The notes: generated by a model not told the origin, from the sequence alone. 64,000 bases of DNA from Fodinibius sp. Rm-B-1B1-1 (GCF_038594945.1 NZ_JBCFYD010000002.1:1240001-1304000); one strand, 5' to 3'. Shown: positions 1 to 64,000, counted from the first letter of the stretch. Numbers and translations: made by a program.

Positions 1-607
1 CCAGGTATTTGCCTAATACCCGAACCTCTTCAAATTCCCCGGGCTCAATAATAATATCATCATGGTCAGGATTGGCCGGTTCCAAGCGAACGCCATTCTT
101 TCTGACATGAGCTCGTTTTAGTGTCGTATCCCCGTTATATAATACCGCTCCTACGTCTCCATCTCGGAGTTCTGTTTTTGACAGAATGACCTTGTCCCCT
201 GTAGAGATACCTAAACCTTTCATGCTGTCGCCTTTCACTCGAAGCCCAAATACATTCGAGGCATTGGGAAAGAAATCACCAATGGTAATTTCTCCTAAAT
301 CCGCTTCTATGGCTTCTTCCATCGTACCCGCAGTTATCTCACCTAAGATTGGTATTGAACGGCTCACCTGTTCCTCATCCCGGGCCATCCAAACATCAGT
401 CGGATTGGTAAAGGTATAATTGCCTTGGCTATCCTTTTTAAGAAATTGCTTACTTACCAGTGCATTGTAGTACTGGGTTACGCTGTTTTCTGAGCTAAAA
501 CCAAGCCGGTCGGCCAGCTCTTTGTAGGTTGGCCAACGAAAGTGCTTACGGACATAGGCGATCAGCGTATCGTAAAACTGTTGTTGTTTATTGGTAAGGT
601 CAGCCAT
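1..607 (-). CDS. lexA: LexA-family SOS repressor (3' end off the window)
   Basis: Read from the minus strand, 202 codons are present before the left edge, and only a few C-terminal residues should be missing. LexA represses DNA-damage response genes and inactivates itself by RecA-stimulated cleavage. The N-terminal winged helix (about residues 1-65) includes the stretch LADRLGFSSENSV, which resembles the LexA recognition region. The Ala-Gly cleavage site is A93-G94 (ITAGT). The S24 catalytic pair is visible as Ser128 (KGDSMKG) and Lys164 (TTLKRA). The start is the ATG at 607; an in-frame stop lies just upstream, so no earlier start exists. No Shine-Dalgarno sequence is seen, because a palindrome fills that space. 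A prophage CI-like S24 repressor is an alternative, but length and domain order fit LexA best. Confidence 0.88.
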   Translation of the reverse strand, partial: MADLTNKQQQFYDTLIAYVRKHFRWPTYKELADRLGFSSENSVTQYYNALVSKQFLKKDSQGNYTFTNPTDVWMARDEEQVSRSIPILGEITAGTMEEAIEADLGEITIGDFFPNASNVFGLRVKGDSMKGLGISTGDKVILSKTELRDGDVGAVLYNGDTTLKRAHVRKNGVRLEPANPDHDDIIIEPGEFEEVRVLGKYL

Positions 608-611
608 AGCT

Positions 612-635
612 ATTTATGTGTGTTCACACATAAAT
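612..635. promoter_or_regulatory. Perfect palindrome before lexA, candidate LexA operator
   Basis: ATTTATGTGTG, two bases, then its exact reverse complement CACACATAAAT: 11-bp arms with a 2-nt centre. It ends 4 nt before the lexA ATG. On the lexA strand the centre reads GTGTGAACACAC. LexA genes are usually autoregulated, so an operator here is expected. The sequence match to a known Bacteroidota SOS box is not established; this is inference from position and symmetry. Confidence 0.65.
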
Positions 636-782
636 TAACCTAAAGGAAAAAGAAATAAAAGTTTACTGGTTCCCCTATAAAAATTGGAAAAAGTGAAATT
701 AAATAGAATATGGTAGCTTAAATCAGATTATATTAACCGGAATTTTAATTCACTTAAATAAAAGTAACTCAATCTGACTACC

Positions 783-977
783 TTGAATACCAAAACAAAA
801 AATAATTCTCAACAAGTTGAAGAGGCTTTAAAAAACACGATCATAGGCTTGGACAATGTACTCAAAATTATTGCCGAGGATCCATCTATGGAGTGGTTGG
901 TTAATGAAATTATGTATGACATGAACCATCTGGATGAATCCATTCAAAAATTGAAAGAAAAAGCTTCTTTCAGTTAA
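783..977 (+). CDS. Small hypothetical protein (64 aa)
   Basis: I do not recognise this protein. It reads as a soluble, mostly helical, acidic-lysine-rich polypeptide with regularly spaced hydrophobics, such as IIGLDNVLKII and WLVNEIMYDM, and no membrane segment or Cys/His cluster. The only full-length start is a TTG at 783, with no clear ribosome binding site. A strong hairpin lies 27 nt after the stop. It sits between the LexA-like gene and the integrase in the region that may belong to an integrated element, so it could be a small element-encoded regulator. That role is a guess from context only. Confidence 0.45.
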   Translation: MNTKTKNNSQQVEEALKNTIIGLDNVLKIIAEDPSMEWLVNEIMYDMNHLDESIQKLKEKASFS

Positions 978-1004
978 TTAACCTTTTTTTTAGAAAGAAG
1001 GATT

Positions 1005-1042
1005 AAAACTCCCTATGTATAAACTATCATAGGGAGTTTTAT
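1005..1042. terminator. Bidirectional hairpin terminator
   Basis: A perfect 13-bp stem (AAAACTCCCTATG at 1005-1017 with CATAGGGAGTTTT at 1028-1040) encloses a 10-nt loop. A-rich and T-rich flanks on both strands let it end both the small rightward ORF and the leftward integrase gene, whose stop is at 1046. Confidence 0.85.
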
Positions 1043-1045
1043 ATT

Positions 1046-2173
1046 TTATAATAAACCAGCGGTTTCTCGAAAGCTTAATGAATCCGTATGGTCATAAAAT
1101 TCTGAGGTAACCTTGGTACTTGAATGCCCCATTAGCTTGCTTACTGCATACATTTCTCCTCCTTTTTCAAGCGTATGGGTTGCAAATGAATGGCGCAGGC
1201 AATGAAATTTCAACTCATCCGGAAGACCTATTTTCCGCATTGTTCGCCTAAATTTTTGCTGGATACTTCGCAGTGAATATTGCCCATGCCCCCGCTCTTT
1301 CGGAAGCACGTAACAGCTATTCTTTGTTTTGCCTTTATAATACTTCGGGGCTTTCTTCATTTTCTTGTTCAGTGTAAGCTCAAATATCTTGATGATATTA
1401 AATGGTTTTTTCTCTAACGGAACCAAACGTCCCTTATCGGTTTTGGTAATCTCCGGTGGAATATCAATATAGCGCTCCTCAAAATTGATCATATTCCATT
1501 TTAGCTGATTCATTTCACCAATACGCATTCCAGTGAAATATCCCAGGCGGATCACCAATCCAATTAATTTTCCCTCAGTATGTTTGAGTAATTTTTGTAT
1601 TTCTGTATTGGTAAATGCCCGTTTTGTTTTTTTAGTATTATATAAAATATCCTTCCCTTCGTAAGGGTTTTTTATCAAGAAATCATAGTCTTCAGCCCAA
1701 GAGAAGCAAGCTTTTATTGATCGCAATTCAAGATCAATGGTCGTTTTTTCTACTTGGTCTTTATTCAAGCGATAAAGTTTATACTTAGATATTAATTGCC
1801 GGTCATATTCATCTAAAGGTAAATCTCCACAAATACGAAGCAAGTGGTTAAAAGCAAGTTTATAACGATCATAGGTTGATTCGGCCCTACTGCTTCGAAG
1901 ATCCGGTAAATAATACTCGTCAAGATAAGTAGAAAAAAGCGGGGCTTTCTCTTTTTCCTGCTGATGTTGCCGATGATTTTTAAAGTGATCCAATACCAAT
2001 TCTATCCCTTTTTCTTCTGCTTGCTTGTGAGCCTGCTCTCGCTTTTTCTTCGACGCACCTTTAGGATAGCTTACGCCTGTAGACCGACGAATTCGATCAC
2101 CATTTTCATCTTCAAAAAAGATGTATAGTCGGTTTTTGTCGTATCGTTGCAACGGGTAAATAGAAAAGTCCAT
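1046..2173 (-). CDS. Tyrosine recombinase/phage-type integrase
   Basis: This 375-aa site-specific recombinase should cut and rejoin DNA at an attachment site to insert or excise a mobile element. The N-terminal part (residues 1-75) is a basic arm-type domain. Residues 80-180 form the SAM-like core-binding domain, and residues 185-370 the catalytic domain. The full catalytic set is visible: Arg217 (TGMRIGE), a Lys near 244-247 (TKTDKG), His324 and Arg327 (HCLRH), His350 (LMGH) and the nucleophile Tyr360 (SEFYDH). It therefore looks intact. The orphan tRNA-Leu half and the tandem repeats lie directly upstream, as expected when int sits beside its att site. Whether a whole element survives to the left cannot be seen here. 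Confidence 0.93.
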   Translation of the reverse strand: MDFSIYPLQRYDKNRLYIFFEDENGDRIRRSTGVSYPKGASKKKREQAHKQAEEKGIELVLDHFKNHRQHQQEKEKAPLFSTYLDEYYLPDLRSSRAESTYDRYKLAFNHLLRICGDLPLDEYDRQLISKYKLYRLNKDQVEKTTIDLELRSIKACFSWAEDYDFLIKNPYEGKDILYNTKKTKRAFTNTEIQKLLKHTEGKLIGLVIRLGYFTGMRIGEMNQLKWNMINFEERYIDIPPEITKTDKGRLVPLEKKPFNIIKIFELTLNKKMKKAPKYYKGKTKNSCYVLPKERGHGQYSLRSIQQKFRRTMRKIGLPDELKFHCLRHSFATHTLEKGGEMYAVSKLMGHSSTKVTSEFYDHTDSLSFRETAGLL

Positions 2174-2298
2174 AATAAACCTCCATTTAGTTTTAATTGT
2201 AATGGAAGGCTAAAATGAGAATACTCCTTAGATTGGCTCTGGATAGTAAAAAACTTTTATAATCCAGTTATTAGAAGTACGCTTTGAGGGGGTAAATC

Positions 2299-2320
2299 TG
2301 GTGTCTAAATGGTGTCTAAA
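2299..2320. repeat. 11-bp tandem direct repeat near the att site
   Basis: TGGTGTCTAAA occurs twice back to back (2299-2309 and 2310-2320), between the integrase start and the tRNA fragment. Short direct repeats in this position are typical arm-type binding sites for tyrosine recombinases. That role is inferred from position. Confidence 0.55.
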
Positions 2321-2361
2321 ATTGAATAATCAGCCTTTGCATCATTTGAGGAGGGGTTTTC

Positions 2362-2405
2362 CCGGATTTTGAATCCGGCGCGTCTACCAATTCCGCCACT
2401 CGGGC
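2362..2405 (-). pseudogene. 5' half of tRNA-Leu(CAA), truncated after the anticodon arm
   Basis: The minus strand shows a Leu-type 5' acceptor strand GCCCGAG (2405-2399), a D arm with AATTGGTAGAC, and a complete anticodon arm: 5-bp stem CCGGA/TCCGG around loop TTCAAAA, anticodon CAA. Beyond 2362 the sequence turns into unrelated DNA. No variable arm, T arm or matching CTCGGGC acceptor strand follows in the next kilobase. It is therefore a half gene, not a functional tRNA. Its position upstream of the integrase suggests a recombination junction inside a tRNA-Leu gene. Confidence 0.85.
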
Positions 2406-2492
2406 ATTTATTTTTGAGAAACTGAATATAACAGATAAGCTGCTATTTCTACAACCGAAATTACACTTTTTTAGGATCAACTGTGAATGTTC

Positions 2493-2888
2493 TTATGCGC
2501 TTCTTACTTGCCTGTTTAACAAGCTATGGATTGTATTTTTTAAGAAATGATGCTTGAATGGTTTTTGGATAAAACCGGCCGCACCTACCCTTCGTACTTT
2601 TTCCTGAATGGTGGAAGGGGGTTTAGACGAAACCAAAAGACAGGGAACTTGTTTAAGATCCCCCCTACTCTTAATCTTTTGAACTAATTCAAATCCATTC
2701 AGCATAGGCATATCAATATCAGAGATAATTAAATCTGGGTCCTCATCAGTTAATCTATTTAACAATTTTTGTGCTGTTACAAATGCCTTTACCTGATATC
2801 CTTCATTTCGCAATACCTTTTTCAATAATACTAACTGTACTTCAGAATCATCGACGATAAATATTTTTGGAGGATATTCCCGCTTCAT
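2493..2888 (-). CDS. Stand-alone response regulator receiver protein
   Basis: This 131-aa protein is a single CheY-like receiver domain with no output domain. The acidic pair Asp13-Asp14 (IVDDS), phospho-acceptor Asp57 (SDIDMP), switch Ser87/88 (VSSKP) and Lys109 (QKPF) are all present, so it should accept phosphate from a histidine kinase. No kinase lies in the window. It is divergent from a second single-domain receiver at 3142. The short C-terminus ends in a basic tail. The target is unknown; motility, gliding or polysaccharide control are common roles for such proteins. Confidence 0.9.
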   Translation of the reverse strand: MKREYPPKIFIVDDSEVQLVLLKKVLRNEGYQVKAFVTAQKLLNRLTDEDPDLIISDIDMPMLNGFELVQKIKSRGDLKQVPCLLVSSKPPSTIQEKVRRVGAAGFIQKPFKHHFLKNTIHSLLNRQVRSA

Positions 2889-3141
2889 TTTAAAAGAGGA
2901 TAATACTTTTTATAGGGGTTTTGGATATGTTTTCAATCCTTTACAAAATACGACTTTTGTCCCTACTGATCGCTTAAGTTTTGTTAATTAAGTGTTTTTT
3001 AATGCGGCGAAATTGCTCACTCAATCTGTAAAAACCCACTGAAAAAATCTTAAAAATAAAATCAGGGAAATTGTATAATTAATACTAATTTTACATACTC
3101 ATGTGAGGCATTATATCCCATTTGCAGAAATTCAATTTATT

Positions 3142-3534
3142 ATGGAAACGGACCAAACTTCAAAAAAAGTATTAATTGTTGAGGATGATAATATTCAGCA
3201 GATTATCCTTGAACGATTTATCAACCAAATGGGACACACGGTTATTGGATCCAGCTCAAAGGGAGCCCAGGCTATCGAGTCTGCCCTACGCATTGGGGCG
3301 GTCGATATTATTCTCATGGATATTAATCTTGCCGATGAAATTGATGGTATAGAAGCTGCTAAAGAGATTAAGAAACACCGCAATGTCAAATTAGTGTATA
3401 TCACCTCTTCGGATGATCCAAACCACCTCCAACGGGCCAATCAAACTAATTACGTTGATTATTTAAAAAAGCCTCTGTCAAAGGAAAATCTCGAGAGTGC
3501 TTTTCTTAAAGCTTTCCCTACAACCGCCTCGTAA
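3142..3534 (+). CDS. Stand-alone response regulator receiver protein
   Basis: This is a single receiver domain of about 130 aa. The acidic residues Asp15-Asp16 (VEDDN), phospho-acceptor Asp60 (LMDINL), Thr88 (YITSS) and Lys110 (LKKPL) are in place. I prefer the ATG at 3142 (METDQT), because the 13 residues gained from the in-frame start at 3103 lie before the first beta strand and look non-coding. It is divergent from the receiver gene at 2493-2888 and separated from it by about 250 nt of AT-rich DNA likely to hold both promoters. No output domain or partner kinase is adjacent, so the pathway is unknown. Confidence 0.9.
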   Translation: METDQTSKKVLIVEDDNIQQIILERFINQMGHTVIGSSSKGAQAIESALRIGAVDIILMDINLADEIDGIEAAKEIKKHRNVKLVYITSSDDPNHLQRANQTNYVDYLKKPLSKENLESAFLKAFPTTAS

Positions 3535-3552
3535 CATTTATTACAAAATTCT

Positions 3553-3582
3553 AACCCCTATTCCCCATTATTAGGGGTTTTT
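3553..3582 (+). terminator. Hairpin terminator after receiver gene
   Basis: AACCCCTA (3553-3560) pairs with TAGGGGTT (3572-3579), followed by a T run. It lies 19 nt after the stop of the receiver gene. Confidence 0.75.
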
Positions 3583-3645
3583 AATTAGTGGTTTAGCTGC
3601 GAATTTTCGAAAATAGAATTTCACGGCTAACAAACTATTCATGTT

Positions 3646-5247
3646 ATGAAAGTATCAGAGGCTTTTTTAGTAAATACAAAAAATTTCGAGTCCATCGTTG
3701 AAACGCTGGCAAATTATCATGCTGAGGATATTACTATCAACAGCGATTTGTTAGAACGCTTGTCTTATTCTGACCCAAATGATCTGCTGGTTATTCGGAT
3801 TCTTAAAGACTTTTCTATTATTGACAATGATGGCAAACCGTCCAAATATTTCGAGGAATTTCAACATCCCGAAACAACAAAAGTGGCTTTAGCCAAGGGA
3901 CTTTTAAATGCCTATGAAGGTATTTTTGCCCAGCATCCCAATATCCACCAACGGTCACTTAAAGAAATTAAGGAAGTTTTTGATGCTCACTTCAAGGGCA
4001 ATAAAACTGATCTTATTATCAAGTACATTTCTGGAACTTTCGAAAAAATTGTTTCCTTCGTAGGCCCTTCCACAATTGACAAGGTGCTTACTACAAATGC
4101 TGATGAGGAGTACAAATCAGAAACGGTTATGGCCGAAAACTCTCAACTTACCTCAAATGGTTCAAAAAACGATTCGGTAGAGAAAGACAATACGTTTATA
4201 TCTCCCGAGGAAATCAGTGATAACAATATTGATGATTTTCTTAATTACTTTGAGGAATCTGACTCTGATGAACAGGAGAACTCAAAAATAGAAGATGAGG
4301 AGTCCCAAACCACTGATAATTCCTCCATACAGGAATTTGCGAATAGTAGTGAAGACTCTCCTCTTAATATGACCAAGAATGGTAAAGATGAAATAACGCA
4401 ACAAAATGATACCGAAACAACGTCTGACCAACATAACGAGAATTCTGAGGAGGATAATATCTTTGATTTTGAAGATGATGAACAATTACCAACCGATAAT
4501 AAATCAGCTTCAACATCAGCTGACGATGAAAACAATACCGACATTGATCCCACTGATTTAGAAGTACCCATGTCTGAGGCTACCAAACCAACCAGTTCTA
4601 TGCCAAATCTATCTAAAGAACACCAATTTGTACAAAAGGCATTAATTCGAAAGTCTGATCTTCTTCATAAAATGAAGCGCTGGGAAGAGCTTATACCCAC
4701 GCTTGAAGATATCATCAACCGATATGATAACAAGCAAACCGACTTTAAGGAGGCTGTTGAACGCGCTATCATCCGTCGGGCTATTGCACTACTGAAACTC
4801 GGCAAAAATGACGAAGCTCTTTCAGCTTTAACGACGGTGATCAATCGTTTTAAAGACTCCGAGAATACTGAATTTTATGAGCAGGCATCACGAGCTATGC
4901 TTTATAAAGTCAATATCCTGGAAAATAAAAACGCTTCATCTGATGAATTGCTTCCATTATACAATACGGTGATCGACAGAATGGATACCAGTTCTGATAA
5001 GATGCTGCAAGAAAAACTTAACCTTATTCATTGCAAACGATTTGACTTGCTCATCAATGAGAAAGAAGATGCTATTGTGTTGGATGCCAGCAAAAAACTT
5101 ATCAAGCGTTTTAAAGACTCCGAAAATCATCAAGATTACCTGCAAAAAGCCATGATTATCAGAGCCGAAACACTTGATAATATGGGCGAAGACGAAGCTG
5201 CTTTACAGGCCTATGATGAGTTTTTAAACAGGTTCGGAAATCTGTAA
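3646..5247 (+). CDS. DUF5343-like protein with acidic linker and TPR-like C-terminus
   Basis: This 533-aa protein has three parts. Residues 1-140 resemble the DUF5343 family: a short winged-helix-like segment with LKDFSIIDNDGKPSKYFEEF, then a helical stretch. Residues 150-320 are a low-complexity linker very rich in Asp, Glu, Ser, Asn and Thr, probably disordered. Residues 325-533 contain helical repeats of TPR type, in which the phrase INRFKDSEN/IKRFKDSEN recurs at about 100-residue intervals with alternating A/L/Y positions. There is no signal peptide or membrane segment, so it should be cytoplasmic. The function is unknown; a scaffold or adaptor role is possible. It stands alone between two terminators. 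Confidence 0.75.
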   Translation: MKVSEAFLVNTKNFESIVETLANYHAEDITINSDLLERLSYSDPNDLLVIRILKDFSIIDNDGKPSKYFEEFQHPETTKVALAKGLLNAYEGIFAQHPNIHQRSLKEIKEVFDAHFKGNKTDLIIKYISGTFEKIVSFVGPSTIDKVLTTNADEEYKSETVMAENSQLTSNGSKNDSVEKDNTFISPEEISDNNIDDFLNYFEESDSDEQENSKIEDEESQTTDNSSIQEFANSSEDSPLNMTKNGKDEITQQNDTETTSDQHNENSEEDNIFDFEDDEQLPTDNKSASTSADDENNTDIDPTDLEVPMSEATKPTSSMPNLSKEHQFVQKALIRKSDLLHKMKRWEELIPTLEDIINRYDNKQTDFKEAVERAIIRRAIALLKLGKNDEALSALTTVINRFKDSENTEFYEQASRAMLYKVNILENKNASSDELLPLYNTVIDRMDTSSDKMLQEKLNLIHCKRFDLLINEKEDAIVLDASKKLIKRFKDSENHQDYLQKAMIIRAETLDNMGEDEAALQAYDEFLNRFGNL

Positions 5248-5272
5248 TCCTATTTTTTGCTTCAAGCGCACT

Positions 5273-5307
5273 AAAGGCGATGTGTTAACCCACATCGCCT
5301 TTTTTTA
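5273..5307 (+). terminator. Hairpin terminator after the DUF5343/TPR gene
   Basis: AAAGGCGATGTG (5273-5284), loop TTAACC, then CACATCGCCTTT (5291-5302) followed by more T. A 12-bp perfect stem 26 nt after the stop codon makes a strong intrinsic terminator. Confidence 0.9.
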
Positions 5308-5391
5308 TTTGCATCCATTTTAGATATCCTAAGCCTCATATATCTTCTCAGTGCATGGATATCATTTACTCAAATTCTTTTTCTTTGATTT

Positions 5392-6564
5392 ATGGATATA
5401 GATAAGCTTCGTAAAGAGACCCCCGGCACCAAAAATGTACTTCACTTTAACAATGCCGGAGCTTCATTAATGCCAAGATCTGTTTCTGATGCCGTAATTA
5501 ATTATCAGCGAGAGGAATCCCTATGGGGCGGCTATGAAACGGCTAATAAATATCGCCAGTCAATTAATGAAACCTATGATGTTATTGCCAATTTCATTAA
5601 TGCTAAACCTACCGAAATAGCTCTTATTGAAAATGCTACGGTAGCCTGGAATATGGCTTTTTGGGCAATCGATTTTTGTGAAGGCGACCGCATTTTGACC
5701 TCAAAGGCAGAATATGCCAGCAACTATATCTCTTATCTAAAACTCAAAAAAGAAGTGAGCGTTAAGGTTGAAGTCATCCCCAGTGATAACGCTGGACAAA
5801 CCTCAGTAGAAGCGCTCGAACAATTAATGGATGATCGGGTAAAATTAATCAGCATAACACATATTCCTACCAACAGTGGGTTGGTCAATCCCATTGAAGA
5901 GATTGGGGAAATTGCCCATAGTTACAGTTGTTTATATTTGGTAGATGCCTGCCAATCAGTAGGCCAATATCCCATCAACGTACAGAAAATTGGCTGCGAT
6001 ATGCTTTCAGCTACGGGACGCAAATACCTTCGCGGACCACGCGGTACCGGCTTTTTATATGTAAATAAAGATGTTTTAGCTGACCTTACCCCTCCTTTTG
6101 TTGATCTGCATGCAGCTGAGTGGACTTCATCAGGCGACTATAAAATCAGAAATGATGCCCGGCGATTTGAAAATTGGGAAATGAATTATGCAGGAATATT
6201 GGGATTGAAAGAAGCGGTATCATATGCTAATACTATCGGCATTACATCCATCTGGAACCGAATTGTGGGGCTTGCTGAGGAGCTTCGAACAAAACTTATT
6301 GAATTGCCTAACGTCACGGTTCAAGACATCGGTAAAACCAAAGGGGGACTTGTTACCTTCACCGTTGATGGGCATTCAACTAATGAAATCCAAAAAGAGC
6401 TGCACAAAAAAGGAATTAATATAAGCACATCATCAATCAAAAGTACGCGCCTGGATATGGAAGAACGTAATCTTACCGAAGTTGTAAGAGCTTCTATCCA
6501 CTATTATAACACAAGGCAAGAAATTGAGCAGTTCATTATTACGCTATCAACCATACTTGATTGA
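5392..6564 (+). CDS. Class V aminotransferase-fold PLP enzyme
   Basis: This 390-aa enzyme is of the cysteine desulfurase/isopenicillin N epimerase type. PLP-binding features are Lys211 in the ATGRKYLRGPRGTG motif (Schiff base), Asp185 in LVDACQSVG, and His157 in ITHIPTNSG. The N-terminus FNNAGAS fits the family. The catalytic Cys loop of true IscS/SufS desulfurases is not evident, so the reaction could be a lyase, epimerase or aminotransferase. EgtE-like or Csd-like annotations would be over-reach. The gene is single, 84 nt after the previous terminator, and converges on the ABC transporter gene with only 6 nt between stops. Confidence 0.85.
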   Translation: MDIDKLRKETPGTKNVLHFNNAGASLMPRSVSDAVINYQREESLWGGYETANKYRQSINETYDVIANFINAKPTEIALIENATVAWNMAFWAIDFCEGDRILTSKAEYASNYISYLKLKKEVSVKVEVIPSDNAGQTSVEALEQLMDDRVKLISITHIPTNSGLVNPIEEIGEIAHSYSCLYLVDACQSVGQYPINVQKIGCDMLSATGRKYLRGPRGTGFLYVNKDVLADLTPPFVDLHAAEWTSSGDYKIRNDARRFENWEMNYAGILGLKEAVSYANTIGITSIWNRIVGLAEELRTKLIELPNVTVQDIGKTKGGLVTFTVDGHSTNEIQKELHKKGINISTSSIKSTRLDMEERNLTEVVRASIHYYNTRQEIEQFIITLSTILD

Positions 6565-6570
6565 TAGATA

Positions 6571-8355
6571 CTATTCCTCTTTAACAGCGGGTAGTAATTC
6601 ATCTTTATATTGCAGCTCATAAAGCTTGCGATAGATACCATCTTCTCTATCAACAAGCTGCTTATGTGTACCCCGCTCTCTGATTTCCCCCTTATGCATT
6701 ACCATAATTTTATCGGCTCCCTGAATGGTTGAGAGACGATGAGCAATCACAAGAGATGTACGCCCCTTCATCAACTTCTCAAACGCTTTATTTACAGTTT
6801 CTTCAGTTTCGGAATCCACGCTCGAAGTCGCCTCATCCAAGATAAGAATATTGGGATCGTAGACCATCGCTCGAATAAAACAAATTAACTGGCGCTGTCC
6901 CATCGAAATGGACTTCCCGCGTTCGCTAAGCTCGTAATTAAATCCATTGGGTAGCTTTTTGATAAAGGTATCAGCCCCAATTTCACGCGCCGTTTCTTTT
7001 ACTTCTTTTTTAGAAATATCCGGGTTGCCCAGTGTTATGTTTTCCATAATCGTACCCGAAAACAGAGCATTATCCTGCAGAACCAGAGCAAAGTTAGAAC
7101 GCAATTCTTTTAGCGTTAAATCTCTAATATCTGTTCCATCAAGTTTGATCGCCCCTTCATTGATATCATAATATCTCAGAAGTAAATTAATGATGGTTGA
7201 TTTCCCCGCCCCTGTAGCACCAACAAACGCAATAGTTTCACCAGGCTCTGCTCTAAATGAGACATCTTTCAGTACGGTTTCTTCTTTATTATACCCAAAC
7301 CAAACATTCTCAAACTCAACATAACCTTTCACCTCATCGATGTGTTCTGGTTCATCAGGATCATCAACTTTATTTTCGGTATCGAGCACATTGAAAATAC
7401 GTTCCGAGGATGCCAACGCCGACTGGAGGGTATTGAACTTCTCTGATAATCCCTGAATCGGCCGAAAGAAATCCCGTACATACTGTACAAAAGCCAACAG
7501 AATACCAAAAGTCACCTCCCCCATAAGGGCACGTCCCCCTCCATACCAAATCACCAGTGCCATCGCTAAACTGGCAATAATTTCAACAAGTGGCCAAAAT
7601 ATGGCGAAGTAAAAAATAGTTTCGATATATGCATCGCGATGAGCGGCATTAATATTCTTAAACTTATCTCGCTCCCGCTCTTCTTTGTTAAACAGTTGCA
7701 CAATCGACATACCGTTGATGTGCTCTTGTACAAAAGAGTTTAAGCGAGCTATTTGATCACGGACGTTTAAAAAAGAAACCCGAACCTTAGCTTTAAATAC
7801 AAAAGTAGCATAAAAAAGGATAGGCAGAACCGAGATCGCCACCAGCGAGAGTTCCCAGCTCATACTGAACATAAAATACAGTATAAAGAAGATACGGAAC
7901 ATATCTCCAATAATATTAACCACACCATCGCTAAGCAGATCACTCAGTGCTTCAATATCACTGGTTGTTCGGGTGATAAGTCGACCGATGGGATTTTTAT
8001 CAAAAAACTGCACGTGTAATGACTGTATCTTCTCAAATACAGCATTCCGCAGATTAAAAAGCGTCCCTTGCCCAAACCACCTCGTCAGGTATGTATTGGC
8101 TACGAGTAATAAAAACTCACCAACCAGTGCTCCAACAAGTAGCAAAATAATCCAAAGCAGACCCTGGAAGTCCTTATTACGGATATACTCATCAACGGCA
8201 ATTTGAGTTAATTTTGGACGTACCGTCCCCATGAAGGCCGCACTTAGAGTAAGTACAATGCCCAGTACTACATACCAACGATAGGGTCGAATAAATTGAT
8301 AAAGCCGCCGGAGAAGATCCGAATCGACGGCTTTATCAGTTGTTGAATTGCTCAC
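6571..8355 (-). CDS. ABC exporter half-transporter (catalytic-site partner)
   Basis: This 594-aa protein has an N-terminal six-helix exporter domain (about residues 20-320) and a C-terminal nucleotide-binding domain. Walker A is GATGAGKST, Walker B is ILILDEATSS with the catalytic Glu, and the H-loop is IAHRLST. Its signature is degenerate: ISMGQ instead of LSGGQ. That is the pattern of one half of a heterodimeric exporter such as TM287/288 or BmrCD. The other half (9727-11529) has the complementary defect. The RNase Z gene lies 12 nt upstream in the same leftward unit. The substrate is probably a lipid or drug, but this is not deducible. Confidence 0.92.
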   Translation of the reverse strand: MSNSTTDKAVDSDLLRRLYQFIRPYRWYVVLGIVLTLSAAFMGTVRPKLTQIAVDEYIRNKDFQGLLWIILLLVGALVGEFLLLVANTYLTRWFGQGTLFNLRNAVFEKIQSLHVQFFDKNPIGRLITRTTSDIEALSDLLSDGVVNIIGDMFRIFFILYFMFSMSWELSLVAISVLPILFYATFVFKAKVRVSFLNVRDQIARLNSFVQEHINGMSIVQLFNKEERERDKFKNINAAHRDAYIETIFYFAIFWPLVEIIASLAMALVIWYGGGRALMGEVTFGILLAFVQYVRDFFRPIQGLSEKFNTLQSALASSERIFNVLDTENKVDDPDEPEHIDEVKGYVEFENVWFGYNKEETVLKDVSFRAEPGETIAFVGATGAGKSTIINLLLRYYDINEGAIKLDGTDIRDLTLKELRSNFALVLQDNALFSGTIMENITLGNPDISKKEVKETAREIGADTFIKKLPNGFNYELSERGKSISMGQRQLICFIRAMVYDPNILILDEATSSVDSETEETVNKAFEKLMKGRTSLVIAHRLSTIQGADKIMVMHKGEIRERGTHKQLVDREDGIYRKLYELQYKDELLPAVKEE

Positions 8356-8367
8356 ACTATAAGAAGT

Positions 8368-9645
8368 TTAGAAGCGGTCGAAATCATCGAACGGCGTACG
8401 CGGTGTAATTTGCTTTGGTTGAGGCTGATCGCCACCATTACCACCGTTATTGCCGTTGTTCTTTTTATTATTGTTGTTATTCTTGTCATTGCTATTTCGC
8501 CGTTTGCGCTTTTTGCGCGAACCACTGCTACTACTGCTTTTACTGTATTTCTTTCGGGATTTTTTACCCTTTCCTGAATAGTTCTTACGCTTACGGAATC
8601 GCTTCTTCTTTTTCCGGCCACGCTTTTTCTTTCCAGAGGAAGAATCTCCTCCACCATTCTTATCGCTATTGTTATTTTGGTTAATCTCTTTGAGATAAAC
8701 CTTGGGCTGAATAATCCCTTTCTCATGCGCCGGATCCGTAAAGATTGGCCGCAGCTCGGTAGCAACCCACGTCGGGAAGAAATCATCACGAGCTTCGCGC
8801 AATAGAACATATTCGTTCGTGTAACGAGCCGAGAAGTGTGTAATGACAAGCAGCTTGGTTTTTGCCTCATTAGCAACCCGTGCTGCATCTTTAGCTGTTG
8901 AGTGTCCTGTTTCTTCGGCTTTTTCCGAAAGGCTTTCACTAAACGTAGATTCGTGAAACAGCACATTTGTATTCATCGCCAACTTCACAGAATTAGGGCA
9001 ATATTTGGTATCCGTTATATAAGCAAAGCTATCACCGGGTCGCGGATGCCCAACAATATCTGCTGATTTAACGACGGTTCCGTCATCCAATTCAACATCA
9101 TTGCCGGCTTTAAGCTCTTTGTATTGCCAATCTTCGCTAATACCTTGTTCTTGAGCCTTTTCAGCATCAACCTTTCCGGGCTTATCTTTCTCTTGGAAAC
9201 GATACCCAACACAAAACTTCGTATGATTTAGCGGACGTGCTTCAACATAAAATTCATCCTCGTCAACAACACGTTTTTCTTCAAAACCTTCCTCAACTTC
9301 CACAAAATTGATGGGATAGCTAAGATCGATATTTGCAAACTCAAAATTCCATTCTACATACTCTTGTATCCCTTCCGGACCTACAATTGTAAGCTCTCGG
9401 TCTCTTCGCTGCAGTTGCAGGGTCGATAATAAACCAACAAGTCCCGAATAGTGATCTGTATCAAAATGTGAAATAAAGATACAGTCGATTTGGGATCGTT
9501 TTAATCCTCCCTGCAGCATTCTCATTTGTGCGTTTTCACCACAGTCAAATAGATATACGCTACCTTCTCTCCATACAGCTACTGATGAAAGATGACGTGT
9601 AGCCGTTGGTGTAGCAGATCCAACACCTAATGGTACAATAATCAT
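8368..9645 (-). CDS. rnz: RNase Z-like metallo-beta-lactamase-fold protein with a basic tail
   Basis: RNase Z removes 3' trailers from tRNA precursors that lack encoded CCA, which fits the tRNA-Ser gene in this window. Residues 1-320 follow the family order: GVGSATPT start, metal motif at residues 60-65, later PLNHTKF, YITDTKYCP, LFHEST, GHST and ITHFSARY. The metal motif reads HFDTDH, where RNase Z normally has HxHxDH, so the second His is an Asp. Residues 325-425 are an extra tail dense in Lys, Arg, Ser, Asn and Gly, likely disordered and nucleic-acid binding; most RNase Z proteins are about 300-310 aa. It sits between the two ABC half-transporter genes. Activity is likely but not certain. 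Confidence 0.82.
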   Translation of the reverse strand: MIIVPLGVGSATPTATRHLSSVAVWREGSVYLFDCGENAQMRMLQGGLKRSQIDCIFISHFDTDHYSGLVGLLSTLQLQRRDRELTIVGPEGIQEYVEWNFEFANIDLSYPINFVEVEEGFEEKRVVDEDEFYVEARPLNHTKFCVGYRFQEKDKPGKVDAEKAQEQGISEDWQYKELKAGNDVELDDGTVVKSADIVGHPRPGDSFAYITDTKYCPNSVKLAMNTNVLFHESTFSESLSEKAEETGHSTAKDAARVANEAKTKLLVITHFSARYTNEYVLLREARDDFFPTWVATELRPIFTDPAHEKGIIQPKVYLKEINQNNNSDKNGGGDSSSGKKKRGRKKKKRFRKRKNYSGKGKKSRKKYSKSSSSSGSRKKRKRRNSNDKNNNNNKKNNGNNGGNGGDQPQPKQITPRTPFDDFDRF

Positions 9646-9726
9646 TGTGATACCTCTTTGTATTTTTAGATTAGATTGCGGTCAAACAATCAATCTTTGT
9701 TTATATTTATTTTCTATTTCTGTTCG

Positions 9727-11529
9727 TCAGATTTCAGCCAACTCTTCTTCGATGAGTTGCTTGTTATACATTACTGAATAACGGCCTTCTTTGTCGAGTA
9801 ACTCTTCATGAGTCCCCTGTTCTACAACTGTGCCATCTTCCAGATAGTATATAATATCTGCATCTTTGATTGTAGAGATACGATGGCTAATCATTAAGGT
9901 TGTCCTTCCTTTTAATTCTTTTCTGAGATGTTTTAGAATGGCCTCTTCAGTTTTTGTATCTACTGCACTTAACGAATCATCGAGTATTATAATTTTAGGA
10001 TCCCGAATCAAGGCCCTTGCGATTGCGGTTCTTTGTTTTTGTCCGCCCGACAAGGTAATGCCTCGTTCTCCTAAGATGGTCTCGAATTTTTTATCAAATT
10101 CCAAAATATTGTCACGAACCTGCGCTTTCTCAGCTGCCTTCTCCACATCTTCTTGCGATGCATCATGTGTTCCAAAGGCTATATTTTCTCCAATCGTATC
10201 AGAAAACAAGAACGTGTCCTGAGGAACCAATCCAATACTTTCTCGTAATACTTGTAACGGGATGGATTCGATCTTTTTATTATCAATTAAAATTTCTCCT
10301 TCTGTTACATCAAACAATCGTGGTATCAATTCTATCAACGTTGTTTTACCGCTTCCCGTTCGACCTACAATAGCTGCGTTCTGCCCGGCTTCCACTTTCA
10401 GGTTTACCTCTTTCAATGCATACTCTTCGGCGTCAGGATACTTGAAGGATACGTTTTTAAATTCTATTGATCCTTTAATTTCATCTATTTCCTGATCAGT
10501 ATGACCTTTGTCCTCAATCTCAACGTCTTCGGTAAGCACTTGATCAATTCGTTTCCATGAGGCCATTGACTGTTGAAATCGATTAACGGTATATCCCAAA
10601 GAAGCCACCGGCCACGTTAAGTATGCTACATACACAATAAATTCTAAGATATTTCCAACCGTAAGCTGACCCTCAATAACCAGCTGCCCTGCCTTCCAAA
10701 CAACAATTACCACCGATAACCCAATCAATAAGTTTAGTGTGGGATGAAAGAGTGACTCAACCAAATCAAGTCGTAACTTTTTCTGCCGGTACGACTCGCT
10801 TTCATCCTCAAAACGTTGCCTCTCATATGCTTCACGGTTGTATGCCTTAATCAATCGGATGCTTGAAAAAGACTCTTTAGCACGTCCTGCAATGGTAGAA
10901 TATTGTTCCTGTATTATTCTCGAATAATCATTGATATACCCACTTACCCAGTAGGCAAATGCAGAAAGAAACGGAAGTGGCAACAATGCCCACATCGTTA
11001 ACTCAGGACTCACAATGATCATCATCGTGATGATAAAACCCATCCGCGTAAGCGTATTGATCGTGTACATATAGGCCGGACCAAAATACTCACGCACCTT
11101 AGAGACATCTTCGGTAGCACGAACATATACTTCCCCAGAATTGTAATTGCTATAAAATCGCTGTGGTAATTTTAAAAGCTTATTGAAGATGTCATTACGA
11201 AGATCAAACTCGATTTTACGGGAGGCTACAATCAATGTCTGCCGTGTGGCAAATAGTAACAATCCAGATAACAATACGGCTCCTACCAGTAAAAGAGCAT
11301 TCTTGGCCAATATCCAGCTCGCACTACTGCTAAAAAGCACTTCTACAATGGAATCAAAAGTCTCGGGCGATTCCTCGATATCAACTTGCGATACCTCATC
11401 CACAGTCCGACGCAGATATACCGGTATCCAAATCAAAAAGAAATTTGAAGCGGTAAGAAAAAGAGAACCGAGGATGATGGTTCCCTTATATTTTTTAAAG
11501 TATTGATTGAGCTTTTGCAGTGAGCCCAC
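9727..11529 (-). CDS. ABC exporter half-transporter (degenerate-site partner)
   Basis: This 600-aa exporter half has an N-terminal transmembrane domain (residues 15-320) followed by an ATPase domain. Walker A is GRTGSGKTT and the signature is the canonical LSGGQKQ. Walker B reads IIILDDSLSAVD, with Asp in place of the catalytic Glu. This is the classic non-hydrolysing site of heterodimeric type IV exporters. Paired with the product of 6571-8355, one composite ATP site would be fully canonical and the other doubly degenerate. It lies 81 nt upstream of the RNase Z gene and 36 nt downstream of the oxidoreductase gene, on the same strand. Confidence 0.92.
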   Translation of the reverse strand: MGSLQKLNQYFKKYKGTIILGSLFLTASNFFLIWIPVYLRRTVDEVSQVDIEESPETFDSIVEVLFSSSASWILAKNALLLVGAVLLSGLLLFATRQTLIVASRKIEFDLRNDIFNKLLKLPQRFYSNYNSGEVYVRATEDVSKVREYFGPAYMYTINTLTRMGFIITMMIIVSPELTMWALLPLPFLSAFAYWVSGYINDYSRIIQEQYSTIAGRAKESFSSIRLIKAYNREAYERQRFEDESESYRQKKLRLDLVESLFHPTLNLLIGLSVVIVVWKAGQLVIEGQLTVGNILEFIVYVAYLTWPVASLGYTVNRFQQSMASWKRIDQVLTEDVEIEDKGHTDQEIDEIKGSIEFKNVSFKYPDAEEYALKEVNLKVEAGQNAAIVGRTGSGKTTLIELIPRLFDVTEGEILIDNKKIESIPLQVLRESIGLVPQDTFLFSDTIGENIAFGTHDASQEDVEKAAEKAQVRDNILEFDKKFETILGERGITLSGGQKQRTAIARALIRDPKIIILDDSLSAVDTKTEEAILKHLRKELKGRTTLMISHRISTIKDADIIYYLEDGTVVEQGTHEELLDKEGRYSVMYNKQLIEEELAEI

Positions 11530-11565
11530 AGATTGTTCTTTTTTCTATCTGACTCTCTCAGATTA

Positions 11566-12600
11566 TTATACAGTTACTTCGCTATATTTTTTAATCCAAT
11601 ATTCGGCCAGGTTATATCCTGATACAAAAGCGTTTTCCAGAGAAGAACCGCCTAAGTAGTCACCAATTAACGCAAGTGGAGCGTCTTCCATTTCAAGCTC
11701 CATAAAATATTCATCAATAGAATTTTGAGCATTAAAATACTTCCAGTTTTCCACATAGGTGGATTTTGGACGATGTGCCCAGCCTCCAATAATTTCAGAA
11801 GCTTCTTCAAGAAGTAATTCCTGAATCTCTTTTTCGCTTTTTTGTGCGTGCTTTCGGTAAAAGTCAGGGGTTGATTGAATTACAAGAGCAGCGGTATCAG
11901 TATTTTGCTTCGAAGATTCATTGCTGATCCACCGAATTGAACTATGTTCACATTCAATACCCCTCCACGAAGGCACACCTTGATTTTCATACGTTGCCGC
12001 AAGTGAAAAGCATCCATCATATCGCACCTCATCAATATGGCGAATAATTTTACGAGTCTGCGTTCTATTTTGTGCCGTTTGTATAACGCCATACGCATCA
12101 ACCGCAGATGTGGCAATAATAACGGCATCACATTCAAATACAGTAACATCCGTTAAATTGATCATCCAAGAACGTTTTCTCGTGCGATCAGGTCCAATAT
12201 AGGTTAAGCCACCGGCTTTTTCCTCTGATTTGATATCCACCCAACGACTCATGCTTTCTGCCATATCCTGAAGTCCCGCAGTACCACAATAATATTGACG
12301 GGCATCTGAATTAGGATCTACATCATAAAGCTCAGCCCCATCAAAAAGACTAAATTCCTTTGTCCATTTCTGTATTGCTCCCTTAGATTCCATATCACTT
12401 ACAAAAGAACCAAAGGTATTCGTTTCAACATCGAAATGAGTGAGCCCTACATCCAGTGTTAAGTCATCCAACGCTACCGTTTTTAGGCGTCCGCCCAACG
12501 ACCGATTTTTTTCAATAATTGTTACATCATGTCCTGCTTCTGCCAGTCGTTTTCCGGCAATTAATCCCGAAATACTTGCACCAATAATTCCAATAACCAT
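11566..12600 (-). CDS. Renalase-like FAD-dependent oxidoreductase
   Basis: This 344-aa flavoprotein has an N-terminal dinucleotide-binding motif (GIIGASISGL, residues 3-12), an acidic strand end (IIEKN), and GGRLKT, as in renalase/amine oxidase family proteins. A C-terminal FAD-contacting segment, LIGDYLGGSSLENAFVSG, is also typical. It probably oxidises an amine or an NAD(P)H isomer; the substrate is not known. There is no signal peptide, so it should be cytoplasmic. It lies in the leftward gene run between the AtuA-like gene (88 nt upstream) and the ABC half-transporter (36 nt downstream). Confidence 0.82.
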   Translation of the reverse strand: MVIGIIGASISGLIAGKRLAEAGHDVTIIEKNRSLGGRLKTVALDDLTLDVGLTHFDVETNTFGSFVSDMESKGAIQKWTKEFSLFDGAELYDVDPNSDARQYYCGTAGLQDMAESMSRWVDIKSEEKAGGLTYIGPDRTRKRSWMINLTDVTVFECDAVIIATSAVDAYGVIQTAQNRTQTRKIIRHIDEVRYDGCFSLAATYENQGVPSWRGIECEHSSIRWISNESSKQNTDTAALVIQSTPDFYRKHAQKSEKEIQELLLEEASEIIGGWAHRPKSTYVENWKYFNAQNSIDEYFMELEMEDAPLALIGDYLGGSSLENAFVSGYNLAEYWIKKYSEVTV

Positions 12601-12688
12601 TACTCAAATACTATTTTTCTATTGATTTTTCAGAACTGTAAAATCCGAAATATTACAGCAAATTTCTAAGTTAATACCAAAAAAATTG

Positions 12689-14050
12689 TTAATAGATACG
12701 AACACGTGGTGATACGGCTTCTTTATCCAAGAGTGCAGGCCAATAAGCCACAATTCCACTGGCCTTGGGTCTTCCCCCTGCAAAACCCGTAACACCACTG
12801 GGACCAGTTAAGATAAGCGGAGCCATTTCTTTGCCAAAACGATTTAGATCCTCCTTGCTATCACCCGAAAGAGAAACTCTTATCTGAACTTCTTCCTGCT
12901 CTTGTGCCAAAAGAGTATCCGTGACAGGCTGCTCGCTGCATCCATTTACTCCCACATACTCAACTCTAAAATCATCATATGCTAATCCCAATGCGTCGGC
13001 CCTGCCCTTCAAAATTTCACCGGCTTTTTTAGCCTTCTTCAATGCTCCAGGCCACGAATACACCAGCGTTGATGAAAGTTTATATCCATCATTATAACTG
13101 GCCGAGATTTTATAAGTATCCGTTTCGGGCCGCCCCGTAATACCCGATACTTTTACGCGATTGGAACCGGCATCTTGTAATTGAATGGAGGTAAAATCAG
13201 CAATACAATCTGGAGTAATATATTCTGTGGGATCCCCGATTTCGTAAAGGAGCTGCTCTTTAACCGTCTGCTGACTTATTAGTCCCCCAGTATCTTCATG
13301 CTTGGTCACATAAAAACTACCATCAGGCTGTGCCTCAATAATAGGAAATCCGATATCTACAAAACCGTCCACCTTTTCCCAATCCGTAAAATTTCCGCCC
13401 GATACCTGGGCCCCACATTCAATAATATGGCCGGCTATGGTGCCCGCCGACATCTTATCATAATCCTCAAACGACCAATCAAATTCGTGAATCATTGGAG
13501 CTAACGTCAATCCAGTATCAGTAACACGACCAGTAACTACGATATCAGCACCCTTGTTAAGTGCTTCTACAATCGGCCGCGAGCCAAAATAGACATTGGC
13601 ACTAAGCAGTTGATCCTTCACAGACGTAATTGGTTCACCCGATTCCATATTGTTTAACTGATGACCTTCCTCAATAAGGGAATCAAGATCATCCAAAATG
13701 TTATCCCCATCAACAACCGCCACTTTTATATCTTTATAGCCCTGCTCATCAATAGCTTCCAGAATTTTCTCTTTACAAGCTTCAGGATTCACGCCCCCCG
13801 CATTCGAAATCACTTTAATACCTCGTTCAGCAATATCAGGCAAAATCTCACTAACAACGTCCACAAAATCGCGTGCGTATCCATAATCAGGATTGCGCAA
13901 CTTCTGCTTTTGCATAATCGACATGGTAACTTCGGCAAGATAATCCATCACCAAATAGTCGATAGGTCCTTTGCGTACCTGATTAATGGGCGCGTTGGGC
14001 AAGTCCCCCCAAAAGCCTTGTCCTGATGCAATCCTGATTGAATCTTTCAC
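12689..14050 (-). CDS. AtuA/DUF1446 family protein
   Basis: This 453-aa cytoplasmic protein matches the acyclic terpene utilisation AtuA family (DUF1446). It has the N-terminal IRIASGQGFWGD, DYLVMDYLAEVTM, the central ISNAGGVNP, VVTGRVTDTGL and TGPSGVTGFAGGRPK. In Pseudomonas AtuA belongs to a citronellol/geraniol degradation cluster, but its reaction is not settled, and no other atu genes occur here. The short C-terminal module often fused to or next to DUF1446 is absent. It is the first gene of the leftward run and lies head to head with trkA across 180 nt. A role in branched-chain acyl metabolism is only a guess. Confidence 0.85.
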   Translation of the reverse strand: MKDSIRIASGQGFWGDLPNAPINQVRKGPIDYLVMDYLAEVTMSIMQKQKLRNPDYGYARDFVDVVSEILPDIAERGIKVISNAGGVNPEACKEKILEAIDEQGYKDIKVAVVDGDNILDDLDSLIEEGHQLNNMESGEPITSVKDQLLSANVYFGSRPIVEALNKGADIVVTGRVTDTGLTLAPMIHEFDWSFEDYDKMSAGTIAGHIIECGAQVSGGNFTDWEKVDGFVDIGFPIIEAQPDGSFYVTKHEDTGGLISQQTVKEQLLYEIGDPTEYITPDCIADFTSIQLQDAGSNRVKVSGITGRPETDTYKISASYNDGYKLSSTLVYSWPGALKKAKKAGEILKGRADALGLAYDDFRVEYVGVNGCSEQPVTDTLLAQEQEEVQIRVSLSGDSKEDLNRFGKEMAPLILTGPSGVTGFAGGRPKASGIVAYWPALLDKEAVSPRVRIY

Positions 14051-14230
14051 GATATCTTCGGTTTGGTTAATTATATGTTTTATGAGGCGAAGATAAGACT
14101 TGCTTATACACTATAAAAGGGAAGACTTAATTTCTTCATTCCCTCTAAGTTCCTTGAGTTACTATTTATTATTGCGATTTTCTTTTCACTTTATGACCTT
14201 AAGCGTACTTTTTAATGAGCAGGGCACAAT

Positions 14231-15580
14231 GTGAAAATTGTTATAATTGGAGCTGGCGAAATTGGATACGATTTGGCCAGCGTACTTTCAAAGGAAAAAC
14301 ACGACGTCATTGTTCTCGATCGCGATGAGGATTGCTTAAACAAAGTTACCGAGAACCTTGATGTGCTTACCCACCAAGGTAATGCTACATCAGCCAAAGA
14401 TCTTGTCGATACCGGTGTTAAAGACGCCGATATCCTGATCGCTGTTACCAGCATTGATGAAGTAAATATGATTGCATCGATGATGAGTAAGCGGCTGGGT
14501 GCTGATATGGTTATTGCCCGTATTCGAAGTGACGAGCTTTCGCGTCCCAATGCCCCACTTAAGCCTACCGATTTAGGTATTGATGTCTTAATTCACCCGG
14601 AATTAAGTGCTGCCCAAGAAATTGTTCGACTCATTAAACGAGCTTCTGCGAATGATCTGGTTACCCTTGCAGATGGAAAGATGCAGATGATTGGGCTGCG
14701 CATTGGCAAGCAATCCCCACTGGTAGGGAAATCCATTATTGAATATGCCCAGGAAAATCCCGATCTAACATTTCGGGTCGTCGCAATTTCTCGGAAAGGA
14801 ATGACGATTATTCCACGGGGAAAAGTAAATATTCAGGCGCTTGATCAAATTTTTATTCTTGCTAAAACCGAATGCATCCCTGAGGTCGTAAAAACAACCG
14901 GCAAGCCCGATATCGAGATTAATAGAGTTATGATTGCCGGCGGGACCCCTATTGGAGCCATGATTGCACGTATTCTTTGCGGGGATGAAAAGAAATGGAA
15001 TATCAAACTTATTGAACCTGATTTCGATACGGCCCAAGAACTTGCCAAAGAACTTAAAGATGTACTTGTGCTCAATGGCAATCCAACCGATCCCGATTTG
15101 TTAGCAACCGAAGGTATCACTGATACTGATGCTTTTATTTCGGTAACCGACGATGAGGAATCCAACATTATATCCTGCCTGATGGCTAAACATCTTGAGG
15201 TCAAAAAAACTGTAGCCCTCGTATCCAAGTCCGATTATATCCCTCTGAGTCAAACAATCGGTCTTGATGCCGCTATCAATAAAAAGGCGGCAGCTTCTAA
15301 CGAAATACACCGCCATGTTTGGGGCGGACGCGTTATATCAGTGGCAGCCCTACAAGGGATTAAAGCCGAAGTTATTGAGCTGCAAGCTGCAGAAAATGCA
15401 AAAGTCACTAAAAAATCGATCCGCAAGATAAACTTCCCCGATGAGTGTGTAATTGGCGGGATTATGCGCAACGGCTCTTCAACCATTGCAACCGGGGAAT
15501 CTACTATCCAGGCCAACGACCGTGTCATCATCTTTTGTAAACCCGAAGCAATCGACAAGATAACTTCATTATTCAAATAA
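14231..15580 (+). CDS. trkA: Trk potassium uptake regulatory subunit TrkA
   Basis: This 449-aa cytosolic ring subunit gates the TrkH channel in response to nucleotides. There are two RCK units, each with an NAD-type Rossmann motif: IIGAGEIGYDLA at residues 5-16 and MIAGGTPIGAMIA near residue 236. Each is followed by a TrkA-C domain with an IG(K/Q)xxxLxGKSI-type start. The start is GTG at 14231. The stop overlaps the trkH ATG by one base (TAATG), so the two are translationally coupled. Confidence 0.95.
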   Translation: MKIVIIGAGEIGYDLASVLSKEKHDVIVLDRDEDCLNKVTENLDVLTHQGNATSAKDLVDTGVKDADILIAVTSIDEVNMIASMMSKRLGADMVIARIRSDELSRPNAPLKPTDLGIDVLIHPELSAAQEIVRLIKRASANDLVTLADGKMQMIGLRIGKQSPLVGKSIIEYAQENPDLTFRVVAISRKGMTIIPRGKVNIQALDQIFILAKTECIPEVVKTTGKPDIEINRVMIAGGTPIGAMIARILCGDEKKWNIKLIEPDFDTAQELAKELKDVLVLNGNPTDPDLLATEGITDTDAFISVTDDEESNIISCLMAKHLEVKKTVALVSKSDYIPLSQTIGLDAAINKKAAASNEIHRHVWGGRVISVAALQGIKAEVIELQAAENAKVTKKSIRKINFPDECVIGGIMRNGSSTIATGESTIQANDRVIIFCKPEAIDKITSLFK

Positions 15581-17094
15581 TGGCCAAAACGTATCTCGAC
15601 AATATTGGCAGAGGACAATTCAATATTTCAACTGTTTTCGGGATTCTTGGCGCTTTTATATTTTTTCTGGGATTTGCACTCCTCCTGCCCATGATTATTG
15701 CATTCGTCTATGACGAAGAAATTTGGCACACTTTTCTGTATTCCGCTGCTATTGCTTTTACCTTTGGGGGAATACTTTACTACGTATTTCGTCCGGATGG
15801 AGAATTACGTATTCGGGATGGATTTTTAATTGTAAGCCTAACGTGGCTCATTCTTTCACTGGTTGGGGCTCTGCCCTTTGTTATTTCCGGATACTTGCCC
15901 AGCTATACCGACGCCGTTTTCGAAACCATGAGTGGACTTACAACCACGGGAGCTACCATACTGGGCGGTACCACCAGCTGGGGATACGCTAATCCCCAAA
16001 TTGAAGCCCTCCCACAAAGTCTTCTCTTTTGGCGATCTCTTTCGCACTGGCTGGGGGGCATGGGAATTATTGTGCTCTCACTGGCCATCCTCCCATTACT
16101 TGGTGTTGGAGGCATGCAACTCTTCCAAGCCGAATCCCCTGGACCTACAACAGATAAACTTACTCCCCGAGTACAAGAAACAGCCAAACTACTCTGGGGC
16201 GTTTATGTAGCCTTTACCGGAGTGGAATTTCTATTGCTGTGGCTCCACCCTTCTATGGATTGGTTTGAGGCTATCAACCATGCCTTTGCTACCTTAGCCA
16301 CTGGCGGTTTCTCTACAAAAAATGGAAGCATTGCTGCCTTCGACTCTGCCTATATTGATACGGTTATAACCGTATTTATGTTTTTGGCTGGCATCAACTT
16401 TGCCATGCACTTCAGGCTCATCAGAGGCAATTTTGATTCCTTCTTCAACAATCGAGAAACGCGATTTTATACGCTCATCACGGCCATCTCTATCTTGGCA
16501 GTAAGTGGTTCTCTCTGGCTTTTTGATGGATATGGCATTGGCGGTGCCCTACAATACGGATCTTTTCAGGTTGTTTCTATTGTTACAACTACTGGGTTTG
16601 GTACTGCAGACTATGAACTTTGGCACTCTTTTGGGGCTTTCTTTCTATTTCTTCTTTTCTTTACCGGGGGCTGTGCCGGTTCCACGGGCGGTGGCGTAAA
16701 AATGATTCGGTGGATGATTATCATTCGAAACTCATTCCGAGAAATCAAACAGATTGTCCATCCCAAAGCAATTTTACCTATCCGCATTGGAGACAAAACC
16801 ATCGACTACAATATACAACGCACCGTACTTAGCTTTTTTGTACTCTATTTAATTCTATTTGGTATCGGTGCACTCATTATGGCGACTATGGGATACGATA
16901 TACAATCGGCTATAGGGGCAAGTATTGCATGTCTGGGCAATATTGGTCCGGGATGGGGTGAATTCGGTCCCACAGATAATTATGCACAAATACCATTAAT
17001 AGGCAAATGGGTACTCATTCTGATGATGATGATTGGCCGGCTCGAAATCTTCACCGTACTACTACTTTTCTCCCCTACTTTCTGGAAGCAGTAA
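15580..17094 (+). CDS. trkH: Trk potassium channel subunit TrkH
   Basis: This 504-aa inner-membrane protein has about ten hydrophobic helices in four M1-P-M2 repeats. The four filter segments are visible: LTTTGATIL, LATGGFSTK, VTTTGFGTAD and LGNIGPGWG, each with the central Gly that lines the pore. It should carry K+ (possibly also Na+) inward with TrkA. The gene starts inside the trkA stop codon. Its length and topology are normal for the family. Confidence 0.96.
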   Translation: MAKTYLDNIGRGQFNISTVFGILGAFIFFLGFALLLPMIIAFVYDEEIWHTFLYSAAIAFTFGGILYYVFRPDGELRIRDGFLIVSLTWLILSLVGALPFVISGYLPSYTDAVFETMSGLTTTGATILGGTTSWGYANPQIEALPQSLLFWRSLSHWLGGMGIIVLSLAILPLLGVGGMQLFQAESPGPTTDKLTPRVQETAKLLWGVYVAFTGVEFLLLWLHPSMDWFEAINHAFATLATGGFSTKNGSIAAFDSAYIDTVITVFMFLAGINFAMHFRLIRGNFDSFFNNRETRFYTLITAISILAVSGSLWLFDGYGIGGALQYGSFQVVSIVTTTGFGTADYELWHSFGAFFLFLLFFTGGCAGSTGGGVKMIRWMIIIRNSFREIKQIVHPKAILPIRIGDKTIDYNIQRTVLSFFVLYLILFGIGALIMATMGYDIQSAIGASIACLGNIGPGWGEFGPTDNYAQIPLIGKWVLILMMMIGRLEIFTVLLLFSPTFWKQ

Positions 17095-17193
17095 TGAATC
17101 TTAGAAGTTAGATATCGGAAGCTGGATATAACCATTATTGACCAACCGATTTACTATGTATTCTTCATCCAGAAAAAAAGAATACAATGTATT

Positions 17194-19695
17194 CTAAAAC
17201 CGAATCCAATCGGTATCTTCGAGCCATTGAATGAGGGCCGGCAAAAAGGTAAGTGCTGCTACCAAGGTCATCCCAATTCCAATTACCGCCATACTACCAA
17301 GCGATTGCAAGCCAGGATGGTTCGTAAACAATAAGCCAGAAAATCCGAGCATGGTTGTTAGCGAACCGATCGTAATATGCTGGCCGGTGCTCGATAGTAC
17401 ATCCCACATGCTGTTTTTGCCTTCTTCTCTATAGCGACTGGCCAGATGGACGCCATTATCTTCTCCAATCCCCAAGATGGCTGGTAATACTACTAAGTTA
17501 TAAAAATTGAACATCATCCCAGTGAGCATCATAATACCGAACAGCAACAGTAGCCCCACCAATAACGGCAGCATTGCTATAATTGCCCAGCGGAATGATC
17601 GGAAGGCTACCAACATCAGGATAAATACCATAAGAAACGTCGCTCCCACCATATAGGGACTTTCTTGGCGCATAAGCTCCAGCATTTCGGCTGCAATAAT
17701 TGAAGTACTGGCGGCATAGAATACTTCACCACTGTCCAACTCAACTCTCCCTATGTCATTCTTGAAAGCAATTGATTTTTCGCCATCCGATAATCCTACG
17801 CTTGGATATACAATAACAAAATTGCCAATATCACCCTCTTGTGTCACAAATTGACTTTTAAAATAATCAGGCACCTGATTGATATTAAGCTGCTCCGTCG
17901 TTTGGGCTGCTCTCCGCAACTTATCCAATTGTTCATCATCCTGATCAACTAAAAAAGGATCACCAAGCAGTTCGCGGACTTCTGCAATTTCTTGAAGCTT
18001 GTTGGTAACCGCGGTATCCGAAGGTGGGAAACGTTCTGGCAATGCCTCAACATCCAAAATAGTGGGACTGGTTGTATCAGTCCGCATCTTATGACGCAGC
18101 TTCTCTAAAATTGCAATCACCTGCTCTTGATTATCGGCCAAAATATAAGCGGGATTGCGCTTATCAGAGCTGGCAACTTGATTTTCGAGCTCGTTAAATT
18201 CAGCATATTCCGGGAATTCGGGCTCCAAGTCTCCAAAATCATACTGAAAGTTTAAGTGCTGATGATTCAATGCCACGCCGACAGATATCAATAATCCCAT
18301 GACCACAATGGAACGCGCAAAAGGAAAGCGGTGAAACAAGTTTTCTGACGCCCTACTTTTTGTCTCACTTGCATTGAAGAGTATCCAATTCATCCGCTCG
18401 AAAACAACTAACAGCGATGGGATGATAAAGAGCATGCACAATAATGCCAGGATAATGCCTGAGCCCGCGATGAATCCAAATTCTGAGAACCCTCGAAATT
18501 GAGCAATTACCAATACGAAAAGTGAAAATGCGGTCGTTAACCCACTTACCAAAATTGCCGAACCGGTGTTATCGTATGTTTGGTACAGCGAATCCAAGAT
18601 AGATTTTCCATCGGCTCTAAACTCAATATAGCGGGCATAATAGTGGATGCCGTAGTCAATCCCCATTCCAAAAAGGATCACAAATAATACCGATGTCATG
18701 GTATTTAATGTGCCAAGGACAAAGTATGTGATGCCAAAGGTCCAGGCCAAGCTTATGATCAGTGGTATGCCAATGACAAGTAAAGGTACAGGTAGCCGTA
18801 ACAGATGCTCCCAAAAGCTATGCTCTTTCCCCTCTTCGCTACCCCGACGGTAGTTAATGTATTTTTTGAACGAAAAGTAGATCATCACCAACAGTAATAC
18901 GCTCGAAATCCCCGAGGCAAAACTGCTAAACACATCATTCATAATGGAATCAATCTCTGAGAGGTGTCGCTTTAGGCGCCCCCCGTATTCAACCTCCATT
19001 TCAGCATTATACTGCTGGGGATTCATCGCGGTTAACAGTGAGTCGTAGGAGGCAAAGGTGCGACGCAGATAACTTAAATCACTTTTAGAACCGGTGGGAT
19101 ATAGCTTGAATACTGCAACAGTGCTGTCTGCACTTACGGGATATTCAGAAGGGATAAGTGCATCATAACTTTCCTCAAACTCCTGTATATCTGTCGATTC
19201 GTCTTCCTCTTCCTCATCAAAATCAACCAGAAAAGGATTGGCTTCTTCTTTGGCTTTTTGGATCTCATCACGGAGATACGATTTTATATCATCCAACTCG
19301 TTGGCCGTCGCAAAATAGAGGGCGTTATCTTCTAAAAAGTCGGTTTCTTTACGAAATTGGGCCCGCTTGAAAAAATAATCATCAGATTTATGGTCATAGA
19401 GTTTAAGGCTCTCCCGAATCAAATCATCAATAAAACGCTTGTTATCTGCAAAACTGGGAGACTTTACCGCAACCTCCATAGCCGTTTCTCCTCCCACAGT
19501 ATCCTGCAATTTTTCAAGCACTAATACGTGTGGATTTTTTTCGGGCAGCAAATTAGCCAGATCGGTATCTATTTTTAGCTGCAAAGCATAGCTTCCCAAG
19601 AAAATGGCTGAAGCAATAGCAATGGCTAATACCCAAAAGGGGTAAGTGGCATTCAGTTTTATAAGCGGACGAAAGAAATGGAGAATCTTTTCCAT
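17194..19695 (-). CDS. MMPL/RND-superfamily exporter
   Basis: This 833-aa protein has twelve predicted membrane helices and two large periplasmic loops (about residues 40-245 and 470-680). The proton-relay acidic residues in the middle helices of each half are seen in GMGIDYGIHYYARY and LGIGEDNGVHLASRY. The first loop has an acidic run (FDEEEEDES) near residue 160. HpnN and mycobacterial MmpL proteins are the nearest functional models, moving lipids to the outer membrane. No hopanoid genes are present, so the cargo is unknown. A DUF3047 periplasmic protein gene lies 72 nt upstream on the same strand and may act with it. Confidence 0.87.
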   Translation of the reverse strand: MEKILHFFRPLIKLNATYPFWVLAIAIASAIFLGSYALQLKIDTDLANLLPEKNPHVLVLEKLQDTVGGETAMEVAVKSPSFADNKRFIDDLIRESLKLYDHKSDDYFFKRAQFRKETDFLEDNALYFATANELDDIKSYLRDEIQKAKEEANPFLVDFDEEEEDESTDIQEFEESYDALIPSEYPVSADSTVAVFKLYPTGSKSDLSYLRRTFASYDSLLTAMNPQQYNAEMEVEYGGRLKRHLSEIDSIMNDVFSSFASGISSVLLLVMIYFSFKKYINYRRGSEEGKEHSFWEHLLRLPVPLLVIGIPLIISLAWTFGITYFVLGTLNTMTSVLFVILFGMGIDYGIHYYARYIEFRADGKSILDSLYQTYDNTGSAILVSGLTTAFSLFVLVIAQFRGFSEFGFIAGSGIILALLCMLFIIPSLLVVFERMNWILFNASETKSRASENLFHRFPFARSIVVMGLLISVGVALNHQHLNFQYDFGDLEPEFPEYAEFNELENQVASSDKRNPAYILADNQEQVIAILEKLRHKMRTDTTSPTILDVEALPERFPPSDTAVTNKLQEIAEVRELLGDPFLVDQDDEQLDKLRRAAQTTEQLNINQVPDYFKSQFVTQEGDIGNFVIVYPSVGLSDGEKSIAFKNDIGRVELDSGEVFYAASTSIIAAEMLELMRQESPYMVGATFLMVFILMLVAFRSFRWAIIAMLPLLVGLLLLFGIMMLTGMMFNFYNLVVLPAILGIGEDNGVHLASRYREEGKNSMWDVLSSTGQHITIGSLTTMLGFSGLLFTNHPGLQSLGSMAVIGIGMTLVAALTFLPALIQWLEDTDWIRF

Positions 19696-19767
19696 TAAAA
19701 TGAGAACATTATTTTTTGATAGGCCGTGAAGTTAACCATTTTATGAAACTATCTATAAAGAATCGTT

Positions 19768-20529
19768 TTACTTTTTGGGCTTAAGCATGATATCATCATA
19801 GTCTGCCTTTACGTGACTATTCGTACTGTTACCATCACTAAGAATTAGAATCGCCAACGGATGTTTAGGTGGGTCATCCCCAAACCGATTGCGATAATCT
19901 TCAACCAGATTACGCTCGAATGTAACCCACTCTCCTTTCTTTTCTTCACCAGATTCTACTACGATAATTTGTTGATTCCCAAAAAGTTTAGAACCTGTCT
20001 CCCCTTTAGGCAGGGTACTGCTCCAAGAATACCGAATTGACTTAGGCACCTCCTTAACCAGAGCCACGCGTCCCATATCAAAAACAACATAAATACTGGC
20101 TACTGAATCATTTAAATCGCTCGACTTTTCATCGCCCCCCTCTGGCAACTGGTGAGCTCGCACCTTCCACGACAAAATGGGCGTTTCATATAAGTTAATG
20201 TCATAAATATTGTTTTTATTTCCATCTATCAAGGGAAAGCCCATATGCTTGGCACGGGTCCCTTCATAGCGAAGAAATTTATTTCCACCCTCTTCTTGCA
20301 CTTTATATTTATAGGTTCTCTGTTCTTCTATGCTATGTTTATAGAGAGGTTTATTGCCATCTCGATCATACCAATCTCCGGGCAAATCACCCACCCAATT
20401 ATCTTCAAAATCTTCCAGTAGAATTGTGCCATTCTCTAACTTTTTGACCTCAGGCTGTCCGAAACTTAATGAAGAAGTAAAAATAGTGAGGAAACTCAGT
20501 AATAGGATTCTCAAACAAATAGTTTTCAC
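19768..20529 (-). CDS. DUF3047 periplasmic protein
   Basis: This 253-aa secreted protein has an N-terminal signal peptide (hydrophobic LRILLLSFLTIFTSSLSFG, cleavage near residue 24). The mature part matches DUF3047: LEDFEDN at the start, PILSWKVRAHQLPEGGDE, DSVASIYVVFD, and a C-terminal ILSDGNST...ADYDDI. The fold resembles a carbohydrate-binding beta sandwich, but no activity is known. It is probably co-transcribed with the MMPL exporter gene immediately downstream, which suggests a shared envelope role. Confidence 0.82.
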   Translation of the reverse strand: MKTICLRILLLSFLTIFTSSLSFGQPEVKKLENGTILLEDFEDNWVGDLPGDWYDRDGNKPLYKHSIEEQRTYKYKVQEEGGNKFLRYEGTRAKHMGFPLIDGNKNNIYDINLYETPILSWKVRAHQLPEGGDEKSSDLNDSVASIYVVFDMGRVALVKEVPKSIRYSWSSTLPKGETGSKLFGNQQIIVVESGEEKKGEWVTFERNLVEDYRNRFGDDPPKHPLAILILSDGNSTNSHVKADYDDIMLKPKK

Positions 20530-20605
20530 AATGAAGAATAATTATTAGTAATTAAGTTTTGTAACCGTCTTATGATGTAATTTAAACTCTGATAACATCA
20601 AGATA

Positions 20606-21745
20606 TTATTTCAACTCATCTAAAATGTGTTGGGCTGAAGTATCCCAATTAATTTCTGATAAAATTCGTTTCCGGCCAGCTTTGCCCATTCGGCAAGCCA
20701 GTTGGGGATTGGTAATGAGCTTCAAAATCGCTTCTTTTAATTGTTCTATGCTATTTTCATCTATCAACAGTCCTGTTTTACCGTCAACGATAGCATCCGG
20801 GATGCCGCCCGTCTTGCTCCCAATTACAGGAGTTTGGCAGGAATTAGCTTCCAAAAATACAATTCCAAACCCTTCAACATCGGGAGGATCGTTTTTTGCA
20901 GGCATCACAAATACATCAGCTAAACTATAATAATCGGGTAACTCCTCTTCCGGGATACGTCCTATAAATTTTACATATTCCTGCAAACCTAACCTATCCC
21001 GTAGCTCTTTAAGACGATTGGCATCAGGACCACTGCCGCCGACAAGATAAATTACATTTGGCTCGTCATATATTACCTCTTTTAATGCCCGAAGTACCGA
21101 ATCCATCCCTTTGCGGGGCACCAATCGACAAAGTGAAAGGATAACTTTCTTGTTTTCTATTCCTAATTGCTCTGCCAGTATCTTGGCATCCTTTGGGGAA
21201 AAGAATTGGGGATCAGTCCCATTGCTGACTACATGAATTTTATCTTTCGGAACGCCCTCATCTTTAAGAAGATCTGCGGTATAGCGGCTCACCGGGAAAA
21301 AGCCATCCACTTGTCCAAACAACTTTTTTCTAAATTCATGCAAGCTTTTAGAAATCCCTCCCCCTTGGCCTGAAAAAGGCTCAATGAGCAGCTCTCTGGC
21401 ATGAGCCGCTACAAAAATTTTTTGGGGATACCCGATAAGCTTCCTTGTTATCACCGAACCAATGAGGGTTTGCCACTGGGCATGCAATACCGTATCAAAA
21501 GCGACATTTCCCATCACGTTAAGCAGTCCAAAGGGAGTCGCCAGTGGCAGCAAGCTATCCTTGACGGGAAACCTAAAAACCTTAAAGGGCATACTTATAT
21601 CTCTTGCTGGTGCTTTGGGATGCGTAGGAGCAATTACGGCAAACTTTTCAACATTTCTTTGGAAACGCTTCGCTAACTCAAAAGAATAAGTTTCAATTCC
21701 TCCTGTTTTTGGTGGAAAGTCTTGAGTTACAAGCAGTAAATTCAT
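20606..21745 (-). CDS. GT4-family glycosyltransferase
   Basis: This protein of about 379 aa is a GT-B retaining glycosyltransferase. The N-terminal domain starts MNLLLVTQDFPPKTGGIETY, typical of GT4. The C-terminal donor-binding domain has LSLCRLVPRKGMDSVLRAL and the E-x7-E region around EGFGIVFLEANSCQTPVIG. I prefer the ATG at 21745 over the in-frame start at 21793, because the extra 16 residues precede the first Rossmann strand. It likely adds a hexose to a lipid or polysaccharide at the inner membrane; the acceptor is unknown. It lies head to head with the gene at 21832. Confidence 0.9.
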   Translation of the reverse strand: MNLLLVTQDFPPKTGGIETYSFELAKRFQRNVEKFAVIAPTHPKAPARDISMPFKVFRFPVKDSLLPLATPFGLLNVMGNVAFDTVLHAQWQTLIGSVITRKLIGYPQKIFVAAHARELLIEPFSGQGGGISKSLHEFRKKLFGQVDGFFPVSRYTADLLKDEGVPKDKIHVVSNGTDPQFFSPKDAKILAEQLGIENKKVILSLCRLVPRKGMDSVLRALKEVIYDEPNVIYLVGGSGPDANRLKELRDRLGLQEYVKFIGRIPEEELPDYYSLADVFVMPAKNDPPDVEGFGIVFLEANSCQTPVIGSKTGGIPDAIVDGKTGLLIDENSIEQLKEAILKLITNPQLACRMGKAGRKRILSEINWDTSAQHILDELK

Positions 21746-21831
21746 TGGAATTAATTTGCCGTAGTTTGTTTTTTTGATATGGCAAAAGTACATATATTTA
21801 ACCTGAAATTTTAACTATCCAAGAGTTTATT

Positions 21832-22314
21832 TTGAAGAGAGAAAGCCCACTCAAGAAATCTGTTAAAGTAACGCTTGTCACATTAGTCATTTACGGCTTG
21901 CTTGTTGCCACCCATCTCGGGGAATTTTGGCCGTTTAGCATTTACCCGATGTTTTCCAAAGCTGGAAACCCATGGAAGAGAGCTATTGTCCAGGATATTA
22001 CCCACACTCATGTCGATTCGCTATGGAAAACAACCGATAAAAGTGGCTTGCCAGGCCAAACCGTTGCCCTTAACCCCCTGAATGTCAACACCAATGATAT
22101 AGCTAACTATTTATCTAAAACTGAGGTATGGACTCAAAAAAAACAATCAGGAGTACGTAAACTATTGAAAAAAAGATTGGATAATAGTACGCTGTTGGTT
22201 TATCAAGCACGAGGCTCATTAACCGAGAATGATAAACCTAAAGTTGAATTTATTCCTTACCTATACTTTACGGCTGATACCACACTTTTGAATAATAATC
22301 TAAGAGTTAAGTAG
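21832..22314 (+). CDS. Small membrane-anchored partner of the HTTM-like protein
   Basis: This 160-aa protein has one N-terminal membrane helix (VTLVTLVIYGLLVATHL, residues 12-28) followed by a hydrophilic outer domain containing FWPFSIYPMFSKAG. A WPF..YPMFS motif recurs in short proteins next to HTTM genes in other Bacteroidota-like genomes, as far as I recall. The start is TTG at 21832. Only 2 nt separate its stop from the next gene, so the two are surely co-transcribed and probably form a pair. The function is unknown. Confidence 0.7.
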   Translation: MKRESPLKKSVKVTLVTLVIYGLLVATHLGEFWPFSIYPMFSKAGNPWKRAIVQDITHTHVDSLWKTTDKSGLPGQTVALNPLNVNTNDIANYLSKTEVWTQKKQSGVRKLLKKRLDNSTLLVYQARGSLTENDKPKVEFIPYLYFTADTTLLNNNLRVK

Positions 22315-22316
22315 AC

Positions 22317-23219
22317 GTGAATTTTTGGAATAACTTATTTAAAACCGATAAAAAACCCACCAAAGGTGAAGCTCTTTTTTTTAAAATATTTGAGCTTTTT
22401 GTTATCGTTTTTGTACTGAAATATGCATGGCAATGGGGTCCTTATATTCAACAGATTGGCGAAGTCGTCCTACCCTTGGGTATTGCCCAATATGTTGACG
22501 TATCTTTTATGTTTGAACATAATATCTCATTAGTCAATGCTGCATTGATTTCTGTTTTTGCAATCTTGGGCTTTGTCAGGATCTTTCCAAAGTATTCTTA
22601 CTTGATCGCCCTGGCTTTTTTTCACCTGCACTATGTATCTCGTTTTTCGCTGGGAGAAATATCGCACGGCTCCAATTTTATTGGGATGAGCTTGTTTGCA
22701 TTGGGTCTCGGACTATTTTTCTTTGGAAATAATCCTGTTCAGTACCGGCGCTTCACCATGGGGTTTATCTTTTTCTTCTTTGGATTGGGATATACCTCCG
22801 CTGCAATAAGCAAACTTATTGGAACAGGACTAACATGGCCTTCTGGCAAACATCTCTGGCTCTGGATTGCTGAACGAAGTGTTGATGTGGCTTCCGCAAA
22901 GGGACAGTTTATCCCCAATATTGTCCAGGAGTGGGTCTTGGACTATCGATTTTTAGGCACCTTGTCTCTTGTATTCGGGCTTCTTGCCGAGTTCTTTGGC
23001 TTTCTTTTGTGGTTCGATAAAACGCGGCCTTATATAGCTACTGCACTTATCATGATGCACTTTGGGGTATATTTAACGATGAGCATTATGTTTGATGTAT
23101 ACATTTATGAACTGCTCATTATAGGGTATCCCTGGGCCAAACTTATCGATCGTTACCTGAACTTTGAAAGCAATCCGCTTTTAAGAAAAACATATCAATG
23201 GAGTATTAGGATATCCTAA
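22317..23219 (+). CDS. HTTM-like polytopic membrane protein
   Basis: This 300-aa protein has about seven hydrophobic segments. The region ISKLIGTGLTWPSGKHLWLW followed by an amphipathic stretch resembles the HTTM (horizontally transferred transmembrane) domain related to vitamin K-dependent gamma-carboxylase. The start is GTG at 22317, 2 nt after the partner gene. HTTM proteins in bacteria have no agreed function, and a lipid or quinone-linked activity has only been suggested. The soluble carboxylase domain is missing. The call rests on helix pattern and one local motif. Confidence 0.6.
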   Translation: MNFWNNLFKTDKKPTKGEALFFKIFELFVIVFVLKYAWQWGPYIQQIGEVVLPLGIAQYVDVSFMFEHNISLVNAALISVFAILGFVRIFPKYSYLIALAFFHLHYVSRFSLGEISHGSNFIGMSLFALGLGLFFFGNNPVQYRRFTMGFIFFFFGLGYTSAAISKLIGTGLTWPSGKHLWLWIAERSVDVASAKGQFIPNIVQEWVLDYRFLGTLSLVFGLLAEFFGFLLWFDKTRPYIATALIMMHFGVYLTMSIMFDVYIYELLIIGYPWAKLIDRYLNFESNPLLRKTYQWSIRIS

Positions 23220-23255
23220 CCCCGGCGTCTTATTTTTGTATCGTCTTGGGAACGA

Positions 23256-24149
23256 TTAGGAATCTTTTCCCGCTTGGTCATCGGCATTCTTTTTAATTAA
23301 CCGTCCACGGAATGCCAGAAATGAGTATAGGCCAAGATTCATTAGTTTGGTTAATACATTACTTGCCAGTAAAATGCCTGCTATACCAGCCCCTGATACA
23401 TTCAGGAACTTTGATATTTCTAAGCTGGCACCAATAAATAACAGATCTCGACTTGGGAGAAAGGGAATACGGGTAGAAATTATTTTAATCCCCATGTACG
23501 TGAACCAGATGTATAATGGTACTTCCGGCATTACAACCATCCATTGAATAATTTCTACGCTGTAGACAAAAAGTAAGCGAGCCAGATGGATCCCAAATAT
23601 TTTCGATGCCATTTCCATGGGCATCGTGATTATATAATGCCTGAAATAAATCAGCGAGGCCAATATCAAAACAACCACTGCCGCACCATAATAGAAGTAT
23701 TGGCGATCTATATCGATCAGCTGTTGTAAGTTTAACTGGCTGACATATAAAAAAATAGATAGTAAGACAGCTGCCACCAAAGTGGATGTAATTGACGAGA
23801 TAATGTTATTATCTTTGATGACTCCAAAGATATAACCCGAGGATTCTTCAAGATTTTTTTTGGCCCAAACAAAAAAGTAAGCCTCCCCAGAATACCCCAA
23901 TACATCAGCATTATATATTTTCTTTTGTATAAAGACCGGGAGTCCCTTCTTAAAAGAAAAATTAAGGGAAGTACCATAAATGAATTGTTCTGACACCGGT
24001 AATGCAAAATACAAGAACAAAAATAAGATATAGAACCACGGAGTAACCGGCAGGGACTCCCAAACACGCTGCCATCCAATTTCAGTAAGCTGATAAATTA
24101 GATAGGATATAATTCCGGCTACAAAGCTGTACTGTATAACCTTTGACAA
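23256..24149 (-). CDS. Polytopic membrane protein, LPG-synthase-TM/UPF0104-like
   Basis: This protein has about 297 residues and 7-8 membrane helices. The pattern of helices with ISTRIPFLPSRDLLFIGASLEI near the C-terminus resembles the flippase-like transmembrane domain of lysylphosphatidylglycerol synthetases and AglD-type proteins. In that family the segment carries conserved Pro/Arg residues. The only in-frame conventional start found is TTG at 24149. The frame stays open about 31 codons further upstream, with coding-like sequence but no ATG or GTG, so the true N-terminus is uncertain. It lies convergent to the HTTM-like gene. Confidence 0.6.
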   Translation of the reverse strand: MSKVIQYSFVAGIISYLIYQLTEIGWQRVWESLPVTPWFYILFLFLYFALPVSEQFIYGTSLNFSFKKGLPVFIQKKIYNADVLGYSGEAYFFVWAKKNLEESSGYIFGVIKDNNIISSITSTLVAAVLLSIFLYVSQLNLQQLIDIDRQYFYYGAAVVVLILASLIYFRHYIITMPMEMASKIFGIHLARLLFVYSVEIIQWMVVMPEVPLYIWFTYMGIKIISTRIPFLPSRDLLFIGASLEISKFLNVSGAGIAGILLASNVLTKLMNLGLYSFLAFRGRLIKKNADDQAGKDS

Positions 24150-24300
24150 CTTTTGGCCAAAACTTGTACGCCAGAAAGCAATCCACCTATTCTTTACCCG
24201 ATCTAAATTAATGACAATCCTCTTATAAACTTTTAAAGGTTTACTTTAGTTCGTAGGCCATCGCTTTATATTCTAAAAAGAAGACTTCCTTATATTTATT

Positions 24301-25320
24301 TTATTCAGAGTATTTTGCCAAACGTTGTTTGGTAGATATCTGGCTATTACTCTTCTTTAGTTTATTCCAGGTTCGCTCTGAAAATTCAAAGAAGGGCTGT
24401 TTTTGATGATACCATCCAAAATGAAGACAGTACGGCGTTGTTTTCAGATAATCCCCCTTGCCCGGTATCAAAGAAAACATCTTGGTTAATAACTTCCGCA
24501 GGAATTTGCTCTTTAACCCACGAAAACTGTACACAAAGCGATCGCAATAGTATTTGCAAACTACATACTCGAAATCAGCATCATGGGATGTTAGATCGGA
24601 AATATAGTCTAACTGAGGGCTCGTATGTCCCTGCAGCCAGGGATAAACCGGTATATCAAGCTTCGACATCGCCATAGCCATACTCCATTCACAGGACTCT
24701 TCACTTCTACCCTGCTCAAGCGTACGACTTCTAAAATGGGTCTCATTTTTACGATCCAGCATTTTTTGGGATAGTTCACACACTTTTTTCGTCAAGCTGT
24801 AATCCTGGGCATAAACCATCCCCGTTTGCACCCTGCTCAAATAAGTGAGCCCAAAATGATCCAGTGTCCGTTGACGGCGTCGAAATAAGACATCTCCAAC
24901 AATACCGACATTTTTGGGGCCACCGAAAAAATTATCAGAAATTTGGTTCCCTGTTATCGTAAACGGATATGGTTCAAATGACTGCCACAGCGAATCAGGT
25001 TCCTTACACCAGATAATATCGCTATCAAGAAATATATTCTTCTCGAAAAACATAAATTTATGCAGGTGGTGTTTAAACCCCACAATAGAAGCATTCTCTT
25101 CCGGCAGAATATGGATATGATCAAAAATACCTGTAAGACTATGCTCTTCAAGAATCTGTTTATGCTTTTCAGTACAGGTTAATGCCACCGGACGGTCCTC
25201 ATCATATCGCCGCAAAGAAACCACTGATGCTACCGCATGTTTCAAATACCGCGGATGGCCATAAGTGGCATAGATATATCCCTCTGGGGCTAACTTTTTT
25301 TGCTGTACAGACTTTAGCAT
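24301..25320 (-). CDS. GT-A-fold glycosyltransferase-like protein
   Basis: This 339-aa protein starts with YIYATYGHPRYLKHAVASVVSLRR, a nucleotide-diphospho-sugar transferase opening. It carries a DxD-type metal motif in IFLDSDIIW (about residue 100), like GT8-type enzymes. The C-terminal third contains an aromatic-rich segment, YCLHFGWYHQKQPFFEF. The donor and acceptor are unknown. It has no signal peptide. It is a single leftward gene followed by the polytopic membrane protein gene, and is likely part of the envelope gene group. Confidence 0.75.
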   Translation of the reverse strand: MLKSVQQKKLAPEGYIYATYGHPRYLKHAVASVVSLRRYDEDRPVALTCTEKHKQILEEHSLTGIFDHIHILPEENASIVGFKHHLHKFMFFEKNIFLDSDIIWCKEPDSLWQSFEPYPFTITGNQISDNFFGGPKNVGIVGDVLFRRRQRTLDHFGLTYLSRVQTGMVYAQDYSLTKKVCELSQKMLDRKNETHFRSRTLEQGRSEESCEWSMAMAMSKLDIPVYPWLQGHTSPQLDYISDLTSHDADFEYVVCKYYCDRFVYSFRGLKSKFLRKLLTKMFSLIPGKGDYLKTTPYCLHFGWYHQKQPFFEFSERTWNKLKKSNSQISTKQRLAKYSE

Positions 25321-25375
25321 AAACAGTTATTAAGTTGAGACGAATATAAGAGTATTAGCAGATCTTTGTTAAACG

Positions 25376-25990
25376 TTATTTAGCAGCCCTTTTTCGAAGC
25401 GTTTCAAGAAGTGAATCGTACCCTTTCTTTCGAATAACATTTTGAAATTGCCGCTGATACGATCCCGCCGTAGAAACGTCATCAATAATCATGTCTGTCA
25501 CTACCCACTGGTCTTTGGATTCCTCAAATTTCATCTGATAGGTTACAGGCGTTCGCACCTTCTCGAGCTGTGCCAACGTCTGAACCGTAGCCGAACTGTC
25601 ATCAACGGCTATTTTCTCGTACTTCACATCAGCACGATAAATATCCAGTTTATTCAACGACTGATCTCGGATAATGGTGGAAAACAGGTCAACAAATTCC
25701 TCCCGTTGATCCTCCGACAATGTATCGTAGGTCGTCTGTAAAGCCTGCTGGGCCATCGCACGATAGTCAATAATCCCATTAATAATATCCTTTAACTTAT
25801 CACGCTGCTCTTGGCTATACTCAGTCCCCTTTGGACCTACAAGGTCTTTAATTTCAGCATCACGCTCTTCTAAAAGCGTACGAATAGTCGTGCTATCTAA
25901 CTGCGCAGCACTTTCTTTAGGGATCATAAAGACGAATCCCACAATCGTAACTAAGAATAATACAGAAAATCGTTGTAACAATGTCATCAT
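25376..25990 (-). CDS. MlaC/Ttg2D-type phospholipid-binding protein
   Basis: This 204-aa periplasmic protein has a signal peptide (FSVLFLVTIVGFVFMIP, cleavage near residue 29 after SAA). The mature part has the MlaC features: LVGPKGTEYSQEQRDKLKDIINGIIDYRAMAQQAL and, later, YQMKFEESKDQWVVTDMIIDDVST. MlaC shuttles phospholipids between the outer-membrane Mla complex and the inner-membrane MlaFEDB transporter. The MlaE/D/F genes are not in the window. The start follows the stop of the TolC-like gene by one base, so the two are one transcript. Confidence 0.88.
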   Translation of the reverse strand: MMTLLQRFSVLFLVTIVGFVFMIPKESAAQLDSTTIRTLLEERDAEIKDLVGPKGTEYSQEQRDKLKDIINGIIDYRAMAQQALQTTYDTLSEDQREEFVDLFSTIIRDQSLNKLDIYRADVKYEKIAVDDSSATVQTLAQLEKVRTPVTYQMKFEESKDQWVVTDMIIDDVSTAGSYQRQFQNVIRKKGYDSLLETLRKRAAK

Positions 25991-25991
25991 A

Positions 25992-27374
25992 TTAATTTTT
26001 ATTTTTGAGATCTAAAATAGACATCCCGGTTTTTCGATATAAATTGGCAATATTTTTATTGTAGTCGAATGTCTCTCGCTTTAATTTAACACGGAGTTCA
26101 AGTTCCTTTTTCATGGCATCAATTAAATCTTTGGTCTCTCCCATACCAAAGTCGTAGTCCAATTGTTCCTGCCGTAGCCATTTTTTACTGATCACATGAG
26201 CTTCGTCCGTTTTATCTACTTTTACTTTAGAAAGCGAGGTTTCTTTATATGCTTGGTTAATCTCTAATACAATTCCATCAACGGCTGCCTCTTTTAAATA
26301 TTTTGCCTGACGCTGTTGAATTTGTCCCTTCTCCACATCAGCCCGGATACTTAGGAAGTCCAGGTTTTGACGAATTCCTAACCCAAATGATCCTGACAAA
26401 TAGTTTGAGTTATTAATAATAAAAGGATTACTCTGCCGCGGACGATTGGGGGTATTTGCAAAACTACCACTCAACCCGATAAACAAGGTAGGATAGTTTT
26501 TCTGTTTCTGTGCCTGCAATCCATATTCAGCTGCATCAATACCTGCTTCAATAGCATTTATCTCAGCCCGATTTTGGAGTGCGTACGATCGATAGTAATT
26601 CAACTCTTTTAGCTCTTCTTCCACGGGATCTAAAAAATTCGTATCGGGAACATACACGGTATTATCATCAGCATTTAGTACGTAATTCCAGATGCGCTGA
26701 GTCATTGCTGCTTCTTCACGCACTTCTTCAGCGCGAATATCAAACTCTGATTTAAAAATCTGAAACTTGAACAAGTCGGATTCATCCACATCCGTATCGC
26801 CCTCTTCCTGCTGCTCTTTAATTTTTTGCTCAATTTTGTCAATCTGATTTTTAGCCTCATCGAGAAGAGTCAAAATCTCATTCGTAAGCAGATAACTTTG
26901 ATACAATTCAAAAAGACGAAGTCGAATATCCGCTTTTTGTCCTTCGAACTGCTTTTGAGCAGCAATTGCTGATGATTTAGCAGCTTTAACAGCATTTTTT
27001 AGCGCTCCCCAGGAAAAAATGGGTTGAACTGCATTAACTTCTGCCCGAGTAAAAATAGCCCAATTTTCCCAATCATTTTCAAGATCAGGATCCAAATAAT
27101 ACTCATCCTCAGGACGATTAGTTTGACTTACCACACCCGGTACAATGCCGTGCTGGGTGCTAAGATTAAATTGAGGTAAATACCGTTGCGATTGTGCCTG
27201 ATCAATCTTGTTTTCTGCAAGGCTAACCTTCTGTTTCTCAAACTCAATCTGACCAGAATTTTCTACTCCCCGCTCAATAAACGATTGCAATGATACCTGA
27301 ACCGTATCTTGTGCCACTAATGTAGCAGGTATGAGCAATACAAAAAAGGATAATGCAGATATGATTTTTCTCAT
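25992..27374 (-). CDS. TolC-family outer membrane efflux protein
   Basis: This 460-aa protein has a signal peptide (IISALSFFVLLIPATLVAQ). Two outer-membrane-efflux repeats follow, made of long alpha-helical hairpins, for example NKIDQAQSQRYLPQFNLSTQHG and AEYGLQAQKQKNYPTLFIGLSG. It should form a trimeric exit duct. No RND or ABC partner is adjacent; it is coupled to the MlaC-like gene instead, and the RND system at 55-62 kb lacks its own outer-membrane channel. It could serve that system or an unlinked one. Confidence 0.88.
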   Translation of the reverse strand: MRKIISALSFFVLLIPATLVAQDTVQVSLQSFIERGVENSGQIEFEKQKVSLAENKIDQAQSQRYLPQFNLSTQHGIVPGVVSQTNRPEDEYYLDPDLENDWENWAIFTRAEVNAVQPIFSWGALKNAVKAAKSSAIAAQKQFEGQKADIRLRLFELYQSYLLTNEILTLLDEAKNQIDKIEQKIKEQQEEGDTDVDESDLFKFQIFKSEFDIRAEEVREEAAMTQRIWNYVLNADDNTVYVPDTNFLDPVEEELKELNYYRSYALQNRAEINAIEAGIDAAEYGLQAQKQKNYPTLFIGLSGSFANTPNRPRQSNPFIINNSNYLSGSFGLGIRQNLDFLSIRADVEKGQIQQRQAKYLKEAAVDGIVLEINQAYKETSLSKVKVDKTDEAHVISKKWLRQEQLDYDFGMGETKDLIDAMKKELELRVKLKRETFDYNKNIANLYRKTGMSILDLKNKN

Positions 27375-27435
27375 GATTAAGGATCTTTGAATATAAATAT
27401 ATCTACCAACGAATAACCGGCAGATTTATTTAAAT

Positions 27436-27468
27436 AAAAAGCCCCTCCCATAAGGAAGGGGCTTTCGT
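27436..27468 (-). terminator. Terminator behind tRNA-Ser
   Basis: AAAGCCCCT (27438-27446) pairs with AGGGGCTTT (27457-27465), with A/T flanks on both sides. On the minus strand it ends in TTTTT about 6 nt after the tRNA-Ser 3' end. Confidence 0.85.
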
Positions 27469-27473
27469 TAGAG

Positions 27474-27560
27474 CGGAGGGAGAGGGATTCGAACCCCCGA
27501 GACCCGTAAGGGCCTGCCGGTTTTCAAGACCGGTGCATTCAACCGCTCTGCCATCCCTCC
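27474..27560 (-). tRNA. tRNA-Ser (anticodon TGA)
   Basis: An 87-nt serine-type tRNA on the minus strand. Acceptor GGAGGGA pairs with TCCCTCC, the anticodon loop is CTTGAAA (anticodon TGA), the long variable arm pairs GGCCC with GGGTC-type bases, and the T loop has GGTTCGAATCC. CCA is not encoded, so RNase Z or similar trimming is needed. It lies 17 nt after the atpG stop with no terminator between them. Confidence 0.96.
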
Positions 27561-27577
27561 AGTTGTAACTAAAAAAC

Positions 27578-28465
27578 TTAGGCTTCTTCCAGTGCCTGGG
27601 CACCAGAAATAATTTCAGAAATCTCGGTCGTAATTGCGCTCTGTCGCGCTCTGTTATACTCAAGCTGAAGATCTTCCTTCATTTCCTGAGCATTCTCCGT
27701 AGCGTTATCCATGGCTGTCATACGAGCACCCTGCTCAGCAGCATTCGACTCAAGGATAGCCTTCCAGAGCTGTAAATTCAAGTGCAAAGGTAACAGTTTT
27801 TTGAGGATACTTTCCACATCAGGTTCAAAGATATATTCTGTTGCAGAAGAATCCTCTTCTTCCTCTGTCAAAGATTCCGGATCAATTGGAAGTACTGTTT
27901 CAACCAATCGGTTTTGCGCAATAACAGACTTAAATTCGTTATACGCAAGTTTTACTTCATCAAAGTCGCCAGATTTAAAATCTGCTATTACCGTCTTCAT
28001 GATATCTGTGGCCTTGTTAAAGGTGATATCATCCCAAAATCCGGGATATTCGGCGATAACATTATAATTTCTTTTCCCGAAATATTTTACTGCCTGGCGA
28101 CCAATGCAGATTAACGAAAGATTACCACTTTTCTGGTATTCGCTGTATTCATTTTCTACAGTCTTCTCAACAACTTTGAACAAATTATTGTTGAATCCAC
28201 CACATAAACCACGATCTGAACCTACAACAATAAGCAAAACGTTATCTTTAGATTCAGGAACGCGCAACAGCACATCTTCCTCGGAAGAGTTCCTTACCAA
28301 GCGTGCTACAACTTCCTTCATCTTAGATGCATAAGGACGGGTTTCAATAATACGGTCTTGCGCCTTACGCAACTTGGCAGCAGCAACCATTTTCATGGCA
28401 CGCGTAATCTGCTGCGTGTTTTTTATAGATTCTATCCGGTTTCTTATATCTCGAAGATTAGCCAT
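27578..28465 (-). CDS. atpG: ATP synthase F1 gamma subunit
   Basis: This 295-aa central rotor shaft of the F1 motor has the family N-terminus NLRDIRNRIESIKNTQQITRAMKMVAAAKLRKAQ. The C-terminus ends RQSAITTEISEIISGAQAL, and these two helices form the coiled-coil axle. An acidic insert (ESLTEEEEDSSATEY) sits near residue 200, as in several related bacteria. The start lies 3 nt after the atpA stop. It is the last protein gene of the leftward atp run. No atpD or atpC follows; a tRNA-Ser does. Confidence 0.97.
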   Translation of the reverse strand: MANLRDIRNRIESIKNTQQITRAMKMVAAAKLRKAQDRIIETRPYASKMKEVVARLVRNSSEEDVLLRVPESKDNVLLIVVGSDRGLCGGFNNNLFKVVEKTVENEYSEYQKSGNLSLICIGRQAVKYFGKRNYNVIAEYPGFWDDITFNKATDIMKTVIADFKSGDFDEVKLAYNEFKSVIAQNRLVETVLPIDPESLTEEEEDSSATEYIFEPDVESILKKLLPLHLNLQLWKAILESNAAEQGARMTAMDNATENAQEMKEDLQLEYNRARQSAITTEISEIISGAQALEEA

Positions 28466-28468
28466 GAA

Positions 28469-30091
28469 TTATGCTTCCTCTTCTTCTGTAGCATTAAGTT
28501 GAGCAATAACCGTTTCTGCAACCTCCAGTAGCTTCTCACCAAACTCATCATCAAGCGTACCAGAGTCAGCAAGGGCATCCATTTCATCAGAATACTTGAC
28601 CCGAACAGTTTCGATATATTCTGCTTCGAAATCTTGAATCTGATCTACATCAAGTTTTTCCAAGAGCCCTTCACTATTGATCTTAAGTAGTGCAATTTGA
28701 TCTTCAACAGGACGCGGTTCGTAGATATCCTGCTTCAAAAGCTCAACCGTACGCTCACCACGTTTCAGTTGACGCTGCGTAGCCGGATCAAGATCAGAAC
28801 CAAACTTCGCAAAGGCTTCAAGTTCACGGTACTGCGCCAGATCAAGCTTCATTGTACCCGAAAGTTTTTTCATAGATTTCACCTGTGCAGAACCACCTAC
28901 ACGTGATACCGAAGTACCCACATCAATAGCGGGACGGACGCCAGAGTTAAACAGATCGGTATCAAGGAATATCTGACCATCTGTAATTGAAATCACGTTA
29001 GTAGGAATATATGCAGAAACATCACCAGCCTGTGTTTCAATAATAGGTAGAGCTGTTAGCGAACCTCCACCTTGAAGCTTAGGCTTGAGCTCTTCCGGCA
29101 CATTATTCATTTGCTGTGCAATATCATCATCGTCAATAATTTTAGCCGCACGTTCAAGCAAACGACTGTGGAGATAAAATACATCTCCGGGATAAGCTTC
29201 TCGTCCTGGAGGTCGCTTAAGTAGAAGCGAGAGCTCACGATAGGCGACAGCCTGTTTTGAAAGGTCATCAAAAATCACCAATGCATGTCGGCCGGTATCG
29301 CGGAAATACTCCCCAATAGCAGCACCTGCAAAAGGAGCAATAAATCGCATGGGCGCTGTAGCACTTGCCGGAGCAGACACAACTGTAGAATAATCAATAG
29401 CATCGTTGTCTTCTAATGCCTTGGCAATACCCGCAACAGTAGACCCTTTCTGCCCTACTGCTACATAAATACAGTGTACTGGCTTATCGGTATCCTGCGT
29501 TTCTTTCTGGTTAATAATCGTATCAACAGCTACAGATGTTTTTCCTGTCTGGCGGTCACCAATGATAAGCTCACGCTGACCGCGTCCAATAGGAATCAAT
29601 GAGTCAATAGCTTTAATTCCTGTCTGGATAGGTTCGGTAACAGGCTCTCGATAAATCACACCGGGTGCTTTACGCTCCAGTGGAATACGGATTGTTTCGC
29701 CTGATATTGGTCCCTTTCCATCGAGGGGGCGTCCCAGCGGATCGATCACTCGACCAAGCACACCATCACCTACATTAATAGAAGCAATACTTTTTGTCCG
29801 GCGAACCGTATCTCCTTCTTCAACAGCGCTGGTAGGTCCAAACAGTACAATACCAACATTGTCTTCCTCGAGGTTCAATACCATTCCACGAACCGAGTTG
29901 CCATCCTTGTCTTTTGAATCAGGAAGATCAACAAGCTCACCGGCCTGTACTTTATCCAATCCGTAAACACGGGCGATACCGTCCCCTACCTCAAGGATAG
30001 TACCTACATCGTAGGTATCCGCCTCATCATCGAAGCCGGATAATTGCTTGCGTAATATTGCTGAAACTTCGTCTGGTCTAACTTGACTCAT
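28469..30091 (-). CDS. atpA: ATP synthase F1 alpha subunit
   Basis: This 540-aa non-catalytic nucleotide-binding subunit has the P-loop [11 protein letters not shown] (about residue 170), the family signature region ([17 protein letters not shown]) and the arginine finger context [14 protein letters not shown]. It alternates with beta in the F1 hexamer. The C-terminus is acidic. Its gene lies 32 nt after atpH and 3 nt before atpG. Confidence 0.98.
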
Positions 30092-30123
30092 TGGTTCAAA
30101 TGTTATTTAAACGTCTTTAATTT

Positions 30124-30672
30124 CTATTCTACAGTTGTTGACAATAACGATTCTTCAAGCTTCTGAAGCTTGTGCTTAACCGTTCCGTCTATTACTGTGT
30201 CATCAATGCGAATAGCCATACCACCTTTTAAGCTTTCGTCAACAGTGATATTCATATCCACTTTCTTCTGTGTCTTTTGCTCTAAATTTTGATGCAACAG
30301 ATTGCGCTGCTCATCATTTAATTCCCGAGCTACATATACACCCACAGTAATAATACCGGCGTATTCTTTATACTTCTCAATAAAAGCCTCTGCAATCTGA
30401 TCTAACAGATTGATGCGATCTTTACGAGATAACAGCTTTAGGAAAAGCTTTGTAGGTTCTTCAAGTTCATCGAAGAATATCTTTTCAAGAGCTTGCGTCT
30501 TGTCATCAAAATTGATTACAGGACTTTTAATAAATAGAACCAGATCCCGCGACCCTTCAAGCGTATTATGGATAAGCTCGATATTTTCTAAAATAGAATC
30601 GACCTCATCCCGCTCTTTAGCAAGTTCTAAAAGGGCCGTCGCATATCTACGGGCTGCTTTTGTTATAGGCAT
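30124..30672 (-). CDS. atpH: ATP synthase F1 delta subunit (OSCP)
   Basis: This 182-aa stator subunit connects the b stalk to the top of F1. It has an N-terminal helical domain starting ITKAARRYATALLELA and a C-terminal domain with GGMAIRIDDTVIDGTVKHKLQKLEESL, the delta family signature. Its gene lies 4 nt after atpF, which suggests coupled translation. Confidence 0.95.
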   Translation of the reverse strand: MPITKAARRYATALLELAKERDEVDSILENIELIHNTLEGSRDLVLFIKSPVINFDDKTQALEKIFFDELEEPTKLFLKLLSRKDRINLLDQIAEAFIEKYKEYAGIITVGVYVARELNDEQRNLLHQNLEQKTQKKVDMNITVDESLKGGMAIRIDDTVIDGTVKHKLQKLEESLLSTTVE

Positions 30673-30676
30673 CTAC

Positions 30677-31192
30677 TTAGTTTTTTGAGATGTCTGTGAT
30701 AAAGCTTTCAACCAGCTTATTATTTTTTTCGTCATCCAATTCAGAATCGATGATCTTGGAAGCCGATTCTACAGCCAAACGCGCCACTTCATCTCGAAGC
30801 TCTATCATTGCACGTTTTTTCTCCTGCTCAATCGTTTCTTTGGCTTCTTCAATAATCTTTTCAGCCTCTTCCTTGGACTTTTCTATCCGTTCTGCACGGA
30901 GCATTTCAGCCTCCTCAATAGCTTCTTTGCGTATTTTCTGAGCCTTCTTCTCAGCTTCACGCAACGCTTTTTCATTATCCTTGGAAATCTTTTCAGCTCG
31001 CTCTAACGCTTGCTCAGCTGATTCCAAAGAGTCCTTAATTCGGGTTTCGCGTTCTTCCAGCGCTTCCATTATCAATGGTACCGCATACTTGCCCATAACA
31101 GCAAGAAAAATAACCAGTGATAAGGCTACCCACAGGGCAAACCCACTATTGAACGAGAGGATTCCACCTCCGCCTGCTAAAAATAGCATCAT
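30677..31192 (-). CDS. atpF: ATP synthase F0 b subunit
   Basis: This 171-aa stator protein has one N-terminal membrane helix (FALWVALSLVIFLAVMGKY, residues 18-36). A long, charged, Ala/Glu/Lys-rich helix follows, forming the peripheral stalk. Its gene lies 19 nt after atpE in the leftward atp operon. Confidence 0.96.
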   Translation of the reverse strand: MMLFLAGGGGILSFNSGFALWVALSLVIFLAVMGKYAVPLIMEALEERETRIKDSLESAEQALERAEKISKDNEKALREAEKKAQKIRKEAIEEAEMLRAERIEKSKEEAEKIIEEAKETIEQEKKRAMIELRDEVARLAVESASKIIDSELDDEKNNKLVESFITDISKN

Positions 31193-31211
31193 AATTTATA
31201 ATGAATAATTA

Positions 31212-31445
<234 letters not shown>

Positions 31446-31494
31446 TTATTTAGTTTTAAGTTTAGGTTTAGATTATGTAGTAATAAAAAAGTTC

Positions 31495-32529
31495 TTATGC
31501 GTGGGCCTCAACCCCTTCTTCATGTGCATGCTCCTCAGCAGCCATTCCAATAAATACTGCCGATAACAGCGTAAAAATATATGCTTGCAACACGCCAACA
31601 AAAGCCTTGAGTACATAGAGCGCTACCGTCAATGGTACCGCAAAAAAGCTCATTCCGATACCGGCTGCACTTCCAAAGATATCTGCAAAAATAAATATTA
31701 AGCCCAGAATACAGATGATCATAATTTTACCGGAAAGCATATTGGCAAACAGACGTACAGCCAACGCAAACGGCTTCGTAAAAAGCCCAATAATTTCGAT
31801 TGGGGTTAAAATAATACGCATCCATCCCGGAACCCCCGGAAACCAAAATACGTGCTCCCAGTGGTCTTTGGTACCATTCCACTGGGTTATAAAAAAGGTA
31901 AATGTTGCCAAAACAGCTGTAACCGTAACATCAGCCGTTGCTGTTGCCCCCCATGGAAGAAGCCCAAAAAGATTCATAAAAGAGATACCAACAAAAACGG
32001 TAAACAGATAAGGGACAAACTTCTTGTATTTCGCATCGGGGATATTCGTTTTGGCAATATCATCACGAACAAATACGAAGACAATTTCAAACAAGTTCTG
32101 AAACCATCCCTGGGGCTCGGTCTTCCTACCTACCCCCTGCCTATACCGTCGAGCCATTGCAATTGTAAGCCAAACGGTCAATATAAGCCCAAACCACACA
32201 TACATTAAATGAGAAGTAATAGACAGATCAAGCGTAATCTCCGATCCATTAGCAGGGGTGATTGCCCCCTCCTGCTCAACAAAATCACCAGAATTAAGGG
32301 CCGATTCGGTACTACTATATATAGACAATCCGCCGTCAACCAAGAAAATACGAGGCAATGGAACATAGCCCCATGGCACAGCTAACTCATGATGGTCAAC
32401 TACCTTTCCTACAACATCAATAGGAGCACCATCAGAATCTTGAGCAGATTTATCTGAAGCTTGGGTTAATGGGGTAAAGAAGAGAACCAGTAGTAGCGTT
32501 ACGAACAGTCGGCGGCAGGCCCTTAGCAT
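31495..32529 (-). CDS. atpB: ATP synthase F0 a subunit
   Basis: This 344-aa proton-channel subunit is longer than the E. coli protein because of an N-terminal signal-like segment (LFVTLLLVLFFTPLTQA) and a periplasmic extension to about residue 105, typical of Bacteroidota-like AtpB. The essential Arg of the half-channel lies in ALAVRLFANMLSGK. Five or six membrane helices follow. Its gene lies 61 nt upstream of atpE. Confidence 0.95.
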   Translation of the reverse strand: MLRACRRLFVTLLLVLFFTPLTQASDKSAQDSDGAPIDVVGKVVDHHELAVPWGYVPLPRIFLVDGGLSIYSSTESALNSGDFVEQEGAITPANGSEITLDLSITSHLMYVWFGLILTVWLTIAMARRYRQGVGRKTEPQGWFQNLFEIVFVFVRDDIAKTNIPDAKYKKFVPYLFTVFVGISFMNLFGLLPWGATATADVTVTAVLATFTFFITQWNGTKDHWEHVFWFPGVPGWMRIILTPIEIIGLFTKPFALAVRLFANMLSGKIMIICILGLIFIFADIFGSAAGIGMSFFAVPLTVALYVLKAFVGVLQAYIFTLLSAVFIGMAAEEHAHEEGVEAHA

Positions 32530-32535
32530 TAAATT

Positions 32536-32919
32536 CTAATTATCAGTTTCAAGTAGTTTATTGATTAATATCACCTCGATTACAGAGTGGAAAATATAAG
32601 AAATTATGAAACTAACTGTAAAGTAAATTTGATGGATTTTTGTTGTCTTCAAAATCAGCACGAAAACTACCAATACTGCAATAAAACGAGCCCCTAACGA
32701 AAGGTAAAAACGAACCCAAAACTTTGAGCTATTTTCGGCCTTTATATGTTTTATTACAAAATAATTGCTGCCGACAAATAAAAAACTCAGCAAAAATCCG
32801 ATGACCCCTGCCCTAAGATATTGGGGCTCTGCAACTAAGGTTCCCCCTATCAAAACAAAAAAGGCAATCAGGGATTTCCACAAAAAATTGTGCGCAATTT
32901 TCTGAAGCTTTACATCCAA
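32536..32919 (-). CDS. Small membrane protein, AtpI-like position
   Basis: This 127-aa protein has four hydrophobic helices, for example FFVLIGGTLVAE, AGVIGFLLSFLFVGSNYF and FIAVLVVFVLILK. It sits between the atpZ-like gene and atpB, the usual place of atpI or another c-ring/Mg2+-related assembly factor. Sequence similarity to AtpI is weak by eye, so I give no symbol. The start is TTG at 32919, and its stop lies 6 nt before atpB. Confidence 0.75.
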   Translation of the reverse strand: MDVKLQKIAHNFLWKSLIAFFVLIGGTLVAEPQYLRAGVIGFLLSFLFVGSNYFVIKHIKAENSSKFWVRFYLSLGARFIAVLVVFVLILKTTKIHQIYFTVSFIISYIFHSVIEVILINKLLETDN

Positions 32920-32933
32920 CTAATGACCCTCCT

Positions 32934-33146
32934 TTACTTTTTATTGAGCCGTTCGCTAAGCTGAAAGATCAGGATAAAAATATTGACTATACCCACCAGG
33001 CAACCGACTAATATCAGCCAAGGGCTGGTATCAAAGTAGGTATCCAGCCAATACCCTAAAAAGATAGGTACAGCCAACGCAGCTGCTATTTCGCCCCCCA
33101 GCGAAATATATTCCACATAATCTGTCGGCTTTTTTTTATTTCCCAA
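32934..33146 (-). CDS. atpZ: AtpZ/AtpI-family protein
   Basis: This 70-aa, two-helix membrane protein has a helix-loop-helix with GGEIAAALAVPIFLGYWLDTYFDTSPWLILVGCLVGIV, the AtpZ/AtpI (DUF-type F0F1-ATPase subunit) pattern. The conserved GYWLD turn is followed by a Pro-Trp. It is thought to help c-ring assembly or Mg2+ handling. Its gene begins 3 nt after the bactofilin stop, linking the cell-shape genes to the atp genes in one transcript. Confidence 0.85.
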   Translation of the reverse strand: MGNKKKPTDYVEYISLGGEIAAALAVPIFLGYWLDTYFDTSPWLILVGCLVGIVNIFILIFQLSERLNKK

Positions 33147-33148
33147 CG

Positions 33149-33637
33149 TTAATTAATCTTAGCCTTACCCTTTTTTGAGGAATCTTCTTTTTTCTTGTCC
33201 TTTGATTTCGAATTGACAGAATTTCCGGAAAATCCGTTTTTCTTCATTTCTTGCTTAACATTTTCTCCCATGTGGAAAGAACCATTAATCTGCGAGCCCT
33301 CTTCAGCAAGAATGGTTTTAGTATAAATATCACCTTCAATAATAGCTGATTTACGCAAAATAAGTTTATTGGTAACACGCACCTCACCATCTATTTTCCC
33401 GGCAATGTCGGCATCCACTGCTTCAATATTTCCATCAACCTTTCCTGTTGACGAAACAATAATTTTCCCTTCCGCTTTTGCTTCACCGTCCAATTTACCT
33501 GCGATACGCACATCATTTTTCGTCTTCAGCGTACCTTTAAGGTCGGTGCCTTCACTTATCATATTAACAGACGGCAAATTTTTGCTTGATTTATTAGAAC
33601 TCATGGTTTCGTTGCTTTTCTTATTGTTATTAAACAT
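33149..33637 (-). CDS. Bactofilin
   Basis: This 162-aa cytoskeletal polymer protein has a central beta-helix domain (residues 28-125) with repeating hydrophobic-Gly motifs: LKGTLKT, VRIAGKLDGE, GKIIVSSTGKVDGNI and ADIAGKIDGEV. Low-complexity Ser/Asn/Lys tails lie at both ends. Bactofilins polymerise without nucleotides and position cell-wall enzymes. The M23 endopeptidase gene immediately upstream (8 nt) is a well-known genomic partner. Confidence 0.92.
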   Translation of the reverse strand: MFNNNKKSNETMSSNKSSKNLPSVNMISEGTDLKGTLKTKNDVRIAGKLDGEAKAEGKIIVSSTGKVDGNIEAVDADIAGKIDGEVRVTNKLILRKSAIIEGDIYTKTILAEEGSQINGSFHMGENVKQEMKKNGFSGNSVNSKSKDKKKEDSSKKGKAKIN

Positions 33638-33644
33638 AAACTGC

Positions 33645-34499
33645 TTAAGGTTTAATTAAATACGTATTAGGATTCTGAGGAACTCCGTTCTTCCAAACTT
33701 CAAGATGCAAATGAGGTCCGGAGCTTAATACTCCCACATCACCGGTCGTTCCTAAAACATCTCCTTTTAAGACAATATCCCCAACAGATTTTGAAACACT
33801 TGCAGCGTGTTTATATACCGTAATAATACCATTGCTGTGCTGAACATGAATTACATATCCGTAATTGACAGTCCAATCCTGATTTACAATAGATCCATCG
33901 GCAATAGCCTCAAAAGAGATTCCCTGCTTGGTTGCAATATCAATACCATAATGGTTTGTCTCGGGATTATATCCCCGCGTAAAAGTACCATTGACGGGAA
34001 AATCTGTAGGAAATTCCGGTGCCTGTTTAAAAATTTTCGAAAATATTATCTCATTTTGAGATAACATTCCTTTTGTACTTACCTCAGATGTGAAATCAAG
34101 TTCCGAACTTTCTGAGCCCATTGCCTGCATTACAAATGACTGCTGCCTGTTAACAGAAAAAGAGGTATCGCTACCCGAGGCAATGACCTGCTGCATTTCT
34201 GATAGCTGAGAATCCCGGGCCTCTAATGAATCTTTGAGAGCCTGTACTTCTTTCGAGATCTCGATAACATCTTCACGCAGCTGGGCATCATGAGAATCAT
34301 ATAGTAATCCACTGATGGGCGTAAACATCACCACTAACAAAACGATGATGACAACTCCCAAAAGGGAAAGGTAGAATAGATTCCACAGTCTTGAAGGCTT
34401 AAATGTATAGGATGTCGAAGACTCAGGATCATCATCAAAAATGACAAATGTAAGATCCTGGCCTTGACTTTTAAATAACCGTTTTAAGAAATCAAGCAT
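33645..34499 (-). CDS. M23-family peptidoglycan endopeptidase-like protein
   Basis: This 284-aa protein has one N-terminal membrane helix (LWNLFYLSLLGVVIIVLLVVMF, residues 34-55), a coiled-coil segment (residues 70-110), and a C-terminal M23 domain. The zinc ligands are recognisable in NHYGIDIAT, with H and D, and in GPHLHLEVWKNG, with HxH. It should be anchored in the inner membrane and cut peptide cross-links. Paired with bactofilin it likely controls cell shape. Confidence 0.9.
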   Translation of the reverse strand: MLDFLKRLFKSQGQDLTFVIFDDDPESSTSYTFKPSRLWNLFYLSLLGVVIIVLLVVMFTPISGLLYDSHDAQLREDVIEISKEVQALKDSLEARDSQLSEMQQVIASGSDTSFSVNRQQSFVMQAMGSESSELDFTSEVSTKGMLSQNEIIFSKIFKQAPEFPTDFPVNGTFTRGYNPETNHYGIDIATKQGISFEAIADGSIVNQDWTVNYGYVIHVQHSNGIITVYKHAASVSKSVGDIVLKGDVLGTTGDVGVLSSGPHLHLEVWKNGVPQNPNTYLIKP

Positions 34500-34511
34500 G
34501 AAACATTGAGA

Positions 34512-34832
34512 TTACGCTTCCGGTGTAGGTCCGCGATAGTTAAATGGGACATCGATCTCATCGCTATCGGAAATAGTCCCGTTTTCATTTTCGTACCGTT
34601 TAATATTTTCGGACAGCGCGTTAACCAATCGTTTGGCATGATCAGGCGTAAGCACCATGCGCTTTACCACTTTAGCTTTGGGTGCCCCCGGCATTACCGA
34701 AATAAAATCCAAAATAAATTCGGACGGTGAATGCGATATCATCACCAAGTTTGAATACGTACCGGTTGCCTCCTCATCGGGCAATTCAATCTGAATTTGT
34801 CCCTGTTTTAAATCTTTAGTCTGATCGGCCAT
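34512..34832 (-). CDS. DUF3467 protein
   Basis: This 106-aa soluble protein matches DUF3467: IQIELPDEEATGTYSNLVMISHSPSEFILDFISVMPG, then KAKVVKRMVLTPDHAKRLVNALSENI. The family is common in Bacteroidota and has no known function. The gene is within the leftward operon, 12 nt before the M23 gene. Confidence 0.9.
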   Translation of the reverse strand: MADQTKDLKQGQIQIELPDEEATGTYSNLVMISHSPSEFILDFISVMPGAPKAKVVKRMVLTPDHAKRLVNALSENIKRYENENGTISDSDEIDVPFNYRGPTPEA

Positions 34833-34864
34833 GTTAAAAGTATCTTAATAATTAGCTTTCTTAA

Positions 34865-35857
34865 TTACTCTTCGGAATCCAAAAAGCCGTGTTCATCCAT
34901 CCATTCATCATTAAAAATCTTTGAAACATACCGCGTACCACTATCTGGTAAAATGATAACCATCGTATCATCTTCGTCGAATTCATTGTTTCGAGCATAT
35001 TCCAATGCTCCATAAACAGCTGCTCCACAAGATCCACCAACAAACAATCCTTCTTCCTTAGCTAATCTACGCGTCATCTGAAAGGCATTTTTGTCATTTA
35101 CCTGGACAACCTCATCCAACAGATCAAAATCCATGTTTTCAGGAATAATATCTTCGCCAATTCCTTCGGTTAGATAAGGATGAATCTCGTCTTTGCTAAA
35201 TTCACCGGTATCATAATAATGCTTATATACCGATCCTTCACTGTCAACACCAATCGTTTTGATATCAACATTTTGTTCTTTCAAGTACTTCGAAGTTCCT
35301 GAGATGGTTCCCCCGGTACCCATTCCTGCTACATAATGGGTAACATTTCCTTCGGTTTGTTCCCAAATTTCAGGTCCAGTCGTCTCGTAGTGGGCCTTGG
35401 TATTGCTGGGATTATCATACTGATTGGGATAATACGAGTTGGGAATTTCTTCACTTAATCGTTTAGCCACTGAATAGTAACTGCGAGGATCGTCAGGCTC
35501 TACATCGGTCGGACAAACTTTGACCTCAGCTCCCAATGCTCGAAGCAGATCAATCTTTGATTTACTCTGTTTATCAGTAGTTGTAAAAATACAATTATAT
35601 CCTTTTATCGTGGCAGCGAGGGCCAGTCCCATACCTGTATTACCTGATGTCCCTTCGATAATCGTCCCCCCGGGTTCAATAAGCCCTTTCTCTTCGGCAT
35701 CTTCAATCATCTTTAAGCCAATACGATCTTTAACACTTTGTCCCGGATTAAAATATTCTACCTTAACGAGCACAGTGCCTTCAAATTCTTTGGCAACCTC
35801 ATTCAACTTTACCAACGGGGTGTTTCCTATTGTTTCTAATATCGAATTGTAATACAT
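34865..35857 (-). CDS. Cysteine synthase / cystathionine beta-synthase-type PLP enzyme
   Basis: This 330-aa fold-type II PLP enzyme has PLP Lys43 in NPGQSVKDR, the substrate/phosphate loops GTSGNTGMGLAL and GMGTGGTISGT, and the C-terminal PDSGTRYVSKIFND seen in CBS-like proteins. It has no C-terminal CBS-pair domain. The reaction could be O-acetylserine sulfhydrylation or homocysteine plus serine condensation. The N-terminal NSILETIGNTPLVKL leans towards cystathionine beta-synthase. It is the most upstream gene of the leftward run. Confidence 0.88.
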   Translation of the reverse strand: MYYNSILETIGNTPLVKLNEVAKEFEGTVLVKVEYFNPGQSVKDRIGLKMIEDAEEKGLIEPGGTIIEGTSGNTGMGLALAATIKGYNCIFTTTDKQSKSKIDLLRALGAEVKVCPTDVEPDDPRSYYSVAKRLSEEIPNSYYPNQYDNPSNTKAHYETTGPEIWEQTEGNVTHYVAGMGTGGTISGTSKYLKEQNVDIKTIGVDSEGSVYKHYYDTGEFSKDEIHPYLTEGIGEDIIPENMDFDLLDEVVQVNDKNAFQMTRRLAKEEGLFVGGSCGAAVYGALEYARNNEFDEDDTMVIILPDSGTRYVSKIFNDEWMDEHGFLDSEE

Positions 35858-36053
35858 CGTATAATACGTATGGTTACTATTAAACTTTTAAAAGTTGTTA
35901 ATCTTGTGCCGTGAATATAGGAATTTTGAGTTGTCTACTCGAAAAAAGATTTACTTCAAAAGTTTATCCACTTGTATTACGCTAAAAACTTCTTTATTCG
36001 AAGCTTGAACTCTGTTATCTTCACCAAAAATAAAACATCAAAACAAAGAACTT

Positions 36054-36329
36054 ATGTTTGTAGAACAGAAGAAACCAAAGGATTTTGACTGTGGTTACAA
36101 TTTAGATCGCATGATAAAATCACTTCCGCGTATTAAAGACGAAGATGAGCGCATTGAATATGCCAAACGTGCAGTGGGACTCATTAAGCAGAGCCATCCC
36201 AATTGGGTTGATGACAATGGAAAAAGCCAAGCAGCTTGGGAACACTTTTTCAAACTTGCTGATTACGATCCTAATGAATATGGTATCTACAATCCATTTA
36301 ATTCAGATGGAAATGACGATGCTCAGTAA
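36054..36329 (+). CDS. DUF4290-like small protein
   Basis: This 91-aa soluble protein resembles DUF4290 from Bacteroidota: a YGRN/YNLD-like start (DCGYNLDRMIKSLPRIKD), ERIEYAKRAVGLIKQSHPNW and WEHFFKLADYD. Members are usually longer, so this is a short version. The function is unknown. It is single, head to head with the cysteine synthase-like gene, and converges on the acetyltransferase gene. Confidence 0.7.
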   Translation: MFVEQKKPKDFDCGYNLDRMIKSLPRIKDEDERIEYAKRAVGLIKQSHPNWVDDNGKSQAAWEHFFKLADYDPNEYGIYNPFNSDGNDDAQ

Positions 36330-36340
36330 CCTTTGAGATA

Positions 36341-36886
36341 CTATGCTAAAACCGGGGCAACGGGTTCGGCTTTAAAATCGCTTTCCAATAAACTGAAGAT
36401 AAGCTTGTCGCAGTATTCCTCATCCTTTAACACATGCTCCCGGAGCTGTCCCTCCTGTTGAAAGCCAAGCTTCTCTACAGTTTCGATCCATGAGGTATTA
36501 AAATCAAATGCAGCGGCCCCTACCTTGTGCATCCCCTTTTCATTAAAACAAAGAGAAAGCACCATTTTTAGTGCCTCAGCCTCATATCCCTTTCCGGCAT
36601 AATCCCGATCGCCGATCGTACAGTTTACAAAGCACCGCTTATTGTATTTATCGATAGCATGGACATCTACGATACCGATTAACGTATTACTTTCAGATAA
36701 ATGGATCTCAAATAGCTCACTCGTTTTATTATCCGTATTAAGTACTGCTTTAATACGTTTCAAAAAAGCCTCAAAACTCTCATGCTGATGCGGATAATCA
36801 GAATCATAATAATTGAGCTCCTTGTCATTGTTCCATTTATAGTGAGTGGAAACATTCTCTAAATTAAATGCTTTGATCTGTACCAT
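36341..36886 (-). CDS. GNAT-family N-acetyltransferase
   Basis: This 181-aa protein of the RimJ/RimL type has strands with IGIVDVHAIDKYNKRCFVNCTIGDRDYAGKGYEAEALK, where GKGYEAEAL replaces the usual Q/RxxGxG/A acetyl-CoA loop. The C-terminal part, KVGAAAFDFNTSWIETVEKLGFQQEG, also fits. The substrate is unknown; proteins, aminoglycosides and polyamines are family options. It is a single gene, convergent with the DUF4290-like gene. Confidence 0.85.
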   Translation of the reverse strand: MVQIKAFNLENVSTHYKWNNDKELNYYDSDYPHQHESFEAFLKRIKAVLNTDNKTSELFEIHLSESNTLIGIVDVHAIDKYNKRCFVNCTIGDRDYAGKGYEAEALKMVLSLCFNEKGMHKVGAAAFDFNTSWIETVEKLGFQQEGQLREHVLKDEEYCDKLIFSLLESDFKAEPVAPVLA

Positions 36887-37102
36887 AGGACCTATCTAAA
36901 TTAAAGTAAGGGGATCACATACCTATTTTTTCGGCTAAACTTTGAAAATCTTAAGCTCAATAAGCCAGTTCATTGTAATTCGTGTGGCGCTATATCCTCT
37001 CTGCAGAATACCAAAAACCATCAATATGGATTATGGAAATTCTAATTTTCAATTTATATTGAAAGTTCTGAAAGCTGATATTGATCCACAGATTATATAT
37101 AC

Positions 37103-38560
37103 ATGACACACAAACAATTTTCAGAGGTGGCGGCTTCTTTGGATTCTCTTGCAGCCTCCAATAATTTTCATAACCTACAAGCTTTTCTATCGGAGCTCTT
37201 CGACAATTCCGATACACAATTTGCCAGTATTAGTTTTCCTATCGATACCATTGATCCTCTGGCCTTTTTGGAAATATGTTGGAAAGATGATGCTTTTCAA
37301 TATTACTGGGAAAAACCGAATGATGAGTTTGCCATTGCTGCCAGTGGGGCCCTCACTACAATTACAGCTAATGGTCCCAATCGATTTGAGGAAGTTAATC
37401 ATCAATTCCAGGCTATTCGCAACAAGACCGCCGAATATTCAGAGATAGAACACCCCAACTCAGGATTCTATCTGCTCGGTGGGTTCTCCTTCTTTGATAA
37501 GTTGAACAGTCCAAACTGGGATTCTTTCGCTCCCGCAACCTTTACCCTTCCGGAATGGATCATCATAAAAGATGGCAAATTCTCACTCGTTACTTTTACG
37601 GTTGATTTAGATACCTTTGATACAGCTAACGAATTAAATACTTATTTAAGCAATCAGCTTACACAGCTCGATCAGATCCTGGAGCAAGAGACCCAGAAAG
37701 CCAACAAAGAAAATGGGGGTTCAGATATAAATCCTTCACTACCCTCCAACAGATTTGACCATCAAAAATGGGTTAAATCTGTTTCAGAAGCCAAAGAATT
37801 GATCCGGGAAGATATATTTGAGAAAATCGTATTAGCCCGTCATCTCAGCTTTCCCAAAAATAACAATACAACCCCAACACAGGTCCTCAATAAGCTTCGG
37901 GAGCAATATATCAACTGTTATAACTTTTTGCTCCACCAGCCATCAGGAAAAACTTTTTTAGGTTCCACGCCCGAACGATTGGTCTCAGCACGTAATAAAC
38001 TACTCCTCACCGAAGCATTAGCCGGAAGCATCCGCCGGGGAACCACCGCGACTGAAGATACCCTCTTAGAGAAACAGCTGTCGGGCAACCGCAAAGACCA
38101 AGATGAACATAGCTTTGTTATAAAGGATATTGAGGAACGACTGGAACCATTCACCAATGATTTACAACGGCATGCCAGTCCCGATATCAAAAAACTATCA
38201 AACGTTCAGCACTTATATACCCCTATTCGGGCCCGACTTAACAGTGATTCCAACATTTTTGAAGTTATCGAGCAATTACATCCAACGCCCGCAGTAGGTG
38301 GTTACCCCTGGACCAAAGCCGAACCCTATATTAAAGAACTGGAACATTTTGAACGCGGCATGTACGCCGGACCCATTGGCTGGATTAATGCCAAAGGCGA
38401 TATTGAATTTGCCGTAAGCATCCGGAGTGCCCTGTTTAACAAAGACAACGTACATCTTTTTGCAGGATGCGGGATCGTAGAAGACTCCGATCCGGAAGCC
38501 GAATGGGAAGAAACAAATCTTAAATTGAAGCCCTTGCTTTCTGCCCTTCAATATGATTGA
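37103..38560 (+). CDS. menF: Isochorismate synthase (MenF-type)
   Basis: This 485-aa enzyme converts chorismate to isochorismate, the first committed step of classical menaquinone synthesis. The chorismate-binding domain covers residues 215-480: KIVLARHL, FLGSTPERLVS, AGSIRRG, the DEHSFVIKDIEERL helix and the C-terminal GCGIVEDSDPEAEWEETNLKL. The N-terminal 200 residues are less conserved. Its stop overlaps the menD start by 8 nt. Confidence 0.94.
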   Translation: MTHKQFSEVAASLDSLAASNNFHNLQAFLSELFDNSDTQFASISFPIDTIDPLAFLEICWKDDAFQYYWEKPNDEFAIAASGALTTITANGPNRFEEVNHQFQAIRNKTAEYSEIEHPNSGFYLLGGFSFFDKLNSPNWDSFAPATFTLPEWIIIKDGKFSLVTFTVDLDTFDTANELNTYLSNQLTQLDQILEQETQKANKENGGSDINPSLPSNRFDHQKWVKSVSEAKELIREDIFEKIVLARHLSFPKNNNTTPTQVLNKLREQYINCYNFLLHQPSGKTFLGSTPERLVSARNKLLLTEALAGSIRRGTTATEDTLLEKQLSGNRKDQDEHSFVIKDIEERLEPFTNDLQRHASPDIKKLSNVQHLYTPIRARLNSDSNIFEVIEQLHPTPAVGGYPWTKAEPYIKELEHFERGMYAGPIGWINAKGDIEFAVSIRSALFNKDNVHLFAGCGIVEDSDPEAEWEETNLKLKPLLSALQYD

Positions 38561-40259
38561 ATCACACCAAGGTAATATTGCCTTACGCTGGGCAAACACG
38601 TTTTTCAAACACCTTTCAAGTTCGGGAGTGCAACACGTCGTTATCTCTCCAGGCTCCCGTTCAACACCCCTGACATTAGCGGCGGCCATAAATCCAAGGT
38701 TAAAAAAGCAGGTTATTTTGGATGAGCGATCAGCTGCATTTACCGCTCTGGGGATAGGCAAAGCCACCAATATGCCGGCCGCGCTAATCTGCACATCAGG
38801 AACAGCATTAGCCAATTATCATCCCGCAGTTATTGAAGCCCGACAATCCGGAGTTCCCCTTATTTTAGCAACCGCCGATCGTCCCCCTCATTTGCATGCA
38901 ACCGGTGCTAACCAAGCAATCGACCAGCTTAAAATTTTCGGGGATTATCCAGTTTTTTTTCAGAACGTGGGCGAACCTCAAACTGGAGATAAAGATATAA
39001 AACGCCTTCGGATGCTGGCTCAACAATCTGTTTCTATCTCCCGAGAAAAACGGGGACCGGTTCACCTCAACTTTCCATTTCGTAAGCCACTTGAACCTAC
39101 TACAGATTACCAGCAAAAAATTCAGCAGGAGTATATAAAAAGTAATGATGATTCTGAAGGGCATACTCCGGAGGTCTCAACGGGGATCACTTTAGATGAC
39201 TCCTTTCAACAACAGATTTCATCCGCTCAAAAACCGCTGATTATAGTAGGGCCACTGGCCCCAGGTGATGATACCACCTCCATTGTAGAACTGGCGAATA
39301 AGATAAATGCCCCTATTCTGTCAGAGCCATCTATTTCATCACAACAAGTAATACATAGCTTCGCGGGATTTTTGCGCAATGAGAGTTTGCGAACTCAACT
39401 TGCCCCAGATATGATCCTCCGCTTTGGCTTTCAACCGACTGACAAAAGCCTGGAACTTGCATTAGACCAATGGTCACCCAACCATCACGTTCATTTTGCC
39501 AGTACAACCTCCTGGCAAGATGCCACCTTATCCAATAGTCAACGTATCGCATGGATGGGTAAGAAATTCAGCACCACCGGTATTTCTTCTCAAACAAAAT
39601 CTCAATGGAGCAACCAATGGAAAGATGCAGCAAAACAGTTTGCCTCTCATTATAGAAACATCATTTCGCAGAAAAATACGCTTACCGATGGCGTTATCTA
39701 CCACCGGCTGACGCCTCAGCTTACGGATCAACATTTTGTGATGGCATCAAACTCTTTTCCCGCCCGCGACATTCATTTATTTGGAGAACAAGCATCAAAC
39801 ATCCCGCTTTTTGTAAACCGGGGCGCCAGTGGTATCGATGGAATTACTTCTACAGCTATGGGTATTAGCCGCGGACTTCAAAAGTCAGGAGTACTTTTCA
39901 CCGGCGACTTGGCTTTTTTACATGATACCAATGCCCTGCTCAATCATAGAAATATGGAGCAGTCGCTTGCCATAGTTGTGATCAATAATAACGGCGGATC
40001 TATCTTTCGAATGCTACCCATTGCCAACAATCAAAAACATTTCGAAACCTATTTTGAAACACCTCAACAAGCAAATATAAACAAGCTCGCTGAGACGTAT
40101 GACATCCCTTACCATTCGGTTGAAACTATTTCTGCTCTCAACAAAATAGATTTGCCAGAATTCTTATCTACTAATCATGGATTATCAATTCTGGAATGTA
40201 AAACCAATCCCGATGCTTCCATGGAATTGCGCAAAAAACTCTGGGATTTTCAGCCATGA
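38553..40259 (+). CDS. menD: SEPHCHC synthase MenD
   Basis: This 568-aa TPP enzyme joins 2-oxoglutarate-derived succinic semialdehyde to isochorismate. The N-terminal domain has VISPGSRSTPLTLAA and an ICTSGTALANYHPAV loop. The C-terminal TPP domain has GDLAFLHDTNAL and VVINNNGGSIFRMLP. The gene overlaps menF by 8 nt and menH by 4 nt (ATGA), so the three are translationally coupled. Confidence 0.96.
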   Translation: MIESHQGNIALRWANTFFKHLSSSGVQHVVISPGSRSTPLTLAAAINPRLKKQVILDERSAAFTALGIGKATNMPAALICTSGTALANYHPAVIEARQSGVPLILATADRPPHLHATGANQAIDQLKIFGDYPVFFQNVGEPQTGDKDIKRLRMLAQQSVSISREKRGPVHLNFPFRKPLEPTTDYQQKIQQEYIKSNDDSEGHTPEVSTGITLDDSFQQQISSAQKPLIIVGPLAPGDDTTSIVELANKINAPILSEPSISSQQVIHSFAGFLRNESLRTQLAPDMILRFGFQPTDKSLELALDQWSPNHHVHFASTTSWQDATLSNSQRIAWMGKKFSTTGISSQTKSQWSNQWKDAAKQFASHYRNIISQKNTLTDGVIYHRLTPQLTDQHFVMASNSFPARDIHLFGEQASNIPLFVNRGASGIDGITSTAMGISRGLQKSGVLFTGDLAFLHDTNALLNHRNMEQSLAIVVINNNGGSIFRMLPIANNQKHFETYFETPQQANINKLAETYDIPYHSVETISALNKIDLPEFLSTNHGLSILECKTNPDASMELRKKLWDFQP

Positions 40260-41071
40260 AATATATCACCGTTAACAATCAGCAATATGCTTTAGCGATT
40301 CATCAACAGGATAATTCTCTACCCTACCTATTGATGCTGCACGGTTTCATGGGTGATCGGCGGGTGTTTAACCATCTAATCGACGACCTTAGCAATTTTT
40401 GTAATCCAGTAACCATCGATTTATTGGGATTCGGGAAAACCGCTAAACCTACTTCCCAAAATCGATATCGAGAAAAGTATCAGGTAGCTGATCTTTACTC
40501 TTTGATTCAACAACTTAATTATAAACCACTCTATCTTTACGGCTACAGCATGGGGGGACGCTTGGCACTTCATATCGTATCTCAACATGTCCAATTATTT
40601 AAAGGATTAATTTTAGAAAGCACCAACTGTGGAATTGTTGATCCAAAGGAACGAAAAAAGCGCCAGAAGATTGATGCTGAACGAGCTGAATCTATCACTA
40701 ATGATTTCAAAGCATTTTTATCAGACTGGAAGAAACTCGATCTTTTTGCATCGCCAATACGGCCAGATAAATCGCTGACTCAAAAATATTATCAAATCCA
40801 ATCTGAACAATCGCCCTCGGCTCTCGCAGCTTCATTACAAGGATTTGGTACGGGATCGATGACACCAATTTGTGATCATCTCCCTAACATAAAACTACCT
40901 ACGCTTTTAATTGCCGGATCGGCCGACGAAAAATATCAACACATTAATCAACATTTGTCCAAACAACTGCCAAATGCTACCTTTTCGTCTATCAAGGCGG
41001 GACATCGCATCCACCTCGACAACCCTCAAGCTTTGGAATCGGAGCTACAAAATTTTTTGACAAAATTATAA
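40256..41071 (+). CDS. menH: SHCHC synthase-like alpha/beta hydrolase (MenH)
   Basis: This 271-aa alpha/beta hydrolase has the oxyanion loop [11 protein letters not shown], nucleophile elbow [10 protein letters not shown] (Ser near residue 98) and C-terminal His in [11 protein letters not shown]. Position after menD with a 4-nt overlap, and the family layout, support the MenH step: removal of pyruvate from SEPHCHC. Alpha/beta hydrolases are hard to assign by sequence alone, so context carries much of the call. Confidence 0.85.
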
Positions 41072-41097
41072 CTCACTACTCAATATTCACGACTATT

Positions 41098-41931
41098 ATG
41101 AACTGGAAAACCGTCAATGAATACGAAGATATCACTTTTAAAAAGTCCAACGGCGTAGCACGTATTGCGATTAATCGCCCTGAACTCCGCAATGCTTTTC
41201 GTCCTAAAACGCTTTTTGAATTGCAAGATGCCTTTATGGATGTCCGGGAAGATTCCAGCATTGGAGTCGTACTACTCACGGGTGAAGGCCCATCCCCTAA
41301 AGATGGTAAATGGGCATTTTGTTCAGGTGGAGATCAAAACGTGCGCGGCAAGGCCGGTTATAAAGATGACGCCGGAACACCTCGGCTAAATGTACTCGAC
41401 TTACAGCGCCTTATCCGCTTTATGGGCAAAGTGGTTATCTGTGTGGTACCAGGCTGGGCCGTTGGGGGCGGACATAGCCTCCATGTGGTTTGTGACCTCA
41501 CAATCGCCAGTAAAGAGCACGCTATCTTTAAACAAACTGATGCCGATGTTGCCAGCTTTGATGGTGGCTTTGGCTCGGCTCTATTGGCCCGACAAGTGGG
41601 ACAAAAGAAAGCGCGCGAAATCTTTTTCTTAGGTCGAGACTACTCCGCACAAGAGGCCTATGATATGGGGATGGTGAATGCAGTCGTTCCTCACGATGAG
41701 CTGGAAGAAACAGCCTACCAATGGGCACAGGAAATTCTTGAAAAAAGTCCTACTGCTATTCGCATGATTAAATATGCTTTTAACCTCGTTGATGACGGTA
41801 TGGTCGGTCAACAAGTATTTTCCGGTGAAGCTACACGGCTGGCTTATATGACCGACGAGGCTGCCGAAGGCCGCGACGCCTTCCTCGAAAAGCGCAAACC
41901 CAACTGGGATGATTATCCCTGGATTGGGTAG
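41098..41931 (+). CDS. menB: DHNA-CoA synthase MenB
   Basis: This 277-aa crotonase-fold enzyme closes the naphthoate ring from O-succinylbenzoyl-CoA. It shows [30 protein letters not shown], the oxyanion-hole [16 protein letters not shown] and SFDGGFGS. The C-terminal WNDD-like tail (KPNWDDYPW) also matches MenB. It lies 26 nt after menH. menC, menE, menA and ubiE-like genes are not in the window. Confidence 0.95.
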
Positions 41932-41995
41932 TTTGACCACTAAAGCATTAAACTCATTAAATTCCAAAGTATCCTAAAGCTAATGTGCAGCTACC

Positions 41996-42068
41996 GTGTC
42001 ATCCTGAACTCGTTTCAGAATCTATGGAGTATATGATTTAAGATGCTAAAATAAATCCAGCATGACAC
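41996..42068. repeat. Imperfect palindromic element between menB and nrdJ
   Basis: Terminal arms GTGTCATCCTG (41996-42006) and CCAGCATGACAC (42057-42068) match as inverted repeats except for a base or two. Inside the left part is a second hairpin, CTGAAC/TTTCAG. The phrase TGTCATCCTGAAC..GTTTCAG is typical of short dispersed intergenic palindromes (REP-like) in many genomes. Only one copy is in this window, so dispersion is unproven. Confidence 0.5.
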
Positions 42069-42092
42069 TGCCTTAAAATATTAGCCTATAAA

Positions 42093-42126
42093 AAAAGCCC
42101 GCTGCATAACACAGCGGGCTTTTGCA
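42093..42126. terminator. Bidirectional terminator between menB and nrdJ
   Basis: AAAAGCCCGCTG (42093-42104) pairs perfectly with CAGCGGGCTTTT (42112-42123), with A runs before and T runs after. It can end both the rightward men genes and the leftward ribonucleotide reductase gene. Confidence 0.93.
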
Positions 42127-42152
42127 ATTGAGGTATTTAGCCTTAGTAATAT

Positions 42153-45100
42153 TTATGAGCAACCAGTGGTTGATCCACAAGTAATACACTTCTGACAGGT
42201 TCCATTACGGACCATTGTCATACTACCGCACTCAGGGCAAGAATCACCAGTATAACCCAGTTCCTTGGCCTTTTCGTAGTCACTCTGGTAGCTGTCATCA
42301 TCAGCTGCAGCTTGTGCCTGTTTCGTCGGTTGCGATTCAACTACTGTTTCAGGTTGATCAGCACTATCATCCGGCTTATTTGCCGGATTCTTTGAACGAT
42401 CAGAACGCTGTTTTTCTTCTTCGGATGGTCGCATTTTGCGCGACATGATATCCTCTGCAGGAACATGCGCCAAATCATCTCGACCGAGATACGTAACAGC
42501 AAGCTCACGGAAAATATAATCAATCACCGAAGTCGTCATTTTCACATGCGGACTTCCGCTAACGGTTCCACTGGGCTCAAACTTGGTAAATGTAAAGGCA
42601 TCAACGAACTCTTCGAGCGGTACACCGTGCTGCAAGCCAAGTGAAATTGCAATGGCAAAACAGTTCGTGAGGCTACGGAACGCAGCTCCTTCACGGTGCA
42701 TATCCAAGAAGATTTCACCAAGTTGGCCGTTTTCGTATTCACCTGTTCGCAAGTATACACTCTGTCCGCCAATCTTCACCTTTTGAGTATAACCGTTTCG
42801 ACGACTTGGAAGGCGTTTGCGATCAGCTACGTATTTGTGGACAATACGCTCAGCCGTTTCCACAACTTTGTCTTGCTGTGCCTTCGTTTCCTCGTCCAGA
42901 TCTTCTTCATCCAGATCTTCAAACACATCACTCAGGCTATTCAATGGTTGACTCAACTTAGAGCCATCACGATACAACGCATTCGCCTTCAGCATCAGCT
43001 CCCAGGAATCCATATAAGCATCCTTAAAGTCCTCAACTGTTGCCTCATTAGGCAAGTTAATAGTCTTAGAAATGGCACCCGATACGAACGGTTGCGCGGC
43101 TGCCATCATCCGAATATGTCCCTTTGGCTTAATGTAGCGCGTACCAATACGTCCACAACGATTTGCACAGTCAAATACTGGCAAATGCTCGTCTTTTAGG
43201 TGCGGAGCACCCTCTACTGTCATCGTACCACATACGTAATCATTAGCCTCCTGTATCTCCTCTTTGGAAAACCCAAGATGCTTAAGGACATCAAACTGTG
43301 GATTACCCAACTGTTCATCAGAAATGTCGAGTACTTCCTTGCAGAAATCTTCGCCAAGGGTCCACTGGTTGAAGGCAAACTTGACTTCAAAACTACTTGG
43401 CAGCGCTTCTTCAATGGCTTCAAGCTGTTTGTCACCAAAACCTTTTTCGCGGAGACTTTCCTCGTTGATATGTGGGCAGCCGTCCAACGAACCATGTCCT
43501 TTAGCGTAATTAATAATTTCCTCACGTTCCTTGGGACTATATCCAAGATTTTGCAGCGCTTTGGGCACACATTGGTTAATAATCTTAAAGTGTCCACCGC
43601 CAGCAAGTTTCTTAAACTTCACCAGAGCAAAATCTGGTTCAATTCCCGTGGTATCACAATCCATCACCAAACCAATGGTACCGGTTGGTGCAATCACCGT
43701 AACCTGCGCATTACGATAGCCATGCTTCTCACCCATCTTTACGGCTTCATCAGAATCTTTTCGCGCCGCCTTCAACAAGTTATCGGGACATTCATTGGCA
43801 TCAATGCCCATCGGCTTCACGGTGAGATCTTCATACTCTTCGGGATCTGCATTATAGGCCGCACGTTTGTGGTTACGGACTACTTTCAGCATCGGCTCTT
43901 TATTTGCCTCAAACCGCTCAAACGTTCCAAGATCCTCAGCCATCTCGGCACTGGTCTTGTACGCATTCATGTGGATAATACTCATCAATCCACCGGCAAT
44001 AGCACATCCCTCATCGCTGTCATACGGAACGCCCTGTACCATCAGTGCAGCACCCAGGTTGGCAAAGCCAAGTCCAAGCGTACGGTACTTGTAGGAAAGG
44101 TCGGCAATTTCTTTGGATGGGAACTGAGCCATCAATACTGATATTTCCAGCACCACCGTCCAAATTCGCGACGCATTTCGTAGCGATTCCACATCAAATT
44201 CCTGGCACTCATCCGTCTTGAAATACTTCATCAAGTTGAGTGACGCAAGATTGCAGGCTGTATTATCTAAGAACATATACTCTGAGCACGGATTACTACC
44301 GTTAATCGGTCCGTCGTTGGGACATGTATGCCACTCATTAATTGTATCGTGATACTGTGCTCCCGGATCGGCGCAAGCCCATGCGGCATTAGCAATATCA
44401 TCCCAAAGTTCACGGGCTGGCATCGACTTGCACGGCTTGGGCTCACGTCCTTCCTCGGCCGCTTTCCGCTTTTCTGTTCTCCAGTACAGATCCCATTCGC
44501 CGTCTTCTTTTACGGCCTTCATAAACTTATTGGGGATACGAACAGAGTTATTCGAATTTTGTCCACTTACCGTACGATAGGCCTCAGAATCCCAATCCGT
44601 ATCATAGGTTTCAAATTCCAGATCAGTAAACCCTTGCTCTGCCAGCTGAACCACACGCTCTATATAGTTGAGTGGAACCTGATCTTGCTTGGCTTCTTTT
44701 ATTGCTCGGCCAAGCTCTTTGTTCTTAACAGGATCACGACTGACGGCACCGTTGAAAGTACGGCCATCAATCTCAACCGGCTTGTTACACAACTTAATAA
44801 TTTTCTTGAGATGTTTCTCCAGTACCTTCGATCCGGTAACCATAGAAGCGACTTTTCGCTCCTCTTTCACCTTCCAATTGATATACTCCTCAATATCAGG
44901 ATGGTCCAGATCAAGCGTAACCATCTTGGCAGCACGTCGTGTGGTACCACCAGACTTAATAGCGCCGGCGGCTTTATCACCAATTTTGAGGAAACTCATC
45001 AATCCGGAAGAACGTCCGCCACCACTCAATGGCTCACCTTCACCGCGGACCTTCGAAAAGTTACTACCCGTGCCGGATCCATATTTAAAGAGGCGTGCTT

Positions 45101-45770
45101 CACGAACCCACAAATCCATAATACCGCCCTCGTTTACGAGGTTGTCATCAATACTCTGGATAAAGCAAGCATGCGGCTGTGGATGCGAATACGCATCTTC
45201 GGACTTGGTCAATTCGCCTGTTTTGCCATCAACATAATAGTGTCCTTGGGATGGTCCGTTAATTCCATAGGCCCAATGTAAACCGGTATTAAACCACTGG
45301 GGACTATTAGGTGCAGCCATCTGATTGGCAAGCATATAACGGAGCTCATCATAAAATACTTTTGCAGCCTCTTCAGAATCGAAATAATCGTGTTTCCAAC
45401 CCCAATACGTCCAACAACCTGCCAGACGATGGAATACCTGGCGACTGTCGTACTCTCCGCCATAAAAATCATCCTCGTCAATACCTTCTTTTTTCATGGC
45501 TTTTTCGTCAGCCTCTGAACGCTGAAGCCATTCCGGCACCCCTTTTTCTTTTACCTTTTTCGTAATCTGAGGCACACCGGCTTTACGGAAATACTTTTGA
45601 GCAATTACATCGGTTGATACCTGCGACCAACTTTCAGGTACAATTAGCTCGTCCATCTTAAAAACAATCGAACCATCGGGATTTTTAATTTCCGACTTTC
45701 GACTGACAAAGTTCATATCTCCGTATGGGCTGTCCCACTTCTCTTGTGTATAAAAACGTGAAAATTTCAT
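42153..45770 (-). CDS. nrdJ: Adenosylcobalamin-dependent class II ribonucleotide reductase
   Basis: This 1205-aa enzyme makes deoxyribonucleotides, using a B12-generated thiyl radical. The early region has [22 protein letters not shown]; the barrel has [20 protein letters not shown] and, later, [19 protein letters not shown]. Glycyl-radical and diiron ligand features of class III and I enzymes are absent. The C-terminus has a Cys-rich tail (CPECGS...CQKCITCG), typical of long NrdJ forms, which may bind zinc and re-reduce the active site. It is a single leftward gene next to the B12-uptake genes. A GGAG lies about 12 nt before the ATG. Confidence 0.96.
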
Positions 45771-45901
45771 ATAGCTAACTCCGGTTTATTTAAAAAATTA
45801 TATCAATTTGGTAGGTACTGAAAAGCAGTAATGATGTCTCTTTATTCCATCAATTAAATATAATGGACTGGTACTTTGGAGCAAGTCAAAAAGGCAAAAA
45901 C

Positions 45902-45997
45902 TTTTCCACAAAAAGCCAGAGTTATCCACATTGAAAACGGGTTGGGAGAATATTTTTTCGAAAAATCCAGCCGTATTTTAAAACGGGTTGTGGATAA
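45902..45997. promoter_or_regulatory. DnaA-box cluster upstream of nrdJ
   Basis: The 391-nt gap between nrdJ and the propeller gene contains two perfect DnaA boxes in opposite orientation: TTATCCACA at 45922-45930 and its complement TGTGGATAA at 45989-45997. A one-mismatch box, TTTTCCACA, lies at 45902-45910. Between them, AAAACGGGTTG occurs twice (45934-45944 and 45980-45990), around a 12-bp palindrome TTTTTCGAAAAA (45954-45965). The cluster lies 130-230 nt upstream of the nrdJ start. DnaA controls nrdAB in E. coli, so a similar role is plausible. A replication origin is less likely with so few boxes. Confidence 0.6.
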
Positions 45998-46069
45998 CTT
46001 TAAATTTACCTTGATAAGCAGTTACAACGAAGAGAAATCAAGACTTGGCCAAATACTCAAACCAATAGA

Positions 46070-46116
46070 CAAAATAAAAAAACACAGTACTCTTTTGATG
46101 ATAAAGAGCACTGTGT
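46070..46116 (-). terminator. Terminator of the BtuB/BtuG-like unit
   Basis: On the minus strand the stem ACACAGT-x-CTCTTT / AAAGAG-x-ACTGTGT (46082-46095 with 46103-46116, one mismatch) has a 7-nt loop and is followed by a T-rich tract. It lies 46 nt after the stop of the propeller gene. Confidence 0.9.
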
Positions 46117-46161
46117 CTGATATAATTTAAAATCCAATCTTAAATTAAAATTGAACTCTCC

Positions 46162-47241
46162 TTAATTTTCGTTGACAAAATGAAATCCATTGGGCGCTAT
46201 ACCTGCTGCAAACGAATCTACAGCTGCTCCTTCTAAATCATAAAGCAATGCTTGGCCCGGCTGGCTATATCCATTACTCTGCCCAACATAAATGCGCTGT
46301 TCAGGACCCAAATAACCAATGGCATTAAATGCTCGATCAATCAATTTATCATCCGAAAGAGTAACATCGTTCATGTCAATCATTGAAATGCCATTATTGA
46401 GCAAATATCCCCGCGCATCTTCAATGTTAAGTGCTAACCGGTATTTATATCCCGATGAAGCAACGATATCATCCGATTCTATAAAGTTTAGGATTTGCCC
46501 GGTTTGTCCATCCAAAAGGTAAATACTGCCAGGGACATCTTCAGTAGATTCATCATAGGAAACCCGTCCATTACAGACTATCCAAATGCGGTCTTCATTG
46601 TCAACAACCATCTGGCTGGGACCAGTTCCCACTTCGATGGTCTGTTCTACCGAATTGGATTCTGCATCAATGATCGAAATCGTATTTCCATAACCGGAAC
46701 CATTGTTGGTAACATAGATCTGATCACCAACACGAACAATGTCACGCGGAGAGTTACCCACACCTATACGCTGGCCAGTCTCTTCCATGGATGACAAATC
46801 AAGAACAGAAATACTGTCAATATCAGCTTGATAGTCAAGCGTAGTAGCAAAAGCAGTTTCATCATCAATAACTTCAATGGCCGTTGGAGAAACCGACATT
46901 TCAATGGTGCCAAGGCTTTCCATACTTTCTTTGTCAACGACCTCAATTTTATTGGCCGAATTTATGACCAAATACATACGATCACCATCTACATGGGCAG
47001 ATTGAATGATACCTGCAAGCGGACGGTTGTTGGCATCTTCAAATGCATTTTTAAGGCTACTTTTATCAGCAGGATCGTAACTGGTAACTGAACCGTTGCC
47101 ATCACTAAAATTCCCCTCGTTGGTCACATACACCGAGGTGGTTTCCAGTGGATCTGGTTCGGGAGATGTACTGTTGTCATCACCGCAGGATACGGTGAAA
47201 ATTGTAATTGCAAATAAATAAAGTAGATAACGTTTAAACAT
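46162..47241 (-). CDS. BtuG-like beta-propeller surface lipoprotein
   Basis: This 359-aa lipoprotein has a signal peptide with lipobox FTVSC, Cys19, followed by an Asp-rich GDDNSTSPEPDP spacer. It folds as a YncE-type beta propeller: VYVTNEG, MYLVINSANKIEVVD, SVLDLSS, IYVTNNG..NTISIIDA, IWIVCNG, IYLLDG and IYVGQSNG mark successive blades. In Bacteroides, BtuG is a propeller lipoprotein on the cell surface that binds cobalamin very tightly and caps BtuB. Here the gene follows the TonB receptor gene by 9 nt behind a cobalamin riboswitch, so the BtuG role is a strong inference. Confidence 0.82.
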   Translation of the reverse strand: MFKRYLLYLFAITIFTVSCGDDNSTSPEPDPLETTSVYVTNEGNFSDGNGSVTSYDPADKSSLKNAFEDANNRPLAGIIQSAHVDGDRMYLVINSANKIEVVDKESMESLGTIEMSVSPTAIEVIDDETAFATTLDYQADIDSISVLDLSSMEETGQRIGVGNSPRDIVRVGDQIYVTNNGSGYGNTISIIDAESNSVEQTIEVGTGPSQMVVDNEDRIWIVCNGRVSYDESTEDVPGSIYLLDGQTGQILNFIESDDIVASSGYKYRLALNIEDARGYLLNNGISMIDMNDVTLSDDKLIDRAFNAIGYLGPEQRIYVGQSNGYSQPGQALLYDLEGAAVDSFAAGIAPNGFHFVNEN

Positions 47242-47250
47242 ACGAGTTAA

Positions 47251-49182
47251 TTAGAATTGATATGTTGCTGTGAGTGAAAAAGTAAAATTTCGCTGTGGCA
47301 TTGGATACCACTGTACGACTTCATAATCCTGGTCAAAAATATTTTTTACACTGGAGCGGGCCTCTATTAGTAATCCAAAAAATTCTTGTTGAAACTGGAG
47401 AGTAGCATCCACTACCTGGTATGGATCAAGTGAGGCACTCAGCTCTTCGGTATCAGTAGTATATCGGCGACCCATCCAACGGTATTGCAGCAAGCCGCTC
47501 AACTTATTTCTTTGTAAACGCAGAGAAGCATTATATTTCCATTTGGGCACGTATCGCATCTGATGTCCAACGGCGTTATCACCCGAAAAACGCGGCTCTG
47601 TTATCTCTGTGTTTGTTAAGCTGATAGATTGCCGCAACTGAAGCTGGATGCCTGGTCCAAAATGAATACTGTTTTCCAATTTCCCTTCAATGCCCTGGGT
47701 AGTAATTTGATCAATGTTCAGCGGGGAGTATCGTCCATTATTATCCGGATACCATCGGATACCATGATCTATCTGACTATAAAAGCCGGTTACTTCTAAC
47801 GACGAAAAAGTAGCCCTATAAGGAGTCCATACTACGCCGGCTTCTCCACTGTTACTTCGCTCGGCATCCAAGTCTGCATTCCCTCCACTACCCCAATAAA
47901 GAGCATTAAATGTTGGGGGATTAAAATCTTTGCTTAGTTGCCCCCTCAGAAATAGTTTATTGTTTAGAACCTCGTAATTTAATCCAAGCGAGGGGCTCAG
48001 TACGGTTCCAAAATCATTATATGCATCAACACGCAGAGCAGGATAGATGCGAAAACGATCCTTGAAAAGAACCACTTCCGGATTGAAAAGCACACTTACC
48101 TGACGGCGACTATGGTCCTCATCATAATTAGTACTCTCACTACCGGTCAGCGAACCGCTTAGTTCTCCCTTCAACAAAATAGATTCATTAAACGGAGTAG
48201 AGCCATCGGCACTAACCATCCATCGCCGATACGAACTATAGCTTTCAGTATTTATATCGGAATCAAAATAATTGAGCTCTACTCTGTCAACATAATTTTT
48301 CACTGTAATATCGGTCTCTCCCCACTCCCGCTGATAGGTACTTAACCAGCGCAGTGAACGATCTTCCTGCCGAGCCTGGGTATTGTTTAGAATAGTACCG
48401 GGAATTTGATTGTCGCTGTCTGCAAACCAAATCGTGGATTCCCAAGAGTCGTATTCCGATTCATGAGCCACAGTCGCCATAACCTGCTCTTGCTCACTCC
48501 TATTATGATCACGCCGTTCCTCCCGATTATAGGCTCGATTGTAATACTGATAATCATTTTCGGCGTGATCTACCCGACTACGAACCGAAAAATTCCACCC
48601 CTTGGATTGGTATTGTCCCTTCATCGACGTCTGCCACTGTCCATATGAGCCAATCCCCTGTTGAAAAGACGCTCTGTTACCGCTTTCCCAATCCGATGAA
48701 AGATACAATGCCCCTGCTAAACTACCGCCACCAAAGGCCGTGCTGGGTGTACCGGAACTCACCTGGATATTTGAAAACATATCAGCTGATAATAATGATA
48801 AATCGGACTGCCCGAGCATCACATTGTTGATAGGAATACCCTCCCAAAGCACCTGAATTTGTTCGGACGAAAGTCCTCGCTGCGAAGCATTCGAAAACGA
48901 ACCCGGGCCGTTCTTTTTAATAAAAAGAGAAGACTCAGACGCTAACAGTTCGCCAATATTCTGGTTTTCAAACAGACTGATGAGAGTAGAATCAATAAAG
49001 GTAATACTGGTAGGCTGATGGTTCAATGGCTGTTGAATGCGGGTGGCAGTGACCGTAATCTCATCAAATGACAGTGTATCAGCCACATAGGTTTGTTGAG
49101 CGTAAGATACACTGCTAAAAAAAGCCATAAATACTGTAAGATACAGTACTCTATGGCAAGCCATAGAATTTGTAGTAGTCAT
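47251..49182 (-). CDS. btuB: TonB-dependent cobalamin receptor (BtuB-like)
   Basis: This 643-aa outer-membrane barrel has a signal peptide (LTVFMAFFSSVSYAQ). A TonB box region, FDEITVTATR, is followed by a plug domain with NIGELLASESSLFIKKNGPGSFSNASQRGLS. The beta-strand-rich barrel ends in aromatic LTATYQF. Its length is close to that of E. coli BtuB (about 600). A cobalamin riboswitch lies directly upstream and the BtuG-like lipoprotein gene is immediately downstream, so B12 transport is well supported. Confidence 0.92.
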   Translation of the reverse strand: MTTTNSMACHRVLYLTVFMAFFSSVSYAQQTYVADTLSFDEITVTATRIQQPLNHQPTSITFIDSTLISLFENQNIGELLASESSLFIKKNGPGSFSNASQRGLSSEQIQVLWEGIPINNVMLGQSDLSLLSADMFSNIQVSSGTPSTAFGGGSLAGALYLSSDWESGNRASFQQGIGSYGQWQTSMKGQYQSKGWNFSVRSRVDHAENDYQYYNRAYNREERRDHNRSEQEQVMATVAHESEYDSWESTIWFADSDNQIPGTILNNTQARQEDRSLRWLSTYQREWGETDITVKNYVDRVELNYFDSDINTESYSSYRRWMVSADGSTPFNESILLKGELSGSLTGSESTNYDEDHSRRQVSVLFNPEVVLFKDRFRIYPALRVDAYNDFGTVLSPSLGLNYEVLNNKLFLRGQLSKDFNPPTFNALYWGSGGNADLDAERSNSGEAGVVWTPYRATFSSLEVTGFYSQIDHGIRWYPDNNGRYSPLNIDQITTQGIEGKLENSIHFGPGIQLQLRQSISLTNTEITEPRFSGDNAVGHQMRYVPKWKYNASLRLQRNKLSGLLQYRWMGRRYTTDTEELSASLDPYQVVDATLQFQQEFFGLLIEARSSVKNIFDQDYEVVQWYPMPQRNFTFSLTATYQF

Positions 49183-49224
49183 TATAATCTTCTTAAAACT
49201 TTAACTCCCGAAAGTTTCTCGAAA

Positions 49225-49425
49225 TAGAATTGATTGGCAGGTCTCCTGGCTTTTCCAGTTGTCTAACCTTCCCATTCCTAATAGACGGAATAGTGGCATA
49301 AAAGATTTGAGACAACATTTAAATGGAATCACAGTTGCGGGTACAGCTTCCGATTTTCCCGAATACTCGGGAGCACGAAATTCCCTTTTCACCCCATTTT
49401 CATGGGGAACCGATCACTATTTCAA
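49225..49425 (-). promoter_or_regulatory. Cobalamin riboswitch upstream of btuB
   Basis: The minus strand carries the B12 box GCCAGGAGACCTGCC (49236-49250). Further 5' are the conserved core pieces GCTGTACCCGCAACTGTGA, GCCACT and GGGAAGG. These are the class I cobalamin aptamer elements in the right order. The box lies about 55 nt before the btuB ATG, so expression should fall when B12 binds. Ends are approximate. Confidence 0.95.
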
Positions 49426-49471
49426 AGAGCGTTATAAAAGTATGGGCTTTCGGTTTAAAATAAAAACCGTT

Positions 49472-50500
49472 TTATGATAATTTTTGTCGCAGTATATTTA
49501 ACAACTCTTTTATAGAACTACAGGTAATGTCCCAACTTCCATTTGTGAGTTCCCACTGAAATTCATTTTGGGAAGATATAATATTAATCTTCAATTTTGT
49601 GCCATTCGATTTTTTCACTTGATAGCCTTCCCGCTCCAAGGCGCGCCGCGTCCAAAATACCCCAACCGTATCCCCCGTAAGATAAATCGGTTTCTTTGCA
49701 GGCTGATGCAACTGAAACGATCCCGTACTGCGATCAAAGTCAAAACTATCACGTTCAAAAACCGATTCAAAAGTACCCTCAAGTACCAGATCTTCAGGTG
49801 TTCCCGTAATAACTTCTCCCTGTCTGTTGATAAGCCATAACGTATCAGCAGCTTTTAACGCCAGATCCAACTCATGCGTTGAAAGTAGAATACCTTTATT
49901 TGTATCATGTGCTAACCTCCGAAGCAAACGGATAATTTCGACACGATTAGGCAGATCCAAGTGTGCTGTAGGTTCATCTAAAAGCACAGCTGGCGTATCT
50001 TGTGCCAAAGCACGGGCAATCATTACCTTTTGGCGTTCCCCATCACTTAGATGCAATACATCGCGACCGACAAATTCTTCAATACCTGCAGATGCAATCG
50101 CCCATTCTACAATTTCTTCATCTTTTTTATTTAGCGATCCAAACCAACCGGTGTAGGGAGATCTTCCAAAAGCCACCAACTCGTAGACACTGATATTTCC
50201 AATGGTAATACGGTCGGTCAATACGGTACTTACTTTCCGGGCGACGTGTTTATTGGCATACTGGTTTAGCTGGTGCCCTTCTAAAATAACATCCCCATTA
50301 AGCGGACGATGCAACCCTGAAAGCGTTCTTATGAGCGTAGATTTGCCCGATCCATTTGGACCCAACAGGCAAATAATTTCCCCTCTTTGCATAGCCACAT
50401 TTATCCGTGATGCTACAACCGTAGCCAACTTCCGACGTCCTTTGGCCGGAAAACCAATATCCAGATCTTGGGTCGATATAATAGGCTGACTATTACTCAT
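49472..50500 (-). CDS. btuD: Cobalamin ABC importer ATPase (BtuD-like) with C-terminal extension
   Basis: This 342-aa FecE/BtuD-type ATPase has Walker A LLGPNGSGKST, signature LSDGERQKV, Walker B AVLLDEPTAHLD and switch LLSTHELD. The ATPase part ends near residue 255. Residues 260-342 are an extra domain (PIYLTGDTVGVFWTRRALEREGY...), absent from E. coli BtuD, which is about 250 aa. The ATG overlaps the btuC stop by one base. Confidence 0.9.
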   Translation of the reverse strand: MSNSQPIISTQDLDIGFPAKGRRKLATVVASRINVAMQRGEIICLLGPNGSGKSTLIRTLSGLHRPLNGDVILEGHQLNQYANKHVARKVSTVLTDRITIGNISVYELVAFGRSPYTGWFGSLNKKDEEIVEWAIASAGIEEFVGRDVLHLSDGERQKVMIARALAQDTPAVLLDEPTAHLDLPNRVEIIRLLRRLAHDTNKGILLSTHELDLALKAADTLWLINRQGEVITGTPEDLVLEGTFESVFERDSFDFDRSTGSFQLHQPAKKPIYLTGDTVGVFWTRRALEREGYQVKKSNGTKLKINIISSQNEFQWELTNGSWDITCSSIKELLNILRQKLS

Positions 50501-51576
50501 TAAAAAGAGGCCTGTAGGTTTTTACGCTGTATAATAACCCAAATCACAACTGGGGAACCCACCATTGAAGTAACCGCACTAATCGGTAGTGTAGTTGTTG
50601 ATCCAGGGACCTGAGCAATAATATCACACCCCAGCAACAGGATAGCTCCCATTAGAAGCGTGGCGGGAATAAGTACCCGGTGATCATTAGTGCCCATAAG
50701 TGAACGAGTAAGGTGAGGCACAGCAATTCCCACAAAACCAATGGGACCACAAAAAGCGGTTATACCACCGGCCAACAAGCTGGTGCTCACAATAATCCAA
50801 ATACGAGATCCCGTTACTGATAATCCCATGCTGCGGGCATAATTTTCGCCCAGCAGCAAGCCATTCAATGGTTTAGATAAAGCCATGGCAATCCCACCGC
50901 CAATCAGGGAGACAACAGCCAATATCCAGAGTTGATCGAGCGGCACGCCTCCCAAACTGCCAAAGGTCCAAATCAAGTAATCCTGTATTTGCTCCGGACG
51001 ACTAAAGTATTGCCAGATACTCACCAAGGCAATCGTCAGGTTACCGATCATAAGTCCAATAATTAGGAGAGTTACATTATCACGAACTTTGATAGAGATC
51101 AGCAAAATTAACAGCAACACTGCTGCTGAACCCAAACTGGCTGCAATAACAATGACCCAACTGCCCATGGCCGACAATTGCTGTATGGCAAAAATGCTGG
51201 TGATCGTTCCTCCTGCCAACATCACAATCGCTACCCCTAAGCTTGCTCCAGCCGTAATGCCTAAGACCGAGGGACCAGCCAGCGGGTTGCGAAAAAGCGT
51301 CTGCATCAACAGCCCCCCAACCGAAAGCGCGCAACCGGCAAAAATTGCAGTTACAGCCCGGGGAATGCGAATATTTATAATAATTTTTTGCCAGGCATCA
51401 GCTGTAGACTCTCCTCCCAACAAAATATGCACTATATCTTTTACCGGAATATCAACCGATCCCAAAGCGAGGTTGACGAGAAATAATCCCGTCAAAGCCA
51501 CCAATAATAGCACAAAATAAAGTGGCTTAATCCCCGTCTTATGCTGTGGCGTTATATCAGCGGTACGGTTCATCAA
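50500..51576 (-). CDS. btuC: Cobalamin ABC importer permease (BtuC-like)
   Basis: This 358-aa FecCD-family permease has about ten membrane helices. Family motifs include FRNPLAGPSVLGITAGASLG, GENYARSMGLSV and FVGIAVPHLTRSLMGTNDHR, the last being the coupling region for the ATPase. It overlaps the btuF-like gene by 4 nt at its start and btuD by one base at its end. Iron-siderophore permeases share this family; the cobalamin riboswitch upstream decides for B12. Confidence 0.92.
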   Translation of the reverse strand: MMNRTADITPQHKTGIKPLYFVLLLVALTGLFLVNLALGSVDIPVKDIVHILLGGESTADAWQKIIINIRIPRAVTAIFAGCALSVGGLLMQTLFRNPLAGPSVLGITAGASLGVAIVMLAGGTITSIFAIQQLSAMGSWVIVIAASLGSAAVLLLILLISIKVRDNVTLLIIGLMIGNLTIALVSIWQYFSRPEQIQDYLIWTFGSLGGVPLDQLWILAVVSLIGGGIAMALSKPLNGLLLGENYARSMGLSVTGSRIWIIVSTSLLAGGITAFCGPIGFVGIAVPHLTRSLMGTNDHRVLIPATLLMGAILLLGCDIIAQVPGSTTTLPISAVTSMVGSPVVIWVIIQRKNLQASF

Positions 51577-52766
51577 TCAATTTTTTGATAGTAATGAAGC
51601 TTGTGGTCGGGCAATAATTGTGGATGAAAAATCTTGATCAAATCGGCCAACACAATTTCCGGATGCACGACGCCCGACTCCCAAAAATCATTGCCACCCG
51701 ACAGACTCATTCTCCTGTTATTATTATAAATTTCTCCCGTTTTAAACGCTTTAAAATCCTTGAAGCGAGAATCCTTTGCCAGAACATCTTCTTTCGATTC
51801 TGCTGCCCCGGGATGGATCCAGATATCGGCTTCTAACCCAATTTCATAAACTACCTCAAAACTCTTTCGCAACCCTCCCGTTTCATCCGAGTCGTACCAT
51901 GGGTAATCAGCTCCTGCATCCCGTAAAAACTGCGCCGTAAAACTCTGTCCCCCCGAAACAAACCAAGCCCCTTTATATGGCATATTGTTGATTACCATCG
52001 GCTTTTCCCCAACGCCATCAACCTTTGATTGAAGGCGATTATATTTATCAGCAACCGCATTAAATTTTTTATTCGTCAGCGTCTCTTTATTCAACAAGGC
52101 CGCCAATACTTTCACCCACTCAGCCTTACCCAGTGGGGTCGTTTCCAACCACTCAGAGTTTACCATCACATTGATATCTGAATCCATCAGCATCCGAATA
52201 TTATCAAAATCAGAAGACTGTCCACCCGATACCATAAGCAAATCGGGCCCCATAGCCAGCACCGCCTCTTTGTTGAGTTCCCCCTGCGGCAAACTGGCAA
52301 TATCGCCAGACCCGATCCCCTTCCGAATATCTTCATTATAAACATAGTCTGCCCCAGCCATTCCCGTAATCACATCAACAGCATCAAGCATTTCAACCAA
52401 GGCAATATGTGTTGTAGACGTTGCCAACAAGCTTTTTATGGGGATGGGTATTTCAGTCGTATTTTCAACCTCAACCTCATCAACGATCTCTCGTGGCACC
52501 AACGAGTAACGAAGCGTATCCACTCGGTCCTGAAACGGTTTTAAAATTTCCAGCAGCTTATGATCATCCTGATAGGTAATGCGAAATCCTTCTGCATAAT
52601 CGGCATGCACCGAATCAGAAAACTGGACTGAAAGGTCTTTGGCATCAGATTGAGAATCAGCATCTTTATTATGATTCGATTGACAGCCTCCCAAAAATGA
52701 AAACAGCACGAACCATCCCAATAAAAATGCCGCTGCACAGAGATAAAAAAATCGTTTATTAATCAT
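51573..52766 (-). CDS. btuF: Cobalamin-binding lipoprotein of the ABC importer (BtuF-like)
   Basis: This protein of about 397 aa is a substrate-binding lipoprotein. The start at 52766 (MINKRFF) gives a lipobox LGGC with Cys28; the in-frame ATG at 52805 would sit against the riboswitch core and add 13 unlikely residues. The binding-protein fold of the FepB/BtuF type is seen in HIALVEMLDAVDVITGMAGADY, GPDLLMVSGGQSSDFDN and GEKPMVINNMPYKGAWFVSGGQSF. It captures cobalamin in the periplasm and delivers it to the BtuCD pair encoded downstream. Confidence 0.85.
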   Translation of the reverse strand: MINKRFFYLCAAAFLLGWFVLFSFLGGCQSNHNKDADSQSDAKDLSVQFSDSVHADYAEGFRITYQDDHKLLEILKPFQDRVDTLRYSLVPREIVDEVEVENTTEIPIPIKSLLATSTTHIALVEMLDAVDVITGMAGADYVYNEDIRKGIGSGDIASLPQGELNKEAVLAMGPDLLMVSGGQSSDFDNIRMLMDSDINVMVNSEWLETTPLGKAEWVKVLAALLNKETLTNKKFNAVADKYNRLQSKVDGVGEKPMVINNMPYKGAWFVSGGQSFTAQFLRDAGADYPWYDSDETGGLRKSFEVVYEIGLEADIWIHPGAAESKEDVLAKDSRFKDFKAFKTGEIYNNNRRMSLSGGNDFWESGVVHPEIVLADLIKIFHPQLLPDHKLHYYQKID

Positions 52767-52799
52767 GGATTGAGCTTTTCTCCCGAAAGCTTTTCCCGT

Positions 52800-53015
52800 C
52801 ATCAATACCGGCAGGTCTTCTGGCTTACTCCACTTTTGGCAACCTTCCCGTTCCGTCCGAAAGCCTTCCGGGCGGAACAGTGGTTTTGAAGGGTCAAAAG
52901 CTGTTGGAGCTTACAGCAGCGGGGACTGCTCCGGATTTTTCTCCCGAATGAGCAGGAAAAGCACCGGATTCCCGTTTTAACTGCACCATCATGAATGATG
53001 CAGACCTGATATTGA
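52800..53015 (-). promoter_or_regulatory. Cobalamin riboswitch upstream of btuF-btuC-btuD
   Basis: The minus strand shows B12 box AAGCCAGAAGACCTGCC (52810-52826), with GGGAATCCGGTG, GTCCCCGCTGCTGTAA, CCACTG and GGGAAGG further 5'. This is a clear cobalamin aptamer. It lies 40-250 nt before the btuF start, so the importer operon should be repressed by B12 independently of the btuB unit. A GCAG-type hairpin at 52981-53003 lies at the 5' side. Ends are approximate. Confidence 0.95.
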
Positions 53016-53183
53016 ATCAGTAAGTAAAATTTTTGCGATGTCTGATAATAACGGTATTAGCAATCAGAAGCCAATTTTGAAATTCCTGAAATTACGCCTC
53101 AAATATTTAAAGCATGTAATATCGCTATTATTTTTGCGTGACTCTGCTATTTTAAGATTTAACCACTCACAAATTATGTTGTC

Positions 53184-54848
53184 ATGATTAAACGCTATCG
53201 TACGCTTCTTTTCGGATTGTCTTTGGGATTTATACTGGCCTTTACCGCTATTCATATCCTGGATAGTGAAATCACCTCGCAAGTCGTTGAAGAAGCTTCC
53301 AAACTCATCGGCATTGAGTTTACTCAAGCAGAAAAAGATTCGATGATCACTGAATTACAAAATTATCGAAATTCTTACCAAAACATCAGGGATCTCAAAT
53401 TAGATAACAGTGTCCCTCCTGCCCTGAACTTCAATCCCGTACCTTCGGATAAAACTTTTGACAAAACACAACAACCCAATGACTGGGATATTCCAGCGGA
53501 TATTGATCTTCCCAAAACAAAATCCGATTTGGCTTTTTATTCCATACCAGAGTTAGCTTCTCTTATCCAGCAGCAAAAAATTACTTCTGTAGAACTGACG
53601 AAGTTTTTTCTGGAACGAATTGAACAATACGATGATACCCTTGAAGCTGTTGTAACGGTTACCGAAGAACTCGCGTTACAGCAGGCACAAAAAATGGATC
53701 AGGAGATCACAAACGGCAATTATCGCGGCCCGCTGCATGGTATTCCGTATGGACTGAAGGATCTTTTTGCCGTTAAGGAGTACAAGACAACATGGGGCGC
53801 GGCTCCCTATAAAGATCAAGTGCGAAATGAAACGGCCACTGTAGCAAAAAAACTGGAAGAAGCCGGAGCCATACTCATTGCCAAAACTACGCTCGGGGCA
53901 CTGGCCTATGGGGATGTCTGGTTTGGCGGCACAACAAAAAATCCGTGGAATTTAGAACAGGGTTCAAGCGGTTCGTCAGCAGGATCAGCGGCGGGGACCT
54001 CAGCCGGCCTGTTTCCCTTTGCAATCGGTACCGAAACCTGGGGATCTATTATCTCCCCATCTAACAGAACCGGAACTACGGGACTCCGCCCTACTTTCGG
54101 TCGCGTGAGCCGACACGGGGCTATGGCGTTAAGTTGGAGCATGGATAAAGTCGGCCCTATTACCCGCTCGGTTGAAGATGCCGCGATCGTCTTTGATGCC
54201 ATTCGTGGTCCCGATGGCAAGGACCAAACAGTATATAACCTTCCGTTTAACTATCAGCCAGATACTGACCTCAGTTCGCTTAAAATTGGTTACCTGGAAT
54301 CAGCATTTCACAGCGATTATGAGAACCGAAGTCGCGATAGTCTTACCTTGGCAAAACTTAAAGAATTAGGAGCAGAACTCACTCCTGTTGAATTGCCCGA
54401 CTACCCTGTTGGTGATCTCAGCTTTATTCTAACGGCCGAGGGCGCCACTGCTTTTGACCAACTTACACTCTCTGACCGTGATGATGAAATGCGCCGGCAA
54501 GGAAAATCTGCCTGGCCAAATCTATTCCGATCAGCCCGGTTTATACCAGCCGTGGAATACATTCAGGCCAACAGAGCCCGCCAAGTACTTATCCAAAAAA
54601 TGGATTCGGTGATGCAGGAAGTCGATCTGTATGTATCCCCTACGTACGGCGGAAATAATCTACTGCTTACCAACCTTACGGGACATCCCTCTGTGATCGT
54701 TCCGAATGGTTTTACGGGTGAAGGTCAACCTACGAGCATCACATTTATTGGTGATCTTTTTGACGAGGGAACCCTATTGGGAATTTCCCAGCAATATCAG
54801 CAGTCTACAGATTTTCATACAAAGCATCCCGAATATTTTAATAACTAA
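53184..54848 (+). CDS. Amidase-signature family hydrolase, membrane-anchored
   Basis: This 554-aa protein has an N-terminal membrane segment (LLFGLSLGFILAFTAIHIL, residues 8-26) and a helical linker. An amidase-signature domain starts near residue 120. The Ser-cisSer-Lys triad is visible: Lys in PYGLKDLFAV, cis-Ser in GSSGSSAGSAAGT, and nucleophile Ser in GTETWGSIISPSN. The usual GGS before the nucleophile is WGS here, a small variation. It should act in the periplasm on an amide; the substrate is unknown. It reads away from the B12 genes. Confidence 0.85.
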   Translation: MIKRYRTLLFGLSLGFILAFTAIHILDSEITSQVVEEASKLIGIEFTQAEKDSMITELQNYRNSYQNIRDLKLDNSVPPALNFNPVPSDKTFDKTQQPNDWDIPADIDLPKTKSDLAFYSIPELASLIQQQKITSVELTKFFLERIEQYDDTLEAVVTVTEELALQQAQKMDQEITNGNYRGPLHGIPYGLKDLFAVKEYKTTWGAAPYKDQVRNETATVAKKLEEAGAILIAKTTLGALAYGDVWFGGTTKNPWNLEQGSSGSSAGSAAGTSAGLFPFAIGTETWGSIISPSNRTGTTGLRPTFGRVSRHGAMALSWSMDKVGPITRSVEDAAIVFDAIRGPDGKDQTVYNLPFNYQPDTDLSSLKIGYLESAFHSDYENRSRDSLTLAKLKELGAELTPVELPDYPVGDLSFILTAEGATAFDQLTLSDRDDEMRRQGKSAWPNLFRSARFIPAVEYIQANRARQVLIQKMDSVMQEVDLYVSPTYGGNNLLLTNLTGHPSVIVPNGFTGEGQPTSITFIGDLFDEGTLLGISQQYQQSTDFHTKHPEYFNN

Positions 54849-54872
54849 TTATATTTTTTTTGATCAATTTTC

Positions 54873-54913
54873 AGGCTGTATGATTTCAATCATGCAGCCT
54901 TATTTTATTCCTT
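54873..54913 (+). terminator. Hairpin terminator after the amidase gene
   Basis: AGGCTG-T-ATGATT pairs with AATCAT-G-CAGCCT (54873-54885 with 54888-54900), with one U-G pair and a 2-nt loop that will open wider, followed by a T-rich stretch. It lies 24 nt after the amidase stop. Confidence 0.7.
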
Positions 54914-55073
54914 ACTAACGTATAATTAGCATTTTCAGGCTTCTATCCTGCAATCAAGTTGTCGGTCCAATCTCCCTCCTATAAAAAACATCGTAACATT
55001 TTTGAGATTCAAAACGTAGTGGAAAAACAAATAGTTCTCAAAAATAATAACGGTTCAAAAAGTGATTATTGAT

Positions 55074-56129
55074 ATGAAATCTTTTACAGGTTGGGTTGTT
55101 TTAGGTTTAGCATTTAGCCTCACCATTTTTACGGTTTCTTGTGGTTCTGAGTCACAATCAAAAAATGTTTCTGACAAAGATTCTACTGCTGCTATTCCGG
55201 TAGAAGTTGCTAAAGCCTCAAACGGGGATATTTCTGCTTACTATTCAAGTACAGCAACCCTGGAAGCACAAGATGAAGCCATGGTGGTATCCAAAGTTCG
55301 AGGCATTGTAAAGAAACTTCACGTTGAGGAAGGCGACTTTGTGGATACCAATGAGATATTAGCCGAGTTGGAAGATGAGCAGCTGGAACTGGAAGCACAA
55401 CGGGCGAAAGCTACTATGGATAGATTGTTAAATGAACTGAATAGGAAGGAAGAACTATTTAACAAGAATTTAATTAGTGCCCAAGAATTTGAAAATGCAA
55501 AATATGAGTATGAAGCACAGAAATCGGAATATGAGCTGGCACAGCTAAAAATAAAGAATTCAAAAATTCGTGCTCCCATCAGTGGGGTTATTTCTGATCG
55601 ACTTATTAAAGCCGGTAACATGATTAATACGGATCAGGAGGTGTTCGAAATCACAGACTTCGATCCTATTCTTGCCATCCTTAAAGTACCTGAACACGAA
55701 ATGTCCAAAATCAAGAAGGGTCAACAAGCATTAATCCAGGTAGACGCCATCAAAAACAAAACGTTTGAAGGGCAAGTACTTCGAGTAAGTCCCGTTGTCG
55801 ATCCCCAAACAGGAACATTTGAGGTAACAGTTTCTGTAAAAGATGAAACCAAACAACTCAAACCCGGGATGTTTGGTCGCGTTCAAATCGTCTATGATAC
55901 TCGTCAGAATGCTTTGACTATTCCAAAGAATGCTGTGATCAGTGAAGATGGAATAAATAGTGTGTACGTCATCAAGAATAATCTTGCTTATCGAAAAAAT
56001 ATTCGAACTGGCTACGCAAATGGTAATAATATTGAAATAATCGAAGGGCTGGCTCCGTCTGATACGGTGGTCACCATTGGTCAAAGCAGCCTGCAAGACA
56101 GTGCAATGGTTGAAATCATATCCTTATAA
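55074..56129 (+). CDS. RND efflux membrane-fusion lipoprotein
   Basis: This protein of about 351 aa is a periplasmic adaptor of the HlyD/AcrA type. I prefer the ATG at 55074 over the in-frame GTG at 55062; it gives a signal with lipobox TVSC, Cys23. The order is beta barrel and lipoyl half (VRGIVKKLHVEEGDFVD), helical hairpin (residues 95-145, QRAKATMDRLLNELNRKEEL), second lipoyl half (KIRAPISGVISDRLIKAGNMI), then the barrel and membrane-proximal domain. It links the RND pumps encoded downstream to an outer-membrane channel that is not encoded nearby. Confidence 0.93.
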   Translation: MKSFTGWVVLGLAFSLTIFTVSCGSESQSKNVSDKDSTAAIPVEVAKASNGDISAYYSSTATLEAQDEAMVVSKVRGIVKKLHVEEGDFVDTNEILAELEDEQLELEAQRAKATMDRLLNELNRKEELFNKNLISAQEFENAKYEYEAQKSEYELAQLKIKNSKIRAPISGVISDRLIKAGNMINTDQEVFEITDFDPILAILKVPEHEMSKIKKGQQALIQVDAIKNKTFEGQVLRVSPVVDPQTGTFEVTVSVKDETKQLKPGMFGRVQIVYDTRQNALTIPKNAVISEDGINSVYVIKNNLAYRKNIRTGYANGNNIEIIEGLAPSDTVVTIGQSSLQDSAMVEIISL

Positions 56130-56163
56130 CACATAAGCATATTTTATCTAACGGGGATCTACT

Positions 56164-59100
56164 ATGAAATTAATTGACTTCTCCATTCGCCGAAAGGTAA
56201 CCATCGCCATGTTTACGATTGGCATCATTCTCTTTGGGATGGTTTCACTGAGTCGACTAAACATCAATTTACTGCCAGAGCTCAGCTATCCAACCCTAAC
56301 CGTGCGTACGGATTTTGAGGGCGCTGCTCCCGCTGAGGTTGAAAACCTGGTAAGCAAACCCATTGAAGAAGCGTTGGGAGTGGTTAAGAATGTACAGGAG
56401 GTTCGCTCTATCTCTCGTTCTGGTCAATCGGATGTTACCTTAGAATTTGCCTGGGGTACCGACATGGATTTTGCCAGTATTGATGTGCGCGAAAAGTTAG
56501 ATGCCCTGCAGCTACCCCTTGAAGTAGGCCGGCCCGTAATCCTACGTTTCGATCCCAGCCTCGACCCTATTATGCGATACGCTTTTTATCTCAAGGATGA
56601 TAGGCAACAATCATCGGATGTCGACTTTGCCAGCTTACAAGATGAACAAGATATTAGCCAAGTTAATACGTTGAAAAAGCTGCGTAGATATGCCGATGAG
56701 CAACTGAAAAAAGATTTACAATCGGCATTGGGGGTAGCTTCAATTAAGATTAGCGGCGGGCTGGAGGAAGAAATCCAGGTTAATATTAATCAGGATCGGT
56801 TATCACATCTTGGTGTTCCCATTGAACGTATTAACCAAGTATTGGGAGCCGAAAATGTAAATCTCTCGGGCGGACGTCTCGAAGAAGGTTCACAACAATA
56901 CCTGGTTCGGACACTCAATCAGTTTAAATCAGTTGATGATATCCGAAATGTGGTAGTAAGCAGCCAAGGTGGGAACCCTGTATACTTAAAAGATTTGGCG
57001 GAAATCACGCAGGGATATAAAGAGCGAGAAGCCATCACACGCCTAAATGGTCAAGAGGCCGTAGAAATAGCGATCTACAAAGAAGGTGATGCCAACACGG
57101 TAAATGTAGCGAACAACGTTGAGGCACAGATGAACAACTTATCGGAGCGTTTGCCTGAAGGCATGGCTATGCAAAAAGTATTTGATCAGTCAACTTTTAT
57201 TTCTTCTGCGGTTGATGAAGTGGTAGATGCGGGTATTATCGGAGGTATATTAGCAATTATCATCCTCTTCTTGTTTTTGCGCAATTTGTGGGCTACGGTT
57301 ATTATTTCACTGTCAATTCCGGTCTCCGTTATTGCCACCTTTAATTTGATGTATGGTAATGATATCACCCTCAATATTATGTCACTGGGGGGTATTGCAC
57401 TGGGCATTGGACTGCTGGTGGATAACTCCATTGTAGTGCTTGAAAATATTGCTCGGCACCGTGAAATGGGGAAAAATCCTCTTAAAGCTGCCAGTGATGG
57501 AGCGGGAGAAGTAGGTATGGCCGTGGTTGCTTCAACTCTTACGACCATTGCCGTATTCTTTCCCCTCGTTTTTGTACATGGCATTGCCGGACAGCTTTTC
57601 CGCGATCAGGCATTGACAGTTACCTTTTCCCTGCTGGCCTCCCTCGTTGTGGCTATCACATTGATTCCTATGCTTTCCTCGTTGGCAGGACGAGAAAAAT
57701 CAAAAGTAGAAAAACCGAAACTTAAAGAACCTAAAACCAAAGTAGGTAAATGGATGAGGGCAGCCCGCTTATTCATTTTTGAAACAGCCCCCAGCTATAT
57801 CATTAGCATTGGTTCGAAAGTAACTTCCGGTATTGGCAAAGGCATTATGTTTGTTCTTAATCCCGTATTGAATGGATTCGAGAACTGGTTTTCAACCCTT
57901 GAAGACAAATATCCCAATGCCCTTCGCTGGTCGCTTCGCCACCGTTTTGCTGTAATCTCATTCGCCTTCTTAAGTCTGCTGGGATCGCTGATGCTTGTAC
58001 CTCAATTGGGAATGGAACTTATCCCCTCCCTGTCTCAAGGTGAATTCAATGTGGAATTTAATTTGCCTCCGGGAACACCCATTGAGCAAACTGATAAAGC
58101 GATGCAGTATGTTCAACAAGCTGCTAACGATGTGAACCAAATTAACACAACCTTTGCCGTTGCGGGTACCGGTAACCAGATGGATGCTAACCCCAATCAA
58201 GGAGGTGAAAACTGGGGTGAACTCAACGTTTCGTTGGTATCGGGCGCCGATCGGGCACTTGAGGAACAAACGATGAATGAATTGCGCACAGATTTACAGC
58301 GCATTCCGGGTTTACAATATAAATTTTCCCGCCCGGCACTGTTTACGTTTAAAACACCTATCGAGGTGGAAGTTGCTGGGTATGATCTCGAAAACTTGAA
58401 AAAAGTGAGCGATGAGGTTCTCCAAAAGATGTCGTCCAATGATCGTTTTGCCGATGTAAAATCTACCATGGAACAAGGCAATCCCGAAATCCAAATTACA
58501 TTTGATCGTCCCAAGGCGGCTTCTCTTGGGTTACAAGTCCATGAGGTAGCTGATTTGATTGTCAATAAAGTTCGTGGAGATGTAGCGACGCGCTATTCGT
58601 GGAGAGACCAAAAGATTGATGTATTGGTACGTTCTCAGGAGCAAGATCGCTCGTCGGTCGAGGATATCCAGAATATTATCATTAACCCCAACAGTGAAGC
58701 ACCTATTCCGTTATCCAGTATTGCTAACATCGAAGTGGCTACTGGCCCGAGTGAAATACGTCGCGTTGCCCAACAACGCGTTGCTATTGTGTCAGCTAAT
58801 CTAAATTATGGTGATTTGGCCACAGCCGCTGAAGAGATTGAACAACTTATTAGCCAAACAGCTATCCCGACTGGCACTCAAGCACAAATTACTGGCCAAA
58901 ATGAGGAGATGGCGGATTCTTTCCAATCACTCCTATTCGCCCTGTCACTGGCCGTCTTTTTGGTCTACTTGGTGATGGCCTCACAGTTTGAATCGCTGCT
59001 CCACCCATTCATCATCTTATTTACCATCCCACTGGCCTTGGTAGGTGCCATACTTGGCTTATGGATTACGGGTTCAACCATTAGCGTTGTAGTATTTATT

Positions 59101-59448
59101 GGGTTAATTCTCCTGGCTGGTATTGTGGTGAATAATGCCATCGTGCTCATCGACCTTATCAACCAGTATCGTGAGCGTGGAATGAGCAAGATTAAAGCGA
59201 TATTAGAAGGTGGAAAATCGCGTTTGCGCCCCATCGTTATGACAACGCTTACCACAGCACTCGGCCTGTTGCCACTTGCTATAGGATTTGGTGACGGAGC
59301 CGAATTGCGGGCTCCAATGGCTATCACTGTAATTGCCGGACTTATTGTCTCAACCCTGCTCACTTTGATCGTAATACCGACAATGTATGCCATCATGGAC
59401 CGCAAGGTGTACAAACGGAAACCGGCACTTGATCAATCTAACAGTTAA
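56164..59448 (+). CDS. RND (HAE-type) efflux permease 1
   Basis: This 1094-aa inner-membrane proton antiporter of the AcrB family has twelve membrane helices and two large periplasmic loops. Helix 4 has GIGLLVDNSIVVLENIARH with the proton-relay Asp; helices 10-12 have VVFIGLILLAGIVVNNAIVLIDLINQYR and MTTLTTALGLLPLAIGFG. Residues 510-575 hold a longer linker with KSKVEKPKLKEPKTKVGK. It lies 34 nt after the adaptor and 18 nt before a second permease, so the two permeases may form a heteromeric pump as MdtBC does. Confidence 0.95.
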   Translation: MKLIDFSIRRKVTIAMFTIGIILFGMVSLSRLNINLLPELSYPTLTVRTDFEGAAPAEVENLVSKPIEEALGVVKNVQEVRSISRSGQSDVTLEFAWGTDMDFASIDVREKLDALQLPLEVGRPVILRFDPSLDPIMRYAFYLKDDRQQSSDVDFASLQDEQDISQVNTLKKLRRYADEQLKKDLQSALGVASIKISGGLEEEIQVNINQDRLSHLGVPIERINQVLGAENVNLSGGRLEEGSQQYLVRTLNQFKSVDDIRNVVVSSQGGNPVYLKDLAEITQGYKEREAITRLNGQEAVEIAIYKEGDANTVNVANNVEAQMNNLSERLPEGMAMQKVFDQSTFISSAVDEVVDAGIIGGILAIIILFLFLRNLWATVIISLSIPVSVIATFNLMYGNDITLNIMSLGGIALGIGLLVDNSIVVLENIARHREMGKNPLKAASDGAGEVGMAVVASTLTTIAVFFPLVFVHGIAGQLFRDQALTVTFSLLASLVVAITLIPMLSSLAGREKSKVEKPKLKEPKTKVGKWMRAARLFIFETAPSYIISIGSKVTSGIGKGIMFVLNPVLNGFENWFSTLEDKYPNALRWSLRHRFAVISFAFLSLLGSLMLVPQLGMELIPSLSQGEFNVEFNLPPGTPIEQTDKAMQYVQQAANDVNQINTTFAVAGTGNQMDANPNQGGENWGELNVSLVSGADRALEEQTMNELRTDLQRIPGLQYKFSRPALFTFKTPIEVEVAGYDLENLKKVSDEVLQKMSSNDRFADVKSTMEQGNPEIQITFDRPKAASLGLQVHEVADLIVNKVRGDVATRYSWRDQKIDVLVRSQEQDRSSVEDIQNIIINPNSEAPIPLSSIANIEVATGPSEIRRVAQQRVAIVSANLNYGDLATAAEEIEQLISQTAIPTGTQAQITGQNEEMADSFQSLLFALSLAVFLVYLVMASQFESLLHPFIILFTIPLALVGAILGLWITGSTISVVVFIGLILLAGIVVNNAIVLIDLINQYRERGMSKIKAILEGGKSRLRPIVMTTLTTALGLLPLAIGFGDGAELRAPMAITVIAGLIVSTLLTLIVIPTMYAIMDRKVYKRKPALDQSNS

Positions 59449-59466
59449 AACGGAGGGCCTACAGCT

Positions 59467-62400
59467 ATGAAATTTACAGATCTTTCGTTACGCCGACCGG
59501 TTACCACGATAATGGTATTTATAAGTTTTGTAATAATCGGCACTATCGCCAGTAGAATGGTACCACTGGAGTATTTTCCAGACATCTCATTCCCGGGCGC
59601 CTACGTTACCCTACCTTATCAAAATTCTACTCCCGAAGAAGTAGAACGAAATATCACGCGTCCCGTAGAAGAGGCTATTGCCACTATTAGTGGTATCGAA
59701 CGTATCAGTTCCAACTCGAGCGAAAATCAAGCAGGGATTTTTGTACAGTTTAAGATGGGATCCGATATCAGCCTCAAAGCGATGGAGCTAAAAGAAAAAA
59801 TTGACGGGATTCGGGATCAACTTCCCGATGATATGGAGCGCTTTTATATCAATAAGTTTTCTGCGCAAGACAATCCCATGATGAATCTGCGCATTTCGAG
59901 TAATCGGGATCTTTCTAATGCTTATGACCTTTTAGATCGCAACCTCAAACAGCGTATTGAACGTATTCAAGGCGTTGCCAAAGTGGATCTATATGGGGTA
60001 GAAAAAAAGCAGATTCGTATTGAGCTCATCCCGGAACGGCTCAGAGCTTATAATGTTAATTTAAATGAACTTGCAAATCAGCTTCGTGAAACTAATTTTT
60101 CGGTAACAGCCGGTAAAGTAGAAGACGCTGGCAAACGCTACCTGGTTCGTCCTACCGGTGAACTTACTACCCCCGGTGAATTTGCAAATTTAATTATCGG
60201 TGAAGATAACCTCAGGCTGAGTGATATTGCTACCATTGGGTATGGAAGTCCCGAACGCGACTATGGGCGTCATCTTGATCAAAAATATGCCATTGGACTG
60301 GATGTCTTTAAAGAGTCGGGCGCCAATACCGTAGAAGTTGGCGATCGGGTATTAGCTGAAATTGATGAGATTAATAAGCTGCCCGAAATGCAGGGGATCA
60401 ATATCTTTGAGATGCACAACCAAGCCACCGGCATCATCAGCTCCCTTACAGAACTGTTTAAAGCCGGCCTATTGGGTGCCCTTTTTTCTATCATTATCCT
60501 TTACCTGTTTTTGCGCCGCTTTAGTACCACCATGATTGTTGCCCTGGCCGTCCCCTTCTCCCTAATCGTAACACTCGGCTTTCTTTACTTCCTGGATCTT
60601 TCGCTCAACATCCTTTCCATGATGGGACTTATGCTGGCCGTGGGTATGCTTGTAGATAATGCCGTAGTAGTCACCGAAAACATCCATCGCAATCAAAACT
60701 TGATGGATGATAAAATCGAAGCCGTAAAACGTGGTGTAAAACAAGTTGGTATGGCGGTTACGGCCGGTACGCTGACGACCATCATTGTATTTCTGCCAAA
60801 TATCATCAGTGAAGACTCGATGATTGCTATTCAGCTTTACCACGTGGCCATAACTATTATCCTGGCTTTGAGTGCTTCCCTGTTGATATCACTTACCGTT
60901 ATTCCCCTATTAACATCTAAAATTGCAGCCCCTGAAAAAACGGATAAATCAAACTGGATTGAATCTTTACAAGATAAATACGGGAATATGTTACGATGGC
61001 TGCTACAGCGCAGATATGTTTCGTCAGCTGTTATACTGGGAACACTCCTCAGTGTTGCTATTCCAATGAATCTTGTCAATACTGACATGTTCCCCTCCAC
61101 TGAATCGCGGGAACTTCGTCTGCACTACAATCTCAATGATACCTATACCCTTGAAACAGTTGAGGAATCTGTAACCCGTATTGAAGATTTTCTCTACGCT
61201 CACAAGGAGCAACTCGAGATTGATGCTGTATATTCCTATTTCGAGACAGGTAATGCAACCTCCACCATTTTGTTAACGGATGATGACAATGCCGAAAGAG
61301 ATGTCACCGTTATCAAAAAAGAAATACAAGAAGGACTGCCAAAAATCGCGATCGGAAAACCTTCTTTTGAATATCGTGATCGTACAGGTGGTGAGCAGCT
61401 CCGCATATTTGTCATTGGCGAATCTACTGATGTATTGGCCGATCTTGCTCAAGAAGTTGAACGACGACTTCAAGACGTTCCGGGATTAGCTGATGTTCGT
61501 TCGGAGGCTGAGACCGGCACTGAAGAAGTACAAGTTCGCGTGAATCGTGAACGTGCCCGCAATATGGATGTATCTACGCAACAGGTTGCAAGTCTGGTAT
61601 CCAACTCAATGCGCGGTATGAATTTACGCCGGGTTCGCGGTGAGCATGGCGAAACAGACGTAGTACTTGCGATTCAGAAATCTGATCGACAAACGATTAC
61701 CGATTTAATGAGTTTGCCAGTTAATGTGGGCAATGGAGAATCCGTACAATTAGCTTCATTGGCCGACTACCAGATGGATCGCGGACCTCGGACTATTCAG
61801 CGAGAAGATCGTCAAACTTCGCTGGGTATAACGATTAATCTCGACGATATTACCATGGAGGAGGCCCAAGAACGTATCTTCCCAGTCCTTGACCAAATAA
61901 ATTACCCGTCAGGCTATGGCTGGAGTAAAGGACGTACCTTCCAGCAAGACCAAGAAGCTATGGATGAAATGCTGGTCAATATTCTTTTGGCCATGTTTTT
62001 GATTTACTTAGTGATGGCTTCCCTGTTTGAGTCAGTACTGTTCCCATCCAGTATTATCACGTCCATCTTTTTTGGAATTATCGGAGTATTTTGGTTCTTC
62101 GCCATTACTGGTACTACCTTCTCATTTATGGCTATGATTGGTATCCTTATTCTGATGGGAATTGTTGTTAATAATGGTATTGTGCTCATTGATCATATCC
62201 ACCAAATGCGAGAAACCGGGCTTACCCGATTTGAAGCAATCATCAAAGGATGTAAAGATCGTATGCGCCCTATTTTGATGACCGCCGGAACGACCGTACT
62301 TGGTCTGCTCCCCCTTTGCTTTGGCACTACCCAAATTGGCGGTGATGGTCCCCCCTATTTCCCCATGGCTCGGGCCATTGTTGGCGGACTCACCTTTTCT

Positions 62401-62499
62401 ACCATGGTGACACTAATCATTCTACCTGCGATTTATCTTATCCTGGATGATATTAAACTCTGGGGAAGTCGGGTGTGGCATCGTGGAAAAGGAAGTTAG
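59467..62499 (+). CDS. RND (HAE-type) efflux permease 2
   Basis: This 1010-aa paralogue of the preceding permease has the same plan. Helix 4 has GLMLAVGMLVDNAVVVTENIHR; the C-terminal half has IGILILMGIVVNNGIVLIDHIHQMR and MTAGTTVLGLLPLCFG. It lacks the long central linker of permease 1. Sharing one adaptor gene suggests the two permeases are assembled together. The cargo is unknown. Confidence 0.95.
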   Translation: MKFTDLSLRRPVTTIMVFISFVIIGTIASRMVPLEYFPDISFPGAYVTLPYQNSTPEEVERNITRPVEEAIATISGIERISSNSSENQAGIFVQFKMGSDISLKAMELKEKIDGIRDQLPDDMERFYINKFSAQDNPMMNLRISSNRDLSNAYDLLDRNLKQRIERIQGVAKVDLYGVEKKQIRIELIPERLRAYNVNLNELANQLRETNFSVTAGKVEDAGKRYLVRPTGELTTPGEFANLIIGEDNLRLSDIATIGYGSPERDYGRHLDQKYAIGLDVFKESGANTVEVGDRVLAEIDEINKLPEMQGINIFEMHNQATGIISSLTELFKAGLLGALFSIIILYLFLRRFSTTMIVALAVPFSLIVTLGFLYFLDLSLNILSMMGLMLAVGMLVDNAVVVTENIHRNQNLMDDKIEAVKRGVKQVGMAVTAGTLTTIIVFLPNIISEDSMIAIQLYHVAITIILALSASLLISLTVIPLLTSKIAAPEKTDKSNWIESLQDKYGNMLRWLLQRRYVSSAVILGTLLSVAIPMNLVNTDMFPSTESRELRLHYNLNDTYTLETVEESVTRIEDFLYAHKEQLEIDAVYSYFETGNATSTILLTDDDNAERDVTVIKKEIQEGLPKIAIGKPSFEYRDRTGGEQLRIFVIGESTDVLADLAQEVERRLQDVPGLADVRSEAETGTEEVQVRVNRERARNMDVSTQQVASLVSNSMRGMNLRRVRGEHGETDVVLAIQKSDRQTITDLMSLPVNVGNGESVQLASLADYQMDRGPRTIQREDRQTSLGITINLDDITMEEAQERIFPVLDQINYPSGYGWSKGRTFQQDQEAMDEMLVNILLAMFLIYLVMASLFESVLFPSSIITSIFFGIIGVFWFFAITGTTFSFMAMIGILILMGIVVNNGIVLIDHIHQMRETGLTRFEAIIKGCKDRMRPILMTAGTTVLGLLPLCFGTTQIGGDGPPYFPMARAIVGGLTFSTMVTLIILPAIYLILDDIKLWGSRVWHRGKGS

Positions 62500-62539
62500 T
62501 TTTGTAACTATAAATAGATACTTATCTCTATCTGTACGA

Positions 62540-62573
62540 GTAGGTCGGATAAATTATCCGACCTACATTTTTG
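62540..62573 (+). terminator. Terminator after the RND genes
   Basis: GTAGGTCGGAT (62540-62550) pairs perfectly with ATCCGACCTAC (62556-62566) around a 5-nt AAATT loop, followed by ATTTTT. Confidence 0.9.
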
Positions 62574-62649
62574 ACGCCATTCATGCTTCATAAACGCGTG
62601 AGAAACATGTATTTTCTCCTTTCCAAATGCTAAATGATTACCATGAACC

Positions 62650-63378
62650 ATGTCGAACATCACTTACAAAGAAACATTTAAAGTAAGAGCTTCAGAAATC
62701 GATTTTGAACAAAAAGCTACCCTGCCAGCTATTTGCAATCTATTGCAAGAAGTAGCTGGGAATCATGCACGGGAGCTCGAGTTTGATATCACAGATCTAC
62801 AGAAAAATGAGCTTACGTGGGTCCTGCATCGCCTTACTGTTGAGATAGATCGCTTTCCAAAATGGAGAGAAACCATCACAATTAAAACATGGCCTTCGAG
62901 CGGTGACGGACTTCGCGCACACCGTGATTTTCTAATCCTTGATCGTAATCAAGAGGTCATCGGTAAGTCTCTGAGCTACTGGTTGATTTTAAATATTAAA
63001 AATCGACGTCCCGTTCGTATCCCAAAAGAAATTATGCAAATGGCTCCGAACGATACCCAACATGTTCTTCCTGTAACTGAGGTAGATTTCCCCGAAATAG
63101 AAAGTCCCAAATACAAACACAAGTATGAGGTTCGCAAAACTGATTTAGACCTTAACAAACATGTCAATAATGTTCATTATGTAGATTGGGCGTTAGCTAC
63201 TCTACCAGAAGAAACAAACGTAAGGAAGGTAGATATTTCATTTTTGGGCGAAGCTGTATTAGGCGATACCGTTGGTGCTCAATTTCAGGAATATAAAAAC
63301 GATACAGATTATACGTTCTATCATCAGTTGCGCCGTCCCTCGGACAATAACATTTTAGCTCAAGCAGTTTCTGGCTGA
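62650..63378 (+). CDS. Acyl-ACP thioesterase
   Basis: This 242-aa double hot-dog protein of the FatA/FatB-like bacterial type has VRASEIDFEQKATLPAICNLLQEVAGNHA at the start. The segments TWVLHRLTVEIDRFPKWRETITIKTWPSG and DLNKHVNNVHYVDWA carry the catalytic Asn-His region. It releases fatty acids from acyl carrier protein in the cytoplasm. It is a single gene between two terminators. Confidence 0.9.
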   Translation: MSNITYKETFKVRASEIDFEQKATLPAICNLLQEVAGNHARELEFDITDLQKNELTWVLHRLTVEIDRFPKWRETITIKTWPSSGDGLRAHRDFLILDRNQEVIGKSLSYWLILNIKNRRPVRIPKEIMQMAPNDTQHVLPVTEVDFPEIESPKYKHKYEVRKTDLDLNKHVNNVHYVDWALATLPEETNVRKVDISFLGEAVLGDTVGAQFQEYKNDTDYTFYHQLRRPSDNNILAQAVSG

Positions 63379-63383
63379 AATAA

Positions 63384-63414
63384 AAAAGCCCCGCATTCAA
63401 CATGCAGGGCTCAA
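63384..63414 (-). terminator. Terminator of the aldo/keto reductase gene
   Basis: On the minus strand AGCCCTGCAT pairs with ATGCGGGGCT (63411-63402 with 63396-63387, one mismatch) and is followed by TTTTTTA. The best T run is on the minus strand, so it mainly serves the leftward gene. It may also stop the thioesterase transcript. Confidence 0.85.
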
Positions 63415-63439
63415 AATAATTCTATTCTCAGATTTTAGC

Positions 63440-64000
63440 TTATCCCCAATTGGGAGCAAAACTCGGATTAACCAAACGCATTGATTTGTCGAGCTGATCA
63501 ATACGTTCAAAATCCTCATCTTCAAGGAAGAAATCGAACACATCAAAATTTTCGCGGAGATGCTCTTCACTCGAAGCTTTTGGAATAGCTACAACATTTT
63601 CTTGTTCAATAAGCCAGCGGAGCGCGATTTGGGCCGGTGATTTACCGTATTTTTCAGCAATTTCTTGCATATTTTCGTTTTCTACAACTTTACCCTGCGC
63701 TAAAGGACTGTATGCCGTAATCATAATATCATTTTCAATAGCATAATCCAGTAGATCAAGCTGATCTATGAAGGGATGAAACTCAACCTGATCACAGAAT
63801 ATTGGAGCACGGATCTCCTCTTTAACTTTTTGCAATAAATGAAGAGGAAAATTGCTCACCCCGATATTCATTGCCTTACCTTGATCACGCAGTACAAGCA
63901 TCGATTCAATCGTAGCACGAAGATCATACTGATCGTTAGGCCAGTGTATCATCAAAAGATCAACATAAGGCGTATCGAGCTGCCGCAACGTCTCTTCCGT
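63440..64000 (-). CDS. Aldo/keto reductase (5' end off the window)
   Basis: The visible 187 codons are the C-terminal two-thirds of an AKR: LRQLDTPYVDLLMIHWPNDQ with the substrate-pocket His, IGVSNFPLHLLQKV, FCDQVEFHPF, AYSPLAQGK, IALRWLIEQENVVAIPKASS and the Arg/Asn-containing NADPH clamp EEHLRENFDVF. The frame stays open to the right edge. The TTG at 63988 is an internal codon, because catalytic Asp and Tyr normally lie about 90 residues before this point. The substrate is unknown. Confidence 0.9.
   Translation of the reverse strand, partial: TEETLRQLDTPYVDLLMIHWPNDQYDLRATIESMLVLRDQGKAMNIGVSNFPLHLLQKVKEEIRAPIFCDQVEFHPFIDQLDLLDYAIENDIMITAYSPLAQGKVVENENMQEIAEKYGKSPAQIALRWLIEQENVVAIPKASSEEHLRENFDVFDFFLEDEDFERIDQLDKSMRLVNPSFAPNWG

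Follow-up and report, generated by a model that had tools for sequence, protein, structure and literature searches.

Capture of vitamin B12 by BtuG was earlier attributed to gut Bacteroides, where it competes with host intrinsic factor, and the survey concerned covered human gut genomes only. The 64,000-nucleotide stretch of Fodinibius sp. Rm-B-1B1-1 (GCF_038594945.1) analysed here, hereafter the window, contains a btuB gene followed by a gene for a propeller lipoprotein, which raises the question of whether a BtuBG system exists in this lineage and how it relates to the B12-dependent reductase encoded beside it. We find that the BtuBG and BtuFCD genes of the window form a genuine uptake locus, which is a known type of system in a new setting.

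The uptake locus and its neighbour nrdJ

The features of the locus, in window coordinates, are as follows.

42153-45770, minus strand: nrdJ, class II adenosylcobalamin-dependent ribonucleotide reductase (NF005736, 1996.5 bits, cut-off 1737)
45902-45997, no strand assigned: DnaA-box-like cluster upstream of nrdJ (TTATCCACA, and TGTGGATAA-11 nt-TGTGGAAAA)
46080-46118, minus strand: terminator-like hairpin between btuG and nrdJ, 16 pairs and a T tract
46162-47241, minus strand: btuG, seven-bladed propeller lipoprotein, putative lid (8bmx_D, E 3.2e-25; AF2 fold; Foldseek, VIA-align)
47251-49182, minus strand: btuB, TonB-dependent outer-membrane B12 transporter (PF07715 plug; PDB 8bmx_C, 8p98_A)
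47728-47730, minus strand: codon of BtuB Tyr485, aligned by phmmer with Tyr538 of BtuB3 (8p98_A)
49219-49429, minus strand: cobalamin riboswitch 2, leader of btuB-btuG (RF00174, 96.8 bits, E 6.7e-23)
49472-50500, minus strand: btuD, ATPase (PF00005, ABC_tran, 1.8e-29)
50500-51576, minus strand: btuC, permease (PF01032, FecCD, 1.6e-75)
51573-52766, minus strand: btuF, substrate-binding lipoprotein, lipobox LGGC, ATG start (PF01497, Peripla_BP_2, 5e-20)
52793-53025, minus strand: cobalamin riboswitch 1, leader of btuF-btuC-btuD (RF00174, 97.4 bits, E 4.6e-23)

The two cobalamin riboswitches of the first-pass annotation are borne out as full-length RF00174 matches at about three times the Rfam gathering score, and its coordinates and gene order (btuF-btuC-btuD, then btuB and the propeller gene 9 nt later) were correct. 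It had also divided the genes into two leftward units. Their content and order hold, but their separateness is not proven, since riboswitch 2 starts only 43 nt past btuD and read-through from the first unit is possible.

Neighbouring genes of the btuFCD group overlap or abut, and Peripla_BP_2, FecCD and ABC_tran proteins occur together in one operon behind a B12 riboswitch. None of the three reached an NCBIfam equivalog cut-off (the best NCBIfam match of BtuC is PRK03784 BtuC, under that model's cut-off), and the B12 specificity of the importer therefore rests on context. For btuF, the ATG at 52766, from which the protein reads MINKRFFYLC..., is the more likely start, because the listed TTG at 52805 falls within the match of riboswitch 1. 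Past its ABC domain, BtuD extends by about 85 aa at the C terminus (49472-49730), a feature kept in genus relatives. Among the fetched loci, btuFCD adjoins btuBG only in the genus of the window.

The class II reductase that the first-pass annotation placed just beyond btuG is identified by an NF005736 score well above that model's cut-off. It is a neighbour and a user of B12 that stands outside the transporter. In most of the family's loci nrdJ comes after btuG, as it does in two other families of the order, so that the arrangement btuB-btuG-nrdJ recurs across three families. The description of the uptake genes as wired beside the main B12 consumer is thus upheld as regards conserved adjacency; as regards wiring it is weakened by the strong terminator-like hairpin between btuG and nrdJ and by the lack of a riboswitch of nrdJ's own. 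A single B12-coupled operon, in which the riboswitch before btuB also governs the class II reductase, would fit an adjacency and orientation conserved in three families and a gap in the window of 391 bp. We nevertheless consider it improbable: the hairpin separates the two genes, nrdJ lies 4.6-5.3 kb away in two genus relatives, a DnaA-box-like cluster of its own precedes nrdJ in every locus checked, and it would make little sense to repress a B12-using enzyme at times of ample B12. The hairpin and the displaced nrdJ of the two relatives are the grounds on which we rejected a place for NrdJ inside the riboswitch operon.

In the cluster before nrdJ, the pair TGTGGATAA-11 nt-TGTGGAAAA occurs at exactly this spacing in 10 of 10 family loci. 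A replication origin was considered for the cluster but is not supported by the cumulative GC skew, which falls steadily there and levels off only close to the window's right end.

BtuB and its propeller partner

Compared with solved structures, the window BtuB, with its TonB plug and barrel, is closest to Bacteroides BtuB2 and BtuB3; its best PDB matches are 8bmx_C (E 2e-45), BtuB3 8p98_A (1e-42) and 8p97_A. Against TIGR01779 it scores 108.3 bits, where the cut-off is 599.7, and it also falls far under the cut-off of PRK10641 (both NCBIfam). By sequence it is a BtuB of the Bacteroides type and not an enterobacterial-type equivalog. In BtuB3G3, Tyr538 is reported as the sole BtuB residue that contacts B12 (PMC10404256). 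The corresponding position, Tyr485, is aromatic in 13 of 15 aligned BtuBs. Loop 8, which is essential in Bacteroides BtuB, aligns with Bacteroides without gaps and shows the motif W-x-P-x3-G-x-Y-S-P-x-N, and W477, P479 and N489 are invariant among the 15 proteins. This motif may in part be general to TonB-dependent receptors, and the case for BtuB identity is therefore made by the overall match and Tyr485 in combination.

The propeller protein carries the lipobox TVSC, with Cys19 followed by GDDN (MFKRYLLYLFAITIFTVSC-GDDN, read from the sequence), and the lipid-attachment cysteine is kept in genus relatives. That this protein fits BtuG, as the first-pass annotation had proposed, is supported jointly by sequence, predicted fold and a riboswitch-btuB locus. 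Its best PDB sequence matches are Bacteroides BtuG chains, headed by 8bmx_D, with 1l0q at 9e-15. The AF2 model (pLDDT 91) is a seven-bladed beta-propeller for which Foldseek rows 1-16 are all BtuG chains (E 3e-26 to 9e-20), followed by 1l0q at 4e-15, about five orders of magnitude weaker than the last BtuG row; E. coli YncE stands at 8e-10. The first 11 VIA-align rows are likewise all BtuG (Z 37.1-39.7), and the next kind of protein reaches 31.9.

The BtuG2 loop Asn54-Thr64 is reported to grip B12 like pliers (PMC10404256). Its residues N54, G56, F58 and N62 correspond to N41, G43, F45 and N49 of the window protein, which are conserved in 26-28 of 28 homologues and rank among the most conserved residues of the propeller family. 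In the sequence alignment, three pocket residues of BtuG2 are not kept (W194 to S182, Y239 to V227 and Y316 to N306, the last adjoined by F305) and two are still aromatic (W272 to Y265 and Y335 to Y325). With the pocket aromatics only partly kept, affinity or ligand preference may differ from BtuG2.

Taken with the importer, these features very probably make the locus a complete lipoprotein-lidded vitamin B12 uptake system, in which a pedal-bin BtuBG feeds BtuFCD under riboswitch repression. BtuG would be exported as a lipoprotein and seated as a lid on the TonB-dependent BtuB. By analogy with the Bacteroides proteins, it would capture a corrinoid outside the cell, whereupon the lid would close, extracellular loop 8 of BtuB would push the vitamin into the barrel, and import would be driven by TonB. 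BtuF and BtuCD would then take the vitamin across the inner membrane, and an adenosyltransferase would convert it to AdoCbl for NrdJ. When B12 is sufficient, the cobalamin riboswitches would repress both transport units. The scheme is built on gene content, riboswitches, homology, predicted fold and conserved synteny, and B12 binding, lid motion and the direction of regulation are inferred from these.

The surface location of BtuG is likewise a prediction, and the propeller could instead be a lipoprotein of the periplasmic leaflet that acts below BtuB and not as an outside lid. The definition of the lipoprotein export signal comes from Bacteroidetes sensu stricto, and the window lineage shows only the acidic GDDN after the cysteine, which leaves room for such a placement. 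However, GDDN resembles the post-cysteine starts of SusD-like proteins of the same genome, which are acidic after the lipobox cysteine (CEDD..., CNVVDIDD...); the same propeller in relatives bears a type IX secretion system (T9SS) sorting signal, a route to the outside; and Bacteroides BtuG is surface exposed (PMC6143338). We therefore judge a periplasmic propeller unlikely and keep the outside lid as the preferred reading.

Distribution of BtuG and its anchors among relatives

BtuG homologues were present in 189 of 394 sampled genomes of the wider phylum, so that the window represents an extension of range and not an isolated case. A cobalamin riboswitch was found in all 20 of the relatives' loci fetched first (L036-L055). 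In 19 of these loci btuB sits immediately before btuG, and in the remaining one, L052, the riboswitch itself does; the arrangement is therefore not due to chance. Within the family, 36 genomes encode a BtuB at E <= 1e-20 and 33 of these also encode BtuG, and the family genomes without a similar BtuB lack BtuG too. The proposal of a BtuBG pair outside Bacteroides is sustained by BtuG, a Bacteroides-type BtuB and cobalamin riboswitches in a lineage without the marker of de novo B12 synthesis (see below).

That the propeller is YncE-like or otherwise unrelated and merely lies beside btuB is highly improbable, for although it matches the generic propeller-repeat models TIGR02276 and TIGR03866 and, weakly, YncE (NCBIfam), and DUF5074 has no assigned function in Pfam, BtuG ranks far before YncE by sequence and by fold (PDB sequence, Foldseek, VIA-align), a ranking on which a generic YncE-like propeller was rejected. 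In addition, nearly all relatives share the riboswitch-btuB-btuG linkage, and family genomes that lack this BtuB lack the propeller too.

Two side observations concern absences. Four close relatives within the genus (g1; G081, G151, G360 and G397) have neither BtuG nor a similar BtuB, and the uptake locus is therefore patchy within the genus. Two further genomes of the window's family (G262 and G235) have a riboswitch and a btuB that stands alone, BtuG being absent, and in L140 nrdJ still follows the lidless gene. The two lidless, riboswitch-controlled btuB genes are as follows.

L139, 7204-9114: lidless btuB
L140, 7582-9603: lidless btuB

A different anchor was found elsewhere in the class. 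In 42 genomes, among 245 class genomes searched, one match spans both the BtuG propeller and a T9SS sorting domain. In many relatives BtuG is about 440-460 aa long and has a T9SS type A sorting domain (TIGR04183, Por_Secre_tail) at its C-terminal end, and the lipid-attachment cysteine is absent from those read. TIGR04183 was detected in 20 of the 22 proteins of set A3, which consists of 20 sorting-domain proteins and 2 lipoproteins. The propeller of this form matches BtuG3 at 5.5e-36, better than the window protein does, and BtuG chains fill rows 1-16 for its predicted fold. The T9SS form occurs next to btuB at L020, L021, L025-L027, L031, L032, L044, L045, L049-L051, L054 and L055, and further at L060-L084, L086, L088, L089 and L091-L108. 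In 25 of 25 T9SS-form loci btuB lies directly upstream of btuG, and each of the 23 for which upstream DNA was available has a cobalamin riboswitch. The PorU sortase exceeded its cut-off in 11 of 11 T9SS-form genomes tested and in none of the three window-genus genomes tested (G000, G344 and G227). The window genus shows an apparent loss of T9SS, with weak sorting-domain matches left, and the sampled sister genera have PorU. A lipoprotein BtuG is nonetheless retained in some PorU-bearing genomes.

A tree of 53 propellers requires three changes of anchor type (bootstrap range 3-3), and two of the changes are forced by well supported branches, although the direction of change is not settled because the tree lacks a root and has several long branches at phylum level. 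The tree indicates that the propeller was conserved while its anchor switched between the lipid and T9SS types at least twice. In much of the class, the BtuG lid is likely not to be a lipoprotein: a protein with an ordinary signal peptide and a C-terminal T9SS type A sorting domain would reach the outside through the type IX secretion system and then be anchored or released by the sortase, with the window genus being lipid-anchored. The published pedal-bin model places an N-terminal lipid tether on the hinge side; a T9SS-sorted lid, if true, would function without need for that tether. We found no description of a T9SS-sorted BtuG in the open-licence literature, and this candidate form of the lid is the novel part of our reading, well supported at the level of sequence.

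A B12 economy with three riboswitches

The host genome (3.4 Mb, 97.7% complete) is probably that of a salt-loving environmental bacterium. NCBI taxonomy places Fodinibius in Balneolota, a phylum separate from Bacteroidota; a GTDB-based grouping assigns the host genome to a phylum that includes many genomes with BtuG. De novo B12 synthesis, a check for which the first-pass annotation had called, was assessed through CbiC/CobH, the marker common to both B12 pathways, which is absent from the host genome and was detected in control genomes. PF07685 gave two weak matches only, in open frames whose lengths, 210 and 234 aa, fall short of a cobyrinic or cobyric acid synthase. MetE is also absent, yet MetH, methylmalonyl-CoA mutases (MCM), a PduO-type adenosyltransferase and NrdJ are present, and the host must therefore probably import B12. 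A published survey found Balneolaceae without B12 synthesis and, within that family, btuC, btuD and btuF only in Fodinibius/Aliifodinibius (PMC9909488).

Exactly three cobalamin riboswitches reach the cut-off in the whole host genome, and the third, which lies outside the uptake locus, is the strongest (129.8 bits).

C1:448125-448316 of the same genome (L001; L005:125-316): third cobalamin riboswitch (RF00174)
L004:14460-17989: nrdB and nrdA, directly downstream of the third riboswitch

The third riboswitch would thus govern nrdBA, the B12-independent class I reductase, so that low B12 would raise both uptake and the backup reductase. On the simplest reading, low B12 switches the two on jointly, a direction that we infer. 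Two riboswitches would then serve uptake and one the backup class I reductase, a three-riboswitch B12 economy. According to Borovok 2006, as cited in PMC4991794, Streptomyces nrdABS/nrdJ likewise has a B12 riboswitch before a B12-independent class Ia reductase with NrdJ co-resident, whereas the window host has nrdB-nrdA, in a Balneolaceae-type genome that also holds a lidded uptake system.

Among known uptake systems, the window locus resembles BtuB2G2 and BtuB3G3 of Bacteroides thetaiotaomicron (PMC6143338, PMC10404256) in having a BtuB beside a seven-bladed BtuG lipoprotein and a cobalamin riboswitch, and, as predicted for the window proteins, in the fold, the B12-gripping loop and the loop-8 contact position of BtuB. 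It differs in that the window BtuG, structurally aligned with BtuG2, is about 24% identical to it, with pocket residues partly different, and in that the operon shows no BtuH-like gene, is linked to nrdJ and belongs to an environmental lineage. With E. coli BtuB and BtuFCD it shares a TonB-dependent BtuB, a periplasmic binding protein and an ABC importer, but E. coli has no BtuG lid (PMC6143338), and the window BtuB is far from the TIGR01779 and PRK10641 models.

The intact, riboswitch-controlled and conserved presence of lidded uptake in an environmental lineage of the Balneolales type shows that this design is no adaptation to the gut. One family holds lipid-anchored lids, lids predicted to be T9SS-sorted and lidless riboswitch-controlled BtuBs, and these three lid states offer a natural comparison for the roles of the lid and its tether.
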